Origin: Modestobacter sp. VKM Ac-2984
Lineage (GTDB): Bacteria > Actinomycetota > Actinomycetes > Mycobacteriales > Geodermatophilaceae
Assembly: GCF_026967985.1 (NCBI RefSeq)
Contig: NZ_JAPVBJ010000004.1
Span: 186,001-250,000 of the forward strand
Reading direction: 5' to 3'
DNA: 64,000 nt
A program made the translations under genes and the position numbers. The notes under the pieces were generated by a model, which was not told the origin of the DNA, did not search any database, and saw only the letters and a program-made list of their open reading frames with translations. Numbering within the stretch: the stretch's first letter is position 1; each line of letters opens with the position of its first letter. Of this stretch, positions 1 to 64,000 are shown piece after piece.

Positions 1-738
<738 letters not shown>

Positions 739-743
739 TCGAG

Positions 744-787
744 GACCCCTCGCCCCCGTCGCTCGCGACGGGGCCCGGCGAGGGGTC
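744..787 (+). terminator. Nested hairpin after atpD
   Basis: Outer arms GACCCCTCGCC (744-754) and GGCGAGGGGTC (777-787) pair over 11 bp, and inside them CCCGTCGC (755-762) pairs with GCGACGGG (765-772). It begins six bases after the atpD stop. There is no T-run, as is common for actinobacterial terminators. Confidence 0.7.
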
Positions 788-802
788 GTCCCAGCACCGC
801 GT

Positions 803-840
803 CCACGGCCGGGCACCCCTTCGGGGGTGCCCGGCCGTGG
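803..840 (+). terminator. 17-bp hairpin with TTCG tetraloop
   Basis: CCACGGCCGGGCACCCC (803-819) is perfectly complementary to GGGGTGCCCGGCCGTGG (824-840) around a TTCG loop, an exceptionally stable hairpin. Together with the preceding hairpin it should end most transcription leaving atpD. Confidence 0.8.
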
Positions 841-1076
841 CGTTCTCCGGCGTCCTGCGCCGATCCAGGGCAGGGCCGGTGACGGTCCGCGCGCGGGTGG
901 CGCCCGTGCGCTGGCGGCGCGCCATCCGATCGGGTGGGCCGCAGGCGAGGACCTCAAGTTCGGGCGGCCGGGTGACGAACATGTCCATCGGAACGTCCGA
1001 GCGGCGGGCGTCATGCACAGGAGTTCGACTCGTGCACACCTGGCACCTGGCAGCGGCGCTGCGCAGCGGGACGACG

Positions 1077-1280
1077 ATGACGGCGACCCCGATGAGCGGG
1101 ACGACCCGGCACGACGCAGCACCGGACGACGCGATGGAGTGGAGCTGGCCGCCGTACGCACCGGTGGCCGTCGAGGGTGAACCGTTCGACACGACCGAGT
1201 GGGCGCCGCCGTCGGTGGTCTGGCACCCCCAGCTGAGGCTCGGGCGCTGGACCGTGGTCTACCGCCGCACCGGCTGCTGA
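1077..1280 (+). CDS. Possible small hypothetical protein between atpD and atpC
   Basis: A 67-codon frame from ATG 1077; an in-frame ATG at 981 would give 99 residues. Third codon positions are almost all G or C, as in neighbouring real genes. The C-terminal half looks protein-like and is rich in tryptophan and proline (EWSWPPYAP, WAPPSVVWHP). There is no signal peptide, membrane segment or known domain, and no convincing ribosome binding site for either start. I do not recognise the family, and it may be a chance frame. Confidence 0.3.
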   Translation: MTATPMSGTTRHDAAPDDAMEWSWPPYAPVAVEGEPFDTTEWAPPSVVWHPQLRLGRWTVVYRRTGC

Positions 1281-1492
1281 CCGGCCCCCTGCCCGCACCG
1301 CTCACCGGCTCGCGGCGGCGCGCTGGGCAGGAGCCTCCCCCTCCGGGGTGTGCCCGGGGGACCAGTGCCAACCTGTGGCGGGACCGGGGCCACGCCGCCG
1401 GTACAGTGGGGGAGACCCGCTGCCGCTCCGACCGGACCGGCGGCCCGCATCACCGGCCTGGCTCGGGCGGTCGATGACCCAGGAGGACATAC

Positions 1493-1882
1493 GTGGCGAC
1501 CCTGCAGGTCGAGCTCGTGGCCGTGGAGAAGATGCTCTGGTCCGGTGAGGCCAGCATGGTCATCGCCCGTACCACCGAGGGTGAGCTCGGTGTCCTGCCC
1601 GGCCACTCGCCCCTCCTGGGAGAGCTGGCCCCCGGGGGCGTCGTGACCATCCGCACCGAGTCCGGCGAGGACCTCGTCGTCGCCGCGCACGGCGGTTTCC
1701 TGTCGGTGACCGAGCGCGGGGTCTCGATCCTCGCCGAGACGGCGGAGATCGCCACCGACATCGACGTGGAGCGGGCCCGCGAGGCGCTCCGCCGCGCAGA
1801 GCAGGCCGGGGACGACCCGGAGGCGCTCGCCGCGGCCCGGCGAGCCCAGTCCCGGATCCGCGCCGCCGGCCAGGACGCCTGA
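1493..1882 (+). CDS. atpC: ATP synthase F1 epsilon subunit
   Basis: Epsilon subunit (129 residues) of the F1 central stalk, which couples rotation to catalysis and restrains ATP hydrolysis. The beta-sandwich domain includes [16 protein letters not shown], typical of the family; a charged helical tail from about residue 85 ([18 protein letters not shown]) matches the two-helix C-terminal domain. GTG at 1493 is chosen because AGGAGG at 1481-1486 lies six bases upstream. It is not tightly joined to atpD but precedes the DUF2550 gene, as it does in mycobacteria as I recall. Confidence 0.95.
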
Positions 1883-1932
1883 CCGCCGACCGAGTCCGTT
1901 CCTGACCCGCCTCGGCTGACGAGCCCCGCCCG

Positions 1933-2337
1933 GTGACCACCGCCGTCCTGGTCCTCGTCGGGCTGTTGCTGGTCGCCCTGGTCGCCGCCTTCCTGCTGCG
2001 CCGGCGGTTCCTGCTCTCCGGCCTGGGGGCGGTCACCATGTGGCTCCGCGCCCCCGGCACGTCCCGCTGGGCCGTCGGCGTCGCCTGGTACTCCGGCGAC
2101 ATGCTGCTCTGGTACCGCGCGCTGTCCCTGTCGGTCCGCCCGAACCGGCGGCTCTGCCGCGCCCAGTTCCAGGTCGACGCCCGGCGTCGCCCCACAGCTG
2201 AGGACCTGTCGCTGCCCGACGACAGCGTGATCCTCACCGTGCGCACCGGAGCCGGGCCCCACGAGCTCGCGATGGACTCCTCGACGGTGACCGGCTTCCT
2301 GTCCTGGATCGAGTCCGCACCGCCGATCGACCGCTGA
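1933..2337 (+). CDS. DUF2550 membrane-anchored protein
   Basis: A 134-residue protein with one N-terminal transmembrane segment (about residues 3-22, TAVLVLVGLLLVALVAAFLL) followed by RRR and a soluble domain, so probably anchored with the rest in the cytoplasm. This is the DUF2550 family, found after atpC in actinobacteria; its function is unknown. Motifs include WYSGDMLLWYR and a C-terminal ALDSSTVTGFLSW-like stretch. It starts at GTG 1933, 50 bases after atpC, and is probably co-transcribed with it. Confidence 0.85.
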   Translation: MTTAVLVLVGLLLVALVAAFLLRRRFLLSGLGAVTMWLRAPGTSRWAVGVAWYSGDMLLWYRALSLSVRPNRRLCRAQFQVDARRRPTAEDLSLPDDSVILTVRTGAGPHELAMDSSTVTGFLSWIESAPPIDR

Positions 2338-2359
2338 GCGGTCCAGCCCGTCGTCCGGC

Positions 2360-2977
2360 TCAGGCCTCCGGCTGAGCGGTGCGGGCGGCCCGCTGGGCGT
2401 GCACGCCGCTGTGCGCGCCGGGCTCCCAGAGCACGTCACCGTCGGGGTTGGCGCCGCGGGCGAGGATGAAGAGCAGGTCCGACAGCCGGTTGAGGTACCG
2501 GGCGGTCTCGGTGTTGGTCCGCTCCGCGTCGTCCGCCAGCAACGCCCAGACGCTGCGCTCTGCCCGCCGGGCGACCGTGCGCGCCGTGTGGAGCAGCGCG
2601 GCCAGCGGGGTGCCTCCCGGGAGGACGAACGAGGTGAGCGCCGGGAGCTCGGCGTTGGCCGTGTCGCAGGCCGCCTCCAGTCGCTCCGTGTACGCCGCGG
2701 TGATCCGCAGCGGCGGGTGCTCCGGCGCCTCCTGGATCGGGGTGGAGAGGTCGGCGCCCACGTCGAAGAGGTCGTTCTGCACGCTGCGGAGCAGCTCGGT
2801 GACCTCGGCCGACGGCCCGCCCAGCGCGATGGCGACCCCGATCGCGCTGTTCGTCTCGTCGACGTCGGCGTAGGCGATCAGCCGCGCATCCGTCTTGGCC
2901 ACCCGGGACATGTCCCCGAGGTGGGTCTGCCCGGCGTCACCGGTGCGCGTGTAGATGCGGGTCAGCCGGACGGTCAT
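2360..2977 (-). CDS. PduO-type cob(I)alamin adenosyltransferase
   Basis: Transfers adenosyl from ATP to cob(I)alamin to form adenosylcobalamin (205 residues). N-terminal TRIYTRTGDAGQTHL is the ATP-binding loop of the PduO class; SAIGVAIAL, VQNDLFDVGADLSTP, FVLPGGTPLAALLH, ARTVARRAERSV and YLNRLSDLLFILAR are family blocks. On the minus strand TAGGCT (2985-2990) sits seven bases before the ATG, suggesting a leaderless transcript. It is divergent from murA. Its product would serve the two adenosylcobalamin-dependent mutases in this window. Confidence 0.95.
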   Translation of the reverse strand: MTVRLTRIYTRTGDAGQTHLGDMSRVAKTDARLIAYADVDETNSAIGVAIALGGPSAEVTELLRSVQNDLFDVGADLSTPIQEAPEHPPLRITAAYTERLEAACDTANAELPALTSFVLPGGTPLAALLHTARTVARRAERSVWALLADDAERTNTETARYLNRLSDLLFILARGANPDGDVLWEPGAHSGVHAQRAARTAQPEA

Positions 2978-3064
2978 GGTCCCGAGCCTAGGCCGGACCG
3001 GGCAGCGCGTCGCCACTCCCGCGCCCGGTCGGGCGACGCCGGCACGCGCCTCTAGGCTGGGCGG

Positions 3065-4360
3065 GTGGACTGCTTCGAGGTGACCGGCGGGGCCTCCCTG
3101 CGCGGCCGCGTCCGGGTCACCGGCGCCAAGAACAGCGCGCTGAAGCTCATGGCGGCAGCGCTGCTCGCCCCGGGCCGGACGACGCTGGACGAGGTGCCCG
3201 ACATCCTCGACGTCACGATCATGAGCGAGGTGCTGCGTCGCCTGGGCTGCGGCGTGACCTTCGAGCGCTACCCGCTGGATCCGGGCGGCAGCCCGAGCGG
3301 CGGCGGTCGGGTGCTGATCGACGTCCCCGAGCGGCCCTCCAGCGAGACCGACTACGACCTGGTCCGCCGGATGCGCGCGTCGATCAGCGTGCTCGGCCCG
3401 CTGGTGGCCAGGCTGGGCACCGCCAAGGTGGCCCTGCCCGGCGGCGACGCCATCGGTTCGCGCGGGCTGGACATGCACATCGCCGGCCTGGAGCGGCTCG
3501 GCGCGACCGTGGTCAACGAGCACGGCTTCCTGATCGCGACCGCCCCGAAGCTCGTCGGCACCTCGATCTGGCTCGACTTCCCCTCCGTGGGCGCCACCGA
3601 GAACCTGGTGATGGCCGCCGCCCTCGCCCAGGGGACGACGATCGTGGACAACGCCGCCCGCGAGCCGGAGATCGTCGACCTGTGCCGGATGTTGGTCGCG
3701 ATGGGCGCCCAGATCGAGGGCGCCGGCACCTCCACCATCACCGTGGAGGGCGTCCGGGAGCTGCGGCCGGTGGCCTACTCGACGGTCCCGGACCGCATCG
3801 TCGCGGGCACGTGGGCGATCGGGGCGGTGATGACCCGGGGCGACCTGGTGATCGAGCGGGCGGTGGCCGAGCACCTGAGCGTGCCGCTGGAGAAGCTCGT
3901 CAACGCCGGCGCGACCGTGGAGTCCCTGGACGACGGCATCCGGGTGGCGATGGCGGACCGGCCGCGGGGCATGGACATCGTCACGCTGCCGTTCCCCGGC
4001 TTCCCGACCGATCTGCAGCCGATGGCCGTGGCGCTGGCTGCGGTCTCCAGCGGCACCGCGCTGATCACCGAGAACGTGTTCGAGGGCCGGTTCATGTTCG
4101 TCAACGAGCTGGTCCGGCTCGGGGCCGACGTGCGCATCGACGGCCACCACGCGGTCGTGCGGGGCCGGGAACGGCTCTCCAGCGCCCCGGTGCTGGCCAC
4201 CGACATCCGCGCCGGCGCCGGGCTGGTGCTCGCCGGGCTGCTGACCGATGGCGTCACCGAGGTGCAGGACGTGCACCACGTCGACCGCGGCTACCCGGAC
4301 TTCACCGAGCAGCTGCGCGGTGTGGGCGTGCAGATCGAGCGGACCCAGCGGCCGGGCTGA
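3065..4360 (+). CDS. murA: UDP-N-acetylglucosamine 1-carboxyvinyltransferase with Cys-to-Asp active site
   Basis: First committed step of peptidoglycan synthesis: adds enolpyruvate from PEP to UDP-GlcNAc (431 residues). The N-terminal [15 protein letters not shown] carries the catalytic Lys, and [17 protein letters not shown] is a family block. At the loop that normally reads PGGC the sequence is PGGDAIGSR, placing Asp at residue 128 (codon GAC 3446-3448) where E. coli has Cys115. This is the same change known in M. tuberculosis MurA, which makes the enzyme insensitive to fosfomycin. The GTG start follows TAGGCT (3053-3058) by six bases, a leaderless pattern. Confidence 0.98.
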
Positions 4361-4361
4361 G

Positions 4362-4682
4362 TCAGCGGCCCCCGAAGGACAGCGCGAGCGCACGGGCGCG
4401 CTGGAGGTCCTCGGGGAAGACGAGCACGTCGGCCCGGTGCGCGGCCGGCTCGCGGATCGTGGACCGGATGCCGGCGTCGCTCAGCACGGCCCGCAGGGCC
4501 AGCGCCGACTCCCGGCGGGTGAGCGTGGCCACCGGGGTCAGCAGCTCCTCGCGCTGCACCGGCGTGCCCGAGGAGGAGTCCGAGGCGAAGGCCCAGCGGA
4601 GGAACAGCCCGATCAGCACCAGCATCAGGAAGGCGATGACCGGCCCCACGGCGTAGTGCAGGCTCCCGGCGTCGATCGGCAC
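4362..4682 (-). CDS. Small membrane protein with DUF2007-like domain
   Basis: A 106-residue protein with one transmembrane helix (about residues 10-30, AVGPVIAFLMLVLIGLFLRW) and a cytoplasmic tail containing ALRAVLSDAGIRSTI and VLVFPEDLQRARAL. This pattern resembles the DUF2007 putative signal-transducing fold. GTG 4682 is preferred to the upstream in-frame start at 4742 because AGGGAGG lies just before it. It converges with murA; the stop codons are one base apart. Function unknown. Confidence 0.7.
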   Translation of the reverse strand: MPIDAGSLHYAVGPVIAFLMLVLIGLFLRWAFASDSSSGTPVQREELLTPVATLTRRESALALRAVLSDAGIRSTIREPAAHRADVLVFPEDLQRARALALSFGGR

Positions 4683-4760
4683 GCTGACCTCCCTGCGGCG
4701 GGGGCGGCCGTCCGGTCGCGAGCCCGGTCCCGAGTGTGCCACCGCAGGGGGATGCCCGTG

Positions 4761-4776
4761 GCTACTGGTCAGTAAC
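4761..4776. promoter_or_regulatory. Palindrome GCTACTGGTCAGTAAC upstream of ecm
   Basis: On the minus strand it reads GTTACTGACCAGTAGC, matching GTTACN6GTAGC. It lies just upstream of the TACACT -10 box (4782-4787), 19 bases before ATG 4796, so a bound protein would block the promoter. Very similar sites precede the double 3-hydroxyacyl-CoA dehydrogenase gene, ccr and etfB. Confidence 0.6.
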
Positions 4777-4795
4777 CGCCCTACACTCCGCTGGC

Positions 4796-6811
4796 ATGCC
4801 GTTCCCTTCAGCGCCGAAGGACCGCGACCGTCCCTGGGTCATGCGCACCTATGCCGGTCACTCCTCGCCCACGGAGTCCAACGCCCTCTACCGGCGGAAC
4901 CTCGCCAAGGGACAGACCGGCTTGTCGGTCGCCTTCGACCTCCCCACCCAGACCGGGTACGACCCCGACGACGAGCTGGCCGTGGGGGAGGTCGGCAAGG
5001 TCGGGGTGCCGGTGACGCACATCGGTGACATGCGTGCGCTGTTCGACGGGATCCCGCTGGACGAGATGAACACGTCGATGACGATCAACGCGACCGCGAT
5101 GTGGCAGCTCGCGCTCTACCAGGCGGTCGCGGAGGAGCACGGCCACGACGTCGCGCAGCTGGCCGGGACGACGCAGAACGACATCATCAAGGAGTACCTG
5201 TCGCGGGGGACCTACGTCTTCCCGCCGGCGCAGAGCATGCGGCTGATCACCGACATGGTCGCCTACACGGTGACAGCGATGCCGCGGTGGAACCCGATCA
5301 ACATCTGCAGCTACCACCTGCAGGAGGCCGGGGCCACGCCGGTGCAGGAGATCGCCTACGCGATGAGCACCGCGATCGCCGTCCTGGACTCGGTGCGCGA
5401 CTCCGGGCAGGTGCCGCCGGAGCGCTTCGGCGACGTCGTCGCCCGGATCTCCTTCTTCGTCAACGCCGGGGTCCGGTTCGTCGAGGAGATGTGCAAGATG
5501 CGCGCCTTCGGCCAGCTCTGGGACGAGCTGACCGCGGAGCGCTACGGCGTCGCCGACCCGAAGCAGCGGCGCTTCCGGTACGGGGTGCAGGTCAACTCCC
5601 TCGGCCTGACCGAGGCGCAGCCGGAGAACAACGTCCAGCGGATCGTGCTGGAGATGCTCGCGGTCACGCTCTCCCGGGACGCCCGGGCGCGGGCGGTGCA
5701 GCTGCCGGCCTGGAACGAGGCGCTCGGCCTGCCGCGGCCCTGGGACCAGCAGTGGTCGCTGCGGCTGCAGCAGGTGCTGGCGTTCGAGACCGACCTGCTG
5801 GAGTACGAGGACCTGTTCACCGGCTCGGTGGTGGTCGAGCGGAAGGTCGCCGAGCTGGTCGAGGGGGCCCGGGTGGAGATCGCCCGGGTGCAGGAGCTGG
5901 GCGGCGCGGTGGCCGCGGTCGAGTCCGGCTACATGAAGAGCGAGCTGGTGGCCTCGCTGGCCCAGCGCCGGCGGCGGATGGAGAGCGGCGAGGACGTCGT
6001 CGTCGGCGTGAACCGGTACACGACGAGCGAGCCCAACCCCCTGCTGGCCGACCTCGAGACCGCGATCCAGACCGTCGACCCGGCGGTCGAGGCGGCGGCG
6101 CAGGCGGCGGTGCAGCGGTGGCGCGAGGAGCGCGAGCCCGGGGCGGTGGCCGCGGCACTCGACGACCTGCGCGCGGCCGCGGCCACCGACGAGAACCTGA
6201 TGGCCGCCACGCTGCGCTGCGCGCGGGTCGGCGTGACCACGGGGGAGTGGGCCGGCGCGCTGCGTGCGGTGTTCGGCGAGTACCGGGCCCCGACCGGCGT
6301 CGGTGGGGCCAGCGCCGGTGCGGCCGACGCCACCCTGACCGAGGTGCGGGAGCTGGTCCGGCGCACCGGCGCGGAGCTGGGTGGCCGGCTCCGCTTCCTG
6401 GTCGGCAAGCCAGGTCTGGACGGGCACTCCAACGGTGCCGAGCAGATCGCCGTGCGGGCGCGGGACGCCGGGTTCGAGGTGGTCTACCAGGGGATCCGGC
6501 TGACCCCGGCACAGATCGTCTCCGCGGCCGTCGAGGAGGACGTGCACGTGGTCGGCCTGTCGGTCCTCTCCGGGTCGCACCTGCAGGTCGTGCCGGCGGT
6601 GCTGGCCGGCCTGCGGGCGGCCGGTCTGGACGACGTCCCGGTGGTCGTCGGCGGGATCGTCCCCGACGCCGACGCCCGGCGGTTGCGGGACCTCGGGGTG
6701 GCCCGGGTCTTCACGCCCAAGGACTTCGGGATCACCGACATCATGGCCGAGGTGGTCGCCGTCGTCCGGGAGGCGAACGGCCTCGCCGAAGAGGCTCCCG
6801 TGCCCGTCTGA
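4796..6811 (+). CDS. ecm: Ethylmalonyl-CoA mutase
   Basis: Adenosylcobalamin-dependent mutase converting (2R)-ethylmalonyl-CoA to methylsuccinyl-CoA (671 residues). It is a single chain: the TIM-barrel mutase domain spans about residues 10-510 and the B12-binding domain about 530-660. The start reads MRTYAGHSS where methylmalonyl-CoA mutases have IRQYAGFST, a mark of the Ecm class. Tyr19 and Arg137 keep the Tyr-Arg pair. CSYHLQEAG contains the active-site His. The cobalamin motif is present as LDGHSNG, with SVLSGSH and VVGGIVP further on. ATG 4796 is chosen over in-frame GTG 4736: TACACT (4782-4787) gives a leaderless promoter eight bases upstream, and the operator palindrome would fall inside the longer form. 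Confidence 0.92.
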   Translation: MPFPSAPKDRDRPWVMRTYAGHSSPTESNALYRRNLAKGQTGLSVAFDLPTQTGYDPDDELAVGEVGKVGVPVTHIGDMRALFDGIPLDEMNTSMTINATAMWQLALYQAVAEEHGHDVAQLAGTTQNDIIKEYLSRGTYVFPPAQSMRLITDMVAYTVTAMPRWNPINICSYHLQEAGATPVQEIAYAMSTAIAVLDSVRDSGQVPPERFGDVVARISFFVNAGVRFVEEMCKMRAFGQLWDELTAERYGVADPKQRRFRYGVQVNSLGLTEAQPENNVQRIVLEMLAVTLSRDARARAVQLPAWNEALGLPRPWDQQWSLRLQQVLAFETDLLEYEDLFTGSVVVERKVAELVEGARVEIARVQELGGAVAAVESGYMKSELVASLAQRRRRMESGEDVVVGVNRYTTSEPNPLLADLETAIQTVDPAVEAAAQAAVQRWREEREPGAVAAALDDLRAAAATDENLMAATLRCARVGVTTGEWAGALRAVFGEYRAPTGVGGASAGAADATLTEVRELVRRTGAELGGRLRFLVGKPGLDGHSNGAEQIAVRARDAGFEVVYQGIRLTPAQIVSAAVEEDVHVVGLSVLSGSHLQVVPAVLAGLRAAGLDDVPVVVGGIVPDADARRLRDLGVARVFTPKDFGITDIMAEVVAVVREANGLAEEAPVPV

Positions 6812-6835
6812 GGGACGGCGGGTGGTTCGACAGCC

Positions 6836-6867
6836 TCACCTGTTGACTCTCGATAGATGACAGGTGA
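6836..6867 (+). promoter_or_regulatory. Promoter with flanking inverted repeat before the DUF2975/HTH pair
   Basis: TTGACT (6843-6848) and GATCGT (6866-6871) form -35 and -10 boxes 17 bases apart. Arms TCACCTGT (6836-6843) and ACAGGTGA (6860-6867) are an exact 8-bp inverted repeat that touches both boxes. The -10 ends six bases before ATG 6878. The arrangement suggests autoregulation by the HTH protein encoded two genes in. Confidence 0.55.
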
Positions 6868-6877
6868 TCGTCGATCC

Positions 6878-7372
6878 ATGCCGCACGTACGTCCGCTGGT
6901 GCTGCCGATCAGGTTCCTGCTCGCACTGCTGTTCGCCGCCCTGGTCGCCGCTCAGATCTGGGTGGCGCCCGGGATGCTGCCGGACCTGGTCGACCCGTCG
7001 CTGGAGCAGTCGCTGGTGCGGGGGACGATGTTCGTGGCCTCGATCGTGGGGCTGGCATGCGTGCAGGTCGTCGTCGTCTGCACCTGGAAGCTCCTGACCA
7101 TGGTCCGGCGGGACTGCATCTTCAGCACCAGCGCGCTGCCATGGGTGGACGCGATCGTCGTGGCGATGGTCGTCGGCTGGCTGATGCTGCTCGGCGCCTT
7201 CGTCAGCTCGTACTACTTCGTCATCGACGAGGTCAGTGACGACCCGGGGCCGCCGGCCCTCCTGCTGGTGCTGCTGCTGGTGGGGGCCGTGGTGGGGCTG
7301 CTGATGGCGGTCATGCGCACGCTGCTGCTGCAGGCCACGACGCTGCGCAGCGACATGGAGGCGGTCATCTGA
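6878..7372 (+). CDS. DUF2975 family membrane protein
   Basis: A 164-residue protein with four predicted transmembrane helices: about residues 9-28 (LPIRFLLALLFAALVAAQIW), 49-70, 93-115 and 130-150. This matches DUF2975 (YoaS-like) proteins, which are almost always encoded beside a small Cro/CI-type regulator, as here. ATG 6878 is taken because the -10 box lies six bases upstream; an in-frame ATG at 6857 would fall between the -35 and -10 boxes. The stop overlaps the next ATG (TGATG). Function unknown; possibly a membrane partner or sensor for the regulator. Confidence 0.8.
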   Translation: MPHVRPLVLPIRFLLALLFAALVAAQIWVAPGMLPDLVDPSLEQSLVRGTMFVASIVGLACVQVVVVCTWKLLTMVRRDCIFSTSALPWVDAIVVAMVVGWLMLLGAFVSSYYFVIDEVSDDPGPPALLLVLLLVGAVVGLLMAVMRTLLLQATTLRSDMEAVI

Positions 7373-7617
7373 TGCCGATCGTCGTGCGCATCGACGTCGA
7401 GCTGGCCAAGCGGAAGATGAGCGTCGGCGAGTTCGCCGAACGGGTCGGGCTCACCCCGGCCAACGTGGCAGTGCTGAAGAACGGCCGGGCCAAGGCCGTC
7501 CGCTTCAGCACCCTGGAGGCGATGTGCCGGGTGCTCGGCTGCCAGCCCGGCGACCTCCTCGAGTGGGTCGAGGACGACCACGCCGAGCCGCTCACCGTGC
7601 AGGCGGCCCACCGGTGA
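7372..7617 (+). CDS. Small HTH (XRE/YozG-like) transcriptional regulator
   Basis: An 81-residue DNA-binding protein made almost entirely of a helix-turn-helix: MSVGEFAERVGLTPANVAVLKNG is helices 2-3 with a conserved turn, followed by STLEAMCRVLGCQPGDLLEW, the usual end of YozG-type Cro/CI regulators. It is translationally coupled to the DUF2975 gene. The likely target is the inverted repeat around the pair's own promoter, by analogy with similar pairs. Confidence 0.9.
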   Translation: MPIVVRIDVELAKRKMSVGEFAERVGLTPANVAVLKNGRAKAVRFSTLEAMCRVLGCQPGDLLEWVEDDHAEPLTVQAAHR

Positions 7618-7639
7618 CCGGGCCGGGTCGCCCCGGCCG

Positions 7640-8671
7640 TCACCCGAGCCGGACGACGACGCCCTCGGTCGCGCTGCGGCGGGCGGCGTCGAGCACGGTG
7701 AGCGAGGCGACCGCGTCCTGCGGCTCGACCGGCACGGCGCCCAGGCCGCGGACGGCGGCGGCGAACGCCGGGTAGAACGTGTCCCAGGCGCCGGACAGGG
7801 TCGGCACCCGGTACTCGTGGTCCCCCCGCCGGACCCGGCCCCAGCGGGCCTCCGGCTCGGCGCCCCACTCCGGACCGCGGGTCGCCGGGCTCTCCCCGGC
7901 GATCAGCGCCTCCTCCTGGCCGTCCATCGGCCCGCCGACGACGTAGCTGCCGGCCGTGCCGGTGACCCGGAACCGGTTGCCCGGTGCGCCCTCGCTCCAG
8001 CTGCCGGCCAGGTGCGACCGGGCGCCGCCGGCGTGCGTGAGGGCGACGAAGACGTCGTCGTCCAGCCCGCTCGCGCGCACCCGCCACTCGGCGTAGACCG
8101 AGGACACCGGGCCGAGCAGCACCAGCGCCTGGTCGACCAGGTGGCTGCCGAAGTCCAGCAGCGTGCCACCACCGGACGGCGCCGGGCCGGGGTCGGGGGT
8201 GAACCGCTCGAAGCGGGACTCGAACCGGGTGATCGTGCCCAGCGTCCCCGCCTCGGCGAGCGCCTGCACGGTGCGGAAGTCGGAGTCCCAGCGGCGGTTC
8301 TGGTAGGGCGCCAGCGGCAGGCCGAGCCGGCGGGCCCGCTCGACGCTGGCCTGCGCGGCCGGGGCGTCCAGCGCGAACGGCTTGTCGCAGACGACGGCCA
8401 GGCCGAGGTCGAGCGCCTGGTCGGTGAGCGCGCTGTGGGTGTCGGCGGGCGTCGAGATCGCCACGGCCTCGACGCCGGCTGCCGCCAGCTCGGGCAGGGA
8501 CCCGACGGCGGTCGCGCCCGGGTGCTCCTGGCGGAGCAGCTCGCGCCGCTCGGTCGAGGAGGTCGCCACCGCGACGAGGTCGCACTCCACCGCGGCAGCG
8601 AGCAGCGGGGCGTGGAAGTACCGCCCTCCGAAGCCGTACCCCACCAGTCCGAACCGAACGGGCTCCACCAC
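7640..8671 (-). CDS. Gfo/Idh/MocA family NAD(P)-dependent oxidoreductase
   Basis: About 343 residues. The N-terminal Rossmann fold has GLVGYGFGGRYFHAPLL, and the family signature is VCDKPFAL (the EKP-type motif with catalytic Lys). The C-terminal alpha/beta domain contains YQNRRWDSDFRTVQAL and LLDFGSHLVDQALVLLG, typical of the family. Such enzymes oxidise or epimerise sugars and related compounds; the substrate cannot be told. GTG 8671 is preferred because GAGGTGGGG lies six bases upstream; ATG 8707 would add 12 residues. The neighbours do not indicate a pathway. Confidence 0.9.
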   Translation of the reverse strand: MVEPVRFGLVGYGFGGRYFHAPLLAAAVECDLVAVATSSTERRELLRQEHPGATAVGSLPELAAAGVEAVAISTPADTHSALTDQALDLGLAVVCDKPFALDAPAAQASVERARRLGLPLAPYQNRRWDSDFRTVQALAEAGTLGTITRFESRFERFTPDPGPAPSGGGTLLDFGSHLVDQALVLLGPVSSVYAEWRVRASGLDDDVFVALTHAGGARSHLAGSWSEGAPGNRFRVTGTAGSYVVGGPMDGQEEALIAGESPATRGPEWGAEPEARWGRVRRGDHEYRVPTLSGAWDTFYPAFAAAVRGLGAVPVEPQDAVASLTVLDAARRSATEGVVVRLG

Positions 8672-8762
8672 GGTGCTCCCCACCTCGACGACGCGTGGCC
8701 GGATCATCCCCTGCCCACCGTCGGCGGCATCGCGCGGCTCGGCGGGGGACCGGCGCAGCGCG

Positions 8763-9944
8763 TCAGAGCAGCGGCGCCGGACGGCCGAACAGGTACCCCT
8801 GTCCCTGGCACACGCCCAGGGAGCGGAGCGTGCGGACCTCGGCGGGGTCCTCGATCCCCTCGGCCACCAGCCGGGCGCCCGTCGCGCCGGCGAAGCTGAC
8901 CATCGCGGTGACCATCGCCTGCTTGGCCGGGTCGGTGTGCACGCCGGCGACCAGTGCGAGGTCCAGCTTGATCGCGTCGGGGCGCAGTCGCAGCACGTGC
9001 CGGAAACTGGCGTACCCGGCACCGGCGTCGTCCACGGTCAGGCCGATGCCGGCGTCGCGGAGGCAGGTCAGGGCACGGTCCAGGGCGTCGTAGTCGTCCA
9101 CCGGGCTGTGCTCGGTGACCTCGACCGCGACGTCCAGGTGCCGGTGGTCGAGCAGCAGGTCGGTGACCGACGCGCACAGCAGCGCCGGTGGGGAGAGGTT
9201 GATCCCGAGCGGGCGCCCCGCGGGGAGCCGCGGTGCCACGGCGAGCGCGGCGCGCGCGGCCAGCTCCTCCAGCTGGGTGCCGAGCCCCGCGGCCGCGGCG
9301 GCGCTGAACAGCCGTTCCGGCCCGTCGGCGATGCCCGGGAACCTGGCCAGCGCCTCGTAGGCCACGACCTCCTCGGTGGCCAGGTCGACGATCGGCTGGA
9401 CGTGGGTGACGACCGCCCCCTCGCTCAGCACGTCGCGCACCCGGGCAGCGGGGTCGGTCGGCGGTTCGGGCAGCGGCTCGGCCAACCGGTCGGCGATGAC
9501 GTCGGCCAGCAGCTCCAGGGTTCGGGCGGCCGCGCCGTCCAGGTGTGCCCCGTCGTCCCGGCTCACGCAGCACAGCATCCCGACCGGGCGGCCGTCCGGC
9601 GCCCGGACCGGGGCGCCCACGTAGGAGCCGATGCCCAGGTCGGCAGTGACCGCCAGGTCACGGGTGCCGGGGTGCCGGCGGGCGCCGGTGACCACCGGGG
9701 GGAGCTGCCCGCTGAGCACCCGTACGCAGAAGGACCCCTCCAGGGAGGGCTCCATCCCCGGACGCACGTGCATGGCGTCCAGTGCGCCGGTGGCGGCGCG
9801 GATCTGCTGGGTGCTCTCGGTGAACGTCGACATCCAGGCGACGTCCATCCCCAGCCGGGTGCGCGCCGCGTCCAGCACCCGGTGCAGCCAGGCGGGGGAG
9901 AGCGCGACGGACGGCGGGGTCGGCGACGTCGGGCTCCCGGTCAC
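8763..9944 (-). CDS. GAF-EAL protein, probable cyclic-di-GMP phosphodiesterase
   Basis: About 393 residues. An N-terminal GAF-like sensory domain (roughly 15-160) contains GSYVGAPVRAPDGRPVGMLCCVS; an EAL domain follows (roughly 175-390). The catalytic set appears intact: YEALAR, GINLSP, EVTEH, DDAGAGYAS, IKLD, LVAEGIED and GQGYLFGRP, so hydrolysis of c-di-GMP is likely. There is no GGDEF domain and no membrane segment, so it is a soluble sensor-effector. GTG 9944 lies six bases after GAGACT; GTG 9983 is a longer alternative. Confidence 0.9.
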   Translation of the reverse strand: MTGSPTSPTPPSVALSPAWLHRVLDAARTRLGMDVAWMSTFTESTQQIRAATGALDAMHVRPGMEPSLEGSFCVRVLSGQLPPVVTGARRHPGTRDLAVTADLGIGSYVGAPVRAPDGRPVGMLCCVSRDDGAHLDGAAARTLELLADVIADRLAEPLPEPPTDPAARVRDVLSEGAVVTHVQPIVDLATEEVVAYEALARFPGIADGPERLFSAAAAAGLGTQLEELAARAALAVAPRLPAGRPLGINLSPPALLCASVTDLLLDHRHLDVAVEVTEHSPVDDYDALDRALTCLRDAGIGLTVDDAGAGYASFRHVLRLRPDAIKLDLALVAGVHTDPAKQAMVTAMVSFAGATGARLVAEGIEDPAEVRTLRSLGVCQGQGYLFGRPAPLL

Positions 9945-10023
9945 CCCGGCAGTCTCGCCCAGGACGTGCGCCGGCGGAACCACCTCGTCTCGATCCGTCG
10001 GCGGGTCGCCCGATCGGCCCGGG

Positions 10024-10755
10024 TCACGGCACCCGCGGGCCGAACCGGACGTCGACGCCGGGGGAGAACAGCACGCTGTCCGGGGCGCCGCCGACCGTGG
10101 GCAGGCCGGCGGCGGCGACCAGGTCGTCCTCCAGCTCCAGCAGCTCGGCGGCGTGCAGCGGCCACTCCGGGTGCTCGTTCGGCCAGTAGGCCAGCCGACC
10201 CAGGGTGGTCTGGTGCAGGCCCCAGCGGCTGGTGAGGAACCGCGGCAGCGGGCCGGGGTCGGCCAGCCGGGCCCCCACCCGGACGGTGATGCGCCCGCCG
10301 GCGCCGCGGGGGCCGGGCCACCGGCGGGCTGCCTGATAGGTGATCCGGTCGCCGTCGCGGGCGATGCGCATCCGGGACCACAGGTAGGGCAGGTGGGCGA
10401 CCCAGCGGGCGGCCAGCACCGGCAGCAGCCGGTCGGCCTCCAGCGACCGGAAGACCACGCCGCGCCGCCCCTGTTCGTCGACCGAGTAGAGCCGCACGTT
10501 CGTCTCGGCGAACGAGCCGAGGTAGGGCAGCCCCGGCGCCCCGAGCAGGCCGATCCGGCGCATCCGGAAGGGGATGAGGCCGACGTAGGTCACGCCGTCC
10601 AGCACGTCGGGCAGGGCGCCGGCCGGCAGCAGCGGGGCGACCAGGGCCGGGTCGACCGCCCAGTGCAGGAAGGTGGCGTCCCGCCAGCCCTGGGTGAAGA
10701 CGGTGCGGCGCACCGGTCGCGGGGAGGTGGGGGTGACGTCCTCGACGGTGCTCAC
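10024..10755 (-). CDS. DUF2071 (YqjF-like) protein
   Basis: A 243-residue protein of the DUF2071 family. Motifs are FLHWAVDPALVAPLLPAG near the N-terminus, VTYVGLIPFRM, and the conserved FAETNVRLYSVD followed by GVVFRSLEADR, and LTSRWGLH. No catalytic role is established for the family. It starts at GTG 10755, four bases after the DedA stop, so the two are probably one transcript. Confidence 0.88.
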   Translation of the reverse strand: MSTVEDVTPTSPRPVRRTVFTQGWRDATFLHWAVDPALVAPLLPAGALPDVLDGVTYVGLIPFRMRRIGLLGAPGLPYLGSFAETNVRLYSVDEQGRRGVVFRSLEADRLLPVLAARWVAHLPYLWSRMRIARDGDRITYQAARRWPGPRGAGGRITVRVGARLADPGPLPRFLTSRWGLHQTTLGRLAYWPNEHPEWPLHAAELLELEDDLVAAAGLPTVGGAPDSVLFSPGVDVRFGPRVP

Positions 10756-10759
10756 CCGG

Positions 10760-11410
10760 TCAGCCTGCCCCCACCTCGGCCGGCGCGCGCTCGGCCACCG
10801 CGTCGACGGGGGGCCGGCGGCGGTGGACGAGGAGGCGGACGCCCTCGCCGAGTGCGGCCAGGACCAGGGCCAGGCCGAGGCCCAGCAGCAGGCCGCGCAG
10901 CGGGTCGCGCTCGAAGGCCAGTCCTCCCACGTACCCGATCCCGGCGGACCAGCCGGCCCAGGTCAGGGCGGCCAGCGCGGCGAAGGGGGTGAACCGGCGC
11001 AGTGGCCAGCCCACCGCCCCGGCGGTCAGCGTCACCGCCGTCCGCAGGCCCGGCACGTACCGGGCCGTGACCAGCAGGACCCCGCCGCGGGCGGCCAGCA
11101 ACCGGGCCGCCCGGTCGAGCGCCGCCCGGCGCCGGCCGCCCGGCCGGGCCCAGGCCCGCAGCCGGGGGCCGGCCCGGTGCCCGATCAGGTAGGAGGCGTG
11201 GTCACCGGCGAAGGCGCCCAGTGCGGCCACGGCGACGACCGCCGCCAGGTCGGGCTGCCCGGTCGCGGCGAAGACGCCGGCGGTGATCACCACGCTCTCG
11301 CCGGGCACGACGGGCAGGAAGCCGTCGAGGGCGGCCAGCGAGAACAGGACCAGGTACACCCACGGGGAGGCCATCAGCTCCTGCACCCAGCCGAGCACGG
11401 CGTCGGTCAC
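10760..11410 (-). CDS. DedA family integral membrane protein
   Basis: A 216-residue DedA/SNARE-associated membrane protein with about five hydrophobic segments. Diagnostic blocks are FLPVVPGESVVITAGVFAA and GDHASYLIGHRAG near the N-terminus, and ARYVPGLRTAVTLTAGAVGW in the middle, carrying the conserved Arg. DedA proteins act in lipid translocation and membrane homeostasis. The tail (HRRRPPVDAVAERAP) is cytoplasmic. It is first in a likely two-gene unit with the DUF2071 gene. Confidence 0.9.
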   Translation of the reverse strand: MTDAVLGWVQELMASPWVYLVLFSLAALDGFLPVVPGESVVITAGVFAATGQPDLAAVVAVAALGAFAGDHASYLIGHRAGPRLRAWARPGGRRRAALDRAARLLAARGGVLLVTARYVPGLRTAVTLTAGAVGWPLRRFTPFAALAALTWAGWSAGIGYVGGLAFERDPLRGLLLGLGLALVLAALGEGVRLLVHRRRPPVDAVAERAPAEVGAG

Positions 11411-11594
11411 GGTCGGCTCCCCGGGAACGGCATGCCCCGAGCCTGCTCGGCCGGAGAGTCGCGCACATCCCCCTCAGGTCCCCCCTCACATCCCCCGAGA
11501 GGACTACGGCCGCACGTCTCCTGGCCGACGCAGGCCCGTCTCCGGGCGGATGCCGGTTCTCCCGGCGGGGTCTCCGGGCGGGCGCCGGACCGCC

Positions 11595-12515
11595 TCAGCC
11601 GGTGAGGTCGGCGCAGCCGGACTCGTGTGGCAGCAGCGGGCGGAAGGTGATCGACCAGCGCTCGCCCTCCGCACCGACCCAGGGGGTCAGGGCGGTGGCG
11701 TCCCGGGCCGCGTCGGCGACGGCCTGCGCCTGGTCGCCCGTCGCCGTCACGCAGGTCACCCCGGGCGCGATCGGCTCGCCCGGCAGGGCCGGCCCCGGCC
11801 AGGGCAGCTCCGGGTGGGACAGCTCGTCGCCCGGCTCCGTCCACGGCCTGGCCAGCGCGGCGACCGCCTCCGGGCGGTACGACTCCGGCGTCTGACCCTC
11901 GCTGTAGAGGGTCTGCGAGAGGTCGGTCAGGTCGTCGAGCAGGTCCTGCAGCTGCGCCCGCGCCTCCTCCTGCTCCTCGGTGATCCCACCGGCGTCCGGC
12001 TCCCCGGGGAGCCCCCCGGTGCTCTCCCGGAGCGCGTAGACCTCTCGCTGCAGGCTGCGCTCCGCGGTGTTGAGGGTGAACCGGGTGGAGGTGGCATCGG
12101 CCAGTGGCGGGGAGCCCAGGTCGGCCGTCTCGGCGATGCCGGCGTCCAGCGCCCGCTCGGCGAGCTCCCGCACGGTGGCCTGGTCGACCTGCTGCACCTG
12201 CACGTTGGGCCAGGCCGGCGCGGGGTAGATGTCCGGCACCGGCCCCTGGGTGATCACCCGGCCGTCGGCGTAGACGGTCACGATCGGCAGCCGCGCGGCC
12301 AGCATCTCCGGCGTGGTGAAGCCGCCGACATCGGCGACCTGGAGCACCAGCGCGTCCTCGCCCTCCGGCAGCGAGACGGTCTCCGACTCCGTCGGCGTCT
12401 CGCCGGACGGGCCGGGTGGCGCGGCTCCGGTGCCGCCCCGTTCGGCGCAGGCGGTCAGCAGCAGGGTCGCCAGCGCCAGGCCGACGGCGGGACGGAGGAC
12501 AGGTGAGTTCCGCAC
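11595..12515 (-). CDS. Hypothetical lipoprotein
   Basis: About 306 residues with a lipoprotein signal peptide ending LLLTAC at residues 18-23, where the Cys would be lipidated. The mature part begins with a Gly/Pro/Thr-rich linker, then an acidic region of no recognised domain, with [34 protein letters not shown] and a C-terminal [11 protein letters not shown] with paired Cys (also SGCADLTG). GTG 12515 gives a normal signal length; GTG 12551 would lengthen the N-region. It is divergent from nucS. Function unknown. Confidence 0.75.
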
Positions 12516-12613
12516 GGGGAGTACACGGCTCGGCGGCCCACGGGGTTCCACCGGGTCCTGCGCGGTCCCGCCGGTGCGGAGCGCGGGTCGGACAGCCGGT
12601 AGCGTCGTCGTCC

Positions 12614-13300
12614 GTGCGCCTGGTCATTGCCCGCTGTTCCGTGGACTACATCGGGCGGCTCACCGCCCACCTCCCGCCGGCCACCCGGCTGCTGCTGGTC
12701 AAGGCCGACGGCTCGGTGTCCATCCACGCCGACGACCGGGCCTACAAGCCGCTGAACTGGATGAGCCCGCCGTGCTCGGTCACGGAGGAGCTGACGGACT
12801 CTCCGGACGGCGGCACAGCGGGCACCTGGACGGTCACCAACAAGGCCGGCGAGCAGCTGATCATCACCATCGAGTCGGTCGAGCACGACTCCCGGCACGA
12901 CCTCGGCGTCGACCCCGGCCTGCAGAAGGACGGCGTGGAGGCCGACCTCCAGCGACTGCTCGCGCTGCACGTGGAGACCTTCGGCGAGGGGTGGTCGCTG
13001 GTGCGCCGGGAGTACCCGACCGCGATCGGCCCGGTCGACCTGCTCTGCCGGGACGCCAGTGGCACGACGGTGGCCGTGGAGATCAAGCGCCGCGGCGAGA
13101 TCGACGGGGTCGAGCAGCTGACCCGCTACCTGGAGCTGCTCAACCGCGACTCGCGGCTGGCCCCGGTCAAGGGCGTGTTCGCGGCGCAGGAGATCAAGCC
13201 GCAGGCCCGGGTGCTGGCCGCCGACCGGGGCATCGACTGCCTGACCGTCGACTACGCCGTCCTCAAGGGCACCGACGACCCGTCGCAGCGCCTCTTCTAG
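12614..13300 (+). CDS. nucS: Endonuclease NucS (EndoMS), mismatch-specific
   Basis: A 228-residue endonuclease that cuts both strands near mismatches and replaces MutS/MutL repair in actinobacteria. The N-terminal DNA-binding/dimer domain starts [15 protein letters not shown]. The C-terminal RecB-like nuclease domain has GPVDLLCRD with a metal-binding Asp, VAVEIKRRG with the catalytic E-x-K, and [10 protein letters not shown]. The GTG start lies eight bases after TAGCGT (12600-12605), a leaderless pattern. A hairpin element begins at its stop codon. Confidence 0.96.
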
Positions 13301-13360
13301 AAGGGCCCCGTCGCCCCCCACCACCCGCTCCGCGCGCGGCGGGCCCCTGCGACGGGGCCC
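13301..13360 (+). repeat. Dispersed GAAGG-hairpin element, copy 1
   Basis: Outer arms GGGCCCCGTCGC (13303-13314) and GCGACGGGGCCC (13349-13360) are perfectly complementary over 12 bp and enclose a CCCACC...GCGCGGCGGG core. It begins right at the nucS stop and probably serves as its terminator. The same design with different arm sequences recurs at 15546, 37021 and 46111. Confidence 0.7.
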
Positions 13361-13361
13361 G

Positions 13362-13377
13362 ACTACCGGCCGGTAGC
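13362..13377. promoter_or_regulatory. Palindrome ACTACCGGCCGGTAGC upstream of the 3-hydroxyacyl-CoA dehydrogenase gene
   Basis: TACCGGCCGGTA is a perfect 12-bp palindrome, and the flank reads GTAGC as in the ecm, ccr and etfB sites. It sits 60 bases before the GTG start at 13438. It follows directly after the nucS hairpin, so it belongs to the downstream gene. Confidence 0.6.
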
Positions 13378-13437
13378 GACCTGGCGGCCGGGTGGTGCGA
13401 AACTGCTCGGGATCACCGACGGTGGAGGGACGGCAAC

Positions 13438-15219
13438 GTGGCCAGAGAACTGACCGAGGTCGGCGTGGTGGGGCTGGGCACGATGGGTGCCGGCATCGCC
13501 GAGGTGCTCGCCCGGGCCGGGTTGTCGGTGACGGCGGTCGAGGTGACCGACGAGGCGCTGGCGCGCGGCCGGGCGCACGTCGAGCAGTCCACCGGCAAGG
13601 CCGTCGCCCGCGGGAAGCTCGAGGCCGGTGACCGCGACGTCATCCTGTCCCGGATCCGGTTCACCACGGTGATGGAGGACCTCGCCGTCGCAGAGCTGGT
13701 CGTGGAGGCCATCCCGGAGCGGATGGAGCTCAAGGCCCAGCTGTTCTCCAAGCTGGACGCGATCTGCCCGCCGGACACCATCCTGGCGACCAACACCTCC
13801 AGCCTGTCGGTCACCGAGCTGTCGGTCACCACCGGCCGCCCCGGCAAGGTCATCGGGATGCACTTCTTCAACCCCGCACCGGTGATGAAGCTGGTCGAGA
13901 TCGTGCGCACCGTGGTCACCGAGCCGTCGGTGGTCGAGGACGTCGAGGCGCTGGCCGCGCGGCTGGGCAAGATCGACGTGACGATCGGCGACAAGGCGGG
14001 GTTCATCGCCAACGCCCTGCTGTTCGGCTACCTCAACCACGCCGTCTCGATGTTCGAGAACCGCTACGCCAGCCGCGAGGACATCGACGCCGCGATGCGC
14101 CTGGGCTGCGGCCTGCCGATGGGCCCGCTCGCGCTGATGGACCTCATCGGGATCGACACCGCCTACGAGATCCTCGTGACGATGTACCAGCAGTCCCGGG
14201 ACCGGCTGCACGCGCCCGCGCCGATCATCAAGCAGATGATGACCGCCGGGCTGCTGGGCCGGAAGACCGGCCGCGGCTTCTACACCTACGCCGGCCGCGA
14301 CTCCGCCGAGGTCGTGCCCGACGCTGCGACGCCGACCACCGGCGGGGTCACCGAGGGGGCCCGCCCGATCCGCAGCGTCGGCGTGGTGGGCTCCGGGACG
14401 ATGGCCGTCGGCATCATCGAGGTCGTCGCGAAGGGCGGGTACGACGTCACCTTCGTGGCCCGGACGCTGGACAAGGTCGAGGCCGTGCAGCACGCGCTGA
14501 CCCGGTCGCTGGACAAGCAGGTCGCCCGCGGCCGGCTGGAGGAGGCCGAACGGGACGCCGCCCTGGCCCGGGTCACCGGCTCCGCGCAGCTGGACGACCT
14601 CGCCGGGGCCGACCTGGTCATCGAGGCCGTGGTCGAGCACCTGGGGGTCAAGCAGGCGCTGTTCGCCGCGCTCGGGGAGATCGCCAAGCCCGGCGCGGTG
14701 CTCGCGACCACGACGTCCAGCCTGCCGGTCATCGAGTGCGCCAAGGCCAGCGAGCGTCCCGGTGACGTCGTCGGCCTGCACTTCTTCAACCCCGCGCCGG
14801 TGATGAAGCTGGTCGAGGTCGTCTCGACGATCGCCACCGAGCCCGACGTCGCCGCCACCGCGCACGCGCTGTGCGCGCAGGTGGGCAAGCACGCGGTCTC
14901 CTGCACCGACCGGGCCGGGTTCGTCGTCAACGCGCTGCTGTTCCCCTACCTCAACGACGCGGTCAAGATGCTCGAGGCGCACTACGCCACCGCCGACGAC
15001 ATCGACGCGGCGATGAAGGTCGGCTGCGGTTACCCGATGGGCCCCTTCGAGCTGCTGGACGTCGTCGGTCTGGACGTCGCCCTGGCGATCGAGCGCGAGC
15101 TGTACACCGAGTTCCGCGAGCCCGGCTTCGCCCCGGCGCCGCTGCTCGAGCACCTGGTGACCGCCGGCTACCTGGGCCGCAAGGCCGGGCGCGGCTTCCG
15201 CGACCACGCGAACCGGTAG
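13438..15219 (+). CDS. Double-domain 3-hydroxyacyl(butyryl)-CoA dehydrogenase
   Basis: NAD(P)-dependent oxidation/reduction of 3-hydroxyacyl-CoA, probably 3-hydroxybutyryl-CoA (593 residues). Two complete dehydrogenase units lie in tandem: about residues 1-287 and 314-593, joined by an Ala/Thr-rich linker. Both keep HFFNPAPVMKLVE with the catalytic His, a TSSL serine, and the catalytic Asn in GFIANALLF or GFVVNALLF. The first nucleotide loop is GLGTMGAG; the second is GSGTMAVG, where the third Gly has become Ala. Each half ends with a LGRKTGRGF or LGRKAGRGF block. The operator-like palindrome upstream links it to ccr and ecm. Confidence 0.95.
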   Translation: MARELTEVGVVGLGTMGAGIAEVLARAGLSVTAVEVTDEALARGRAHVEQSTGKAVARGKLEAGDRDVILSRIRFTTVMEDLAVAELVVEAIPERMELKAQLFSKLDAICPPDTILATNTSSLSVTELSVTTGRPGKVIGMHFFNPAPVMKLVEIVRTVVTEPSVVEDVEALAARLGKIDVTIGDKAGFIANALLFGYLNHAVSMFENRYASREDIDAAMRLGCGLPMGPLALMDLIGIDTAYEILVTMYQQSRDRLHAPAPIIKQMMTAGLLGRKTGRGFYTYAGRDSAEVVPDAATPTTGGVTEGARPIRSVGVVGSGTMAVGIIEVVAKGGYDVTFVARTLDKVEAVQHALTRSLDKQVARGRLEEAERDAALARVTGSAQLDDLAGADLVIEAVVEHLGVKQALFAALGEIAKPGAVLATTTSSLPVIECAKASERPGDVVGLHFFNPAPVMKLVEVVSTIATEPDVAATAHALCAQVGKHAVSCTDRAGFVVNALLFPYLNDAVKMLEAHYATADDIDAAMKVGCGYPMGPFELLDVVGLDVALAIERELYTEFREPGFAPAPLLEHLVTAGYLGRKAGRGFRDHANR

Positions 15220-15222
15220 CCG

Positions 15223-15546
15223 GTGCCCCGCCGAGGTGGCTCACGGCGTGGTCCTGGGCGCGCCCGGTCCGCGCAGCCGGGGCGTGGGCCGGTGGCGGCC
15301 CGGCAGCCGGTCGAGGAGGCCGCGGACGGCGACTGGGTGGTGCGGCCGCTCACCGGGGCCGGCAGCGACAAGAGCTACCGCTGCCCGGGCTGTGACCAGA
15401 TGATCCCGCCGCGGACCCCGCACGTGGTCAGCTGGCCGGCCTACGCCCGGGACTCCGACCTGGACCCGTGGGACACCGACTCCGCCTCCGACTGGCGGCG
15501 GCACTGGCACACCGCCTGCTGGCGGGCCCGCGACCGCCGCAGGTGA
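15223..15546 (+). CDS. Small zinc-ribbon-like hypothetical protein
   Basis: Up to 107 residues from GTG 15223; an in-frame GTG at 15292 would give 84 residues and is plausible. The conserved core is YRCPGCDQMIPPRTPHVVSW followed about 30 residues later by RRHWHTACW, so two Cys plus His/Cys could bind a metal. The N-terminus and extreme C-terminus are arginine-rich. It follows the dehydrogenase by three bases and is probably co-transcribed. Small proteins of this type are common in actinobacteria; function unknown. Confidence 0.75.
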   Translation: MPRRGGSRRGPGRARSAQPGRGPVAARQPVEEAADGDWVVRPLTGAGSDKSYRCPGCDQMIPPRTPHVVSWPAYARDSDLDPWDTDSASDWRRHWHTACWRARDRRR

Positions 15547-15604
15547 AGGACCCCACTGCCCCCCCACCACTCGCAAGCTCGCGGCGGGACCCTGCAGCGG
15601 GGCC
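15546..15604 (-). repeat. Dispersed GAAGG-hairpin element, copy 2
   Basis: Arms GGACCCCACTGC (15548-15559) and GCAGCGGGGCC (15594-15604) enclose the core CCCACCACTCGCAAGCTCGC followed by GGCGGG. The two A-C mismatches on the plus strand become U-G pairs in RNA made from the minus strand, so it may act mainly as terminator for the sortase gene. Confidence 0.65.
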
Positions 15605-15610
15605 GTTCCA

Positions 15611-16249
15611 TCATCCTGCGGATGCGTGGACGACGACGTTGTCGGTGTAGCTGCGGCGGCTGCGGTCGAAGGCCCCGCCGCAGGTGATCAGCCGGAGCTC
15701 GGCGCCGGTGGTCGGCCCGTAGACCTCCTCGGCCGGGAAGTCGCCCTTGGGGTGGGCGGACACCCGGGTCACCGTGAACGTCACCGGCCGGCCGTCCCCG
15801 CCGGTGACGACCACCTGGTCCCCGGCGGCGAGCTCCTCCAGCCGGGCGAACGCCCCGGGGCCGGTGTGGTCGTCGACGTGCCCGGCCAGCACCGCCGGCC
15901 CCACCTCGCCGGGCGCCGGGCCGGCGGTGAACCAGCCCGCCTGCTGGACGTCGGTCGGGGGCACGAGGGCGCCTGCGTCGTCCACGCCGATCGGCACGAG
16001 GTCGGCGTCCACGCCGATCGCGGCGATGCGCAGCCCGACCGGGGGCGCCACGGTCGGCTCCGCCCGCACCGCCGCAGCGGGGCCGAGGGGCACCGCGGCG
16101 GGCGGAGACGCCACCGCGGTGCTGTGGACGGCGTCGGCGGGGCGGTCCACCAGGGCCATCCCACCGGCGAGGACGGCCACCGCGAGCAGCCCCGCCCGCA
16201 GCGCCGTCAGCCGGTGGCGGCCCGGTCGGGAGAGGGTCGAGGTCGTCAT
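15611..16249 (-). CDS. Class F sortase
   Basis: A 212-residue membrane-anchored transpeptidase: N-terminal signal-anchor (about 17-35, LRAGLLAVAVLAGGMALV), then a Pro/Ala linker and the sortase barrel from about residue 70. The catalytic triad is visible: His in VLAGHVDDHTGPGAF, Cys in ELRLITCGG, and Arg in DRSRRSYTDN. Class F sortases attach surface proteins in actinobacteria; their substrates are poorly known. It lies ten bases after the DUF4397 gene, whose C-terminus looks like a sorting signal, so that protein is the obvious candidate substrate. Confidence 0.93.
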   Translation of the reverse strand: MTTSTLSRPGRHRLTALRAGLLAVAVLAGGMALVDRPADAVHSTAVASPPAAVPLGPAAAVRAEPTVAPPVGLRIAAIGVDADLVPIGVDDAGALVPPTDVQQAGWFTAGPAPGEVGPAVLAGHVDDHTGPGAFARLEELAAGDQVVVTGGDGRPVTFTVTRVSAHPKGDFPAEEVYGPTTGAELRLITCGGAFDRSRRSYTDNVVVHASAG

Positions 16250-16259
16250 CGTCGGCAGG

Positions 16260-17120
16260 TCAGGACGTCGGGGACCCGGGACGGGGGCGGCGCAGGCCGA
16301 CGGCCAGCAGCAGTGCGGTGAGGGACAGGGCGGCGAGAGCTGCGCGGCCGACCGGGGGGCCGTCGTCCGTGGCGGTACCGCCGGCGCCGGCCTCCACGCC
16401 GCCGACCGGCACGACGCCGGGGGCCGCGGCGTCCAGGGTGGTGGTCACGGTGAGCCCGCCGTCCGGGCGGTCCAGGACGAGCACGGTGCGGACCGATCCG
16501 GCGGCGAGGTCGACCGGGAGCTCGACCGGGGTGCCGCCGGAGTCGGTGACGACGAGCGTCCCTGGGCCGCCGGGCACGTCGACGGGCTCGGTGGAGTCGG
16601 CGAACGCCAGGTCGGAGGCGAGCACGGTGCCTCCGCCCAGAGCGACGTCCAGTGGGGAGCCGGTCGCCGCGGCGTTGACCACCCGGACCCGGGCGGCACC
16701 GGCCGGCGGGAGGGTGAGGTCGTCGGTGTCGACGGCGAGGCCCAGGTCGGCGAACAGCCCGACGCCGGCGACCGTGGTCGCGGTTCCCGGCGCCACGGTG
16801 ACGGTGGTGGCGAGCACCGGGGGGCTGGCCTGGTCGGCGCCGGCCGCCCGCACGCTCACGGTGTAGCTGCCGGCGGGGACCCGCTGGTAGGCCGAGACGT
16901 CGCCGTAGCCGACCGCGGGCAGCAGGACCTGGGCCTCCGGGGCGGCGACCGAGTCGATGGAGGCGTCGACCGACGGGGTGTCGGGGGAGAGGTGCATCAT
17001 CCGCACCAGACCGGTGTCCTCCGCGGGTGCGGCGGACGCCGCCGGGGCCGCCAGCAACCCGACGGCGCACAGGGCGGCGCCGAGCACGGCGATCAGCGCG
17101 GTCCGAGACGACCCGGGCAC
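16260..17120 (-). CDS. Secreted DUF4397 protein with C-terminal anchor
   Basis: A 286-residue exported protein with a signal peptide (about 1-30, ending APAASA). Two DUF4397 beta-sandwich repeats follow, beginning VRMMHLSPDTPSVDASID and VRVVNAAATGSPLDVAL. The C-terminus has PVGGVEAGAGG, a short polar spacer, a hydrophobic helix (LAALSLTALLLAVGL) and the basic tail RRPRP, the layout of a sortase sorting signal but without LPXTG. GTG 17120 is chosen because GGAGAGGA lies just upstream; 17153 is a longer in-frame start. Confidence 0.9.
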   Translation of the reverse strand: MPGSSRTALIAVLGAALCAVGLLAAPAASAAPAEDTGLVRMMHLSPDTPSVDASIDSVAAPEAQVLLPAVGYGDVSAYQRVPAGSYTVSVRAAGADQASPPVLATTVTVAPGTATTVAGVGLFADLGLAVDTDDLTLPPAGAARVRVVNAAATGSPLDVALGGGTVLASDLAFADSTEPVDVPGGPGTLVVTDSGGTPVELPVDLAAGSVRTVLVLDRPDGGLTVTTTLDAAAPGVVPVGGVEAGAGGTATDDGPPVGRAALAALSLTALLLAVGLRRPRPGSPTS

Positions 17121-17200
17121 GGTGGTCCTCTCCGGTGGTGGTCGATCACCCACGCCCGGCCCGGTGCTCCGGACGGGTCCGTCGAGGAACAGGGCGGCGG

Positions 17201-18562
17201 TCAGCCCCGGTTCGCCGGGGGAGGACCGCCCTGCCCGGCCGGCACGGCCGGGGTCGGCTGGACCCGGGTGGCCGGACCGCGGGCAGGGACCGGCGGCGTC
17301 TGCCGCACGCCGGGCTGGGGTCGCTGCTGAGGTGCCTGCTCGGCCGCCGGCTGCTCCGCCGTCGTCCGGTCCTCGACCGGAGCCTGCTCGACCGGAGGCT
17401 GCTGGGCCGGAGCCTGCTGGGCCGGCGTGCTCTGGGTCGGGTGTGCCGGCGCCGGGGTCCGGACCGGCTGCTGCACGCCGGCCGCGGGTGCCGGCTGGGC
17501 CGGTACCGACTCGGTCCGGACCGCCTGCACCGGGACCGCCTGGGTCTGGGCGGCCGCCGGCTCCGGGGTGGGCTGCGTGGCCGGCGCCGCCGGGCGCTGG
17601 TCCGCACCCGACTGCTCCTCGGTCGGCTGCTCCTGCTGCGCGGACTCCGCCGGGGCGGGCTGCGGCGACCGGGCTGCCGCACGCTGCTCGGCCGGAGCCG
17701 CCGGCTGGGCGTCCTCGGCCGGCTGCGGCTGGTCGGACAGGTCGGGCAGCCGGCCGAGCAGGGTCCGGACGTCGGCCAGCCGGCGGGTCAGGTCGTCCCG
17801 GACCTTCCCGATCGCGGCCGCGGCGGCCTCGGCCTCGGCGACCGTGCGGTGGGCCCGCTCGTCGGCCTCGGCGACCCGCTGCTGGGCGGTGGCGACCGAG
17901 GCCTGCTCGCGCTCCTGCTCCAGCCGGGCGGCCTCGCTCCGGCGGGCGCGCTGGGCGATCTCGAAGTCCTGCTCGGCCTTGGCGCGGCGGGCCTGGGAGT
18001 CGTTGTCGAGCCGGGTCACCCGCTCCTGGGCCTTGGTGACCAGGTCGTCGGCGCGGGCCTGGGCGACCGCGGCGATCTGCTCGGCGTGCTGCCGTGCCTC
18101 GGCGACCAGGCGTTCGGCCTCGGCCCGGCTGGCGGCCGAGCGCTCCCCGAGCGCGCGCTCCTCACCGGCGATCCGCTCGCGGATCGCCTCCGCCTCGGCG
18201 GCCACGGCCGCCTGCAGCTGGGCGGCCTGCTCCTCGGCCGAACGCCGGATCTCCGCCGCCTCGTCCTGCGCGAGCTGCAGCATGTTGGAGATGCGCTCGC
18301 CCATGTTCTCGAACGTGGGGGCGCTCGCGCTGGCGGCCCGGCGTCGCAGCGACTCGACCTCGCCGTGCAGCGCCTGCAGCTGGCGGGCGAGGTCGGCCGA
18401 CCGGGACACGGCGGCGTCCCGGTCGGCCAGCGCCACGTGCAGGTCGGCGTCGAGACCGGCCAGCGTCTCGGCGACCTGGTCGCGGTCGTACCCCTTGCGC
18501 ACCACGTCGAAGGTGGGGCCGCCGTCGCGGTAACCGAACTCGTCGTCGCGGGGGTCGCTCAT
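17201..18562 (-). CDS. Scy/FilP/DivIVA-like coiled-coil protein
   Basis: A 453-residue protein. The N-terminal FDVVRKGYDRDQVAETL resembles the DivIVA membrane-binding segment. A long coiled coil follows (about 45-270) rich in Ala, Glu, Arg and Gln. The last 180 residues are a disordered Pro/Ala/Gln tail. This is the architecture of actinobacterial polar-growth scaffolds (Scy, FilP, Wag31). As I recall, in Streptomyces coelicolor scy lies next to mce, a thiolase and meaB, the same neighbours as here except that ccr is inserted. A role in polarity or cell shape is inferred. Confidence 0.85.
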   Translation of the reverse strand: MSDPRDDEFGYRDGGPTFDVVRKGYDRDQVAETLAGLDADLHVALADRDAAVSRSADLARQLQALHGEVESLRRRAASASAPTFENMGERISNMLQLAQDEAAEIRRSAEEQAAQLQAAVAAEAEAIRERIAGEERALGERSAASRAEAERLVAEARQHAEQIAAVAQARADDLVTKAQERVTRLDNDSQARRAKAEQDFEIAQRARRSEAARLEQEREQASVATAQQRVAEADERAHRTVAEAEAAAAAIGKVRDDLTRRLADVRTLLGRLPDLSDQPQPAEDAQPAAPAEQRAAARSPQPAPAESAQQEQPTEEQSGADQRPAAPATQPTPEPAAAQTQAVPVQAVRTESVPAQPAPAAGVQQPVRTPAPAHPTQSTPAQQAPAQQPPVEQAPVEDRTTAEQPAAEQAPQQRPQPGVRQTPPVPARGPATRVQPTPAVPAGQGGPPPANRG

Positions 18563-18640
18563 GGCGTCATCCTCGCATTGATCGAAGGTGTGGTCAGCGT
18601 GTCGAGGGCCGCACCCAGCGAACTCCCAGGTAGCCCCTCG

Positions 18641-19972
18641 TCAGACGTCCCGGAAGCGGTTGATCGCGGTGAGGTGCCGTTCCCGCTTGGCGTGGTCCTT
18701 GACGCCCAGGCCCTCCTCCGGGGCGAGGGTCAGCACGCCCACCTTGCCCTGGTGCAGGTTGCGGTGGACGTCGTAGGCGGCCTGGCCCACGTCGTCCATG
18801 GCGTAGGTCTTGGACAGCGTCGGGTGGATCAGCCCGCGGTCGATCAGCCGGTTGGCCTCCCAGGCCTCGCGGTAGTTGGCGAAGTGCGAGCCGACGATCC
18901 GCTTGAGGTTCATCCAGAGGTAGCGGTTGTCGTACTGGTGCAGGAAGCCGCTGGTCGAGGCGCAGGTGACGATCGTGCCGCCCTTCTTGGCGACGTAGAC
19001 GCTGGCGCCGAAGGTCTCCCGCCCGGGGTGCTCGAAGACGATGTCGGAGTCGTCCCCGCCCGTCAGCTCGCGGATCTTCGCGCCGAGCCGCTGCCACTCC
19101 TTCGGGTCCTGGGTCTCCTCGTCCTTCCAGAACCGGTAGCCCTCCGCGGAGCGGTCGATGACCAGCTCGGCGCCCATCCGGCGGACGATCTCGGCCTTCT
19201 CCGGGCTGCTCACCACGCACACCGGGATGGCCCCGCCGTTGAGCGCCATCTGGGTGGCGTAGGAGCCGAGCCCGCCGGAGGCGCCCCAGATGAGGACGAC
19301 GTCGCCCTGCTTCATGTTGGCGCCGTTGTGGCTGACCAACTGACGGTAGGCGGTGGAGTTGACCAGCCCGGGACAGGCCGCCTCCTCCCACGTGAGGTGC
19401 GCCGGCTTGGGCATGAGCTGGTTGCTCTTCACCAGCGAGAGCTCGGCCAGGCCGCCGAAGTTGGTCTCGAAGCCCCAGATCCGCTGCTGGGGGTCCATCA
19501 TCGTGTCGTCGTGGCCGGCCGGGTCCTCGAGCTCGACGGACAGGCAGTGGGCGACGACCTCGTCGCCGGGCTTCCACCTGTTGACGCCGGGGCCGACCCG
19601 CACCACGACGCCGGAGAGGTCCGAGCCCACCACGTGGTAGGGCAGGTCGTGCTTCTTGGTCAGCTCGTTGAGCCGGCCGTACCGGGCGAGGAACCCGAAG
19701 GTGGAGACCGGCTCGAAGATCGACGTCCAGACGGTGTTGTAGTTCACCGAGGAGGCCATCACCGCGATCAGCGCCTCGCCCGGCCCGATCTCCGGGGTCG
19801 GCACCTCCTCCACGTGGAGTGCCTTGCGGGGGTCCTTGTCCTTGGTGGGCAGGCCCTCGAACATGTCCTGCTCGTCGCGGCGGACCAGCACGGCACGGTA
19901 GGACTCCGGTGTCGGGAGTCCTCCGATCGCGTCGAGCTGGTCGGCGAGGACGGCGTCTCTGATCTGGTCCAT
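18641..19972 (-). CDS. ccr: Crotonyl-CoA carboxylase/reductase
   Basis: NADPH-dependent reductive carboxylation of crotonyl-CoA to (2S)-ethylmalonyl-CoA (443 residues), the defining step of the ethylmalonyl-CoA pathway. Medium-chain reductase fold: substrate domain about 1-185, nucleotide domain with IWGASGGLGSYATQMAL near 228-244. The four CO2-binding residues known from the Kitasatospora enzyme (Asn81, Phe170, Glu171, His365) appear as Asn79 (NYNTVW), Phe168-Glu169 (GFETNFGG) and His363 (GSHFANYRE), so this is a true carboxylase rather than a plain enoyl reductase. GGGAG precedes the ATG. A palindrome matching those at ecm, etfB and the dehydrogenase lies 53 bases upstream. Confidence 0.96.
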   Translation of the reverse strand: MDQIRDAVLADQLDAIGGLPTPESYRAVLVRRDEQDMFEGLPTKDKDPRKALHVEEVPTPEIGPGEALIAVMASSVNYNTVWTSIFEPVSTFGFLARYGRLNELTKKHDLPYHVVGSDLSGVVVRVGPGVNRWKPGDEVVAHCLSVELEDPAGHDDTMMDPQQRIWGFETNFGGLAELSLVKSNQLMPKPAHLTWEEAACPGLVNSTAYRQLVSHNGANMKQGDVVLIWGASGGLGSYATQMALNGGAIPVCVVSSPEKAEIVRRMGAELVIDRSAEGYRFWKDEETQDPKEWQRLGAKIRELTGGDDSDIVFEHPGRETFGASVYVAKKGGTIVTCASTSGFLHQYDNRYLWMNLKRIVGSHFANYREAWEANRLIDRGLIHPTLSKTYAMDDVGQAAYDVHRNLHQGKVGVLTLAPEEGLGVKDHAKRERHLTAINRFRDV

Positions 19973-20024
19973 GCGTGCGCTCCCGGGTCGTCATTGGCTC
20001 GGAGGGGCAGTGCGGTGGCCGGAG

Positions 20025-20040
20025 GTTACTGGCTGGTAGC
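20025..20040. promoter_or_regulatory. Palindrome GTTACTGGCTGGTAGC upstream of ccr
   Basis: Matches GTTACN6GTAGC exactly and differs from the ecm site (minus strand) only in the four central bases. It lies in the 100-base gap between mce and ccr, 53 bases before the ccr ATG, consistent with an operator at a separate ccr promoter. Confidence 0.65.
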
Positions 20041-20072
20041 TCCGGCTGACCAGGTCGTGTGACCCACGCAAC

Positions 20073-20525
20073 TCATCCCTGCGCGGCGGGCTCGACCAGC
20101 TCGACGAGCACCCCGCCGGCGTCCTTCGGGTGCACGAAGTTGACCCGGCTGCCCGACGTGCCGCGCCGGGGCTCGTCGTAGAGCAGCCGCATGCCGCGCT
20201 CGCGCAGCGTCGCGCTCGCCGCCTCGACGTCGGCGACCCGGAACGCCAGCTGCTGCAGGCCCGGGCCGGAACGGCCGATGAACTTCGCGATCGTCGACTC
20301 GGGGGTCAGTGGGGCGAGCAGCTGGACCCGGGTCTCGCCGTCGCCGACCGCGAGCATCGCCTCGCGCACGCCCTGCTCCTCGTTGGTCTCCTCGTGCACC
20401 GAGTGGATGCCGAAGGTCGCCGCGTAGAAGGCGATCGCCTCGTCCAGGTCGGGCACGGCGATGCCGACATGGTCGATCGTGGTGAACAGGCCGGTGTGCG
20501 CGTCGTCGGGCACGGCGGAGGTCAT
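20073..20525 (-). CDS. mce: Methylmalonyl-CoA (ethylmalonyl-CoA) epimerase
   Basis: A 150-residue vicinal-oxygen-chelate protein that interconverts the 2R and 2S forms of methylmalonyl-CoA and, in Ccr-containing bacteria, ethylmalonyl-CoA; needed because Ccr makes the S and Ecm uses the R isomer. The two beta-alpha-beta-beta-beta units begin IDHVGIAVPDLDEAIAFY and LQQLAFRVADVEAASATL. Metal ligands seen are His in DHVGIAV, Gln in RVQLLAP and Glu in VLVELVEP; the expected His of the fourth position is Gln (LQQLAF). CAGGAT lies six bases before the ATG, a leaderless pattern. It faces the thiolase gene divergently. Confidence 0.93.
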   Translation of the reverse strand: MTSAVPDDAHTGLFTTIDHVGIAVPDLDEAIAFYAATFGIHSVHEETNEEQGVREAMLAVGDGETRVQLLAPLTPESTIAKFIGRSGPGLQQLAFRVADVEAASATLRERGMRLLYDEPRRGTSGSRVNFVHPKDAGGVLVELVEPAAQG

Positions 20526-20741
20526 GCGCGCATCCTGCCGCTGCCGATCGCCCGGGGGCAGTCGGTTGTGACCGGCTTCACGTCCTGTCGATGGCCTCGG
20601 TCGCCGGTCCGGACCCGTTGGGCGGCGTGAGCCCTATCCTGACCACAGCCCGTGGTGTCCCGACGGCCCGCCCCGAGGGACCACGCGGTGTCCTGCCGAG
20701 ACGGTCGCCAACGGCGGTGACCGGGAGTCACTGGAGCCTCG

Positions 20742-21947
20742 ATGAGCCAGCCCGCATCCACCCGTTCCGTCATCGTCGGGGGTGCTCGCACCCCGATGGG
20801 CCGCCTGCTCGGCTCGTTGAAGGACTTCTCCGCCGCCGACCTGGGCGGGGTGGCGATCAAGGCGGCGCTCGAGCGCGCCGGCGTCACCGGCGACCAGGTG
20901 GACTACGTGATCATGGGCCACGTCATCCAGGCCGGGGCCGGCCAGAACCCCGCCCGGCCCGCCGCCGTCGCCGGTGGCATCCCGATGTCGGTGCCCTCGT
21001 TCACCCTGAACAAGGTGTGCCTGTCCGGCCTGGACGCGATCGCGCTGGCCGACCAGCTGATCCGGGCCGGTGAGTTCGAGGTCGTGGTGGCCGGTGGCAT
21101 GGAGTCGATGACCCAGGCGCCGCACCTGCTGCCCACCTCGCGCACCGGCACCAAGTACGGCGACGCCACGCTGGTCGACGCGATGGCGCACGACGGGCTC
21201 ACCGACACCTTCGACCAGGTGGCCATGGGGGCGCTCACCGAGCAGGCCAACAGCCGCTACGGGCTGACCCGCGAGGAGCAGGACGCGTTCGCCGCCGCCA
21301 GCCACCAGAAGGCCGCCGCCGCCCAGAAGAACGGCCTGTTCGACGACGAGATCACCCCGGTGCTCATCCCGCAGCGCAAGGGCGACCCGATCGAGTTCCG
21401 CGAGGACGAGGGCATCCGCCCGGACACCACCGCGGAGAGCCTGGGCCGGCTGAAGCCCGCCTTCTCGAAGGACGGCACGATCACCGCGGCCACCTCCTCG
21501 CAGATCTCCGACGGCGCCTGCGCGGTCGTGGTCATGTCCGCGGCGAAGGCCGAGGAGCTGGGGCTGACCGTGCTCGCCGAGATCGGTGCGCACGGCGTGG
21601 TCGCCGGGCCGGACGCGACGCTGCAGAGCCAGCCCGCGCGGGCGATCGCCAAGGCCTGCGCCCGGGAGGGGATCGACCCCGCCGACCTGGACCTGGTCGA
21701 GCTCAACGAGGCGTTCGCCGCCGTGGGCATCGTCTCCACCCGCGAGCTGGCGGTCGACGAGGAGAAGGTGAACCCCAACGGCGGCGCCATCGCGCTGGGC
21801 CACCCGATCGGGATGAGCGGTGCCCGGCTCGTGCTGCACCTGGTGCTGGAGCTGGGCCGCCGCGGTGGCGGGGTCGGTGCCGCGGCGCTGTGCGGCGGCG
21901 GCGGCCAAGGCGACGCGCTGATCCTGCACGTGCCCGCCCGGGCGTGA
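20742..21947 (+). CDS. Acetyl-CoA C-acetyltransferase (thiolase)
   Basis: Condenses two acetyl-CoA to acetoacetyl-CoA or the reverse (401 residues). The acyl-accepting Cys is in [12 protein letters not shown] (about residue 91), the NEAFAA motif near 330, the catalytic His in [16 protein letters not shown], and the second Cys in [11 protein letters not shown] near the C-terminus. GGAG upstream supports ATG 20742. Its TGA overlaps the GTG of meaB. As the entry step to acetoacetyl-CoA it completes the acetyl-CoA-to-crotonyl-CoA set together with the dehydrogenase at 13.4 kb and hydratase at 46.2 kb. Confidence 0.95.
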
Positions 21948-22975
21948 CGTCCCAGCCCGAGGGCACCGCCGTCCAGACGCCGGCCGCCGTGGTCCCGTCC
22001 GGGCGGCGGGGTCGCCGGGCGGCCGACGTCGGCACCCTGGTCTCCCGGGCCCGCGAGGGGGACGCCCGCTCGGTGGCCCGGCTGATCTCGCTCGTCGAGG
22101 ACGCCAGCCCGCTGCTGCGTGAGGTCGCCGCCGCGCTGGCGCCGCACACCGGGCGGGCCCGGGTCCTGGGGCTCACCGGGCCGCCCGGCGTGGGCAAGTC
22201 GACGACGACCACCGCCCTCGTGCGCGCCTTCCGGGACGCCGGCCAGCGGGTCGGGGTCCTGGCGGTCGACCCGTCGTCCCCGTTCTCCGGCGGGGCACTG
22301 CTGGGCGACCGGGTGCGGATGCAGGACCACGCCGGGGACAGCGGCGTCTTCATCCGCTCGATGGCCTCCCGCGGCCACCTCGGTGGGCTGGCCTGGGCGA
22401 CCCCCCAGGCGCTGCGGGTGCTCGACGCCGCCGGGTGCGACGTCGTCCTGGTGGAGACCGTCGGGGTCGGGCAGTCGGAGCTGGAGGTCGCCTCGCTCGC
22501 GGACACGACGCTGGTGCTGCTGGCGCCGGGGATGGGCGACGGGATCCAGGCCGCCAAGGCCGGCATCCTCGAGGTCGCCGACGTCTTCGTCGTCAACAAG
22601 GCCGACCGGGACGGCGCGGACACCACGGTGCGCGACCTGCGGGCGATGCTCTCCCTCGGCGGCCGGCACACCGAGTCCGGTGCCTGGCGCCCGCCGATCG
22701 TGAAGACGGTCGCCTCCCGCGAGACCGACAACGGGGTCGCCGACGTCATGGCCCGGCTCGACGAGCACGCGGACTGGCTGGCCTCCTCGGGCGAGGGGCG
22801 CCGGCGCCGGGTCGAGCGCGCCGCCCGGGAGGTCGAGGCGATCGCGGTCGCCGGGCTGCGGGAGCGGATGGGCGACGTCTCCGGGTCGGCGGCGCTCGGC
22901 GCGCTGGCCGAGCAGGTGGTGGCGGGGGAGACCGACCCCTACCGCGCGGCCGACGAGCTCATCGCGCAGCTGTAG
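21944..22975 (+). CDS. meaB: MeaB-type GTPase, mutase chaperone
   Basis: A 343-residue G3E GTPase that protects adenosylcobalamin mutases and gates cofactor loading. Walker A is [14 protein letters not shown] (about residue 80), followed by [19 protein letters not shown], the DxxG-type [10 protein letters not shown], and [10 protein letters not shown] for guanine recognition. The C-terminal helical dimerisation arm follows. Its GTG overlaps the thiolase stop (GTGA), so the two are translationally coupled. Candidate clients in this window are Ecm and the isobutyryl-type mutase. Confidence 0.95.
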
Positions 22976-22998
22976 GAGGCGGCGGGCAGGATGGCGGC

Positions 22999-24474
22999 GT
23001 GAACGGGACCCCGGATGCCGTCGTCGTCGGAGCCGGACCCAACGGACTGGCGGGTGCGCTGCGGCTGGCCGCGGCCGGGCTCTCGGTGCGGGTGGTGGAG
23101 CGCGGCGAGCGGGCCGGTGGTGGCCTGCGCACCGAGGAGGTGACGCTGCCCGGGTACCGGCACGACATCTGCGCCTCGGTGCACCCGATGGCCGCGACCG
23201 CACCGTTCTTCCGCGAGTTCGACCTCGCCTCCCGGGGGGTCCGGCTGCTCCAGCCGGAGATCAACTTCGCCCACCCGCTGGACGGCGGCCGCGCTGCCCT
23301 CTCCCACCACTCGCTGGAGCAGACCGCGGCCGGGCTGGGCCGGGACGGGCGCGGCTACCGCCGGCTCTTCGGTCCGCTGCTGCGCCAGGCGGACGAGATC
23401 ACCGACTTCTTCCTGACGTCGGCGTTCCGGCGGCTGCCGCCGGTCAAGGGGTTCGCCGGGATCGCCGGCTTCGGGCTGCAGGGGCTGCCCAGCGTCGGCT
23501 GGCTGGCCCGCCGGCACTTCGACGACGATGCGGCCCGCGCGCTGATCGCCGGCGCGGCCGCCCACGGGATGCTCGACCTCAGCCGCCCGCTCACCGCAGC
23601 GCTCGGCATGTTCCTGGGGATGATGAGCCACCACCGCGGCTGGCCGCTGGTCGAGGGCGGCTCGCAGCAGCTGGCCGACGCGATGGTCACCGCGCTGGAG
23701 CAGCAGGGCGGTGAGGTGGTCACCGGCCACGAGGTCACCGACCTGCGCGAGTTCGACGGCGTCCCGGCCGTGCTGCTGGACACCTCGCCCAGCGCGTTCG
23801 TCGCGATGGCCGGCAACCAGGTCTCCGACGGCTACCGGCGCTGGGTGAAGCGGTACAAGCACGGGCCGGGGGTCTTCAAGGTCGACTGGGCGCTGTCCGA
23901 GCCGGTGCCGTGGACCAACCCCGACGTCCGCCGGGCCGGGACGGTGCACGTCGCCGGGACGATGGAGGAGACGATCGCCGGGGAGGCGGCGCCGGCCGCG
24001 GGGCGGATCTCCGACCAGCCCTACGTGCTCGCCGTCCAGCCCACGGTCGTCGACCCTTCCCGTGCGCCCGAGGGCGGGCACGTCTTCTGGGCCTACGTGC
24101 ACGTGCCGCACGGCTCGACCGTCGACATGACCGAGGCGATCGAGGCGCAGGTCGAGCGGTTCGCCCCGGGGTTCCGCGACACGATCCTGGCCCGGCGCAC
24201 CATGCACGCCGGGGAGATGGAGCACTGGAACCCCAACGACGTCGGCGGGGACATCTCCAACGGCGAGGCGTCGCTGCGGCAGATGCTCGCCCGGCCGGTG
24301 CCGCGGTGGAACACCTACAAGACCCCGGTCCGCGGCACCTACCTGGCGTCCTCGGCGACCCCGCCCGGGCCCGCGGTGCACGGCCACTGCGGCGACAACG
24401 CCGCCCGGGTCGCCCTGCGCGAGGTCTTCGGCATCCGTGACGCCCCGGCGCTCCGCCCCGCCCCGCCCACCTGA
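22999..24474 (+). CDS. FAD-dependent NAD(P)/FAD oxidoreductase, phytoene-desaturase-like
   Basis: A 491-residue flavoprotein. The N-terminal dinucleotide fold is VVVGAGPNGLAGALRLAAAG with the Glu in VVERGERAGGGLRTEE. The middle holds VEGGSQQLADAMVTALEQQGGEVVTG, as in phytoene desaturase/CrtI-like and retinol saturase proteins. The end includes VHGHCGDNAARVAL, the second FAD contact. Nearby genes are not carotenoid genes, so the substrate is unknown. GTG 22999 lies six bases after CAGGAT (22987-22992). The gap from meaB is 23 bases. Confidence 0.88.
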   Translation: MNGTPDAVVVGAGPNGLAGALRLAAAGLSVRVVERGERAGGGLRTEEVTLPGYRHDICASVHPMAATAPFFREFDLASRGVRLLQPEINFAHPLDGGRAALSHHSLEQTAAGLGRDGRGYRRLFGPLLRQADEITDFFLTSAFRRLPPVKGFAGIAGFGLQGLPSVGWLARRHFDDDAARALIAGAAAHGMLDLSRPLTAALGMFLGMMSHHRGWPLVEGGSQQLADAMVTALEQQGGEVVTGHEVTDLREFDGVPAVLLDTSPSAFVAMAGNQVSDGYRRWVKRYKHGPGVFKVDWALSEPVPWTNPDVRRAGTVHVAGTMEETIAGEAAPAAGRISDQPYVLAVQPTVVDPSRAPEGGHVFWAYVHVPHGSTVDMTEAIEAQVERFAPGFRDTILARRTMHAGEMEHWNPNDVGGDISNGEASLRQMLARPVPRWNTYKTPVRGTYLASSATPPGPAVHGHCGDNAARVALREVFGIRDAPALRPAPPT

Positions 24475-24566
24475 CCCGCGGCCGCTCCTCGCCCCCGGGC
24501 GGCGAGATGCGACTGGCCGCGGTGTCCGCCCGCGGTGACACCGCGTCCAGGCGTTCCTCGGCGTCA

Positions 24567-25439
24567 TCAGGTGAGGGCCGCCGCAATGCGGTCGAGCAGC
24601 TGGTCCGGTCGGTGCAGGTCGGCTGCGGTCACGAACAGCACCCGCCAGCCTGCGGCGAGCAGCCGGTTGAGCCGCTGGCGGTCGGCGGCGAACTGGCCGG
24701 GCTCGGCGTGCCACATCCCGTCGTACTCGAGGGCCAGCCGGTGCGCCGGCCAGGCGAAGTCGACCCGGGCCACGAAGCGACCCCGGTGACGCACCGTGAA
24801 CTGTGCGACCGGCGGGGGGAGCGACGAGCCGCCGATGAGCAGCCGCACCCGCGTCTCCTGGGGAGACCCAGCGAGTCCGTCGGCCAGACGCGGCACCTCC
24901 CGGACGGTGCGGCAGTCGCGTCCGGTCGCCGTCGCGGCGGACGCTCGGACAGCTCCCAGGTCGACGATCCCGGCAGCGGCGAACCGGTCGACCAGCGCCA
25001 CCGCCTCGGCGACCGGGCGGGTCCGGGCCAGGTCGAGGGTCGTCCGGACCGGTGACGTCACTGGCACCTCACGCAGCAGCCGCACCTCCGACGGGTCGAC
25101 CGCACCGCGTCGTACCCGGAGTCCGTGGGTCGCGCCGGCCCGGCAGGCGGCCGGCAGCACGAGCTCGACGTCGTCGTCGGTCTCGGCCACGGGGACGCCC
25201 CACCAGGTGGCTGCGCTGCGTCCGCAGACCACGGATCCCGGCAGCAACAGGCGTGCCGCGGCCTTCGCCCGCAGGTCGTGGGTGACGAGTAGGGAGGCGC
25301 AGGCATAGACGTCCGGGAAGAGCCGGACCCACGCGCGACTGCGCAGCTGGGCGGGCGTCAGGTGGCCGTCGCGCACGGCCGCCGATCCGCGGAACAGGCG
25401 CCCGCGCAGGGCGGTCGGTCGGGTGGGCTGAGGTGGCAC
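24567..25439 (-). CDS. DUF559-type endonuclease-fold protein
   Basis: About 290 residues. The N-terminal half has an AbiEi-like winged-helix pattern (LTPAQLRSRAWVRLFPDVYA) and VRTTLDLART. The C-terminal domain reads FVARVDFAWPAHRLALEYDG with Asp and Glu in the order of PD-(D/E)XK/Vsr-like nucleases, then ADRQRLNRLLAAGWRVLFVTA. Such genes are numerous and isolated in high-GC actinobacteria; they may be nucleases or toxin-like, without proof. GTG 25439 is the probable start. It is divergent from the MarR gene. Confidence 0.8.
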   Translation of the reverse strand: MPPQPTRPTALRGRLFRGSAAVRDGHLTPAQLRSRAWVRLFPDVYACASLLVTHDLRAKAAARLLLPGSVVCGRSAATWWGVPVAETDDDVELVLPAACRAGATHGLRVRRGAVDPSEVRLLREVPVTSPVRTTLDLARTRPVAEAVALVDRFAAAGIVDLGAVRASAATATGRDCRTVREVPRLADGLAGSPQETRVRLLIGGSSLPPPVAQFTVRHRGRFVARVDFAWPAHRLALEYDGMWHAEPGQFAADRQRLNRLLAAGWRVLFVTAADLHRPDQLLDRIAAALT

Positions 25440-25598
25440 GGCCGCAGCCTGCCGCCCGGTGGAGGTCCCGCGCTGACGTCGTCCACAGGCGGCCGGCGAG
25501 ACGCGGTCCGGCGCGGTGTCAGTCTCACCGGATGCCGCGATCGGGCGCATCTCGGCGGTGGCGGCCGGGTGCGCCGGCGGAGAACTAGCCTCCCGGTC

Positions 25599-26108
25599 AT
25601 GGTGCGACCGCTGGGCCTGCCGTTCGACCCGATCGAGCGCGCCGCCGAGAGCTGGGCGCAGCACTTCGGCCCGGCCGCCTCGATGCGGGCGGCGACGAGC
25701 GTGTTCCGGGTGCAGCAGATCCTGCTGGCCCGCTTCGACGAGGCGCTCAAGCCACACGGGCTCACCTTCGCCCGGTACGAGGTGCTGGTGCTGCTGACCT
25801 TCTCCCGCACCGGGCAGCTGCCGCTGAAGGTGATCGGCAGCCGGCTGATGGTGCACCCGACCAGCGTCACCAACGCGATCGAGCGGCTGGTGGCGGCCGG
25901 GTACGTCGAGCGGCGGCCCAACCCCGCCGACGGCCGCGGGGTGCTGGCCGCGATCACCGCGGCCGGGCGGGACGTCGTCCCGCGCGCGACCGAGGCGCTG
26001 ACCAGCCAGGACTTCGGGCTCGCCGACCTGCCCGAGGCGGAGCTGGACGTGCTGTTCGACGTGCTCAAGAAGGTCCGCCTCGGCGCGGGGGACGTCGCCG
26101 GCGACTGA
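25599..26108 (+). CDS. MarR family transcriptional regulator
   Basis: A 169-residue winged-helix regulator. The recognition region is LPLKVIGSRLMVHPTSVTNAIERLVAAGYVERRPNPADGR, the classic MarR core with Asp-Arg in the wing; the flanking helices dimerise. TAGCCT (25586-25591) lies seven bases before the ATG, a leaderless pattern. It ends 48 bases before the mutase gene at 26157, whose -10 region carries a GGACGTCC palindrome, so it probably controls that gene in response to an acyl-CoA or related ligand. Confidence 0.93.
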   Translation: MVRPLGLPFDPIERAAESWAQHFGPAASMRAATSVFRVQQILLARFDEALKPHGLTFARYEVLVLLTFSRTGQLPLKVIGSRLMVHPTSVTNAIERLVAAGYVERRPNPADGRGVLAAITAAGRDVVPRATEALTSQDFGLADLPEAELDVLFDVLKKVRLGAGDVAGD

Positions 26109-26131
26109 CCCGTGCAGGGGTGGCCGCAAAG

Positions 26132-26150
26132 TAGTTGGACGTCCTAGCAT
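26132..26150. promoter_or_regulatory. GGACGTCC palindrome overlapping the -10 box of icmA
   Basis: TAGTTGGACGTCCTAGCAT has a perfect 8-bp centre GGACGTCC (26137-26144) with partly matching flanks. The following TAGCAT (26145-26150) is a -10 box six bases before ATG 26157. A protein bound here would cover the promoter; the MarR protein encoded just upstream is the best candidate. Confidence 0.6.
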
Positions 26151-26156
26151 CTGGGC

Positions 26157-27848
26157 ATGACGCATCCCCCGGGCAACGAGGCCCGCAGTCGGTGGCAGCA
26201 GCGCTACGACGCGGCCCTGGCCGCCGGCCGGGTGCGGGACGCCGACTTCAGCACGCTCTCCGGGATGGAGGTGCAGCCCGCCTACGGCCCGGCCGACGAG
26301 GCCGCCGTCCCCGGGTTCGAGCGGATCGGCTATCCCGGCGAGTTCCCGTTCACCCGCGGGCTGCACGCCACCGGCTACCGCGGGCGGGCCTGGACGATCC
26401 GCCAGTTCGCCGGCTTCGGCAACGCCCGGCAGACCAACGAGCGGTTCCGGTCGCTGCTGGCCGAGGGTGGGGGAGGGCTGTCGGTCGCCTTCGACATGCC
26501 GACCCTCATGGGGCGGGACTCCGACGACCCCCTCGCGCTCGGCGAGGTCGGGCACTGCGGGGTGGCGATCGACTCCGCGGCGGACATGGACGTGCTCTTC
26601 GAGGGCATCCCGCTGGACCGGACGACGACGTCGATGACGATCAGCGGCCCCGCCGTCCCGGTGTTCTGCATGTACCTGGTCGCTGCCGAGCGCCAGGGGG
26701 CGGACCTCGCGCAACTCGACGGCACGCTGCAGACCGACATCTTCAAGGAGTACATCGCGCAGAAGGAGTGGCTGTTCGCCCCCGAGCCGCACCTGCGGCT
26801 GATCGGCGACCTGATGGAGTACTGCGCGCAGGAGATCCCCGCCTACAAGCCGATCTCGGTGTCCGGTTACCACATCCGGGAGGCCGGCTCGACCGCCGCG
26901 CAGGAACTGGCCTACACGCTGGCCGACGGCTTCGCCTACGTCGAGTTGGGCCTCTCCCGCGGGCTGGACGTCGACGTCTTCGCCCCGGGCCTGTCGTTCT
27001 TCTTCGACGCGCACATCGACTTCTTCGAGGAGATCGCCAAGTTCCGGGCCGCCCGGCGGATCTGGGCCCGCTGGCTGCGCGACGTCTACGGCGCCCGCAC
27101 CGACAAGGCCCAGCAGCTGCGCTTCCACACCCAGACCGCCGGCGTCTCCCTCACCGCCCAGCAGCCGGACAACAACATCGTGCGGACGGCGGTCGAGGCG
27201 CTGGCCGCGGTGCTCGGTGGCACCAACTCGTTGCACACCAACGCCCTGGACGAGGTGCTCGCCCTGCCGAGTGCGAAGGCCGCGCAGATCGCGCTGCGCA
27301 CCCAGCAGGTGATCGCCGAGGAGACCGGGGTGCTCAACGTGGCCGATCCGCTCGGTGGCTCCTGGTACGTCGAGGCGCTCACCGACGAGCTGGAACGCCT
27401 GGCGGAGGAGGTGTTCACCCGGGTCCGGGAGATGGGCGGCGACGGCACGATGACCGCCGGCATCCTGCGTGGCATCGAGGACGGCTGGTTCACCGGGGAG
27501 ATCGCCGAGGCGGCGTTCGTGTACCAGCGGGCGCTGGAGAAGGGCGAGAAGAAGGTCGTCGGCGTGAACACGCTCACCGGTGCCGGCAGCGCGGCCGACG
27601 ACCTGGAGATCCTCCGGGTGAGCCACCAGGTGGAGACCGACCAGCGGGCCGAGCTGGCCGGCCGGCGGCAGAGCCGGGACGACGCCGCGGCGCGCGCCGC
27701 CGTCGCCCGGATGGTCGAGGTGGCCCGGACCGAGGAGAACATGGTCCCGGCGATGCTGGAGGCCGCCCGGGCGGAGGCGACGCTGGGCGAGATCTGCGAC
27801 GCCCTGCGCGCCGAGTGGGGCACCTACACCGAGACCGCCCGGTTCTGA
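26157..27848 (+). CDS. icmA: Isobutyryl-CoA mutase-type large subunit
   Basis: Adenosylcobalamin-dependent acyl-CoA mutase large subunit of 563 residues that lacks the B12-binding domain, so it needs a separate small subunit, not found in this window. Substrate-specificity positions are Phe84 (IRQFAGFGN) and Gln202 (EYIAQKEWLF), in place of Tyr and Arg of methylmalonyl-CoA mutase. The 118-residue spacing is the same as in Tyr89/Arg207 and as in the Phe80/Gln198 pair of IcmA. The active-site His is in VSGYHIREAG. It should interconvert isobutyryl- and n-butyryl-CoA, though related mutases share Phe or Gln variants. ATG 26157 lies six bases after TAGCAT. Confidence 0.87.
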   Translation: MTHPPGNEARSRWQQRYDAALAAGRVRDADFSTLSGMEVQPAYGPADEAAVPGFERIGYPGEFPFTRGLHATGYRGRAWTIRQFAGFGNARQTNERFRSLLAEGGGGLSVAFDMPTLMGRDSDDPLALGEVGHCGVAIDSAADMDVLFEGIPLDRTTTSMTISGPAVPVFCMYLVAAERQGADLAQLDGTLQTDIFKEYIAQKEWLFAPEPHLRLIGDLMEYCAQEIPAYKPISVSGYHIREAGSTAAQELAYTLADGFAYVELGLSRGLDVDVFAPGLSFFFDAHIDFFEEIAKFRAARRIWARWLRDVYGARTDKAQQLRFHTQTAGVSLTAQQPDNNIVRTAVEALAAVLGGTNSLHTNALDEVLALPSAKAAQIALRTQQVIAEETGVLNVADPLGGSWYVEALTDELERLAEEVFTRVREMGGDGTMTAGILRGIEDGWFTGEIAEAAFVYQRALEKGEKKVVGVNTLTGAGSAADDLEILRVSHQVETDQRAELAGRRQSRDDAAARAAVARMVEVARTEENMVPAMLEAARAEATLGEICDALRAEWGTYTETARF

Positions 27849-27917
27849 GCGGAGGGCCGGGCGGCGGCTGGCCGGGCCGCTGCCCGGAGCCCGGCCCGCG
27901 GGGGCGACAATGAGGTC

Positions 27918-28910
27918 ATGCAGCCGAACCGTCCCGCTCGACCCGATCCGCGCGTCGACCCGCGAGCCGCTGCCCAGCAGGCCCAGATGGCGGCCTCGCT
28001 GGCCGGCGCGGTCGACCTCGCCGCGATCCAGGCCCGCAACGAGGCCGCGGCCCGCGCCCAGGCCGCCCCGCCGCCGAGCGCCAGCGCGCCCGCCGGTGCG
28101 CCCGGCAGCGCCGTCGTCGACGTCACCGAGGCGACCTTCCAGAGCGAGGTCCTCGACCGCTCCTTCCAGGTCCCCGTCGTCCTGGACCTGTGGGCCGAGT
28201 GGTGCGGGCCGTGCAAGCAGCTGTCCCCGGTGCTCGAGCGGCTCGCCGCCGAGGGTGCCGGTTCCTGGGTGCTGGCCAAGGTCGACGTCGACGCCAACCC
28301 GGCGCTCGCCCAGGGCCTGCGGGTGCAGGGCATCCCGGCGGTCAAGGCCGTCTGGCAGGGCCAGCTGGTCGCCGAGTTCACCGGCGCCATCCCCGAGCAG
28401 GAGGCCCGGCAGTTCGTGACCGAGCTGGTGGCCGCCACCAGCGGCGGTGCGGTGCCCGGCGCCGCCGAGGGTGAGGGTGAGGACGAGGCGCAGGAGCCGG
28501 AGGACCCGCGGCTGGACGCGGCCGAGGCCGCCCTCGACCGGGGTGACCTCGCCGCCGCCGAGGCGGCCTACCAGTCGATCCTGGACACCGAGCCCGAGCA
28601 CCCGGTGGCCGGGCTGGCCCTGCGCCAGGTCCAGCTGTTCCGCCGGGCCGAGGAGGCCGGGCCGAACGCCCTGGCCGCCGCCGAGGCCGCGCCGGACGAC
28701 ATCGTTGCGCAGACCCGGGCGGCGGACTTCCTGCTCGGCACCGGTGACGTGGACGCTGCCTTCTCCTGGCTGCTCGACGTCGTCCGGCGGACGGCGGGCG
28801 AGGAGCGCGACGCAGCCCGGCAGCACCTGGTGGAGCTGTTCGGGATCGTGGGCGACGAGGACCCGCGCGTCGGCCCGGCCCGCCGAGCGCTGATGACCGC
28901 CCTCTTCTGA
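27918..28910 (+). CDS. Thioredoxin-TPR protein (CnoX/YbbN-like)
   Basis: A 330-residue protein. It has an Ala/Gln/Pro-rich N-terminal extension (1-65), a thioredoxin domain (about 66-175) with intact active site WAEWCGPC (Cys96 and Cys99), and a C-terminal tetratricopeptide region with LDAAEAALDRGDLAAAEAAY and ADFLLGTGDVDAAFSWLL. This is the layout of CnoX (YbbN), a chaperedoxin that protects proteins from oxidation and hands them to chaperones. GACAAT (27906-27911) lies six bases before the ATG. A strong hairpin follows the stop. Confidence 0.93.
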   Translation: MQPNRPARPDPRVDPRAAAQQAQMAASLAGAVDLAAIQARNEAAARAQAAPPPSASAPAGAPGSAVVDVTEATFQSEVLDRSFQVPVVLDLWAEWCGPCKQLSPVLERLAAEGAGSWVLAKVDVDANPALAQGLRVQGIPAVKAVWQGQLVAEFTGAIPEQEARQFVTELVAATSGGAVPGAAEGEGEDEAQEPEDPRLDAAEAALDRGDLAAAEAAYQSILDTEPEHPVAGLALRQVQLFRRAEEAGPNALAAAEAAPDDIVAQTRAADFLLGTGDVDAAFSWLLDVVRRTAGEERDAARQHLVELFGIVGDEDPRVGPARRALMTALF

Positions 28911-28916
28911 GCCCTC

Positions 28917-28953
28917 CTCCGGCCGGGCTCCTCGTCGAGGGGCCCGGCCGGAG
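28917..28953. terminator. Bidirectional hairpin terminator
   Basis: CTCCGGCCGGGC (28917-28928) pairs perfectly with GCCCGGCCGGAG (28942-28953). It sits between the convergent thioredoxin-TPR and metallopeptidase genes, with 47 bases between their stops, so it can end transcription from both sides. Confidence 0.8.
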
Positions 28954-28957
28954 CGCT

Positions 28958-30394
28958 TCAGGCGCCGATGTCGCAGGCGGCCAGGCCCTCGACGACCCCG
29001 CTGCGGAAGACGTCGACCAGCTGGAAGCCGGTCAGCTCGACGCCGGGCAGCACCGCCGGGTCGGTGGCGTGCTCGAGCAGGAAGGAGACGCTCTCGTCGG
29101 CGTCGCCGGGGGAGATGCTCAGCACGGTGCTCTCCTCGCCGAGCACCGCTGCGGTGAACGCGCCGGAGAGGCAGACGGCGGACCGCAGCGCGTCCTCGCC
29201 GTCGACGGACAGGCCCAGCTGGTCGCGGGCGGCGAGCGCGTAGGGGATCGCCACCGCGGTCAGCACGGCGTAGTCCCCGCCCTCCTCGGCGGCGTACAGC
29301 GGCAACGTCAGGTCGACCTCGTCGTAGCGCACGGTCGCGTCGGCGGGGCAGTAGAGCAGGTCGACCTCGACGTCCTCGCCCGCGCAGTCGGGGGCCACCC
29401 CGGAGAACGGCTCGATGTCCGGCGGCGTGAACTCCTCGCCCAGCTCGTCGAAGGCCCGCTGCCAGAACTCACCCAGCCCCTCGGGCAGGAAGGCGCCGAC
29501 CGTCTGGTCGTAGGGGGCGTCCCCGCCGGTGGCGAACTCGAGGTCGCTCTGGAAGGCACCCTGGGTGTAGGGCCGGTCGGCGCCGAACGAGTCGCGGCAG
29601 ACCTCCGGCCCGTCGTCGAACCCCTGCTGGAAGGCCGACACCCGGTCGAAGTAGGACCCGTGCGCCTCGCCCTCGTCGAGCCCGGTGCCCACCGGGTCGC
29701 GCAACAGCAGGTAGCCGCGCAGCACGTCGTCCAGCTCGGCCGGGCGGATGGAGTTGTGCGCGGCGTTGCCTGCGGCGACCCAGGCCGTCCAGGCGCCGGC
29801 GAAGCAGTCGGCCTGGGTCTCGATCGCGATGGACGCCGGCAGCGGGTAGCCCACCCGGCCCTGGACGGCGTGGCCGAACTCGTGGGCCATGACCAGGGCG
29901 GGGATGAACCGGCCGTACCCTTCAGTGCCGACCGAGCCGAAGGCCAGGGCGCCCAGGAACGCGCGGTCGTACTGGATCGCGTCACCGTTGGCGTACTCGG
30001 TCCCCGGCGGGCAGTAGAAGGCGTTGTCCAGGACGGAGTCCGGCGTCTCCCCGCAGCCCACCTGCCCGTTCGGGTACTGCGCGGGGTCGGGGTCGCCCGG
30101 GTCGACGGAGTAGTAGCCGCCGGCCAGCGGGGTGAAGGCCTGGCCGAAGGTCGGGGTGAACTGCGCGGTCCAGTAGGTGCTGAGGTCGGCGAGCGCGTTC
30201 CGGGCGAGGCGGTCGACCTCGTCGTCGGTCGCGCCGATGATCGGGAACTCCTCGGGCGTGACGTCGCCCAGCGGCCCGGCTGCGGGGCTGGCGCGCCCCT
30301 CGATCACGGTCACCGCACAGCCGGAGAGCAGGGCCGACCCGAGGAGCGCGCTCGCGACGGCACCGGCGAGGAGCCGGCGGGGCGAGGAGGACAT
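28958..30394 (-). CDS. YpfJ-like neutral zinc metallopeptidase lipoprotein
   Basis: A 478-residue exported protein: signal peptide with lipobox LLSGC (Cys at about residue 26). The catalytic domain has YDRAFLGALAFG, then VMAHEFGHAVQGRVGY with zinc-binding His171, Glu172 and His175, and the family block IETQADCFAGAWTAW, which likely supplies the third ligand. Also seen are FDRVSAFQQGFDDG and several Cys pairs. The family is of putative neutral metallopeptidases on the cell surface; substrates unknown. ATG 30394 gives a normal signal peptide. Confidence 0.88.
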   Translation of the reverse strand: MSSSPRRLLAGAVASALLGSALLSGCAVTVIEGRASPAAGPLGDVTPEEFPIIGATDDEVDRLARNALADLSTYWTAQFTPTFGQAFTPLAGGYYSVDPGDPDPAQYPNGQVGCGETPDSVLDNAFYCPPGTEYANGDAIQYDRAFLGALAFGSVGTEGYGRFIPALVMAHEFGHAVQGRVGYPLPASIAIETQADCFAGAWTAWVAAGNAAHNSIRPAELDDVLRGYLLLRDPVGTGLDEGEAHGSYFDRVSAFQQGFDDGPEVCRDSFGADRPYTQGAFQSDLEFATGGDAPYDQTVGAFLPEGLGEFWQRAFDELGEEFTPPDIEPFSGVAPDCAGEDVEVDLLYCPADATVRYDEVDLTLPLYAAEEGGDYAVLTAVAIPYALAARDQLGLSVDGEDALRSAVCLSGAFTAAVLGEESTVLSISPGDADESVSFLLEHATDPAVLPGVELTGFQLVDVFRSGVVEGLAACDIGA

Positions 30395-30514
30395 GTGTTC
30401 CGATCCGTTCAGGCCGCCCGCGGCGGCAGCACCGGCCCCATCCTGCCGGACCGTGCCGGGTCCGGCAGGCAGGGCAGCCCGGTGGTGAGCGCCGGTCGGG
30501 CCGCCGGGACGGCG

Positions 30515-30548
30515 ACGGGGCGGGAACCCTCGCAGGTCCCCGCCCCGT
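30515..30548 (-). terminator. Hairpin downstream of glgB
   Basis: ACGGGGCGGG (30515-30524) pairs with CCCGCCCCGT (30539-30548). It lies 50 bases beyond the glgB stop on the minus strand, in the position of its terminator. Confidence 0.6.
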
Positions 30549-30566
30549 TCCCGGTCGCACCGGGCT

Positions 30567-30599
30567 GATCAGCCCCGCCGATCAGCCCCGCCGATCAGC
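30567..30599. repeat. 13-bp tandem repeat at the glgB stop
   Basis: GATCAGCCCCGCC occurs twice exactly (30567-30579, 30580-30592) and is followed by a partial GATCAGC (30593-30599) that runs up to the glgB stop codon. Such a short array could vary in copy number. Confidence 0.8.
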
Positions 30600-33680
<3,081 letters not shown>

Positions 33681-33735
33681 CGGTTGTCCTTCCAGGTCCG
33701 AATCGGTGTCGTGCTGGTCGTCCGGCCGGGGGTCG

Positions 33736-35103
33736 TCATCGGCCGGCCGTCAGCCGGGACAGCGAACTGAGCGGGATCATCAGCCAGTGCGGTCGGTTGC
33801 GCGCTTCGTACACACACTCGTACACCGCCTTGTCGGCCTCGAAGGCCCGCAGCAGCGCGGAGTCGCTGGACAGGGTGAGGCCCCCTGCGGCGGAGTAGCC
33901 CTCGCAGAAGGCGCGCCGGTTGCGCTCGGCCCACTCGTGCGCCCGGTAGACCCGCTGCGGGTCGTCGGGCTGCTCGACCAGCATGTGCCGGGCGGCGTAG
34001 TCGAAGGAACGCAGCATCCCCGCGATGTCGCGCAGCGGGGTGTCCAGCTCGCGCCGCTCGGCCAGCGGGCGGGCCGGCTCACCCTCGAAGTCCAGCACGA
34101 TCCAGCCCGTGGTGGTCCGCAGCACCTGGCCCAGGTGGAGGTCGCCGTGCACCCGCTGGCGCACCACCGGCTCGGTCGTCTCGGCCACCGCGGCGTACAG
34201 GTTGCGCAGTGCGTCGGCGTGCTCGGCGAGGTCGGGGACGATGGCCAGGGCCGCCTCCAGCCGGGCGGTCATCTGCCCGGCGACGGCGGCGTACCAGTCT
34301 CGGTCGGCCGGTTCGGTGGGGAGCACGCTGGCCAGGTCGGCGTGCACCGAAGCGGTCGCCTCGCCCAGCCGCTCGCTCTCCCCGGCGAAGTCGCCGCCGA
34401 CCTCGTCGGCGTGCAGGTCGGCCTCGGCGTACAGGTCGCGGACGCTGGAGGTGGCCAGCCGCCACCCGTCGCTGGCGTTGGGCAGGAAGGTCTGCAGCAT
34501 CGCGACGGTGGCCGGCTCCAGCCCGTTCGGGTCGTCGATCTCGATGTACCCGAGCAACCCGGCGATGTGCTGGTTCTCCGCCTGCCGCAGCGCGTCGTGG
34601 ATCTCCACGTCGGGGTTGAGCCCGGGCTCCAGCCGGCGGAACAGCTTGAGGATCGCGCTCTCGCCGTAGACCAGCGAGGTGTTGCTCTGCTCGGTGGAGA
34701 TGACGTCCCCGGGCAGCCCCTCGGGGATGTAGGCGACGCCGGCCGGGTGGAAGCGCATGGGCCCGACGGTGGAGGCCGCCACCAGGTGGGTCAGCCACGG
34801 CACGGTCGCGTCCCGGTCCCGCATGGCGTCGTAGGCGTAGTTCTCGCCGTGGGAGCCGGAGACCGCGCCGACGAAGGCGCCGGCGAGCTCCTCGGCCGGC
34901 GCGCTGCGCCAGGACAGCGGCACCAGGTAGGTGTCACTGGCCCCGTCGGTGTACTGGACACGGACGCGGTGCACCGAGAGCGCCGGGTCGGACTGGTCCA
35001 GGAAGAAGCCCTCCTCGGTCACCCCCGCCCACTCGCGGCCCTTGCCGCCGAACCAGCGCTGACCGGGCATCCAGTCGGCCAGCATGTCGGTCAGAGCGCT
35101 CAT
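33736..35103 (-). CDS. mak: Maltokinase
   Basis: Phosphorylates maltose to maltose-1-phosphate, the donor for GlgE (455 residues). The N-terminal cap contains [17 protein letters not shown], family-specific for Mak/Pep2. The kinase-like core has [19 protein letters not shown], the catalytic loop [12 protein letters not shown] with Asp, and [14 protein letters not shown] with the metal-binding Asp. The C-terminal helix ends near [12 protein letters not shown]. Its ATG overlaps the treS stop (TGATG), so the two are coupled; in several actinobacteria TreS and Mak form a complex. Confidence 0.95.
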
Positions 35104-36980
35104 CAGGACTCTCCGTGGGTCGGGTTCGTGGGGGCCTCGGCGCCGAGGCCGCCGCTGCCGGAGGAGCTGTCGGCGGGGCCGACCACCCCGGCCTCGAGCA
35201 GCGACTGCGCCACGCTGCTGCTGGCGGTGGTCTCCCAGTCCTCTTCCTCCTCCTCGACCGCCGGGGCGGCGGGCTTGGAGAGCTCGAACCAGTAGAAGCC
35301 GTGCCCGCCGAGCGTGAGCATGTAGGGCAGGACGCCGATCTGCGGGAACTGCACCCGACCGGTCAGCTCGACCGGGGTGTAGCCCTCGAAGCGGCGGAGG
35401 TCGAGCTCCACCGGCTGCGGGAACCGGGACAGGTTGTTGACGCAGAGCACCACGTCGTCCCCGAACTCGCGCACGAAGGAGAGCACCGTCGGGTTCCGCG
35501 AGCCGATCTCGGCGTAGCTGCCGACACCGAAGGTCGGGTGCTGCTTGCGCACCGAGATCATCGTGCGGATCCAGTTCAGCATCGAGTTCGAGTTCCGCAG
35601 CTGGGCCTCGACGTTGGTGACCTGGAAGCCGTACTCCGGGTCGGCCACCAGCGGCAGGTGCATCCGCTGCGGGTCGGCGGTGGAGAACCCGCCGTTGCGG
35701 TCCGGGGTCCACTGCATCGGGGTGCGGACGCCGTCCCGGTCACCGAGCCAGATGTTGTCCCCCATGCCGATCTCGTCGCCGTAGTACATGACCGGCGAGC
35801 CCGGCAGGGACAGCAGCAGGGCGGTGAAGAGCTCGAGGGTGTCGATGTCGTTGTCGAGCAGGGGCGCCAGCCGCCGGCGGATGCCGATGTTGGCCTTCAT
35901 CCGGGGGTCCTTGGCGTACTCCCCCCACATGTAGTCGCGCTCCTCGTCGGTGACCATCTCCAGGGTCAGCTCGTCGTGGTTGCGCAGGAAGACGCCCCAC
36001 TGGCAGTTGTCCGGGATGTCCGGCGTCTGCGCCATGATCTCCGAGATCGGGAAGCGCTGCTCCCGGCGGACGGCCATGAACAGGCGCGGCATCACGGGGA
36101 AGTGGAAGGCCATCTGGCACTCGTCGCCGTTCTCGCCGAAGTACTCGACGACGTCGGCCGGCCACTGGTTCGCCTCGCACAGCAGCACCCGGTCGGGGTA
36201 CTCGGCGTCGACGATCTTCCGCACCTTCTTGAGGAACTCGTGGGTGCGAGGGAGGTTTTCGCAGTTGGTCCCCTCCTCCTCGAAGAGGTAGGGGACGGCG
36301 TCGAGCCGGAAGCCGTCGATGCCCAGGTCCAGCCAGAAGCGCAGGGCGTCGATGATCGCCTCTTGCACCTTCGGGTTCTCGAAGTTCAGGTCGGGCTGGT
36401 GGCTGAAGAACCGGTGCCAGAAGTACTGCTTGCGGACTGGGTCGAAGGTCCAGTTCGAGCTCTCGGTGTCCACGAAGATGATCCGGGCGTCGGCGTAGCC
36501 GGTGTCGTCGTCGGCCCAGACGTAGAAGTCGCCGTAGGGCCCGTCGGGGTCGCTGCGGCTGGCCTGGAACCAGGGGTGCTGGTCCGAGGTGTGGTTCATG
36601 ACGAAGTCGATGATCATCCGCATCCCACGCGAGTGGGAGGCCCCGATCAGTTCCTTGAAGTCCTCGATGTCCCCGAACTCGGGGAGCACCGCGGTGTAGT
36701 CGCTGACGTCGTAACCGCCGTCGCGCAGCGGAGAGGCGAAGAACGGGGGCAGCCAGAGGCAGTCGACACCGAGCCACTGCAGGTAGTCCAGCTTGCCCAG
36801 CATGCCGCGCAGGTCGCCGATGCCGTCGGCGTTGCTGTCGGCGAAACCGCGGACGAGCACCTCGTAGAACACGGCGCGCTTGAACCACTCGGGGTCGCTC
36901 CCGGGGGGCGGCAGCGCTGACTGGTTGGCCGACTGCTCGCCCGTGCCGGGGGTCGACTGTGCGGGGACGGGGAGGGTCAT
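35103..36980 (-). CDS. treS: Trehalose synthase (maltose alpha-glucosyltransferase)
   Basis: Interconverts maltose and trehalose (625 residues). GH13 barrel: [34 protein letters not shown], nucleophile Asp in [13 protein letters not shown], acid Glu in [10 protein letters not shown], and [11 protein letters not shown]. The family-specific [15 protein letters not shown] is present. A short Ser/Pro N-terminus precedes the barrel, and an acidic C-terminal tail (about 585-625) is low-complexity. Second in the minus-strand block, separated from glgE by 100 bases that carry a hairpin element and coupled to mak by overlap. Confidence 0.96.
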
Positions 36981-37020
36981 GTGGGGGAGTCCTAGAGGTT
37001 GAGCTGGGCTGGCGGGGTGC

Positions 37021-37080
37021 GGCCTGCCTGCAGGCGCCCGCCGCGAGCTGGCGAGCGGTGGGTTGCAGGCAGGCCCTTCT
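37021..37080 (-). repeat. Dispersed GAAGG-hairpin element, copy 4
   Basis: Read on the minus strand it begins AGAAGG and has arms GGCCTGCCTGCA and TGCAGGCAGGCC (37064-37075 and 37021-37032 on the plus strand), perfectly complementary over 12 bp, around a CCCACCGCTCGCCAGCTCGC and GGCGGG core. It lies between glgE and treS and could attenuate transcription between them. Confidence 0.7.
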
Positions 37081-39087
37081 TCACTGCGGCGACGGTGCGG
37101 TGGACAGGCTGCGGTGGACGGTGAAGACGTGCGCGGGCTCCCGGTAGGGGTCCAGCTCGACGTAGTTCGCCTGGCCCCAGTCGTAGTGGGCCCCGGTGAT
37201 GTTGTCGGTGACCGAGAAGCGGTCCGACCAGTCCAGGCCCAGTGCCGGCATGTCCAGCGCGGTGGTGCCGATCTGGGTGTAGGTGCTGTTGAGCGACACC
37301 ACCACGAGCACGCAGTCGTCGGACCCGGGGTCGGTCTTGGAGAAGCACAGCACGTTCGGGTTGTCGATCGCGTGGAACCGCAGGGTGCGGAGCTGCTGGA
37401 GGGCCGGGTGTGCGCGCCGGATCTCGTTCAGCCGGCGCAGGTAGGGCGCCAGGGATCGTCCGGAGGAGTCCGCGGCGGCCCAGTCACGCGGTCGCAGCTG
37501 GAACTTCTCGGTGTCCAGGTACTCCTCGCTGCCCGGACGCAGGCCGACGTGCTCGAACAGCTCGTACCCGGAGTAGACGCCCCAGGTCGGGCTCATCATC
37601 GAGGCCAGCACCGCGCGGATCTTGAACATCGGCGGGCCGCCCACCTGCAGGCTCTCATGCAGGATGTCCGGGGTGTTCACGAAGAAGTTCGGCCGCATGT
37701 AGTGCGCGTTCTCGGCCAGCTCCCGGCCGTACTCCTCCAGCTCCCAGCGCTCGGTGCGCCAGGTGAAGTAGGTGTAGCTCTGGGTGAAGCCGATCCGCGC
37801 CAGCTGGTGCATCATCGCCGGCCGGGTGAACGCCTCGGCGAGGAAGAGCACGTCCGGATCGGTCCGCTTGACCTCCCAGATCAGCCAGTGCCAGAAGTTC
37901 AGCGGCTTGGTGTGCGGGTTGTCCACCCGGAACACCCGGACCCCGGCGTCCATCCAGTGCCGCACGACCCGCAGCACCTCGGCGTAGATGCCCTCGGGGT
38001 CGTTGTCGAAGTTGATCGGGTAGATGTCCTGGTACTTCTTCGGCGGGTTCTCCGCGTAGGCGATCGTGCCGTCGGGCTTGGTGGTGAACCACTCGGGGTG
38101 CGACGTCACCCAGGGGTGGTCCGGCGCCGCCTGCAGCGCGAGGTCCAGGGCGACCTCCATGCCCAGCTCGCGGGTGCGGCCGACGAAGGCCTTGAAGTCG
38201 TCGAGGGTGCCCAGCTGCGGGTGGACCGCGTCGTGGCCGCCCTCGTCACTGCCGATGGCCCACGGTGAGCCGACGTCGTCGGGCTGTGCCACGAGGGTGT
38301 TGTTCTTCCCCTTGCGGTTGACCTGGCCGATCGGGTGGATCGGCGGCAGGTAGACCACGTCGAAGCCCATCTCGGCGATCGCCGGCAGCCGCTCGGCGGC
38401 CTGGGCGAACGTCCCGTGCGTCGGGGTGCCACCGACGACGGGGCCCTCCGAACGGGGGAAGAACTCGTACCAGGAGCCGTAGAGGGCGCGGGAGCGGTCG
38501 ACCCACAGCTCGTGCCGCTGCGACCCGGTGACCAGCCGGCGCACCGGGTGGTCGTGCAGCACCTGCTGCAGGGCGGGGGAGAGGGCCGGGGCGATCCGGG
38601 CGGTCAGCTCCAGCGACTCGTCGCGCAGCGCGCCGGCCGCGCCGGTGAGCGCCTCGCGGTGCTCCTCGGGTGCGGCGGCGGCCACCTCCTCGAGCAGTCG
38701 GGCGCCGGACTCCAGGTCGTTGGCCAGCTCCTCGGGGCCCTGGCCGGCCTCGACCTTGACCTCGACGTCGTGGTGCCAGGTGCTCAGCGGGTCGTCCCAG
38801 GCCTCGACCTGGTACGTCCACAGCCCCTCGCGGTCGGGCACGACGGTGGCGGTCCAGCGGTCGGGTTCGGGGCCGAACTCCGTCATCCGGAGCAGCGGCA
38901 CCGCCGTCGGCTCCTCGCCCAGGGGCGTGAAGACGACGTTGGCGGCCACGGCGTCGTGGCCCTCGCGGAAGACGGTGGCGGTGATCGGCAGGTGTTCACC
39001 GACCACGGCGCGGGTCGAGAACGACCCGCAGGACACGACGGGGGCGACATCAGAGATGCCGAGGCGGAGGTCAGCGCGGCCAGTCAT
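37081..39087 (-). CDS. glgE: Alpha-1,4-glucan:maltose-1-phosphate maltosyltransferase
   Basis: Extends alpha-1,4-glucans from maltose-1-phosphate (668 residues). An N-terminal beta domain (about 1-125) and a helical insert precede the GH13 barrel: [20 protein letters not shown] is diagnostic of GlgE; the nucleophile Asp is in [18 protein letters not shown], the acid Glu in [24 protein letters not shown] and ELREYLNELT-like blocks also fit. TAGCGT on the minus strand (39095-39100) lies seven bases before the ATG, a leaderless start. It is first in the glgE-treS-mak-glgB block and divergent from glgP. Confidence 0.97.
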
Positions 39088-39247
39088 CGGGGCAACGCTA
39101 TCCAGATCATGAGCTGCGCACACGTCGGCGGGGGACGGGCTCAACCGGGAGGGGGAGCGACGGGTGGGGTCGGAGCGGTCCCGGAGGGGCCCGGGTCCAT
39201 CGCCGTCCCCCACTGTGCGTGAGCGTCGTCACGCTAGGGTCATGGAG

Positions 39248-41797
39248 GTGCGAGCCCTCCGCAGACTCACCGTCCGCGCCTCCCTCCCCGAGGCACTGAT
39301 GCCGCTGTCGCAGCTGGTCACCAACCTGCGCTGGTCCTGGCACCCGGAGACCCGCGACCTCTTCGAGGCGCTGGACCCCGAGCTCTGGGCCAGCTGTGGT
39401 GGCGACCCGGTCAAGGTCCTCGGCGAGGTCAGCGCCGACCGGCTGGCCGCCCTGGCCGACGACCCGGTCTTCCTGGAGCAGCTGACGACGGTCGCCGCCG
39501 ACCTCCGCGAGTACCTCGACGCACCGCACTGGTACCAGTCCCTGGGTACCGACGCGCCGGCCACCATCGCCTACTTCTCCGCCGAGTTCGGCATCACCGA
39601 GGTGCTGCCGCAGTACTCCGGCGGGCTGGGCATCCTGGCCGGGGACCACCTCAAGGCCGCCTCGGACCTCGGCGTCCCGCTGATCGGCGTGGGCCTGCTG
39701 TACCGGTCGGGCTACTTCTCCCAGGGCCTGTCCGCCGACGGGTGGCAGCTGGAGCACTACCCGGCGCTGGACCCGCACGGCCTGCCGCTGAAGCTGGTGC
39801 GCGACGCCGACCGCAACGCCGTGGTGATCGCCGTGCCGCTGCCCGAGGGGCGCACGCTGTACGCGCACGTCTACCGGGCCCAGGTCGGCCGGGTGTCGTT
39901 GCTCCTGCTCGACAGTGACATCGAGGAGAACAGCCCGGCCGAGCGCGGGGTCACCGACCGGCTCTACGGCGGCGGCGAGGACCACCGGCTCCGCCAGGAG
40001 ATGCTCCTGGGCATCGGTGGGGTGCGTGCCCTGCGGGCCTTCTGCTCGCTGACCGGCACCCCGGCGCCGGAGGTCTTCCACGCCAACGAGGGTCACGCCG
40101 GCTTCCAGGGCGTCGAGCGGATCCGGGAGCTCACCGAGTCCCACGGCCTGTCCTTCACCGAGGCGCTGCAGGCCGTGCGCGGTGGCACGGTGTTCACCAC
40201 GCACACGCCGGTCCCCGCGGGCATCGACCGCTTCCCCAAGGCGCTGATCGAGCGCTACTTCGCCGGCTTCGGCGTCCCGGTCGACCAGCTCCTCCCGCTG
40301 GGCGCGGAGGAGGACCCGAGCAAGTTCAACATGGCCCACATGGGGCTGCGGCTCGGCCAGCGGGCCAACGGGGTCAGCCAGCTGCACGGGCACGTCAGCC
40401 GCGACATGTTCGGCCCGCTGTGGCCGGGCTTCGACCCCGACGACGTCCCGATCGGGTCGATCACCAACGGGGTGCACGCCCCGACCTGGACCGCGCGCGA
40501 GCTGGTGGAGCTCGGCACCCAGACGACCAGCCAGGGCGATCCGCTCGAGGTGGACGGCGAGGTGCACTTCGACGGCGTCGACCGGATCCCGGCCGCGGAG
40601 CTGTGGCGCACCCGTCGGCTGCTGCGCGGCCGGCTGGTCGAGGAGGTGCGCCGCCGGGTGCGGGCCACGGCGCTGTCCCGTGGGGCGGCCGAGGCCGAGC
40701 TCGACTGGACCGAGACCGCGTTCGACCCCGATGTGCTGACCATCGGCTTCGCCCGGCGGGTGCCCTCCTACAAGCGGCTGACGCTGATGCTCCGCGACCC
40801 CGATCGGCTCAAGGCGCTCCTGCTGGACGAGGAGCGTCCGGTCCAGCTGGTCATCGCCGGCAAGAGCCACCCGGCCGACGACGGCGGCAAGCAGCTGATC
40901 CAGCAGATGGTGAAGTTCGCCGACGACCCGGAGATCCGGCACCGGATCGCCTTCCTGCCCAACTACGACATCGGCATGGCCCGCTACCTCTACTGGGGCT
41001 GCGACGTCTGGCTGAACAACCCGCTGCGGCCGCTGGAGGCCTGCGGCACCTCGGGGATGAAGTCCGCGCTCAACGGCGGGCTCAACCTCTCCATCCGCGA
41101 CGGGTGGTGGGACGAGTGGTTCGACGGCCAGAACGGCTGGGCGATCCCGACGGCCGACGGCGTCGAGGACCCGGAGCGGCGGGACGACGTCGAGGCGCAG
41201 GCCATCTACGACCTCCTCGACCGGCAGGTGGTTCCGCGCTTCTACGAGGTGGACGCCGACGGCCTGCCCACCCGCTGGGTGGAGATGGTCCGGGACACCC
41301 TGCGGGAGACCGGACCCAAGGTGCTGGCCACCCGGATGGTCAGGGACTACGTGCAGCGGCTCTACGTGCCGGCCGCCGGCGCCGCCCGCTCGATGGCCAC
41401 CGGCGGGTACGAGCCGGCCCGCGCCGAGGCGGCCTGGCGGGCGAAGCTGCTGGAGCACTGGCCCGGTGTCCGCGTGGCCCACGTCGAGGCGACCGGGGTG
41501 GGCGAGACGCCGGAGATCGGCGGGGGCATCGACCTGCGGGCCGAGGTGGAGCTGCCCGGGCTGGCCCCGTCCGACGTCCTGGTCGAGGCGGCCTACGGCC
41601 GGGTGGACGACGCCGACGGGCTGCACGAGATCACCACGCTGGCGCTGCGGCACGAGAGCGTGGACGGCTCCCGGCACTGGTTCACCGGCACCGTGCCGCT
41701 GATGCGCACCGGCGCGTTCGGGTACACCGTGCGGGTGCTCCCGCACTCGGCGCACCTCGTGGTGCCGGCGGAGCTCGGCGTCGTCGTCAACGCCTGA
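39248..41797 (+). CDS. glgP: Alpha-glucan (glycogen) phosphorylase
   Basis: Releases glucose-1-phosphate from alpha-glucan ends (849 residues, the short actinobacterial type). N-terminal VRALRRLTVRASLP matches the mycobacterial start as I recall it. FSAEFGITEVLPQYSGGLG, VFHANEGHAGF, FTTHTPVPAGIDRFP and SITNGVHAPTW are family blocks. PLP-site residues lie around EACGTSGMKSALNGGLNLSI. GTG 39248 is preferred: TAGGGT (39235-39240) is seven bases upstream, whereas ATG 39242 is only one base from it. It is divergently transcribed from glgE, so the shared 160-base region can coordinate synthesis and breakdown. Confidence 0.95.
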   Translation: MRALRRLTVRASLPEALMPLSQLVTNLRWSWHPETRDLFEALDPELWASCGGDPVKVLGEVSADRLAALADDPVFLEQLTTVAADLREYLDAPHWYQSLGTDAPATIAYFSAEFGITEVLPQYSGGLGILAGDHLKAASDLGVPLIGVGLLYRSGYFSQGLSADGWQLEHYPALDPHGLPLKLVRDADRNAVVIAVPLPEGRTLYAHVYRAQVGRVSLLLLDSDIEENSPAERGVTDRLYGGGEDHRLRQEMLLGIGGVRALRAFCSLTGTPAPEVFHANEGHAGFQGVERIRELTESHGLSFTEALQAVRGGTVFTTHTPVPAGIDRFPKALIERYFAGFGVPVDQLLPLGAEEDPSKFNMAHMGLRLGQRANGVSQLHGHVSRDMFGPLWPGFDPDDVPIGSITNGVHAPTWTARELVELGTQTTSQGDPLEVDGEVHFDGVDRIPAAELWRTRRLLRGRLVEEVRRRVRATALSRGAAEAELDWTETAFDPDVLTIGFARRVPSYKRLTLMLRDPDRLKALLLDEERPVQLVIAGKSHPADDGGKQLIQQMVKFADDPEIRHRIAFLPNYDIGMARYLYWGCDVWLNNPLRPLEACGTSGMKSALNGGLNLSIRDGWWDEWFDGQNGWAIPTADGVEDPERRDDVEAQAIYDLLDRQVVPRFYEVDADGLPTRWVEMVRDTLRETGPKVLATRMVRDYVQRLYVPAAGAARSMATGGYEPARAEAAWRAKLLEHWPGVRVAHVEATGVGETPEIGGGIDLRAEVELPGLAPSDVLVEAAYGRVDDADGLHEITTLALRHESVDGSRHWFTGTVPLMRTGAFGYTVRVLPHSAHLVVPAELGVVVNA

Positions 41798-41952
41798 GCG
41801 GGGCGCACGCGCTGGTCGCCCGCCCCGGTCGGTGACCATCCGGGTGGGACTGCCGTGGCCACTGGGGCGGGTCGTGTGCGATGGACCGACGTCGCGGCGT
41901 GCCATGCGCCCGTGGGTCACGGGATCCCGGTCCGGTCATTAGGCTGGCCGTC

Positions 41953-42921
41953 ATGCCCGACCGCTGTGAGGTCCTCCCCGGAGACTCTGTCGTCGCCCGC
42001 CGTGGCGGTGGCCTGCTGTGGGTCGACGCCCCCGGGTCGCCGGCGCTGGTGGCGGCCCTGCACGCCTGTCTGGGGGTCGCCGGCCCCGGGGCTGAACGCG
42101 TGCTCGGCGCGGTCGCCGCCCAGGTGTCCCGGCTCGCCGACGGACCGGCGTCCTTCGCCCTGGTGCTCGCCGACACCTCCGGTGGCACCGGAGCCGGCGT
42201 CGCGCTCTGGTCGGGCAAGGGCCAGCCGGCCGTGGACGGCGTCCCGGTCTCCGGTTCCGCGGTCGACGGCTGCACGCTCGCCTCCGGGTTCGCGCTCGGG
42301 CAGACCCTCTACGTCGGCCCCGGCCAGCCCGCCGCGGCGATGCCCCCGGGGGTCGCGCTGGACCTCGTCGAGGGCACCGTGCCCGGTTCCGGCGCCCTGT
42401 TGCAGCTCGCGGCGGCCGCCTCGCCGTCCGTCGCCGTCCCGCCGGCCACCTCGCTGCCCACCGGGGAGTCCTTCACCGCGGCCTCCGACGCCGGGTTCGG
42501 CAGCTCCGGCCGGATCGCCAGTGCCCCGGTCGGGCAGGGCGGGGAGCAGACCGCCTTCTGGCGGCCCGAGCCGCCGGCCGCGCCGGTGCTGCGCTTCGAC
42601 GACGGTCTGGTCGTCACCGTCGACGAGGACCTGGTGCTCGGTCGCCGTCCCGACGGCCACGACCTGGTGACCGCCGGCAACGCCCGGCCGGTGCCGATCG
42701 CCGACACCCAGAACGTGCTCTCCTCGGCCCACGCCGCCATCCAGCGCGCAGGCCGCGAGGTCTCCCTGACCGACCTCGGGTCGCTCAACGGCACCCACGT
42801 CGCCGGCCCGGAGGCCACCGAGTGGACCCAGCTGGAGCCCGGTGTGCCGCACCCGCTCGCCGACGGCGACCGGCTGCTGCTCGGCTGGACCGTCATCACC
42901 TTCGAGCAGGCCGCGGAGTAG
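41953..42921 (+). CDS. FHA domain protein
   Basis: A 322-residue soluble protein. The first 200 residues are Ala/Gly-rich with no recognised domain apart from a PP2C-like fragment (FALVLADTSGGTGAGVALWSG). The C-terminal FHA domain (about 225-318) has LVLGRRPDGHD, VLSSAHAAIQ and SLTDLGSLNGTHV, the phosphothreonine-binding core. It may read out Ser/Thr kinase signalling; no kinase is nearby. TAGGCT (41940-41945) is seven bases before the ATG, a leaderless start. Confidence 0.88.
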   Translation: MPDRCEVLPGDSVVARRGGGLLWVDAPGSPALVAALHACLGVAGPGAERVLGAVAAQVSRLADGPASFALVLADTSGGTGAGVALWSGKGQPAVDGVPVSGSAVDGCTLASGFALGQTLYVGPGQPAAAMPPGVALDLVEGTVPGSGALLQLAAAASPSVAVPPATSLPTGESFTAASDAGFGSSGRIASAPVGQGGEQTAFWRPEPPAAPVLRFDDGLVVTVDEDLVLGRRPDGHDLVTAGNARPVPIADTQNVLSSAHAAIQRAGREVSLTDLGSLNGTHVAGPEATEWTQLEPGVPHPLADGDRLLLGWTVITFEQAAE

Positions 42922-42999
42922 CCGCAGCCCGACGCTCGACGTGCAGCCCGCCCCGGTCCGCCGGCGGCGGGCTGCGTCGTCCCGGCGACGAGGGCCTCG

Positions 43000-43069
43000 G
43001 CATTGCACGCCGTCCCTCTGCACTGCTCGTGCTCCGGCACGAGCAGTGCAGAGGGAACCCGTGCAATGC
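43000..43069. repeat. 70-base two-tier inverted repeat
   Basis: The inner arms CCCTCTGCACTGCTCGTGC (43014-43032) and GCACGAGCAGTGCAGAGGG (43037-43055) are complementary over 19 bp with a TCCG loop. After a symmetric 4-by-4 internal loop (CCGT and AACC), outer arms GCATTGCACG (43000-43009) and CGTGCAATGC (43060-43069) pair over 10 bp. It lies between the convergent FHA and glgX genes. It may be a bidirectional terminator, a small RNA or a protein-bound site. Confidence 0.85.
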
Positions 43070-43098
43070 GGTCCCGATGCGGCGCCGGTGCGGCGCCG

Positions 43099-45243
<2,145 letters not shown>

Positions 45244-45306
45244 CCCGGCATCGTGCCCGACGACGGCCCCCAGCCCGGTGACCACGACGCGCGGCGGGTT
45301 GGTTGG

Positions 45307-46107
45307 ATGGCAGGTGTGTGGACTGAGCCGGTCGTCGAGATCCGCGGAGTGGACGTCGTCCGGGGCCAGGCGCACTTGTTGCGCGCGGTCGACTGGACGG
45401 TCCGACCTGACGAACGCTGGGTGCTCCTGGGCCCCAACGGGGCGGGGAAGACGACGCTGCTGCAGCTGGCCGGCGCGCAGCTGCACCCCACCCGCGGGGA
45501 GGTGGGGATCCTCGGGGAGACCCTCGGCGCGGTCGACGTCTTCGAGCTGCGCACCCGGATCGGGCTGACCAGCGCGGCGCTGGCGCAGCGGATCGACCCG
45601 GGCGAGCGGGTCGGTGACGTCGTGGTCAGCGCCGGGTACGCCGTCGTCGGCCGCTGGCGGGAGCGCTACGGCGTGCACGACCTGACCCGGGCGGCGCTGC
45701 TCATGCAGCAGTGGGGCGTGGCCCGGATGGCGCACCGGCCCTTCGGCACGCTGTCGGAGGGCGAGCGCAAGCGCACCCAGATCGCCCGCGCGCTGATGAC
45801 CGACCCGGAGCTGCTGCTGCTGGACGAGCCCGGCGCCGGGCTGGACCTGGGCGGTCGGGAGGACCTGGTCACCCGGCTGTCGGACCTGGCCCGCGACGGG
45901 AACGCGCCGGCGCAGGTGCTGGTGACCCACCACGTCGAGGAGATCCCGCCGGGCTACACCCACGCGCTGCTGCTGCGTGGCGGTGAGGTGGTCGGGTCCG
46001 GTCCGGTGGAGGAGGTGCTGACCGCACCGCTGCTGTCGGACGCCTTCGGCCTGCCGCTGGAGGTGCAGCGCGAGAACGGGCGGTTCAGCGCGCGCCGCGC
46101 CACCTAG
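45307..46107 (+). CDS. ABC transporter ATP-binding protein
   Basis: A 266-residue ATPase with Walker A LLGPNGAGKTTLLQL (about residue 43), signature LSEGERKRTQIARAL, Walker B LLLLDEPGAGLDLGG and the H-loop VLVTHHVEEIPPGYTHALLL. No permease gene is adjacent, so it may be a solo ATPase of the YlmA/ModF type. The start ATG 45307 is uncertain: GTG 45316 lies seven bases after a TTGGAT. As I recall, mycobacteria also have a lone ABC ATPase near echA and the etf genes. Confidence 0.88.
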   Translation: MAGVWTEPVVEIRGVDVVRGQAHLLRAVDWTVRPDERWVLLGPNGAGKTTLLQLAGAQLHPTRGEVGILGETLGAVDVFELRTRIGLTSAALAQRIDPGERVGDVVVSAGYAVVGRWRERYGVHDLTRAALLMQQWGVARMAHRPFGTLSEGERKRTQIARALMTDPELLLLDEPGAGLDLGGREDLVTRLSDLARDGNAPAQVLVTHHVEEIPPGYTHALLLRGGEVVGSGPVEEVLTAPLLSDAFGLPLEVQRENGRFSARRAT

Positions 46108-46110
46108 GCA

Positions 46111-46167
46111 GAAGGACCCCGTCCTCCCCACCCTTCGCGAGCTCAGGGCGGGACCCGGGACGGGGCC
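46111..46167 (+). repeat. Dispersed GAAGG-hairpin element, copy 3
   Basis: Begins GAAGG, with arms GGACCCCGTCC (46114-46124) and GGACGGGGCC (46158-46167; one bulged A) around a CCCACCCTTCGCGAGCTC and GGGCGGG core. It follows the ABC gene stop and ends three bases before the -10 box of the enoyl-CoA hydratase gene. Confidence 0.65.
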
Positions 46168-46181
46168 ACTAGTGTGCCGTC

Positions 46182-46967
46182 ATGACTCAGCCAGAGTTCG
46201 TGACGCTGCAGGTCGAGGACGGCGTCGGCACCATCCGGCTCGACCGGCCGAAGATGAACGCGATCGACGAGCAGCTGCACTGGGAGGTGCGGGCCGCCGC
46301 GCTGGAGGCCGGGGAGCGCGCCGACGTGCGGGCCGTCGTCCTCTACGGCGGCGAACGGGTCTTCGCCGCCGGGGCCGACATCAAGGCCATGTCGCAGCTG
46401 ACCGGCGCGAGCATGGTGGCGTGGGGCCGGGAGCTGACCTCCTCGTTCACCACGGTCGCCCACATCCCGAAGCCGGTGATCGCCGCCATCACCGGCTACG
46501 CCCTCGGCGGCGGCTACGAGCTGGCGCTGTGCGCGGACTTCCGGATCATGGGCCGCGGCGCGAAGGTGGGGCAGCCGGAGATCCAGCTCGGCGTCATCCC
46601 CGGTGCCGGCGGCACCCAGCGGCTGGCCCGCCTGGTCGGCCCGGCCAAGGCCAAGGACCTGGTGTTCACCGGCCGGCACGTGGGCGCCGAGGAGGCCCTG
46701 GAGATGGGGCTGGCCGACGCCGTCGTCCCGGACGAGGAGGTCCACGCGACCGCCGTGGCGATGGCCCGCAAGTTCGCGGCCGGCCCGCCGCTGGCGCTCG
46801 CCGCGGCGAAGCGGGCCATCGACGAGGGGCTGGACGGCACGCTGGCCGCCGGGCTGGAGCTGGAGAGCCGGTTGTTCGCCGAGCTGTTCGACACCGAGGA
46901 CCAGGCGACCGGGATGCGCTCGTTCCTGGAGCACGGCCCCGGCAAGGCCACCTTCACCGGTCGGTGA
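46182..46967 (+). CDS. Enoyl-CoA hydratase
   Basis: A 261-residue crotonase-fold enzyme that hydrates trans-2-enoyl-CoA or dehydrates 3-hydroxyacyl-CoA. The oxyanion loops are [11 protein letters not shown] and [13 protein letters not shown] (first catalytic Glu), and the second catalytic Glu is in [20 protein letters not shown]. Both Glu residues mark a true hydratase. TAGTGT (46170-46175) is six bases before the ATG, a leaderless start. It could provide the 3-hydroxybutyryl-CoA to crotonyl-CoA step that feeds Ccr, though it may act in general beta-oxidation. Confidence 0.94.
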
Positions 46968-47010
46968 CCACCCCGGGGTGCCGGCGTCGGCGGTGCGGGA
47001 GCATGCCCCG

Positions 47011-48120
47011 GTGACCGCCGTGCGCCCCACCGACCTCGACCGCTCCGACCCCGGCGGGCGGGCCTGGGCCGAGCAGGCCGTCGCGCTGGTCGAGGCCGAC
47101 GCGCACCGGTCCGCCGACACCCACCTGCTGGTCTACCCGCTGCCGCCCGAGTGGGGCGTCGACCTGTACCTGAAGGACGAGTCGACCCATCCCACCGGCA
47201 GCCTCAAGCACCGGCTGGCGCGCTCGCTGTTCCTCTACGCGCTGTGCTCGGGGCAGCTGCACGAGGGCAGCACCGTGGTGGAGTCCTCCAGCGGGTCGAC
47301 GGCGGTCAGCGAGGCCTACTTCGCCCGGATGCTGGGGCTGCCCTTCGTGGCGGTGATGCCGGCGACGACGAGCGCGGAGAAGATCGCCCTGATCGAGTTC
47401 CACGGTGGCCGCTGCCACCTGGTGGCCGACGCGGGGACCGTCTACGACGAGGCGCGACGGATCGCCGCCGAGACGGGCGGTCACTACCTCGACCAGTTCA
47501 CCAACGCCGAGCGGGCCACCGACTGGCGCGGGAACAACAACATCGCCGAGTCGGTCTTCGAGCAGCTGAGCCGGGAGCGGCACCCGGTGCCGGAGTGGGT
47601 CGTCGTCGGCGCCGGCACCGGTGGCACCAGCGCCACGATCGGCCGGTACGTCCGGTACCGCCGGCTGCCCACCCGGCTGGCCGTCGTCGACCCGGAGGGA
47701 TCGGCGTTCTTCCCCGGCTGGCGCGACGCCGACCCGGCCACCGTCGGGCGGGGTTCGCGGATCGAGGGCATCGGCCGCCCCCGGGTGGAGCCCTCGTTCG
47801 TCCCGACCATCGTCGACCGGATGGTCTGCGTGCCCGACGCCGCCTCGCTGGCCGCGATGCGCCACCTGGAGCAGGTGACCGGGCGCCGGGCCGGCGGGTC
47901 CACCGGCACCAACCTGTGGGGCGCGTTCGGGCTCATCGCCGAGATGCTCGCCGCCGGCCGCACCGGCAGCGTCGTCACGCTGCTGTGCGACGGCGGGGAG
48001 CGCTACGCCTGCACGTACTACGACGACGCCTGGGTGAGCGCGCAGGGCCTGGACCTGGCTCCGCACACCGCCGTCCTCGAGCACTTCGCCCGCACGGGGG
48101 AGTGGACCGCCGCCCAGTGA
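47011..48120 (+). CDS. PLP-dependent cysteine synthase-family enzyme, Cds1-like
   Basis: A 369-residue fold-type II PLP enzyme. The PLP Lys is in [16 protein letters not shown] (about residue 64), the phosphate-binding loop in [18 protein letters not shown], and [18 protein letters not shown] is the substrate-binding loop. This is the subgroup of M. tuberculosis Cds1, an L-cysteine desulfhydrase releasing pyruvate, ammonia and sulfide. GTG 47011 is chosen with GGGAG nine bases upstream; GTG 46993 is an alternative. It follows the enoyl-CoA hydratase by 43 bases. Confidence 0.85.
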
Positions 48121-48154
48121 GCCAGGTCACCCGGCCCCTCCCTGCGCGCCGGGT

Positions 48155-48170
48155 GTTACCCGCAAGTAGC
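48155..48170. promoter_or_regulatory. Palindrome GTTACCCGCAAGTAGC upstream of etfB
   Basis: Matches GTTACN6GTAGC exactly, as at ecm (minus strand) and ccr, though the six central bases are not symmetric. It sits 67 bases before the etfB ATG in the gap after the Cds1-like gene. Confidence 0.55.
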
Positions 48171-48237
48171 CTCGATGATCGGCACGAGGCGGGCTTCGCC
48201 CGCGCCCACCCGAACCACCGCGGAGGTTGGTCTGACG

Positions 48238-49017
48238 ATGAACATCGTCGTTCTGGTCAAGCAGGTCCCCGACTCCGGCAGCGAGCGGAAGCTGGACCCG
48301 TCGGACAACACCGTCGCGCGGGCCACCGCCGACAACGTGATCAACGAGATGGACGAGTACGCCATCGAGGAGGCGCTCACCGTCAAGGAGGCGCAGGGCG
48401 GTGAGGTGACGGTGCTGACCGTCGGCCCCGACACCGCCACCGACGCCATCCGCAAGGCCCTGTCGATGGGTGCGGACAAGGCCGTGCACGTCAGCGACCC
48501 GGCCATCCACGGCTCCTGTGCCGTGCAGACCAGCGCCGTCATCGCGGCCGCGCTGTCGCAGCTGGAGTACGACCTGGTGCTGTGCGGCGCCGAGTCCACC
48601 GACGGTCAGGTCTCGGTGATGCCGGCGCTGCTGTCGGAGCGGCTGGGCATCCCGCAGCTGTCCGGCGCCCGCAAGCTCACGATCGAGGGCTCGATGGCCA
48701 AGATCGAGCGGCAGACCGACGGCGGCTACTGGGAGGTCGAGGCGCCGCTGCCGGCGATCGTCTCCACCTGGGACACGATCAACGAGCCGCGCTACCCCTC
48801 CTTCAAGGGGATCATGGCCGCCAAGAAGAAGCCGGTGGAGACCAAGACCCTCGCCGACCTGGGCATCGACGCGTCGACCGTGGGCCTGGCCACCGCCACC
48901 AGCAAGGTCGTCGACTTCGCCGGCCGCCCGCCCAAGGGCGAGGGCGTGAAGGTCGCCGACGAGGGCGACGGTGCCGACAAGCTGGTCGGCTACCTGGCCG
49001 CCCAGAAGATCGTCTGA
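48238..49017 (+). CDS. etfB: Electron transfer flavoprotein beta subunit
   Basis: The 259-residue small subunit of ETF, which takes electrons from acyl-CoA dehydrogenases. It begins MNIVVLVKQVPDSGSERK, has VINEMDEYAIEEALTVKE, LCGAESTDGQVSVMPALLSERLG and a C-terminal KVADEGDGADKLVGYL. It starts at ATG 48238, with GGAGG upstream; the region before is a separate promoter carrying the GTTACN6GTAGC palindrome. It precedes etfA by 46 bases. In this metabolism ETF would serve butyryl- and methylsuccinyl-CoA dehydrogenation. Confidence 0.96.
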   Translation: MNIVVLVKQVPDSGSERKLDPSDNTVARATADNVINEMDEYAIEEALTVKEAQGGEVTVLTVGPDTATDAIRKALSMGADKAVHVSDPAIHGSCAVQTSAVIAAALSQLEYDLVLCGAESTDGQVSVMPALLSERLGIPQLSGARKLTIEGSMAKIERQTDGGYWEVEAPLPAIVSTWDTINEPRYPSFKGIMAAKKKPVETKTLADLGIDASTVGLATATSKVVDFAGRPPKGEGVKVADEGDGADKLVGYLAAQKIV

Positions 49018-49063
49018 CCGGCTGTGGCCCCGCTGAACACTCAGAGCTGAGGAGAGAACAGAC

Positions 49064-50026
49064 ATGGCAGAGGTCCTGGTCCTTGCCGAGCTCAACCCCG
49101 CCGACGGTGGGCCCCGCAAGTCGACGCTGGAGGCGCTGACCGCCGCGCGTGTGCTTGGTGAGCCCTCCGCGGTCGTCCTCGGTGTCCCCGGCACCGCCGC
49201 GGGCATCAAGGACGTGCTGGCCGAGTACGGCGCGGCGAAGGTCTACGTCGCCGAGTCCGACGACGTCGACGCCTACCTGGTGGCACCCAAGGCCGAGGTG
49301 CTGGCACAGCTGGTCGCCGAGAAGTCCCCGGCCGCGGTCGTGATCCCGTCCTCCCCGGAGGGCAAGGAGATCGCCGGCCGGCTGGCGATCAAGACCGGCA
49401 GCGGCTTCCTGACCGACGTCACCGAGATCGCCGCCGACGGCACCGCCACCCAGGTGGCGTTCGCCGGGGCGACGATCGTGCACTCGCAGGTCACCGTCGG
49501 CACGCCGATCTACACCCTGCGCGGCAACTCGGTCACCCCCGAGCCGGCCCCGGCCGCCGGCACCGAGGAGGCGGTGCAGGTCGCCGTTTCCGAGGCCGCC
49601 AAGCAGACCCGGGTGCTCGACCGGGTCGTGGAGCAGAAGTCCAACCGGCCGGAGCTCACCGAGGCCGCGATCGTCGTCTCCGGCGGTCGCGGGGTGGCCA
49701 GTGCCGAGAACTTCTCGGTGATCGAGGGGCTCGCCGACTCCCTCGGTGGCGCCGTCGGTGCCTCACGCGCCGCCGTCGACTCCGGCTTCTACCCGCACTC
49801 CTTCCAGGTCGGGCAGACCGGGAAGACCGTCTCGCCGCAGCTGTACATCGCGGTGGGCATCTCCGGGGCGATCCAGCACCGGGCCGGGATGCAGACGTCG
49901 AAGACGATCGTCGCGGTCAACAAGGACCCCGAGGCGCCGATCTTCGAGCTCGCCGACTTCGGCGTGGTGGGCGACCTGTTCACCGTCGTCCCGGCGGCCA
50001 CCGAGCAGATCAGCGCACGCAAGTAG
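49064..50026 (+). CDS. etfA: Electron transfer flavoprotein alpha subunit
   Basis: The 320-residue FAD-binding subunit of ETF. The N-terminal domain starts [19 protein letters not shown]; the C-terminal FAD domain has [57 protein letters not shown] and [20 protein letters not shown], all standard. It forms a two-gene unit with etfB, with AGGAG upstream. Interleaved inverted repeats begin at its stop codon. Confidence 0.97.
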
Positions 50027-50069
50027 CACCGAGGGCCCTCCTGCGCTCCCTCGGTGGGCTGCAGGAGGG
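50027..50069 (+). terminator. Interleaved inverted repeats (A-B-A'-B') after etfA
   Basis: CACCGAGGG (50027-50035) pairs with CCCTCGGTG (50048-50056), and CCCTCCTGC (50036-50044) pairs with GCAGGAGGG (50061-50069), each 9 bp. Because the pairs interlock, RNA could form either stem alone or a pseudoknot. It follows the etfA stop directly and is likely its terminator. Confidence 0.65.
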
Positions 50070-50224
50070 GTGATCGAGCGCGTCGCGTCGGGCGCCGGCC
50101 TCCGGGTCGGCGCTCGACGCACGTCGCGGCCACAGGCACGAGGAGGCGGGGAGGCCGTGCGCACTTCCACCTGTCGGACACGATCGGGTTGCCCTCGGCG
50201 GGCGAGGCCTACGCTGGCTCTGCC

Positions 50225-51415
50225 ATGACCTACCTCGACCACGCGGCGACGACCCCGATGCTGCCGGTTGCGCTCGCGGCCATGACCGAGCAGCTGGCCC
50301 GGGTGGGCAACGCCTCCTCCCTGCACGCCAGTGGCCGGGAGGCCCGGCGGGTCGCCGAGGAGTCACGGGAGCGACTGGCCGCAGCCCTGGGGGCGCGACC
50401 GTCGGAGGTGCTGTTCACCGGCGGTGGCACGGAGGGCGACAACCTCGCCGTCAAGGGGCTGTACTGGGCCCGCCGCACGGCTGACCAGGGCCGCCGGCGG
50501 ATCGTGGCCAGTCCCGCGGAGCACCACGCCGTCCTGGACAGCGTCGAGTGGCTGGAGAAGCACGAGGGCGCCGAGGTCACCTGGCTGCGCGTCGAACCGA
50601 CCGGCCGGGTCACCGCCGAGGCGCTGGCCGAGGCCCTCGGCGACGGGCGGGACGTCGCCCTGGCCACGGTCATGTGGGCCAACAACGAGATCGGCGCCGT
50701 CAGTGACCTGACCGCGCTCGCCGCGCTGACGCACGAGGCCGGCGTGCCGCTGCACACCGACGCGGTGCAGGCGATCGGCCAGCTGCCCCTGGACTTCGCC
50801 GCCAGCGGTGTCGACGCGCTGACCATGACCGGGCACAAGGTGGGCGGCCCGATGGGGGCCGGCGCGCTGCTGCTGCGCCGGGACGCCGAGTGCACCCCGC
50901 TGCTGCACGGCGGCGGGCAGGAGCGCGACGTCCGGTCCGGCACCCTGGACGTCGCGGCGATCGTCGGGCTGGCCGCGGCCACCCAGGCCACCGTCGCCGA
51001 CCGGGCCGAGCGCACCGCCCGGGTGGCCGCGTTGCGCGACCGCTTGGTCGCCGGGGTGGTCGCCGAGGTGCCCGACGCCCAGCTCAACGGCCCGCCGCTG
51101 GACGAGGTGGTGGCAGAGGGTCCCGGGCGGCTCCCGGGCAACGCCCACCTGTCCTTCCCCGGTGCGGAGGGCGACGCGCTGCTCATGCTGCTGGACGCGC
51201 GGGGGATCGAGTGCTCCACCGGGTCGGCCTGCAGTGCGGGGGTCGCCCGGCCCAGCCACGTGCTGCTGGCCGCCGGCGCCGACCCTGCTCGGGCCCGCAG
51301 CTCGCTGCGGTTCAGCCTGGGCCACACCTCGACCGACGCCGACGTCGACGCGCTGCTCGAGGTGATCGGCCCGGTCGTGGAGCGGGCCCGCCGGGCCGGG
51401 ACCGGGCGGCACTGA
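50225..51415 (+). CDS. Cysteine desulfurase (IscS/NifS family)
   Basis: A 396-residue PLP enzyme that removes sulfur from cysteine as persulfide. [10 protein letters not shown] starts the protein; [10 protein letters not shown] holds the His, [12 protein letters not shown] the cofactor loop, [14 protein letters not shown] the PLP Lys, and [20 protein letters not shown] the catalytic Cys in a long loop as in IscS. TACGCT (50210-50215) is nine bases before the ATG. The next gene, mnmA, starts two bases after its stop, so this enzyme probably supplies sulfur for tRNA 2-thiouridine. Confidence 0.94.
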
Positions 51416-51416
51416 G

Positions 51417-52514
51417 ATGCGACTGATCGCCGCCATGAGCGGGGGAGTGGACTCCGCGGTGGCCGCCGCGCTGGCCGTCGAGGCGGGGCACGACGTCACC
51501 GGCGTGCACCTGGCGCTCTCGCCCGACCGGCAGACGCTGCGCAGCGGCGCCCGGGGCTGCTGCAGCGTCGAGGACTCCCACGACGCCCGGCGGGTCGCCG
51601 ACGAGCTGGGCATCCCGTTCTACGTCTGGGACCTGGCCGACCGGTTCCGCGAGGACGTCATCGACGACTTCGTCGCCGAGTACGCCGCCGGGCGGACGCC
51701 GAACCCGTGCCTGCGCTGCAACGAGAAGATCAAGTTCTCCGCCGTGCTCGATCGGGCCCGGGCACTCGGCTTCGACGCCGTCGTCACCGGTCACCACGCG
51801 CGGCTGGCCGGCGGGGAGCTGCGCCGCTCGGTCGACCCGGCGAAGGACCAGTCCTACGTGCTCGGGGTGCTCACCGCCGAGCAGCTGGCCGGTGCGGTCT
51901 TCCCGCTCGGCTCGATGACGAAGGAGCGGGTGCGGGAGCTGGCCGCCGAGCGCGGCTACGCGGTGGCCACCAAGCCCGACTCGCACGACATCTGCTTCAT
52001 CTCCGACGGCGACACCCGCGGCTTCCTCGCCCGGCGGCTGGGCGAGCAGCCCGGTCCGGTCGTCGACGCCGCCACCGGTCAGACCGTCGGCACGCACGCC
52101 GGCGCGCACGGCTTCACCATCGGCCAGCGTCGCGGGCTGGGGGTGACGGCCGGTGACCAGCGCCCGCGGTACGTGCTGGGGATCGAGCCGGTCAGCCGCA
52201 CCGTGACCATCGGCACCGCGGAGCAGGCGGAGGTCGACGAGGTGCGCACCGGCGCCCCCACGTGGACCGGGCCGGTGCCCGACCTGCCGTTCCGGGCGCA
52301 GGTCCAGCTGCGCGCCCACGCCGTGCCGGTCGCCTGCGAGGTCTCCCTCGCCGAGGACGGCGGGCTGTGCCTGGTGCTCGGCGAACGGCAGCGCGGGGTC
52401 GCGCCGGGACAGTCGGCGGTGCTCTACGCCCCCGACGCCGAGCGTGGTGACCTGGTGCTGGGTCAGGGCACGGTGCTGGGCGCCCGGGAACGACCGGAGC
52501 CCGCGCTGAACTGA
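51417..52514 (+). CDS. mnmA: tRNA-specific 2-thiouridylase
   Basis: Thiolates U34 of Glu, Gln and Lys tRNAs (365 residues). The PP-loop is [16 protein letters not shown]; the catalytic Cys pair is in [14 protein letters not shown] and [30 protein letters not shown] and [13 protein letters not shown] are family blocks. The [16 protein letters not shown] region is also standard. It is expressed with the upstream desulfurase, its likely sulfur donor. Confidence 0.96.
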
Positions 52515-52555
52515 CCGTCCCCGGTGTCGGCGGGACGGCGGGCTACGGTCGGCAC

Positions 52556-53614
52556 GTGACCTCGGCGACGGATCTCCCGGACGACAGCACCAGGGCCGGC
52601 CGTGAGTCCGGCACCGGCGACGACGTACGACCGGCGCTCCCCGTCTGGGGGCCGGCCACCGGCGTCGGGTCCCTGCCCGGCAGCGACCCGGTCGAGGCGA
52701 TGCGGCTGGTCGTCGGTGAGCTGCCGGACCTCCCGCACCTCCCCGAGCTGCCCGGCCGTGGCCCCGGCTCGGACCTGATCGGCCGCGCTGCCGCGCTGCT
52801 CGTCGACCTCTACGTCGACCTGACCCCGGCGGGCTGGCGGCTGGTGCCCCGCCCCGGCGCCGACCTGCGCCGGGCACAGGAGGCGATGGCCCGCGACCTG
52901 GACGCCCTCTACGAGGTGGCCGAGCGGTACGTGGGGCCGTTCAAGATCCAGGTGGCCGGACCGTGGACCCTGGCCGCCGGGCTGGAGCGCACCCGCGGCG
53001 ACCGCGCCGTGGTGGACCCGGGGGCGCGCCGCGACCTGGCGCAGTCCCTCGCCGAGGGGATCGCTGCCCACGTCGCCGCCGTCTCCGCACGGGTGCCGGG
53101 TGCCTCGGTCCTCGTCCAGTTCGACGAGCCGTCGGTGCCCGCCGTGCTGCAGGGCGGGCTGCCCACCGTCAGCGGCTTCGGGAAGCTGTCGGCAGTGGAG
53201 TCCCACGTCGTGGAGGAGCAGCTGACCGGCCTCGTCCAGCGGGTGCCGGCGCCGGTCGTCCTGCACTGCTGTGCCCAGCGCGCTCCGCTGGACCTGTTCC
53301 GGGCCGCCGGCGCGCAGGGGCTGTCCTTCGACCTGGGGCTGGTGCAGGACCTCGACGCCGTCGGCACCGCCATCGAGGCAGGAACCCACCTGTTCGTCGG
53401 CGTCGTCCCCGGCACCGACACCGACCTGGGCCGCCCGAAGGCGACCGCCAGCCGCGTGCAGGCCTGGTGGCGGGAGCTGGGGTTCCCGGCCGAGGAGCTG
53501 GCCGGCGCCGTGACGCTCACGCCGTCCTGCGGCCTGGCCGGGGCGAGCGAGGCCTACGCCCGGACGGCGATGACGCACGTCCGCGAGGCCGCGAAGTACC
53601 TCCTGCCGGAGTGA
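52556..53614 (+). CDS. MetE-like (cobalamin-independent methionine synthase fold) protein
   Basis: A 352-residue protein corresponding only to the catalytic C-terminal half of MetE. ATGVGSLPGSDPVEAM begins the barrel; zinc-ligand candidates are VLHCCAQRAPL (His, Cys) and LTPSCGLAGAS (Cys). FKIQVAGPWTLAAG and VLVQFDEPSVPAVLQG are family blocks. It has no N-terminal folate domain, so it may use another methyl donor; a mycobacterial counterpart lies between trmU and ligA as I recall. TACGGT (52544-52549) is six bases before the GTG. Confidence 0.85.
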   Translation: MTSATDLPDDSTRAGRESGTGDDVRPALPVWGPATGVGSLPGSDPVEAMRLVVGELPDLPHLPELPGRGPGSDLIGRAAALLVDLYVDLTPAGWRLVPRPGADLRRAQEAMARDLDALYEVAERYVGPFKIQVAGPWTLAAGLERTRGDRAVVDPGARRDLAQSLAEGIAAHVAAVSARVPGASVLVQFDEPSVPAVLQGGLPTVSGFGKLSAVESHVVEEQLTGLVQRVPAPVVLHCCAQRAPLDLFRAAGAQGLSFDLGLVQDLDAVGTAIEAGTHLFVGVVPGTDTDLGRPKATASRVQAWWRELGFPAEELAGAVTLTPSCGLAGASEAYARTAMTHVREAAKYLLPE

Positions 53615-53623
53615 CGGCCCGGT

Positions 53624-54019
53624 TCAGCGGAGGCTCCCGACCTCGCTGACCGGGACGTCGTCACGCAGGCACGTCCACCAGGCGGCGGCGTCCCGCACCC
53701 GCGCCTCGAGGGGATGGGTGTCGGGGTGCCGCGGGCAGCGCGGCCAGTTGGTCGGAGCTGACCCCCACAACTCCTCGACGACCCACTCCTGCACGCCGTC
53801 GGCCACCTGTGCGACCTGGTGCGGCAGCGGGAGGTGGAGCTCCACGACGACGCCTTGACCGCTGGCGCGGCCCCACAGGATCGCCCGGGCCGTGGGTGGT
53901 CCGCCGGCGTCCTGGCCGGTGCCGGGCCAGTCGTCGTCGACCCGGTGGGGGAGTGGGCCCGACGTGGCGCGGAGGTCGTCGAAGACCGGCTGGAGAGCGC
54001 GCTCGAGGTCGGGGTGCAC
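53624..54019 (-). CDS. Hypothetical protein
   Basis: A 131-residue soluble protein starting at GTG 54019. It shows LERALQPVFDDLRATSG, GVVVELHLPLPHQVAQVADGVQ and a Trp-rich C-terminal half (LWGSAPTNWPRCPRHPDTHP, AAWWTCLRDD). The conserved-looking CPRHPDTHPLEA pattern with Cys and His might bind a metal. No membrane segment and no known domain. It converges with the MetE-like gene, nine bases between stops. I do not recognise a function. Confidence 0.75.
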   Translation of the reverse strand: MHPDLERALQPVFDDLRATSGPLPHRVDDDWPGTGQDAGGPPTARAILWGRASGQGVVVELHLPLPHQVAQVADGVQEWVVEELWGSAPTNWPRCPRHPDTHPLEARVRDAAAWWTCLRDDVPVSEVGSLR

Positions 54020-54128
54020 ACGGCCATGGTGTCGTCTCGGCGGTCGCTGTCAAGGAGCTTTGGACGACTGTGGACAGGCTCCTGAGCTGGAGATTCGCGT
54101 TGTGCTGGTCCTTCTGTGCAAGTAGTAT

Positions 54129-54144
54129 TCGTACACACGTTCGA
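54129..54144. promoter_or_regulatory. Probable LexA (SOS) box
   Basis: TCGTACACACGTTCGA matches the actinobacterial LexA consensus TCGAACN4GTTCGA with one mismatch. TAGTAT (54123-54128) immediately upstream is a good -10 box, so LexA binding would block the promoter of the DUF222/HNH gene. Confidence 0.75.
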
Positions 54145-54162
54145 ATGCGTCGGGAGGTGTCT

Positions 54163-55362
54163 GTGAGCGAGTTGCAGTCGGCTCTGGATTCCTTGGCGGC
54201 TGATGACCTTTACGTGCTGTCTGATGCGCAGGTGTTGGACCGGACGGCGTTCCTGGTGCAGCTGGTCAACCGTGCGTCGGCGGAGTTGACGCGCACGGTG
54301 CGCCGGGCGGAGACCACGCAGGCCGCCGAGCGCGACGGGCTGAAGAGCATGCGGTCGTGGCTGATCGGGCACGTCCGGTTGTCGCAGACGGAGGCGTCCC
54401 GGGTCGTGCGGTCGGGGCGGGTGCTGGAGCACTTCCCGGCCTTGGCGGCCGGGTTCGCGCAGGGTGTGGTGACCGCGGCGCAGGTGAACGTGGTGGCGGA
54501 GAAGATCGGGGCCGGTGAGGTGGCCCGGGTCGCGGAGCAGGGCATCGACCTGGGTGCCTTCGACCAGGCGTGGGCGCGGGTGGCCGCGGATTCCCCGCAC
54601 GAGTCGCTGGCCGCGGCGGTGCAGGCCTTCAAAGACGCCCTCGATCCCGATGGAGCGGAGCCGGATCCCACGGAGGGTCGTCGGTTGACGATCGTCAAGC
54701 ACGCCGACGGGTCGATCAGCCTTCGGGCCGACCTCGATGTCGTGGGTGGGGAGAAAGTGCAGGCGGCGCTCGAGTCGATCGTGCAGGCCGACCGCCCGAA
54801 GGGTGATGAGCGGACCCGCACCCAGCAGAACGCCGATGCGTTGGTGCAGCTGTGTGACAACCAACTGGCGTCGGGGAACCTGCCGGTCCTGCGCACGGTC
54901 AAGCCGCACGTCGTCGTCGGCATCGACCTGGACGACCTGGTCGACCCCGCTACCGGCGCCGGTGCCGGGGAGATGGGCTTCGGGGCGACGATCTCCGCGG
55001 CGCGGGCCCGCTACCTCGCTTGTGACGGCAGCATCTCCCGGATCGTGATGGGCCCCGACGGTGTGCCCCTCGACCTCGGGCGGGATCACCGGGTGGTCAC
55101 CCCCGGGCTGCGCAAGGCGGTGGAACGCCGCGACAAGAGCTGCGTGTTCGCCGGCTGTGGTGCCCCGAGCTGGTGGTGCGACGTCCACCACCTCATCCAC
55201 TGGCTGCATGGCGGCGAGACCAACCTCGAGAACTCAGCGTTGTTGTGCGAACGGCACCACACCAAGGTCCACCACGGCTTCCGGGTCGAGCGACAACCGG
55301 ACGGTCGATGGCGCACCTACCGGCCCGACGACACCGAGATCCGCATCGGCGCACCGCTGTAG
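54163..55362 (+). CDS. DUF222/HNH endonuclease (13E12 repeat family-like), SOS-controlled
   Basis: A 399-residue protein. The helical DUF222 domain (about 1-280) has LVNRASAELTRTVRRAE and SMRSWLIGHVRLSQTEASRVVRSG. The C-terminal HNH nuclease (about 330-380) has CVFAGCGAPSWWCDVHHL, HWLHGGETNLENSALLC and RHHTKVHHG. Related 13E12-family proteins in M. tuberculosis are in the LexA regulon and repeated in the genome. GTG 54163 is chosen because GGGAGG lies five bases upstream. Codons in the first part use T more often than the neighbours, hinting at separate origin. Biological role unknown. Confidence 0.9.
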   Translation: MSELQSALDSLAADDLYVLSDAQVLDRTAFLVQLVNRASAELTRTVRRAETTQAAERDGLKSMRSWLIGHVRLSQTEASRVVRSGRVLEHFPALAAGFAQGVVTAAQVNVVAEKIGAGEVARVAEQGIDLGAFDQAWARVAADSPHESLAAAVQAFKDALDPDGAEPDPTEGRRLTIVKHADGSISLRADLDVVGGEKVQAALESIVQADRPKGDERTRTQQNADALVQLCDNQLASGNLPVLRTVKPHVVVGIDLDDLVDPATGAGAGEMGFGATISAARARYLACDGSISRIVMGPDGVPLDLGRDHRVVTPGLRKAVERRDKSCVFAGCGAPSWWCDVHHLIHWLHGGETNLENSALLCERHHTKVHHGFRVERQPDGRWRTYRPDDTEIRIGAPL

Positions 55363-57615
<2,253 letters not shown>

Positions 57616-57617
57616 CG

Positions 57618-57635
57618 GCCCCGCTGCAGCGGGGC
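57618..57635. terminator. Bidirectional palindromic terminator
   Basis: GCCCCGCTGCAGCGGGGC is a perfect 18-base palindrome between the convergent ligA and ACT-domain genes, beginning three bases after the ligA stop. Confidence 0.65.
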
Positions 57636-57641
57636 GCTCCT

Positions 57642-58304
57642 TCAGTCGGCCGGTGGGAGCCGGGTGACCGTCGCGGCGAGCCCGGTCAGGTGGGCCAGCC
57701 GCAGCAGCTCCGAGCGGCGGAACACCGGGCCGCCGGACCGGCCCAGCAGCACTGCGGTGCCGGGGTCCAGCGGCGCGGCCATCATCTCCACCGCCATCTC
57801 CTGCCAGCGGCGTGGCACCCACTCGCCCTCGCTGGGCAGCAGCAGGGGCGTGGTCAGCGGCAGCCACGGGGTGCGGACGCCCTCCAGCGACGGCGCGGCG
57901 TCCGAAGCGGCCAGCACGGTCAGCTGGTCGGCACCACCGGCGAGCACTACCGCCCAGCCGCTGCGGAACACCCGGGGGAGCTCCGTGGCGAGCACCTTGG
58001 CGGTCCCGTCCCCGGCCGGGGCGAGCGCCTCCAGCAGCTCCAGCTCCCGGTGGGTGTCCATCGGACCGGCGAACGGGCGCAGCGACTCGACCTGCACGCC
58101 CGGCACGGCGGTCGCCGCGGTGATCAGGCTGTCGGCGACCCGGTCGGCGGGGAGCTCCACCACGATGTCGTCGACGGCCACGCCGTTCCCGCGCTCGAGG
58201 ACGTCGACGGAGACGATGTCGATGCCGGCCTGGCCGAGGGCCGTGGCGACGGCACCGAGCGTGCCGGGCCGGTCGGGGACGACCAATCGCAGAAGGTAGG
58301 ACAC
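57642..58304 (-). CDS. ACT domain protein
   Basis: A 220-residue protein with an N-terminal ACT domain (LLRLVVPDRPGTLGAVATAL, GIDIVSVDVLERGNGVAVDD), an amino-acid-sensing fold. The rest is unassigned, with WAVVLAGGADQLTVLAASDAAP and GGPVFRRSELLRLAHL. An orthologue lies between ligA and gatC in mycobacteria as I recall. It runs opposite to ligA and gatC. GTG 58304 is taken as the start; regulated target unknown. Confidence 0.8.
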   Translation of the reverse strand: MSYLLRLVVPDRPGTLGAVATALGQAGIDIVSVDVLERGNGVAVDDIVVELPADRVADSLITAATAVPGVQVESLRPFAGPMDTHRELELLEALAPAGDGTAKVLATELPRVFRSGWAVVLAGGADQLTVLAASDAAPSLEGVRTPWLPLTTPLLLPSEGEWVPRRWQEMAVEMMAAPLDPGTAVLLGRSGGPVFRRSELLRLAHLTGLAATVTRLPPAD

Positions 58305-58500
58305 GGATTCCCCCGGACGGCGTGCTGCAGCTGGTCGATCGCCGTCGATCGCGGACAGGGGGCAGCCTCCACCATGGAGGGCTCTCGGACCAACCCCGGC
58401 TCGCGGTCGGGCGGCCACGGCGTCCCACGTACAGTGGCTGGGTCGTGGAGCGAGTCGAGGCCGGGCCCGTCCGGCCGCCGAAGTGGGGTCCCAGCGCAGC

Positions 58501-58800
58501 ATGAGCAGCATCTCCCGTGAGGACGTCGCACACCTGGCGCGTCTGTCGCGCCTGGCCGTCACCGACGAGGAGCTGGACCGGTTCGCCGGGCAGCTCGACC
58601 AGGTGCTCGCCGCCGTCGCCCGGGTGGGTGAGGCCGCGGTGGCCGACGTGCCGCCGATGACCCACGCCGTCCCGCTGACCAACGTGCTCCGCCCCGACGA
58701 GGTGACCCCGAGCCTGTCCCGCGACGTCGTGCTGGCCGGTGCGCCCGCCGCCGAGGACGGCCGCATCCGCGTGCCGCGCATCCTGGGGGACGCCGAGTGA
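58501..58800 (+). CDS. gatC: Asp/Glu-tRNA amidotransferase subunit C
   Basis: The 99-residue subunit that clasps GatA and Gat[25 protein letters not shown] and the C-terminal [25 protein letters not shown] are typical. A promoter-like TACAGT (58430-58435) lies 65 bases upstream. Its TGA overlaps the gatA GTG, the start of a tightly packed four-gene unit. Confidence 0.95.
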
Positions 58801-60329
58801 CCGGCACCAGCAGTGACCTGACCCGCGTCGACGTCGCCGGGCTCTCCCGGCTGCTGAGCTCCGGGGAGGTGAGCGCCGTCGAGGTGACCCGCGCGCACCT
58901 GGACCGGATCGCCGCCGACGACGGCCGGCTCGGCGCCTACCTGCACGTCGAGGACGACGCCGCGCTCGCCGCGGCCGCCGCGGTCGACCAGGCGCGCGCC
59001 ACCGGCGCCGAGCTCGGTCCGCTGGCCGGCGTCCCGGTGGCCCTCAAGGACCTGGTGGTCACCGAGGGTGTGCCGACCACGAGCGGCTCGAAGATCCTCG
59101 AGGGCTGGCGCCCGCCCTACAGCGCCACGGTCGCCACCCGGCTCGCCGAGGCCGGCACCGTGCTGCTGGGCAAGACCAACATGGACGAGTTCGCGATGGG
59201 CTCCTCCACCGAGAACTCCGCCTACCAGGTGACCCGCAACCCCTGGGACACCGACCGCATCCCCGGCGGCTCCTCCGGTGGATCCAGCGCCGCGGTCGCC
59301 GGGCACCTCGCACCCTGGTCGATCGGCACCGACACCGGCGGCTCCATCCGGCAGCCGGCCGCCGTCACCGGGCTCGTCGGGCACAAGCCGACCTACGGCT
59401 CGGTCTCCCGCTACGGCCTGATCGCCTTCTCCTCCAGCCTGGACCAGGCCGGGCCGATGGCCCGCACGGTGCTGGACGCCGCGGTGATGCACGAGGTCAT
59501 CGGCGGCCACGACCCGCGCGACTCCACCAGCATCGACACCCCGCTGGCCCGGCTGGCCGACGCCGCCCGGGAGGGTGCGGCCGGCGACCTGCGCGGCGTG
59601 CGGGTCGGGGTCGTGCGCGAGCTCGGCGGCGAGGGCCACACCGACGGCTACGAGCCCGGCGTCCTGGTCCGCACCCGCGAGGCGATCGAGGTCCTGGCCA
59701 GCCTGGGCGCCGAGGTCACCGAGGTCTCCTGCCCGTCCTTCGACCTGGCGCTGCCGGCCTACTACCTGATCGCGCCGAGCGAGGCCTCCAGCAACCTGGC
59801 CCGCTACGAGGGCGTCCGGTTCGGCCTGCGGGCCGGTGACGACGGCAGCCGCGACCTCGACGAGGTCATGGCCATCACCCGGGAGCAGGGCTTCGGCCCG
59901 GAGGTCAAGCGGCGGATCATCCTGGGCACGTACGCGCTCTCCAGCGGCTACTACGACGCCTACTACGGCCAGGCGCAGAAGGTGCGGACGCTCATCACCC
60001 GCGACTTCGGTGCCGCCTTCGCCGACGTCGACGTGCTGGTCAGCCCGACCACCCCGACGGTCGCCTTCCCGATCGGCACCCGGGTCGACGACCCGATCGC
60101 GATGTACGCCGCGGACCTGTGCACGCTGCCGGCCAGCCTGGCCGGGCTCCCGGCGATCTCGGTGCCGAGCGGCCTGTCCGACGGGCTGCCCGTGGGCCTG
60201 CAGGTCATGGCGCCGGCGCTGGCCGACGAGCGCTGCTACCGGGTCGCCGCCGCGCTGGAGGCCGCGCAGGACGCCGCCCGTGGCCACCGGCTGCTCGACG
60301 AGCTGGGCACCCCGGCGGGTGCCGCGTGA
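58797..60329 (+). CDS. gatA: Asp/Glu-tRNA amidotransferase subunit A (amidase)
   Basis: Releases ammonia from glutamine for conversion of Glu-tRNA(Gln) or Asp-tRNA(Asn) (510 residues). The Ser-cisSer-Lys triad is visible: Lys in [12 protein letters not shown], cis-Ser in [14 protein letters not shown], nucleophile Ser in [32 protein letters not shown] and [13 protein letters not shown] are GatA blocks. GTG 58797 overlaps the gatC stop; its own stop overlaps the next gene (GTGA). Confidence 0.97.
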
Positions 60330-60538
60330 ACGGGCCCATGAAGGCAGCCTGGGGGCTGACGGTCTTCGTGATCGTCGCCGGCGCGGTGCTGTGGGCCGTG
60401 ACCGGCCAGGCGATCTTCGCCGTCTTCATCGTCCTCGGCGTGCTGACCGCCATCGGCGCCTGGTTCACCACCCGCAGCGCCACCGCCGGCCGCACCACGA
60501 CGTCCGGCCCGATCGACCACCCGGAGGAGAAGCCATGA
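60326..60538 (+). CDS. Small membrane protein between gatA and gatB
   Basis: A 70-residue peptide with two hydrophobic helices (about 8-25 and 28-46: [35 protein letters not shown]) and a polar tail. GTG 60326 overlaps the gatA stop and its TGA overlaps the gatB ATG (ATGA), so it is translated as part of the gat operon. The ATG at 60338 is an alternative start. No function known; it may be an actinobacterial accessory gene or a coupling leader. Confidence 0.7.
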
Positions 60539-62043
60539 CCAGCACCGCCGACCGGCTGGTCGAGTTCGACGAGGTCCTGACCCGCTACGAGCCGGTCATC
60601 GGGCTGGAGACCCACGTCGAGCTGGGCACCGCCTCCAAGATGTTCTGCGGCTGCGCCACCACCTTCGGTGCCGAGCCCAACACCCACACCTGCCCGGTGT
60701 GCCTGGGCATGCCCGGCTCGCTGCCGGTGGCCAACGCCGCCGCCATCGAGGCGACGATCAAGATCGGCCTGGCACTGGGCTGCCGGATCGCGAACTGGTC
60801 GCGGTTCGCCCGGAAGAACTACTTCTACCCCGACATCCCCAAGGGCTTCCAGACCAGCCAGTACGACGAGCCGCTGTGCGTCGCCGGCCACCTGGACGTC
60901 GAGGTCGACGGGACGACGCACCGCGTGGAGATCGAGCGGGTGCACCTGGAGGAGGACACCGGCAAGAACCTGCACGTCGGTGGGGCCACCGGGCGCATCC
61001 ACGGCGCCGACCACTCGCTGATCGACTTCAACCGGGCCGGCATCCCGCTGGTGGAGATCGTCACCCGCCCGGTGCCCGGCGCCGGCCGGCTGGCCCCCGA
61101 GGTCGCCCGCGCCTACGTCACCGAGCTGCGCGAGATCGTCCAGGCCCTCGGCGTCTCCGACGTCCGGATGGAGCAGGGCAGCCTGCGCTGCGACGTGAAC
61201 ATCTCGCTCAACCCGGTCGGCGACCTGGAGTGGGGCACCCGCACCGAGACCAAGAACGTGAACTCGCTGCGGTCGGTCGAGCGCGCCGTCCGCTTCGAGA
61301 TGCGTCGGCAGGCCGCCGTCCTGGACTCCGGTGGCCGGATCGTGCAGGAGACCCGGCACTTCCACGAGGACACCGGCACCACCTCCTCCGGGCGCAGCAA
61401 GGAGGAGGCGACCGACTACCGGTACTTCCCCGAGCCCGACCTGGTGCCGCTGGCGCCGGACGCCGACTGGATCGAGAAGCTGCGCGCCGAGCTCCCCGAG
61501 CTGCCGGCCGCCCGGCGCACCCGGCTCCAGCAGGAGTGGGGCATCTCCGGCACGGAGATGACCTGGCTGGCCAACGCCGGTGCCCTGGGCCTGGTCGAGC
61601 AGACCGTCGCCGCCGGCGCCAGCCCCGGTGACGCCCGCAAGTGGTGGCTGGGCGACCTGGCCCGCCGGGCCAACGAGGCCGGCACCGAGCTCGGTGAGCT
61701 GGCGGTCACCCCGGCCCAGGTGGCCGAGCTGGTCCGGCTGGTCAACGAGGGCACCATCAACGACGGGCTGGCCCGCCAGGTGCTCGACGGCGTGCTGGCC
61801 GGCCAGGGCGACCCGGCGCAGGTCGTCGAGGCGCAGGGGCTGGCCGTGATGGGGGAGTCCGACGAGCTCGTCGCCGCCGTCGAGGCCGCGATCGCCGGTG
61901 CCCCCGACGTCATCGCCAAGGTCAAGGCCGGCAAGGTGCAGGCGCTGGGTGCGCTCGTCGGGGCGGTCATGAAGACCACCCGCGGCAAGGCCGATGCCCC
62001 CACCGTGAAGCGGATGCTGGAGGAGCGGGTGCTGGGCTCCTAG
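60535..62043 (+). CDS. gatB: Asp/Glu-tRNA amidotransferase subunit B
   Basis: The 502-residue subunit that binds tRNA and performs the transamidation. [19 protein letters not shown] and [15 protein letters not shown] include the zinc Cys; [44 protein letters not shown] and [13 protein letters not shown] are diagnostic. The C-terminal YqeY-like tail binds tRNA. GGAGGAG lies just before the ATG. With gatCA it provides Gln- (and perhaps Asn-) tRNA. Confidence 0.97.
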
Positions 62044-62060
62044 CCCCGCGGCGGCGGGGC
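62043..62060 (+). terminator. GC hairpin after gatB
   Basis: GCCCCGC (62043-62049) pairs with GCGGGGC (62054-62060), overlapping the last base of the gatB stop. It lies before the convergent sugar dehydrogenase gene. Confidence 0.55.
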
Positions 62061-62068
62061 GGGGCAGC

Positions 62069-63220
62069 TCAGAGCGGGGAGCCCGCCGAGGACGTCGGTG
62101 GGAGCACCCGCAGCACCTTGTCGTCGTCCTCGGTCGGGGTGCCCACCCCGTCGCGGTTGGAGGTGGTGATCCACAGCGCGCCCTCGGCGTCCACGGCCAC
62201 CGAGCGCAGCCGCCCGTAGTCCTCGTCCAGGAACGCGGTCGGCTCCTCGACCGGGACCCGCCCGCCGTCGAGCTCGGCGACGTGCACCTGCTGCCCGTCG
62301 AGCGCACCCAGGAAGACGTAGGGGCCGGTGACCGCGCAGCCGCCCAGCCCGCCCTCCTCCCCGGGCACCTCGAGCACCGGTGGGATGCCGCCGGGGCCGA
62401 AGTCGCCGCCGCCGACGAGGGCGTTGAACTCGTCGGGCCCCTGCAGCGCGTCGTCGGTGGCGTAGAGCTGTTGGTCCCCGCCCTGGCACAGCGCGGTGAC
62501 GTCCCGGTGCCCGCGGGTGACGAGCGGGCCGGCGCCGGCCGGCTGACCGAACACGTCGATGGCCAGCACCTTGCCGGCCGGCGATGCCGGGTCGGCTGCC
62601 AGCGCCGGGTCCCCGACGTCGCCGGTGCCCACGTACAGCACGCCGTCCGGTCCGAACAGCAGCCCGCCGCCGTTGTGCACCTCGCCGCGTGGGATGCCGG
62701 TCAGCACCGGGTTGGGGGTGCCGCCGATCGGGAAGCGCACCACCCGGTTGTCGGTCGCAGTGGAGACGTAGGCATAGAACAGCCCGTCCTCGAGGAACGT
62801 CGGCGACAGGGCCAGCCCGAGCAGCCCGCCGTCCCCGCCGGTGTCGACGCCGGGCACGGTCATCAGCTCCCGGGGCTCGGCGCCGTCGGGGAAGACCTGC
62901 AGCAGCCGCCCGGTGTCCCGCTCACCGACCACCGCCGTCCCGTCGGGCAGCAGCACCAGGCCGGTGGGCACGGCCAGGTCGGTGGCGACCACGTTCGGGT
63001 CACCGGCCTGGTCGTCGTCGGCGCCCGGGGTGGACGGCTGGCCGGGGGCCGGGATCGCGGGGCTCGTCGGCGGCGGGGCGACCTGCGGTAGCTGCCCCTG
63101 CGGGACGTCGCGGAAGGGGCCGGCCGGCTCGTAGCCGCCGCCGCAGCCGGCCAGCAGCAGCCCGCCCAGGAACAGCGCCGTCCGTCGCCGGGCACCGGGT
63201 GCCGCCGTCCGCCGTCCCAC
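62069..63220 (-). CDS. PQQ-type sugar (glucose/sorbosone) dehydrogenase-fold lipoprotein
   Basis: A 383-residue exported beta-propeller. The signal ends in lipobox LLLAGC (Cys about residue 26), followed by a Pro-rich linker. Propeller landmarks of the GSDH family are VPTGLVLLPDGTAVVGERDTGRL, DGGLLGLALSPTF and LLFGPDGVLYVGTGDVGDP, with SPAGKVLAID. The catalytic His expected in this family appears near EVHNGGGLLFG. TACTGT on the minus strand is seven bases before GTG 63220. It probably oxidises sugars or acts as a binding propeller on the cell surface. Confidence 0.88.
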   Translation of the reverse strand: MGRRTAAPGARRRTALFLGGLLLAGCGGGYEPAGPFRDVPQGQLPQVAPPPTSPAIPAPGQPSTPGADDDQAGDPNVVATDLAVPTGLVLLPDGTAVVGERDTGRLLQVFPDGAEPRELMTVPGVDTGGDGGLLGLALSPTFLEDGLFYAYVSTATDNRVVRFPIGGTPNPVLTGIPRGEVHNGGGLLFGPDGVLYVGTGDVGDPALAADPASPAGKVLAIDVFGQPAGAGPLVTRGHRDVTALCQGGDQQLYATDDALQGPDEFNALVGGGDFGPGGIPPVLEVPGEEGGLGGCAVTGPYVFLGALDGQQVHVAELDGGRVPVEEPTAFLDEDYGRLRSVAVDAEGALWITTSNRDGVGTPTEDDDKVLRVLPPTSSAGSPL

Positions 63221-63285
63221 CCCGGCAACAGTACGGCGGCTGCCCGTCGCGCCGCCGCCGACCGACCCCCCTAGGGTCGGGACCC

Positions 63286-64000
63286 GTGCCCGACGTCACC
63301 GGTCCCGACACCGCCCCCACGCTGCCCCTGGGCCCGGAGGAGGCGCTGCACGTGCTCGTCCCGTCCCGGGCCCTCGCCGAGGCGGTCGCGGCCGTCTCGC
63401 CCCGCATCCGTGCCCACCGGCTCCCCGACGAGGGGCTGCCCACCGGGGAGGCGACGCAGGCGCAGGTGCTCGTGCCGCGCGGTGGCGGGGAGATCCCCGC
63501 CGAGGTGCTGGACGCCCTGCCGCGGCTGCGGCTGGTCCAGCTGATGAGCGCCGGTGCGGAGAAGTTCGTCGGCCGGCTGCCCGAGCGGGTCACGCTCTGC
63601 AACGCCCGTGGTGCGCACACCCCCTCGACCGCGGAGTGGACGGTCGCCGCGACGCTGGCCGCGCAGCGGGGCATCCCGCACTTCACCCGCGCGCAGGACG
63701 CCGGCCACTGGGACTTCCGCACCGAGCACTCGCTGATCGGCGCCAAGGTGCTGATGGTGGGCGCCGGCGACATCGGCCGCACGATCGGCCGGATGATGGC
63801 CGGCTTCGACGTCGACCTCACCTATGTCGGCCGGACCGCCCGCGACGGCGTGCGCGGCTTCGAGGAGCTGCCCCAGCTGCTGCCCGATGCCGACGTCGTG
63901 GTGCTCATCGTGCCGGTGACCCCGCAGACCACCGGCCTCGTCGACGCCGCCTTCCTCGCCGCCATGAAGGACGACGCCCTCCTGGTCAACGCCGCCCGCG
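63286..64000 (+). CDS. D-2-hydroxyacid dehydrogenase (cut by window end)
   Basis: The first 238 codons of an NAD-dependent D-isomer 2-hydroxyacid dehydrogenase. An N-terminal substrate domain has LRLVQLMSAGAEKF and NARGAHTPSTAEWTVA. The nucleotide domain contains LIGAKVLMVGAGDIGRTIG and VVVLIVPVTPQTTGLVD, and continues past the window into the LVNAAR region. TAGGGT (63272-63277) lies eight bases before the GTG, a leaderless start. The catalytic Arg, Glu and His motif lies largely outside the window. It is divergent from the sugar dehydrogenase gene. Confidence 0.9.
   Translation, partial: MPDVTGPDTAPTLPLGPEEALHVLVPSRALAEAVAAVSPRIRAHRLPDEGLPTGEATQAQVLVPRGGGEIPAEVLDALPRLRLVQLMSAGAEKFVGRLPERVTLCNARGAHTPSTAEWTVAATLAAQRGIPHFTRAQDAGHWDFRTEHSLIGAKVLMVGAGDIGRTIGRMMAGFDVDLTYVGRTARDGVRGFEELPQLLPDADVVVLIVPVTPQTTGLVDAAFLAAMKDDALLVNAAR

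Follow-up and report, generated by a model that had tools for sequence, protein, structure and literature searches.

Recognition signals have been assigned for sortases of classes A to E (PMC5148588). Class F sortases of free-living Actinobacteria differ in having no assigned signal, and in 2026 the physiological role of the class was still called unknown (PMC13251363). The sole class F enzyme to have been studied, SrtF of Cutibacterium acnes, resembles the enzymes considered here in its literature assignment to class F, but differs in being reported as a housekeeping enzyme that uses LPXTG (PMC7913060, PMC13257024). In Actinoplanes missouriensis, the neighbours of two class F sortases (srtF1/AMIS_11010 and srtF4/AMIS_36440) were described as having a signal peptide, a transmembrane helix and a basic tail, but were not considered as substrates, since no pentapeptide was recognised (PMC13251363). 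The closest described signal is the NCBIfam model NF058571 (GVDTG_CTERM). A literature search for GVDTG sorting, for DUF4397 with a sortase, and for natural sortase-substrate fusions found no paper on any of them. A class F sorting signal is therefore catalogued in NCBIfam, yet undescribed in the papers searched. The preliminary description of the present locus called the substrates of class F sortases poorly defined; given the curated model, their signal is not entirely undescribed.

The locus analysed here lies in a window of 64,000 nucleotides from Modestobacter sp. VKM Ac-2984, and its features are listed in Table 1.

Table 1 Features of the DUF4397/class F sortase locus, in window coordinates
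Feature	Position	Strand	Details
Class F sortase gene	15611..16249	(-)	212 aa; ATG at 16249
DUF4397 protein gene	16260..17120	(-)	286 aa; GTG start; putative substrate of the class F sortase
PVGGVEAGAGG sorting motif	16377..16409	(-)	Predicted cleavage between A and G, between 16389 and 16388
DUF4397 transmembrane helix (GRAALAALSLTALLLAVGL) and basic tail (RRPRPGSPTS)	16263..16349	(-)	Read from sequence
DivIVA-like protein gene	17201..18562	(-)	First in a conserved DivIVA-like/DUF4397/sortase block; read from sequence

Both open reading frames reported in the preliminary description were confirmed, with the sortase gene ten bases downstream of the DUF4397 gene in the same direction, and the family assignments are supported by Pfam and NCBIfam. 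The DUF4397 protein matches PF14344 at 5.2e-35 (121 bits, gathering cut-off 30.6 bits). The sortase matches the Pfam Sortase family PF04203 (4e-22) and the class F sortase model NF033748 (179.1 bits, above the curated cut-off of 166). An in-frame GTG at 17153 is a possible alternative start for the DUF4397 protein, which has a signal peptide, two β-sandwich domains and a C-terminal sorting signal. AlphaFold models the two β-sandwich domains followed by a disordered tail (pLDDT 84.6), the nearest solved folds being the extracellular domains of the PepT1 and PepT2 peptide transporters (TM-score approximately 0.55). The DivIVA-like gene lies 5' of the pair, an order that is kept in the fusion loci discussed below, and there may be a connection with polar growth.

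The C-terminus of the DUF4397 protein runs from VVPVGGVEAGAGGTATDDGPPV through GRAALAALSLTALLLAVGL to RRPRPGSPTS. The tail is thus as first described, with PVGGVEAGAGG, a hydrophobic helix and RRPRP, and contains neither an LPXTG nor a LAXTG pentapeptide. It resembles NF058571 in C-terminal layout and in the position of the motif relative to the transmembrane helix, as judged from the name of the model and the scores, and differs in having GVEAG where the model has GVDTG. The match is weak, spanning residues 248–280 (counted from the upstream GTG) and scoring 22.7 bits in a protein scan and 27.0 bits in a genome scan, both below the cut-off of 29. The LPXTG signals of classes A and C and the LAXTG signal of class E share the arrangement of motif, transmembrane helix and basic tail, and can be placed in register at P1 (Thr or Ala) and P1' (Gly). 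They differ from the signal found beside class F sortases in having Leu at P4, where the latter has Gly, Ala or Ser, together with Gly at P5 and Pro at P7.

We hypothesise that the downstream class F sortase acts on the DUF4397 protein as a dedicated substrate, which it cuts between A and G and joins to the cell wall, and give this reading a probability of about 0.82. Once exported, the protein would be retained in the membrane by the helix and basic tail at its C-terminus. PVGGVEAG would be bound by the sortase in the LPXTG register (P4 Gly, P3 Val, P2 Glu, P1 Ala, P1' Gly), Cys190 would attack the Ala carbonyl with cleavage of the Ala-Gly bond, and the DUF4397 domains would be handed to a cell-wall amine. 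The cut is predicted at GVEA/G because the motif [GAS][VAP]x[TA]/G, in which the slash marks the cut, aligns in register with LPXT/G.

To define the motif independently of the NCBI model, a search was seeded from the sortases only, by taking the nearest upstream same-strand open reading frame whose C-terminus carries a helix and a basic end. Such a frame is present for 112 of 141 sortases, and 88 tails were left after removal of near-duplicates. The pattern P.G...[TA]G occurs in 76 of the 88 (mean 2.9 and maximum 10 in composition-matched shuffles), and the pattern P.GG...G.GG of the preliminary description in 38 (shuffled mean 0.07); LP.TG and LA.TG occur in none of the 88 neighbour tails. 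Genes immediately upstream of class F sortases thus encode a conserved core, P-x-G-[GAS]-[VAP]-x-[TA]-G, before the helix and basic end. Column frequencies were taken from 79 tails aligned on a pattern in which Gly is fixed at P5 and P1'; they show Pro at P7 in 68%, Gly, Ala or Ser at P4, Val, Ala or Pro at P3, and Thr (55%) or Ala (31%) at P1. The most hydrophobic stretch follows the end of the motif by a median of 12 residues. It had been suggested that PVGGVEAGAGG could be the recognition motif; the core of this sequence is conserved, but the xGG downstream of it is less constant. The signal PxGG-V-E-A-G is very probably the tag cut by the class F sortase, to judge from its recurrence beside such enzymes across the Actinobacteria and within natural fusions.

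The motif is found in Modestobacter, Geodermatophilus, Klenkia, Actinoplanes, Micromonospora, Amycolatopsis, Nonomuraea, Lentzea, Cellulomonas and Acidimicrobiia, carried beside class F sortases by DUF4397, CHRD, ice-binding and DUF4331 proteins. Lack of conservation among sortase/DUF4397 pairs had been named as what would refute the original suggestion, and the motif is kept across many genera. Three pairs in annotated plasmid records associate a DUF4331 protein with VPDGGVGAGLGG, an ice-binding protein with IPKGHPETGAGG and a CHRD protein with MPSGGADTGVAQ. Two Actinoplanes relatives (L124 and L127) have the tails PQGGVATGLGG and PRGGVATGGGG beside class F sortases.

The association was also counted with NF058571. 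Across 59 genomes from the same family, 71 GVDTG tails score 29 bits or more, and 63 of them lie directly upstream of a class F sortase on the same strand and within 1.5 kb, a placement expected by chance for approximately 0.2% of tail matches. The remaining eight have no listed sortase nearby, and some of these are at contig ends. A sample of 149 genomes taken from the phylum contains 28 with a class F sortase; the tail occurs in 14 genomes, every one of which belongs to these 28 (p approximately 2e-12). The pairing and the signal are real and general, and the layout of the window tail, which likewise has the motif, helix and basic end at a C-terminus beside a class F sortase, recurs phylum-wide beyond chance. 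Two related large genomes from the same class (G081 C1:7855419-7856897 and G181 C1:1254187-1255658) each have a gene with a GVDTG-type tail that is divergent from a class F sortase and approximately 0.9 kb from it.

Alternatively, the tail could do no more than hold the protein in the membrane, its Gly-rich stretch being a flexible spacer; the pairing would then reflect co-expression of surface genes, with the sortase acting elsewhere. Gly/Ala-rich spacers are indeed common in GC-rich genomes, but such a spacer would hardly account for 76 motif matches where shuffling gives 2.9. Nor does it readily fit the controls. DUF4397 proteins in genomes without a class F sortase lack the motif, and bear other tails: in one family (L246-L249) they end in [LMI]PDTGG, a transmembrane helix and RRR, which is LPXTG-like, in genomes that have no class F sortase and 4 to 12 other sortases each. 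The tail therefore tracks the class of sortase and not the DUF4397 domain; that the motif might be a property of DUF4397 itself was considered and rejected on these grounds.

The motif is also conserved where the membrane anchor is not. Several ice-binding-like proteins encoded upstream of class F sortases (L009, L205, L206, L207, L212, L213, L214, L217 and L218) carry VPVGSVD[TA]GDGS within approximately 15 residues of the end, with no helix, and the final residues after it are unrelated to one another; the transmembrane part of NF058571 is missing from these tails. Furthermore, 16 distinct proteins (L084, L171, L219-L223, L225-L232 and L234) combine DUF4397 with a class F sortase in a single reading frame. 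All of them have the motif between the two domains, as P-x-G-[GAP]-V-[EA]-A-G in 15 and as PSGALRTG in L084, although NF058571 reports no fusion linker at E ≤ 0.01. In some fusions two hydrophobic segments remain between the motif and the sortase; in others these have been lost, leaving 22–37 residues from the motif to the sortase domain. Eleven fall in one clade and five are scattered. Class F sortases apparently without a partner are in part explained by ice-binding neighbours that lack a helix and in part by fusions. The fusion of an enzyme to its neighbour is strong evidence that the two share a function. Since the motif persists both without a helix and in fusion linkers, we regard the proposal of a mere anchor as very unlikely. 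A DivIVA-like homologue is present at 14 of the 16 fusion loci, compared with 5 of 45 two-gene loci, many of which have short flanks, and in L171 a DivIVA match lies in the reading frame.

Less expected among these results are the fusions, the substrates without a transmembrane helix and the absence of the catalytic Arg. The window sortase has an N-terminal transmembrane or signal anchor and a sortase domain from approximately residue 66, and its AlphaFold model (pLDDT 92.8) has a sortase fold that matches solved sortases in the PDB; a sequence search found no solved class F relative. H124 and C190 are invariant in alignments. The canonical His-Cys-Arg is incomplete, in that N204 sits at the usual position of the catalytic Arg on strand β8, the end of which reads N-V-V-V-H-A, compared with R-L-I-V-H-A in the class E sortase of the same genome. 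This register was read back from the conserved Ala that ends the strand; MAFFT placed the class E Arg earlier, in a loop, at a site where class F has no conserved residue. Among 222 unique cores the β8 position is Asn in 210, Asp in 3 and Arg in 9, the nine Arg cores being a separate divergent group, all below the class F cut-off. The absence of the Arg from the class F active site contradicts the statement that His-Cys-Arg is common to all sortases (PMC13257024).

With Asn in place of the catalytic Arg, catalysis must differ or be slow. In other sortases this Arg contacts backbone carbonyls of the substrate, namely P4 and P3 in S. pyogenes SrtA (PMC9520033) and P3 in class E (PMC5148588), and therefore a basic residue from another strand could substitute for it. 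Two positions come into question. One is a Lys 22 residues before the Cys (K168), shared by 208 of the 213 Asn/Asp cores but showing no conservation in the Arg cores. The other, an Arg four residues before the Cys (R186), occurs in 187 of the 213; it was dropped as a substitute, a minority having Val, Ala or Thr there. From its conservation, the Lys appears the better candidate. The Arg more likely goes with the choice of substrate near P5/P4: where it is replaced by Val, Ala or Thr (L005, L094-L096, L251, L252, L268 and L275-L291), P.G...[TAG]G is found in 0 of 18 tails, compared with 118 of 133 otherwise. By parsimony, this position has changed only approximately four times on the tree, and the association is therefore weak evidence. 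Tails adjoining these minority class F-like sortases include PTRVDAGSAG, PTAVNTGS and GVPAGTGG. A wider picture is tentative, and we would give it somewhat less than even odds: that class F proper is a separate catalytic branch, marked by Asn on β8, Lys at -22 and usually Arg at -4, which reads the Gly-rich [GAS][VAP]x[TA]/G and has repeatedly been fused to its substrate, so that in some cells a single-chain protein might cut itself loose and join the wall.

The altered active site also bears on a second alternative, that the sortase cuts the motif but hydrolyses the product, releasing the DUF4397 protein to the medium. With Asn for Arg in all of the compared class F enzymes above the cut-off, the acyl-enzyme could resolve differently, and substrates without a transmembrane helix would be released anyway. 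However, the sortase fold, the His and the Cys are all intact, and wall-anchored proteins usually show this order of motif, transmembrane helix and basic tail. We therefore consider release highly improbable. Gene pairing, conservation of the motif, the change of tail with the class of sortase and the natural fusions are observed, and from them we infer cleavage at the Ala-Gly bond and covalent attachment to the wall.

The Modestobacter genome contains five sortases. Four match class F, three of them over the cut-off, the fourth (C18:17223) scoring 122.7 bits and falling below it. GVDTG-like tails adjoin all three sortases over the cut-off, one of them being the tail of the DUF4397 protein analysed here. 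One locus (L006) encodes an uncharacterised CHRD-like protein ending in TPAGGAETGAGS, a transmembrane helix and RRR beside a class F sortase; the CHRD label rests on likeness to an annotated CHRD neighbour elsewhere, the frame itself having no match in Pfam. Another (L009:1474-2565) encodes an ice-binding-like protein ending in RVPVGSVDTGDGSTADVPPARPTR, with no transmembrane helix, beside a class F sortase. In a second cluster, L250 (G000 C18:9945-19733), three DUF4397 matches lie beside a divergent class F-like sortase, and two of them end in GVPGGSAG and a transmembrane helix. The remaining alternative, that the tail is a substrate for another of the five sortases, such as the class E enzyme on contig C18, while a class F neighbour without the canonical Arg is incidental or inactive, merits almost no weight, given that class E uses LAXTG (PMC5148588), which is in no neighbour tail, and that tail and class F sortase co-occur and fuse.

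Anchoring of the DUF4397 protein by the class F sortase remains our preferred reading. The points against it are the Asn at the position of the catalytic Arg, the score of the window tail below the NF058571 cut-off, the use of LPXTG reported for the C. acnes enzyme, and the deletion of all four class F sortases of A. missouriensis, which gave no visible phenotype (PMC13251363).

The Gly-rich motif would explain the neighbours of the A. missouriensis class F sortases described in PMC13251363, and a defined class F signal turns these set-aside proteins into testable substrates. The signal also suggests an orthogonal tag for sortase-based protein ligation, and it allows the prediction of substrates in the many Actinobacteria that have several class F sortases.
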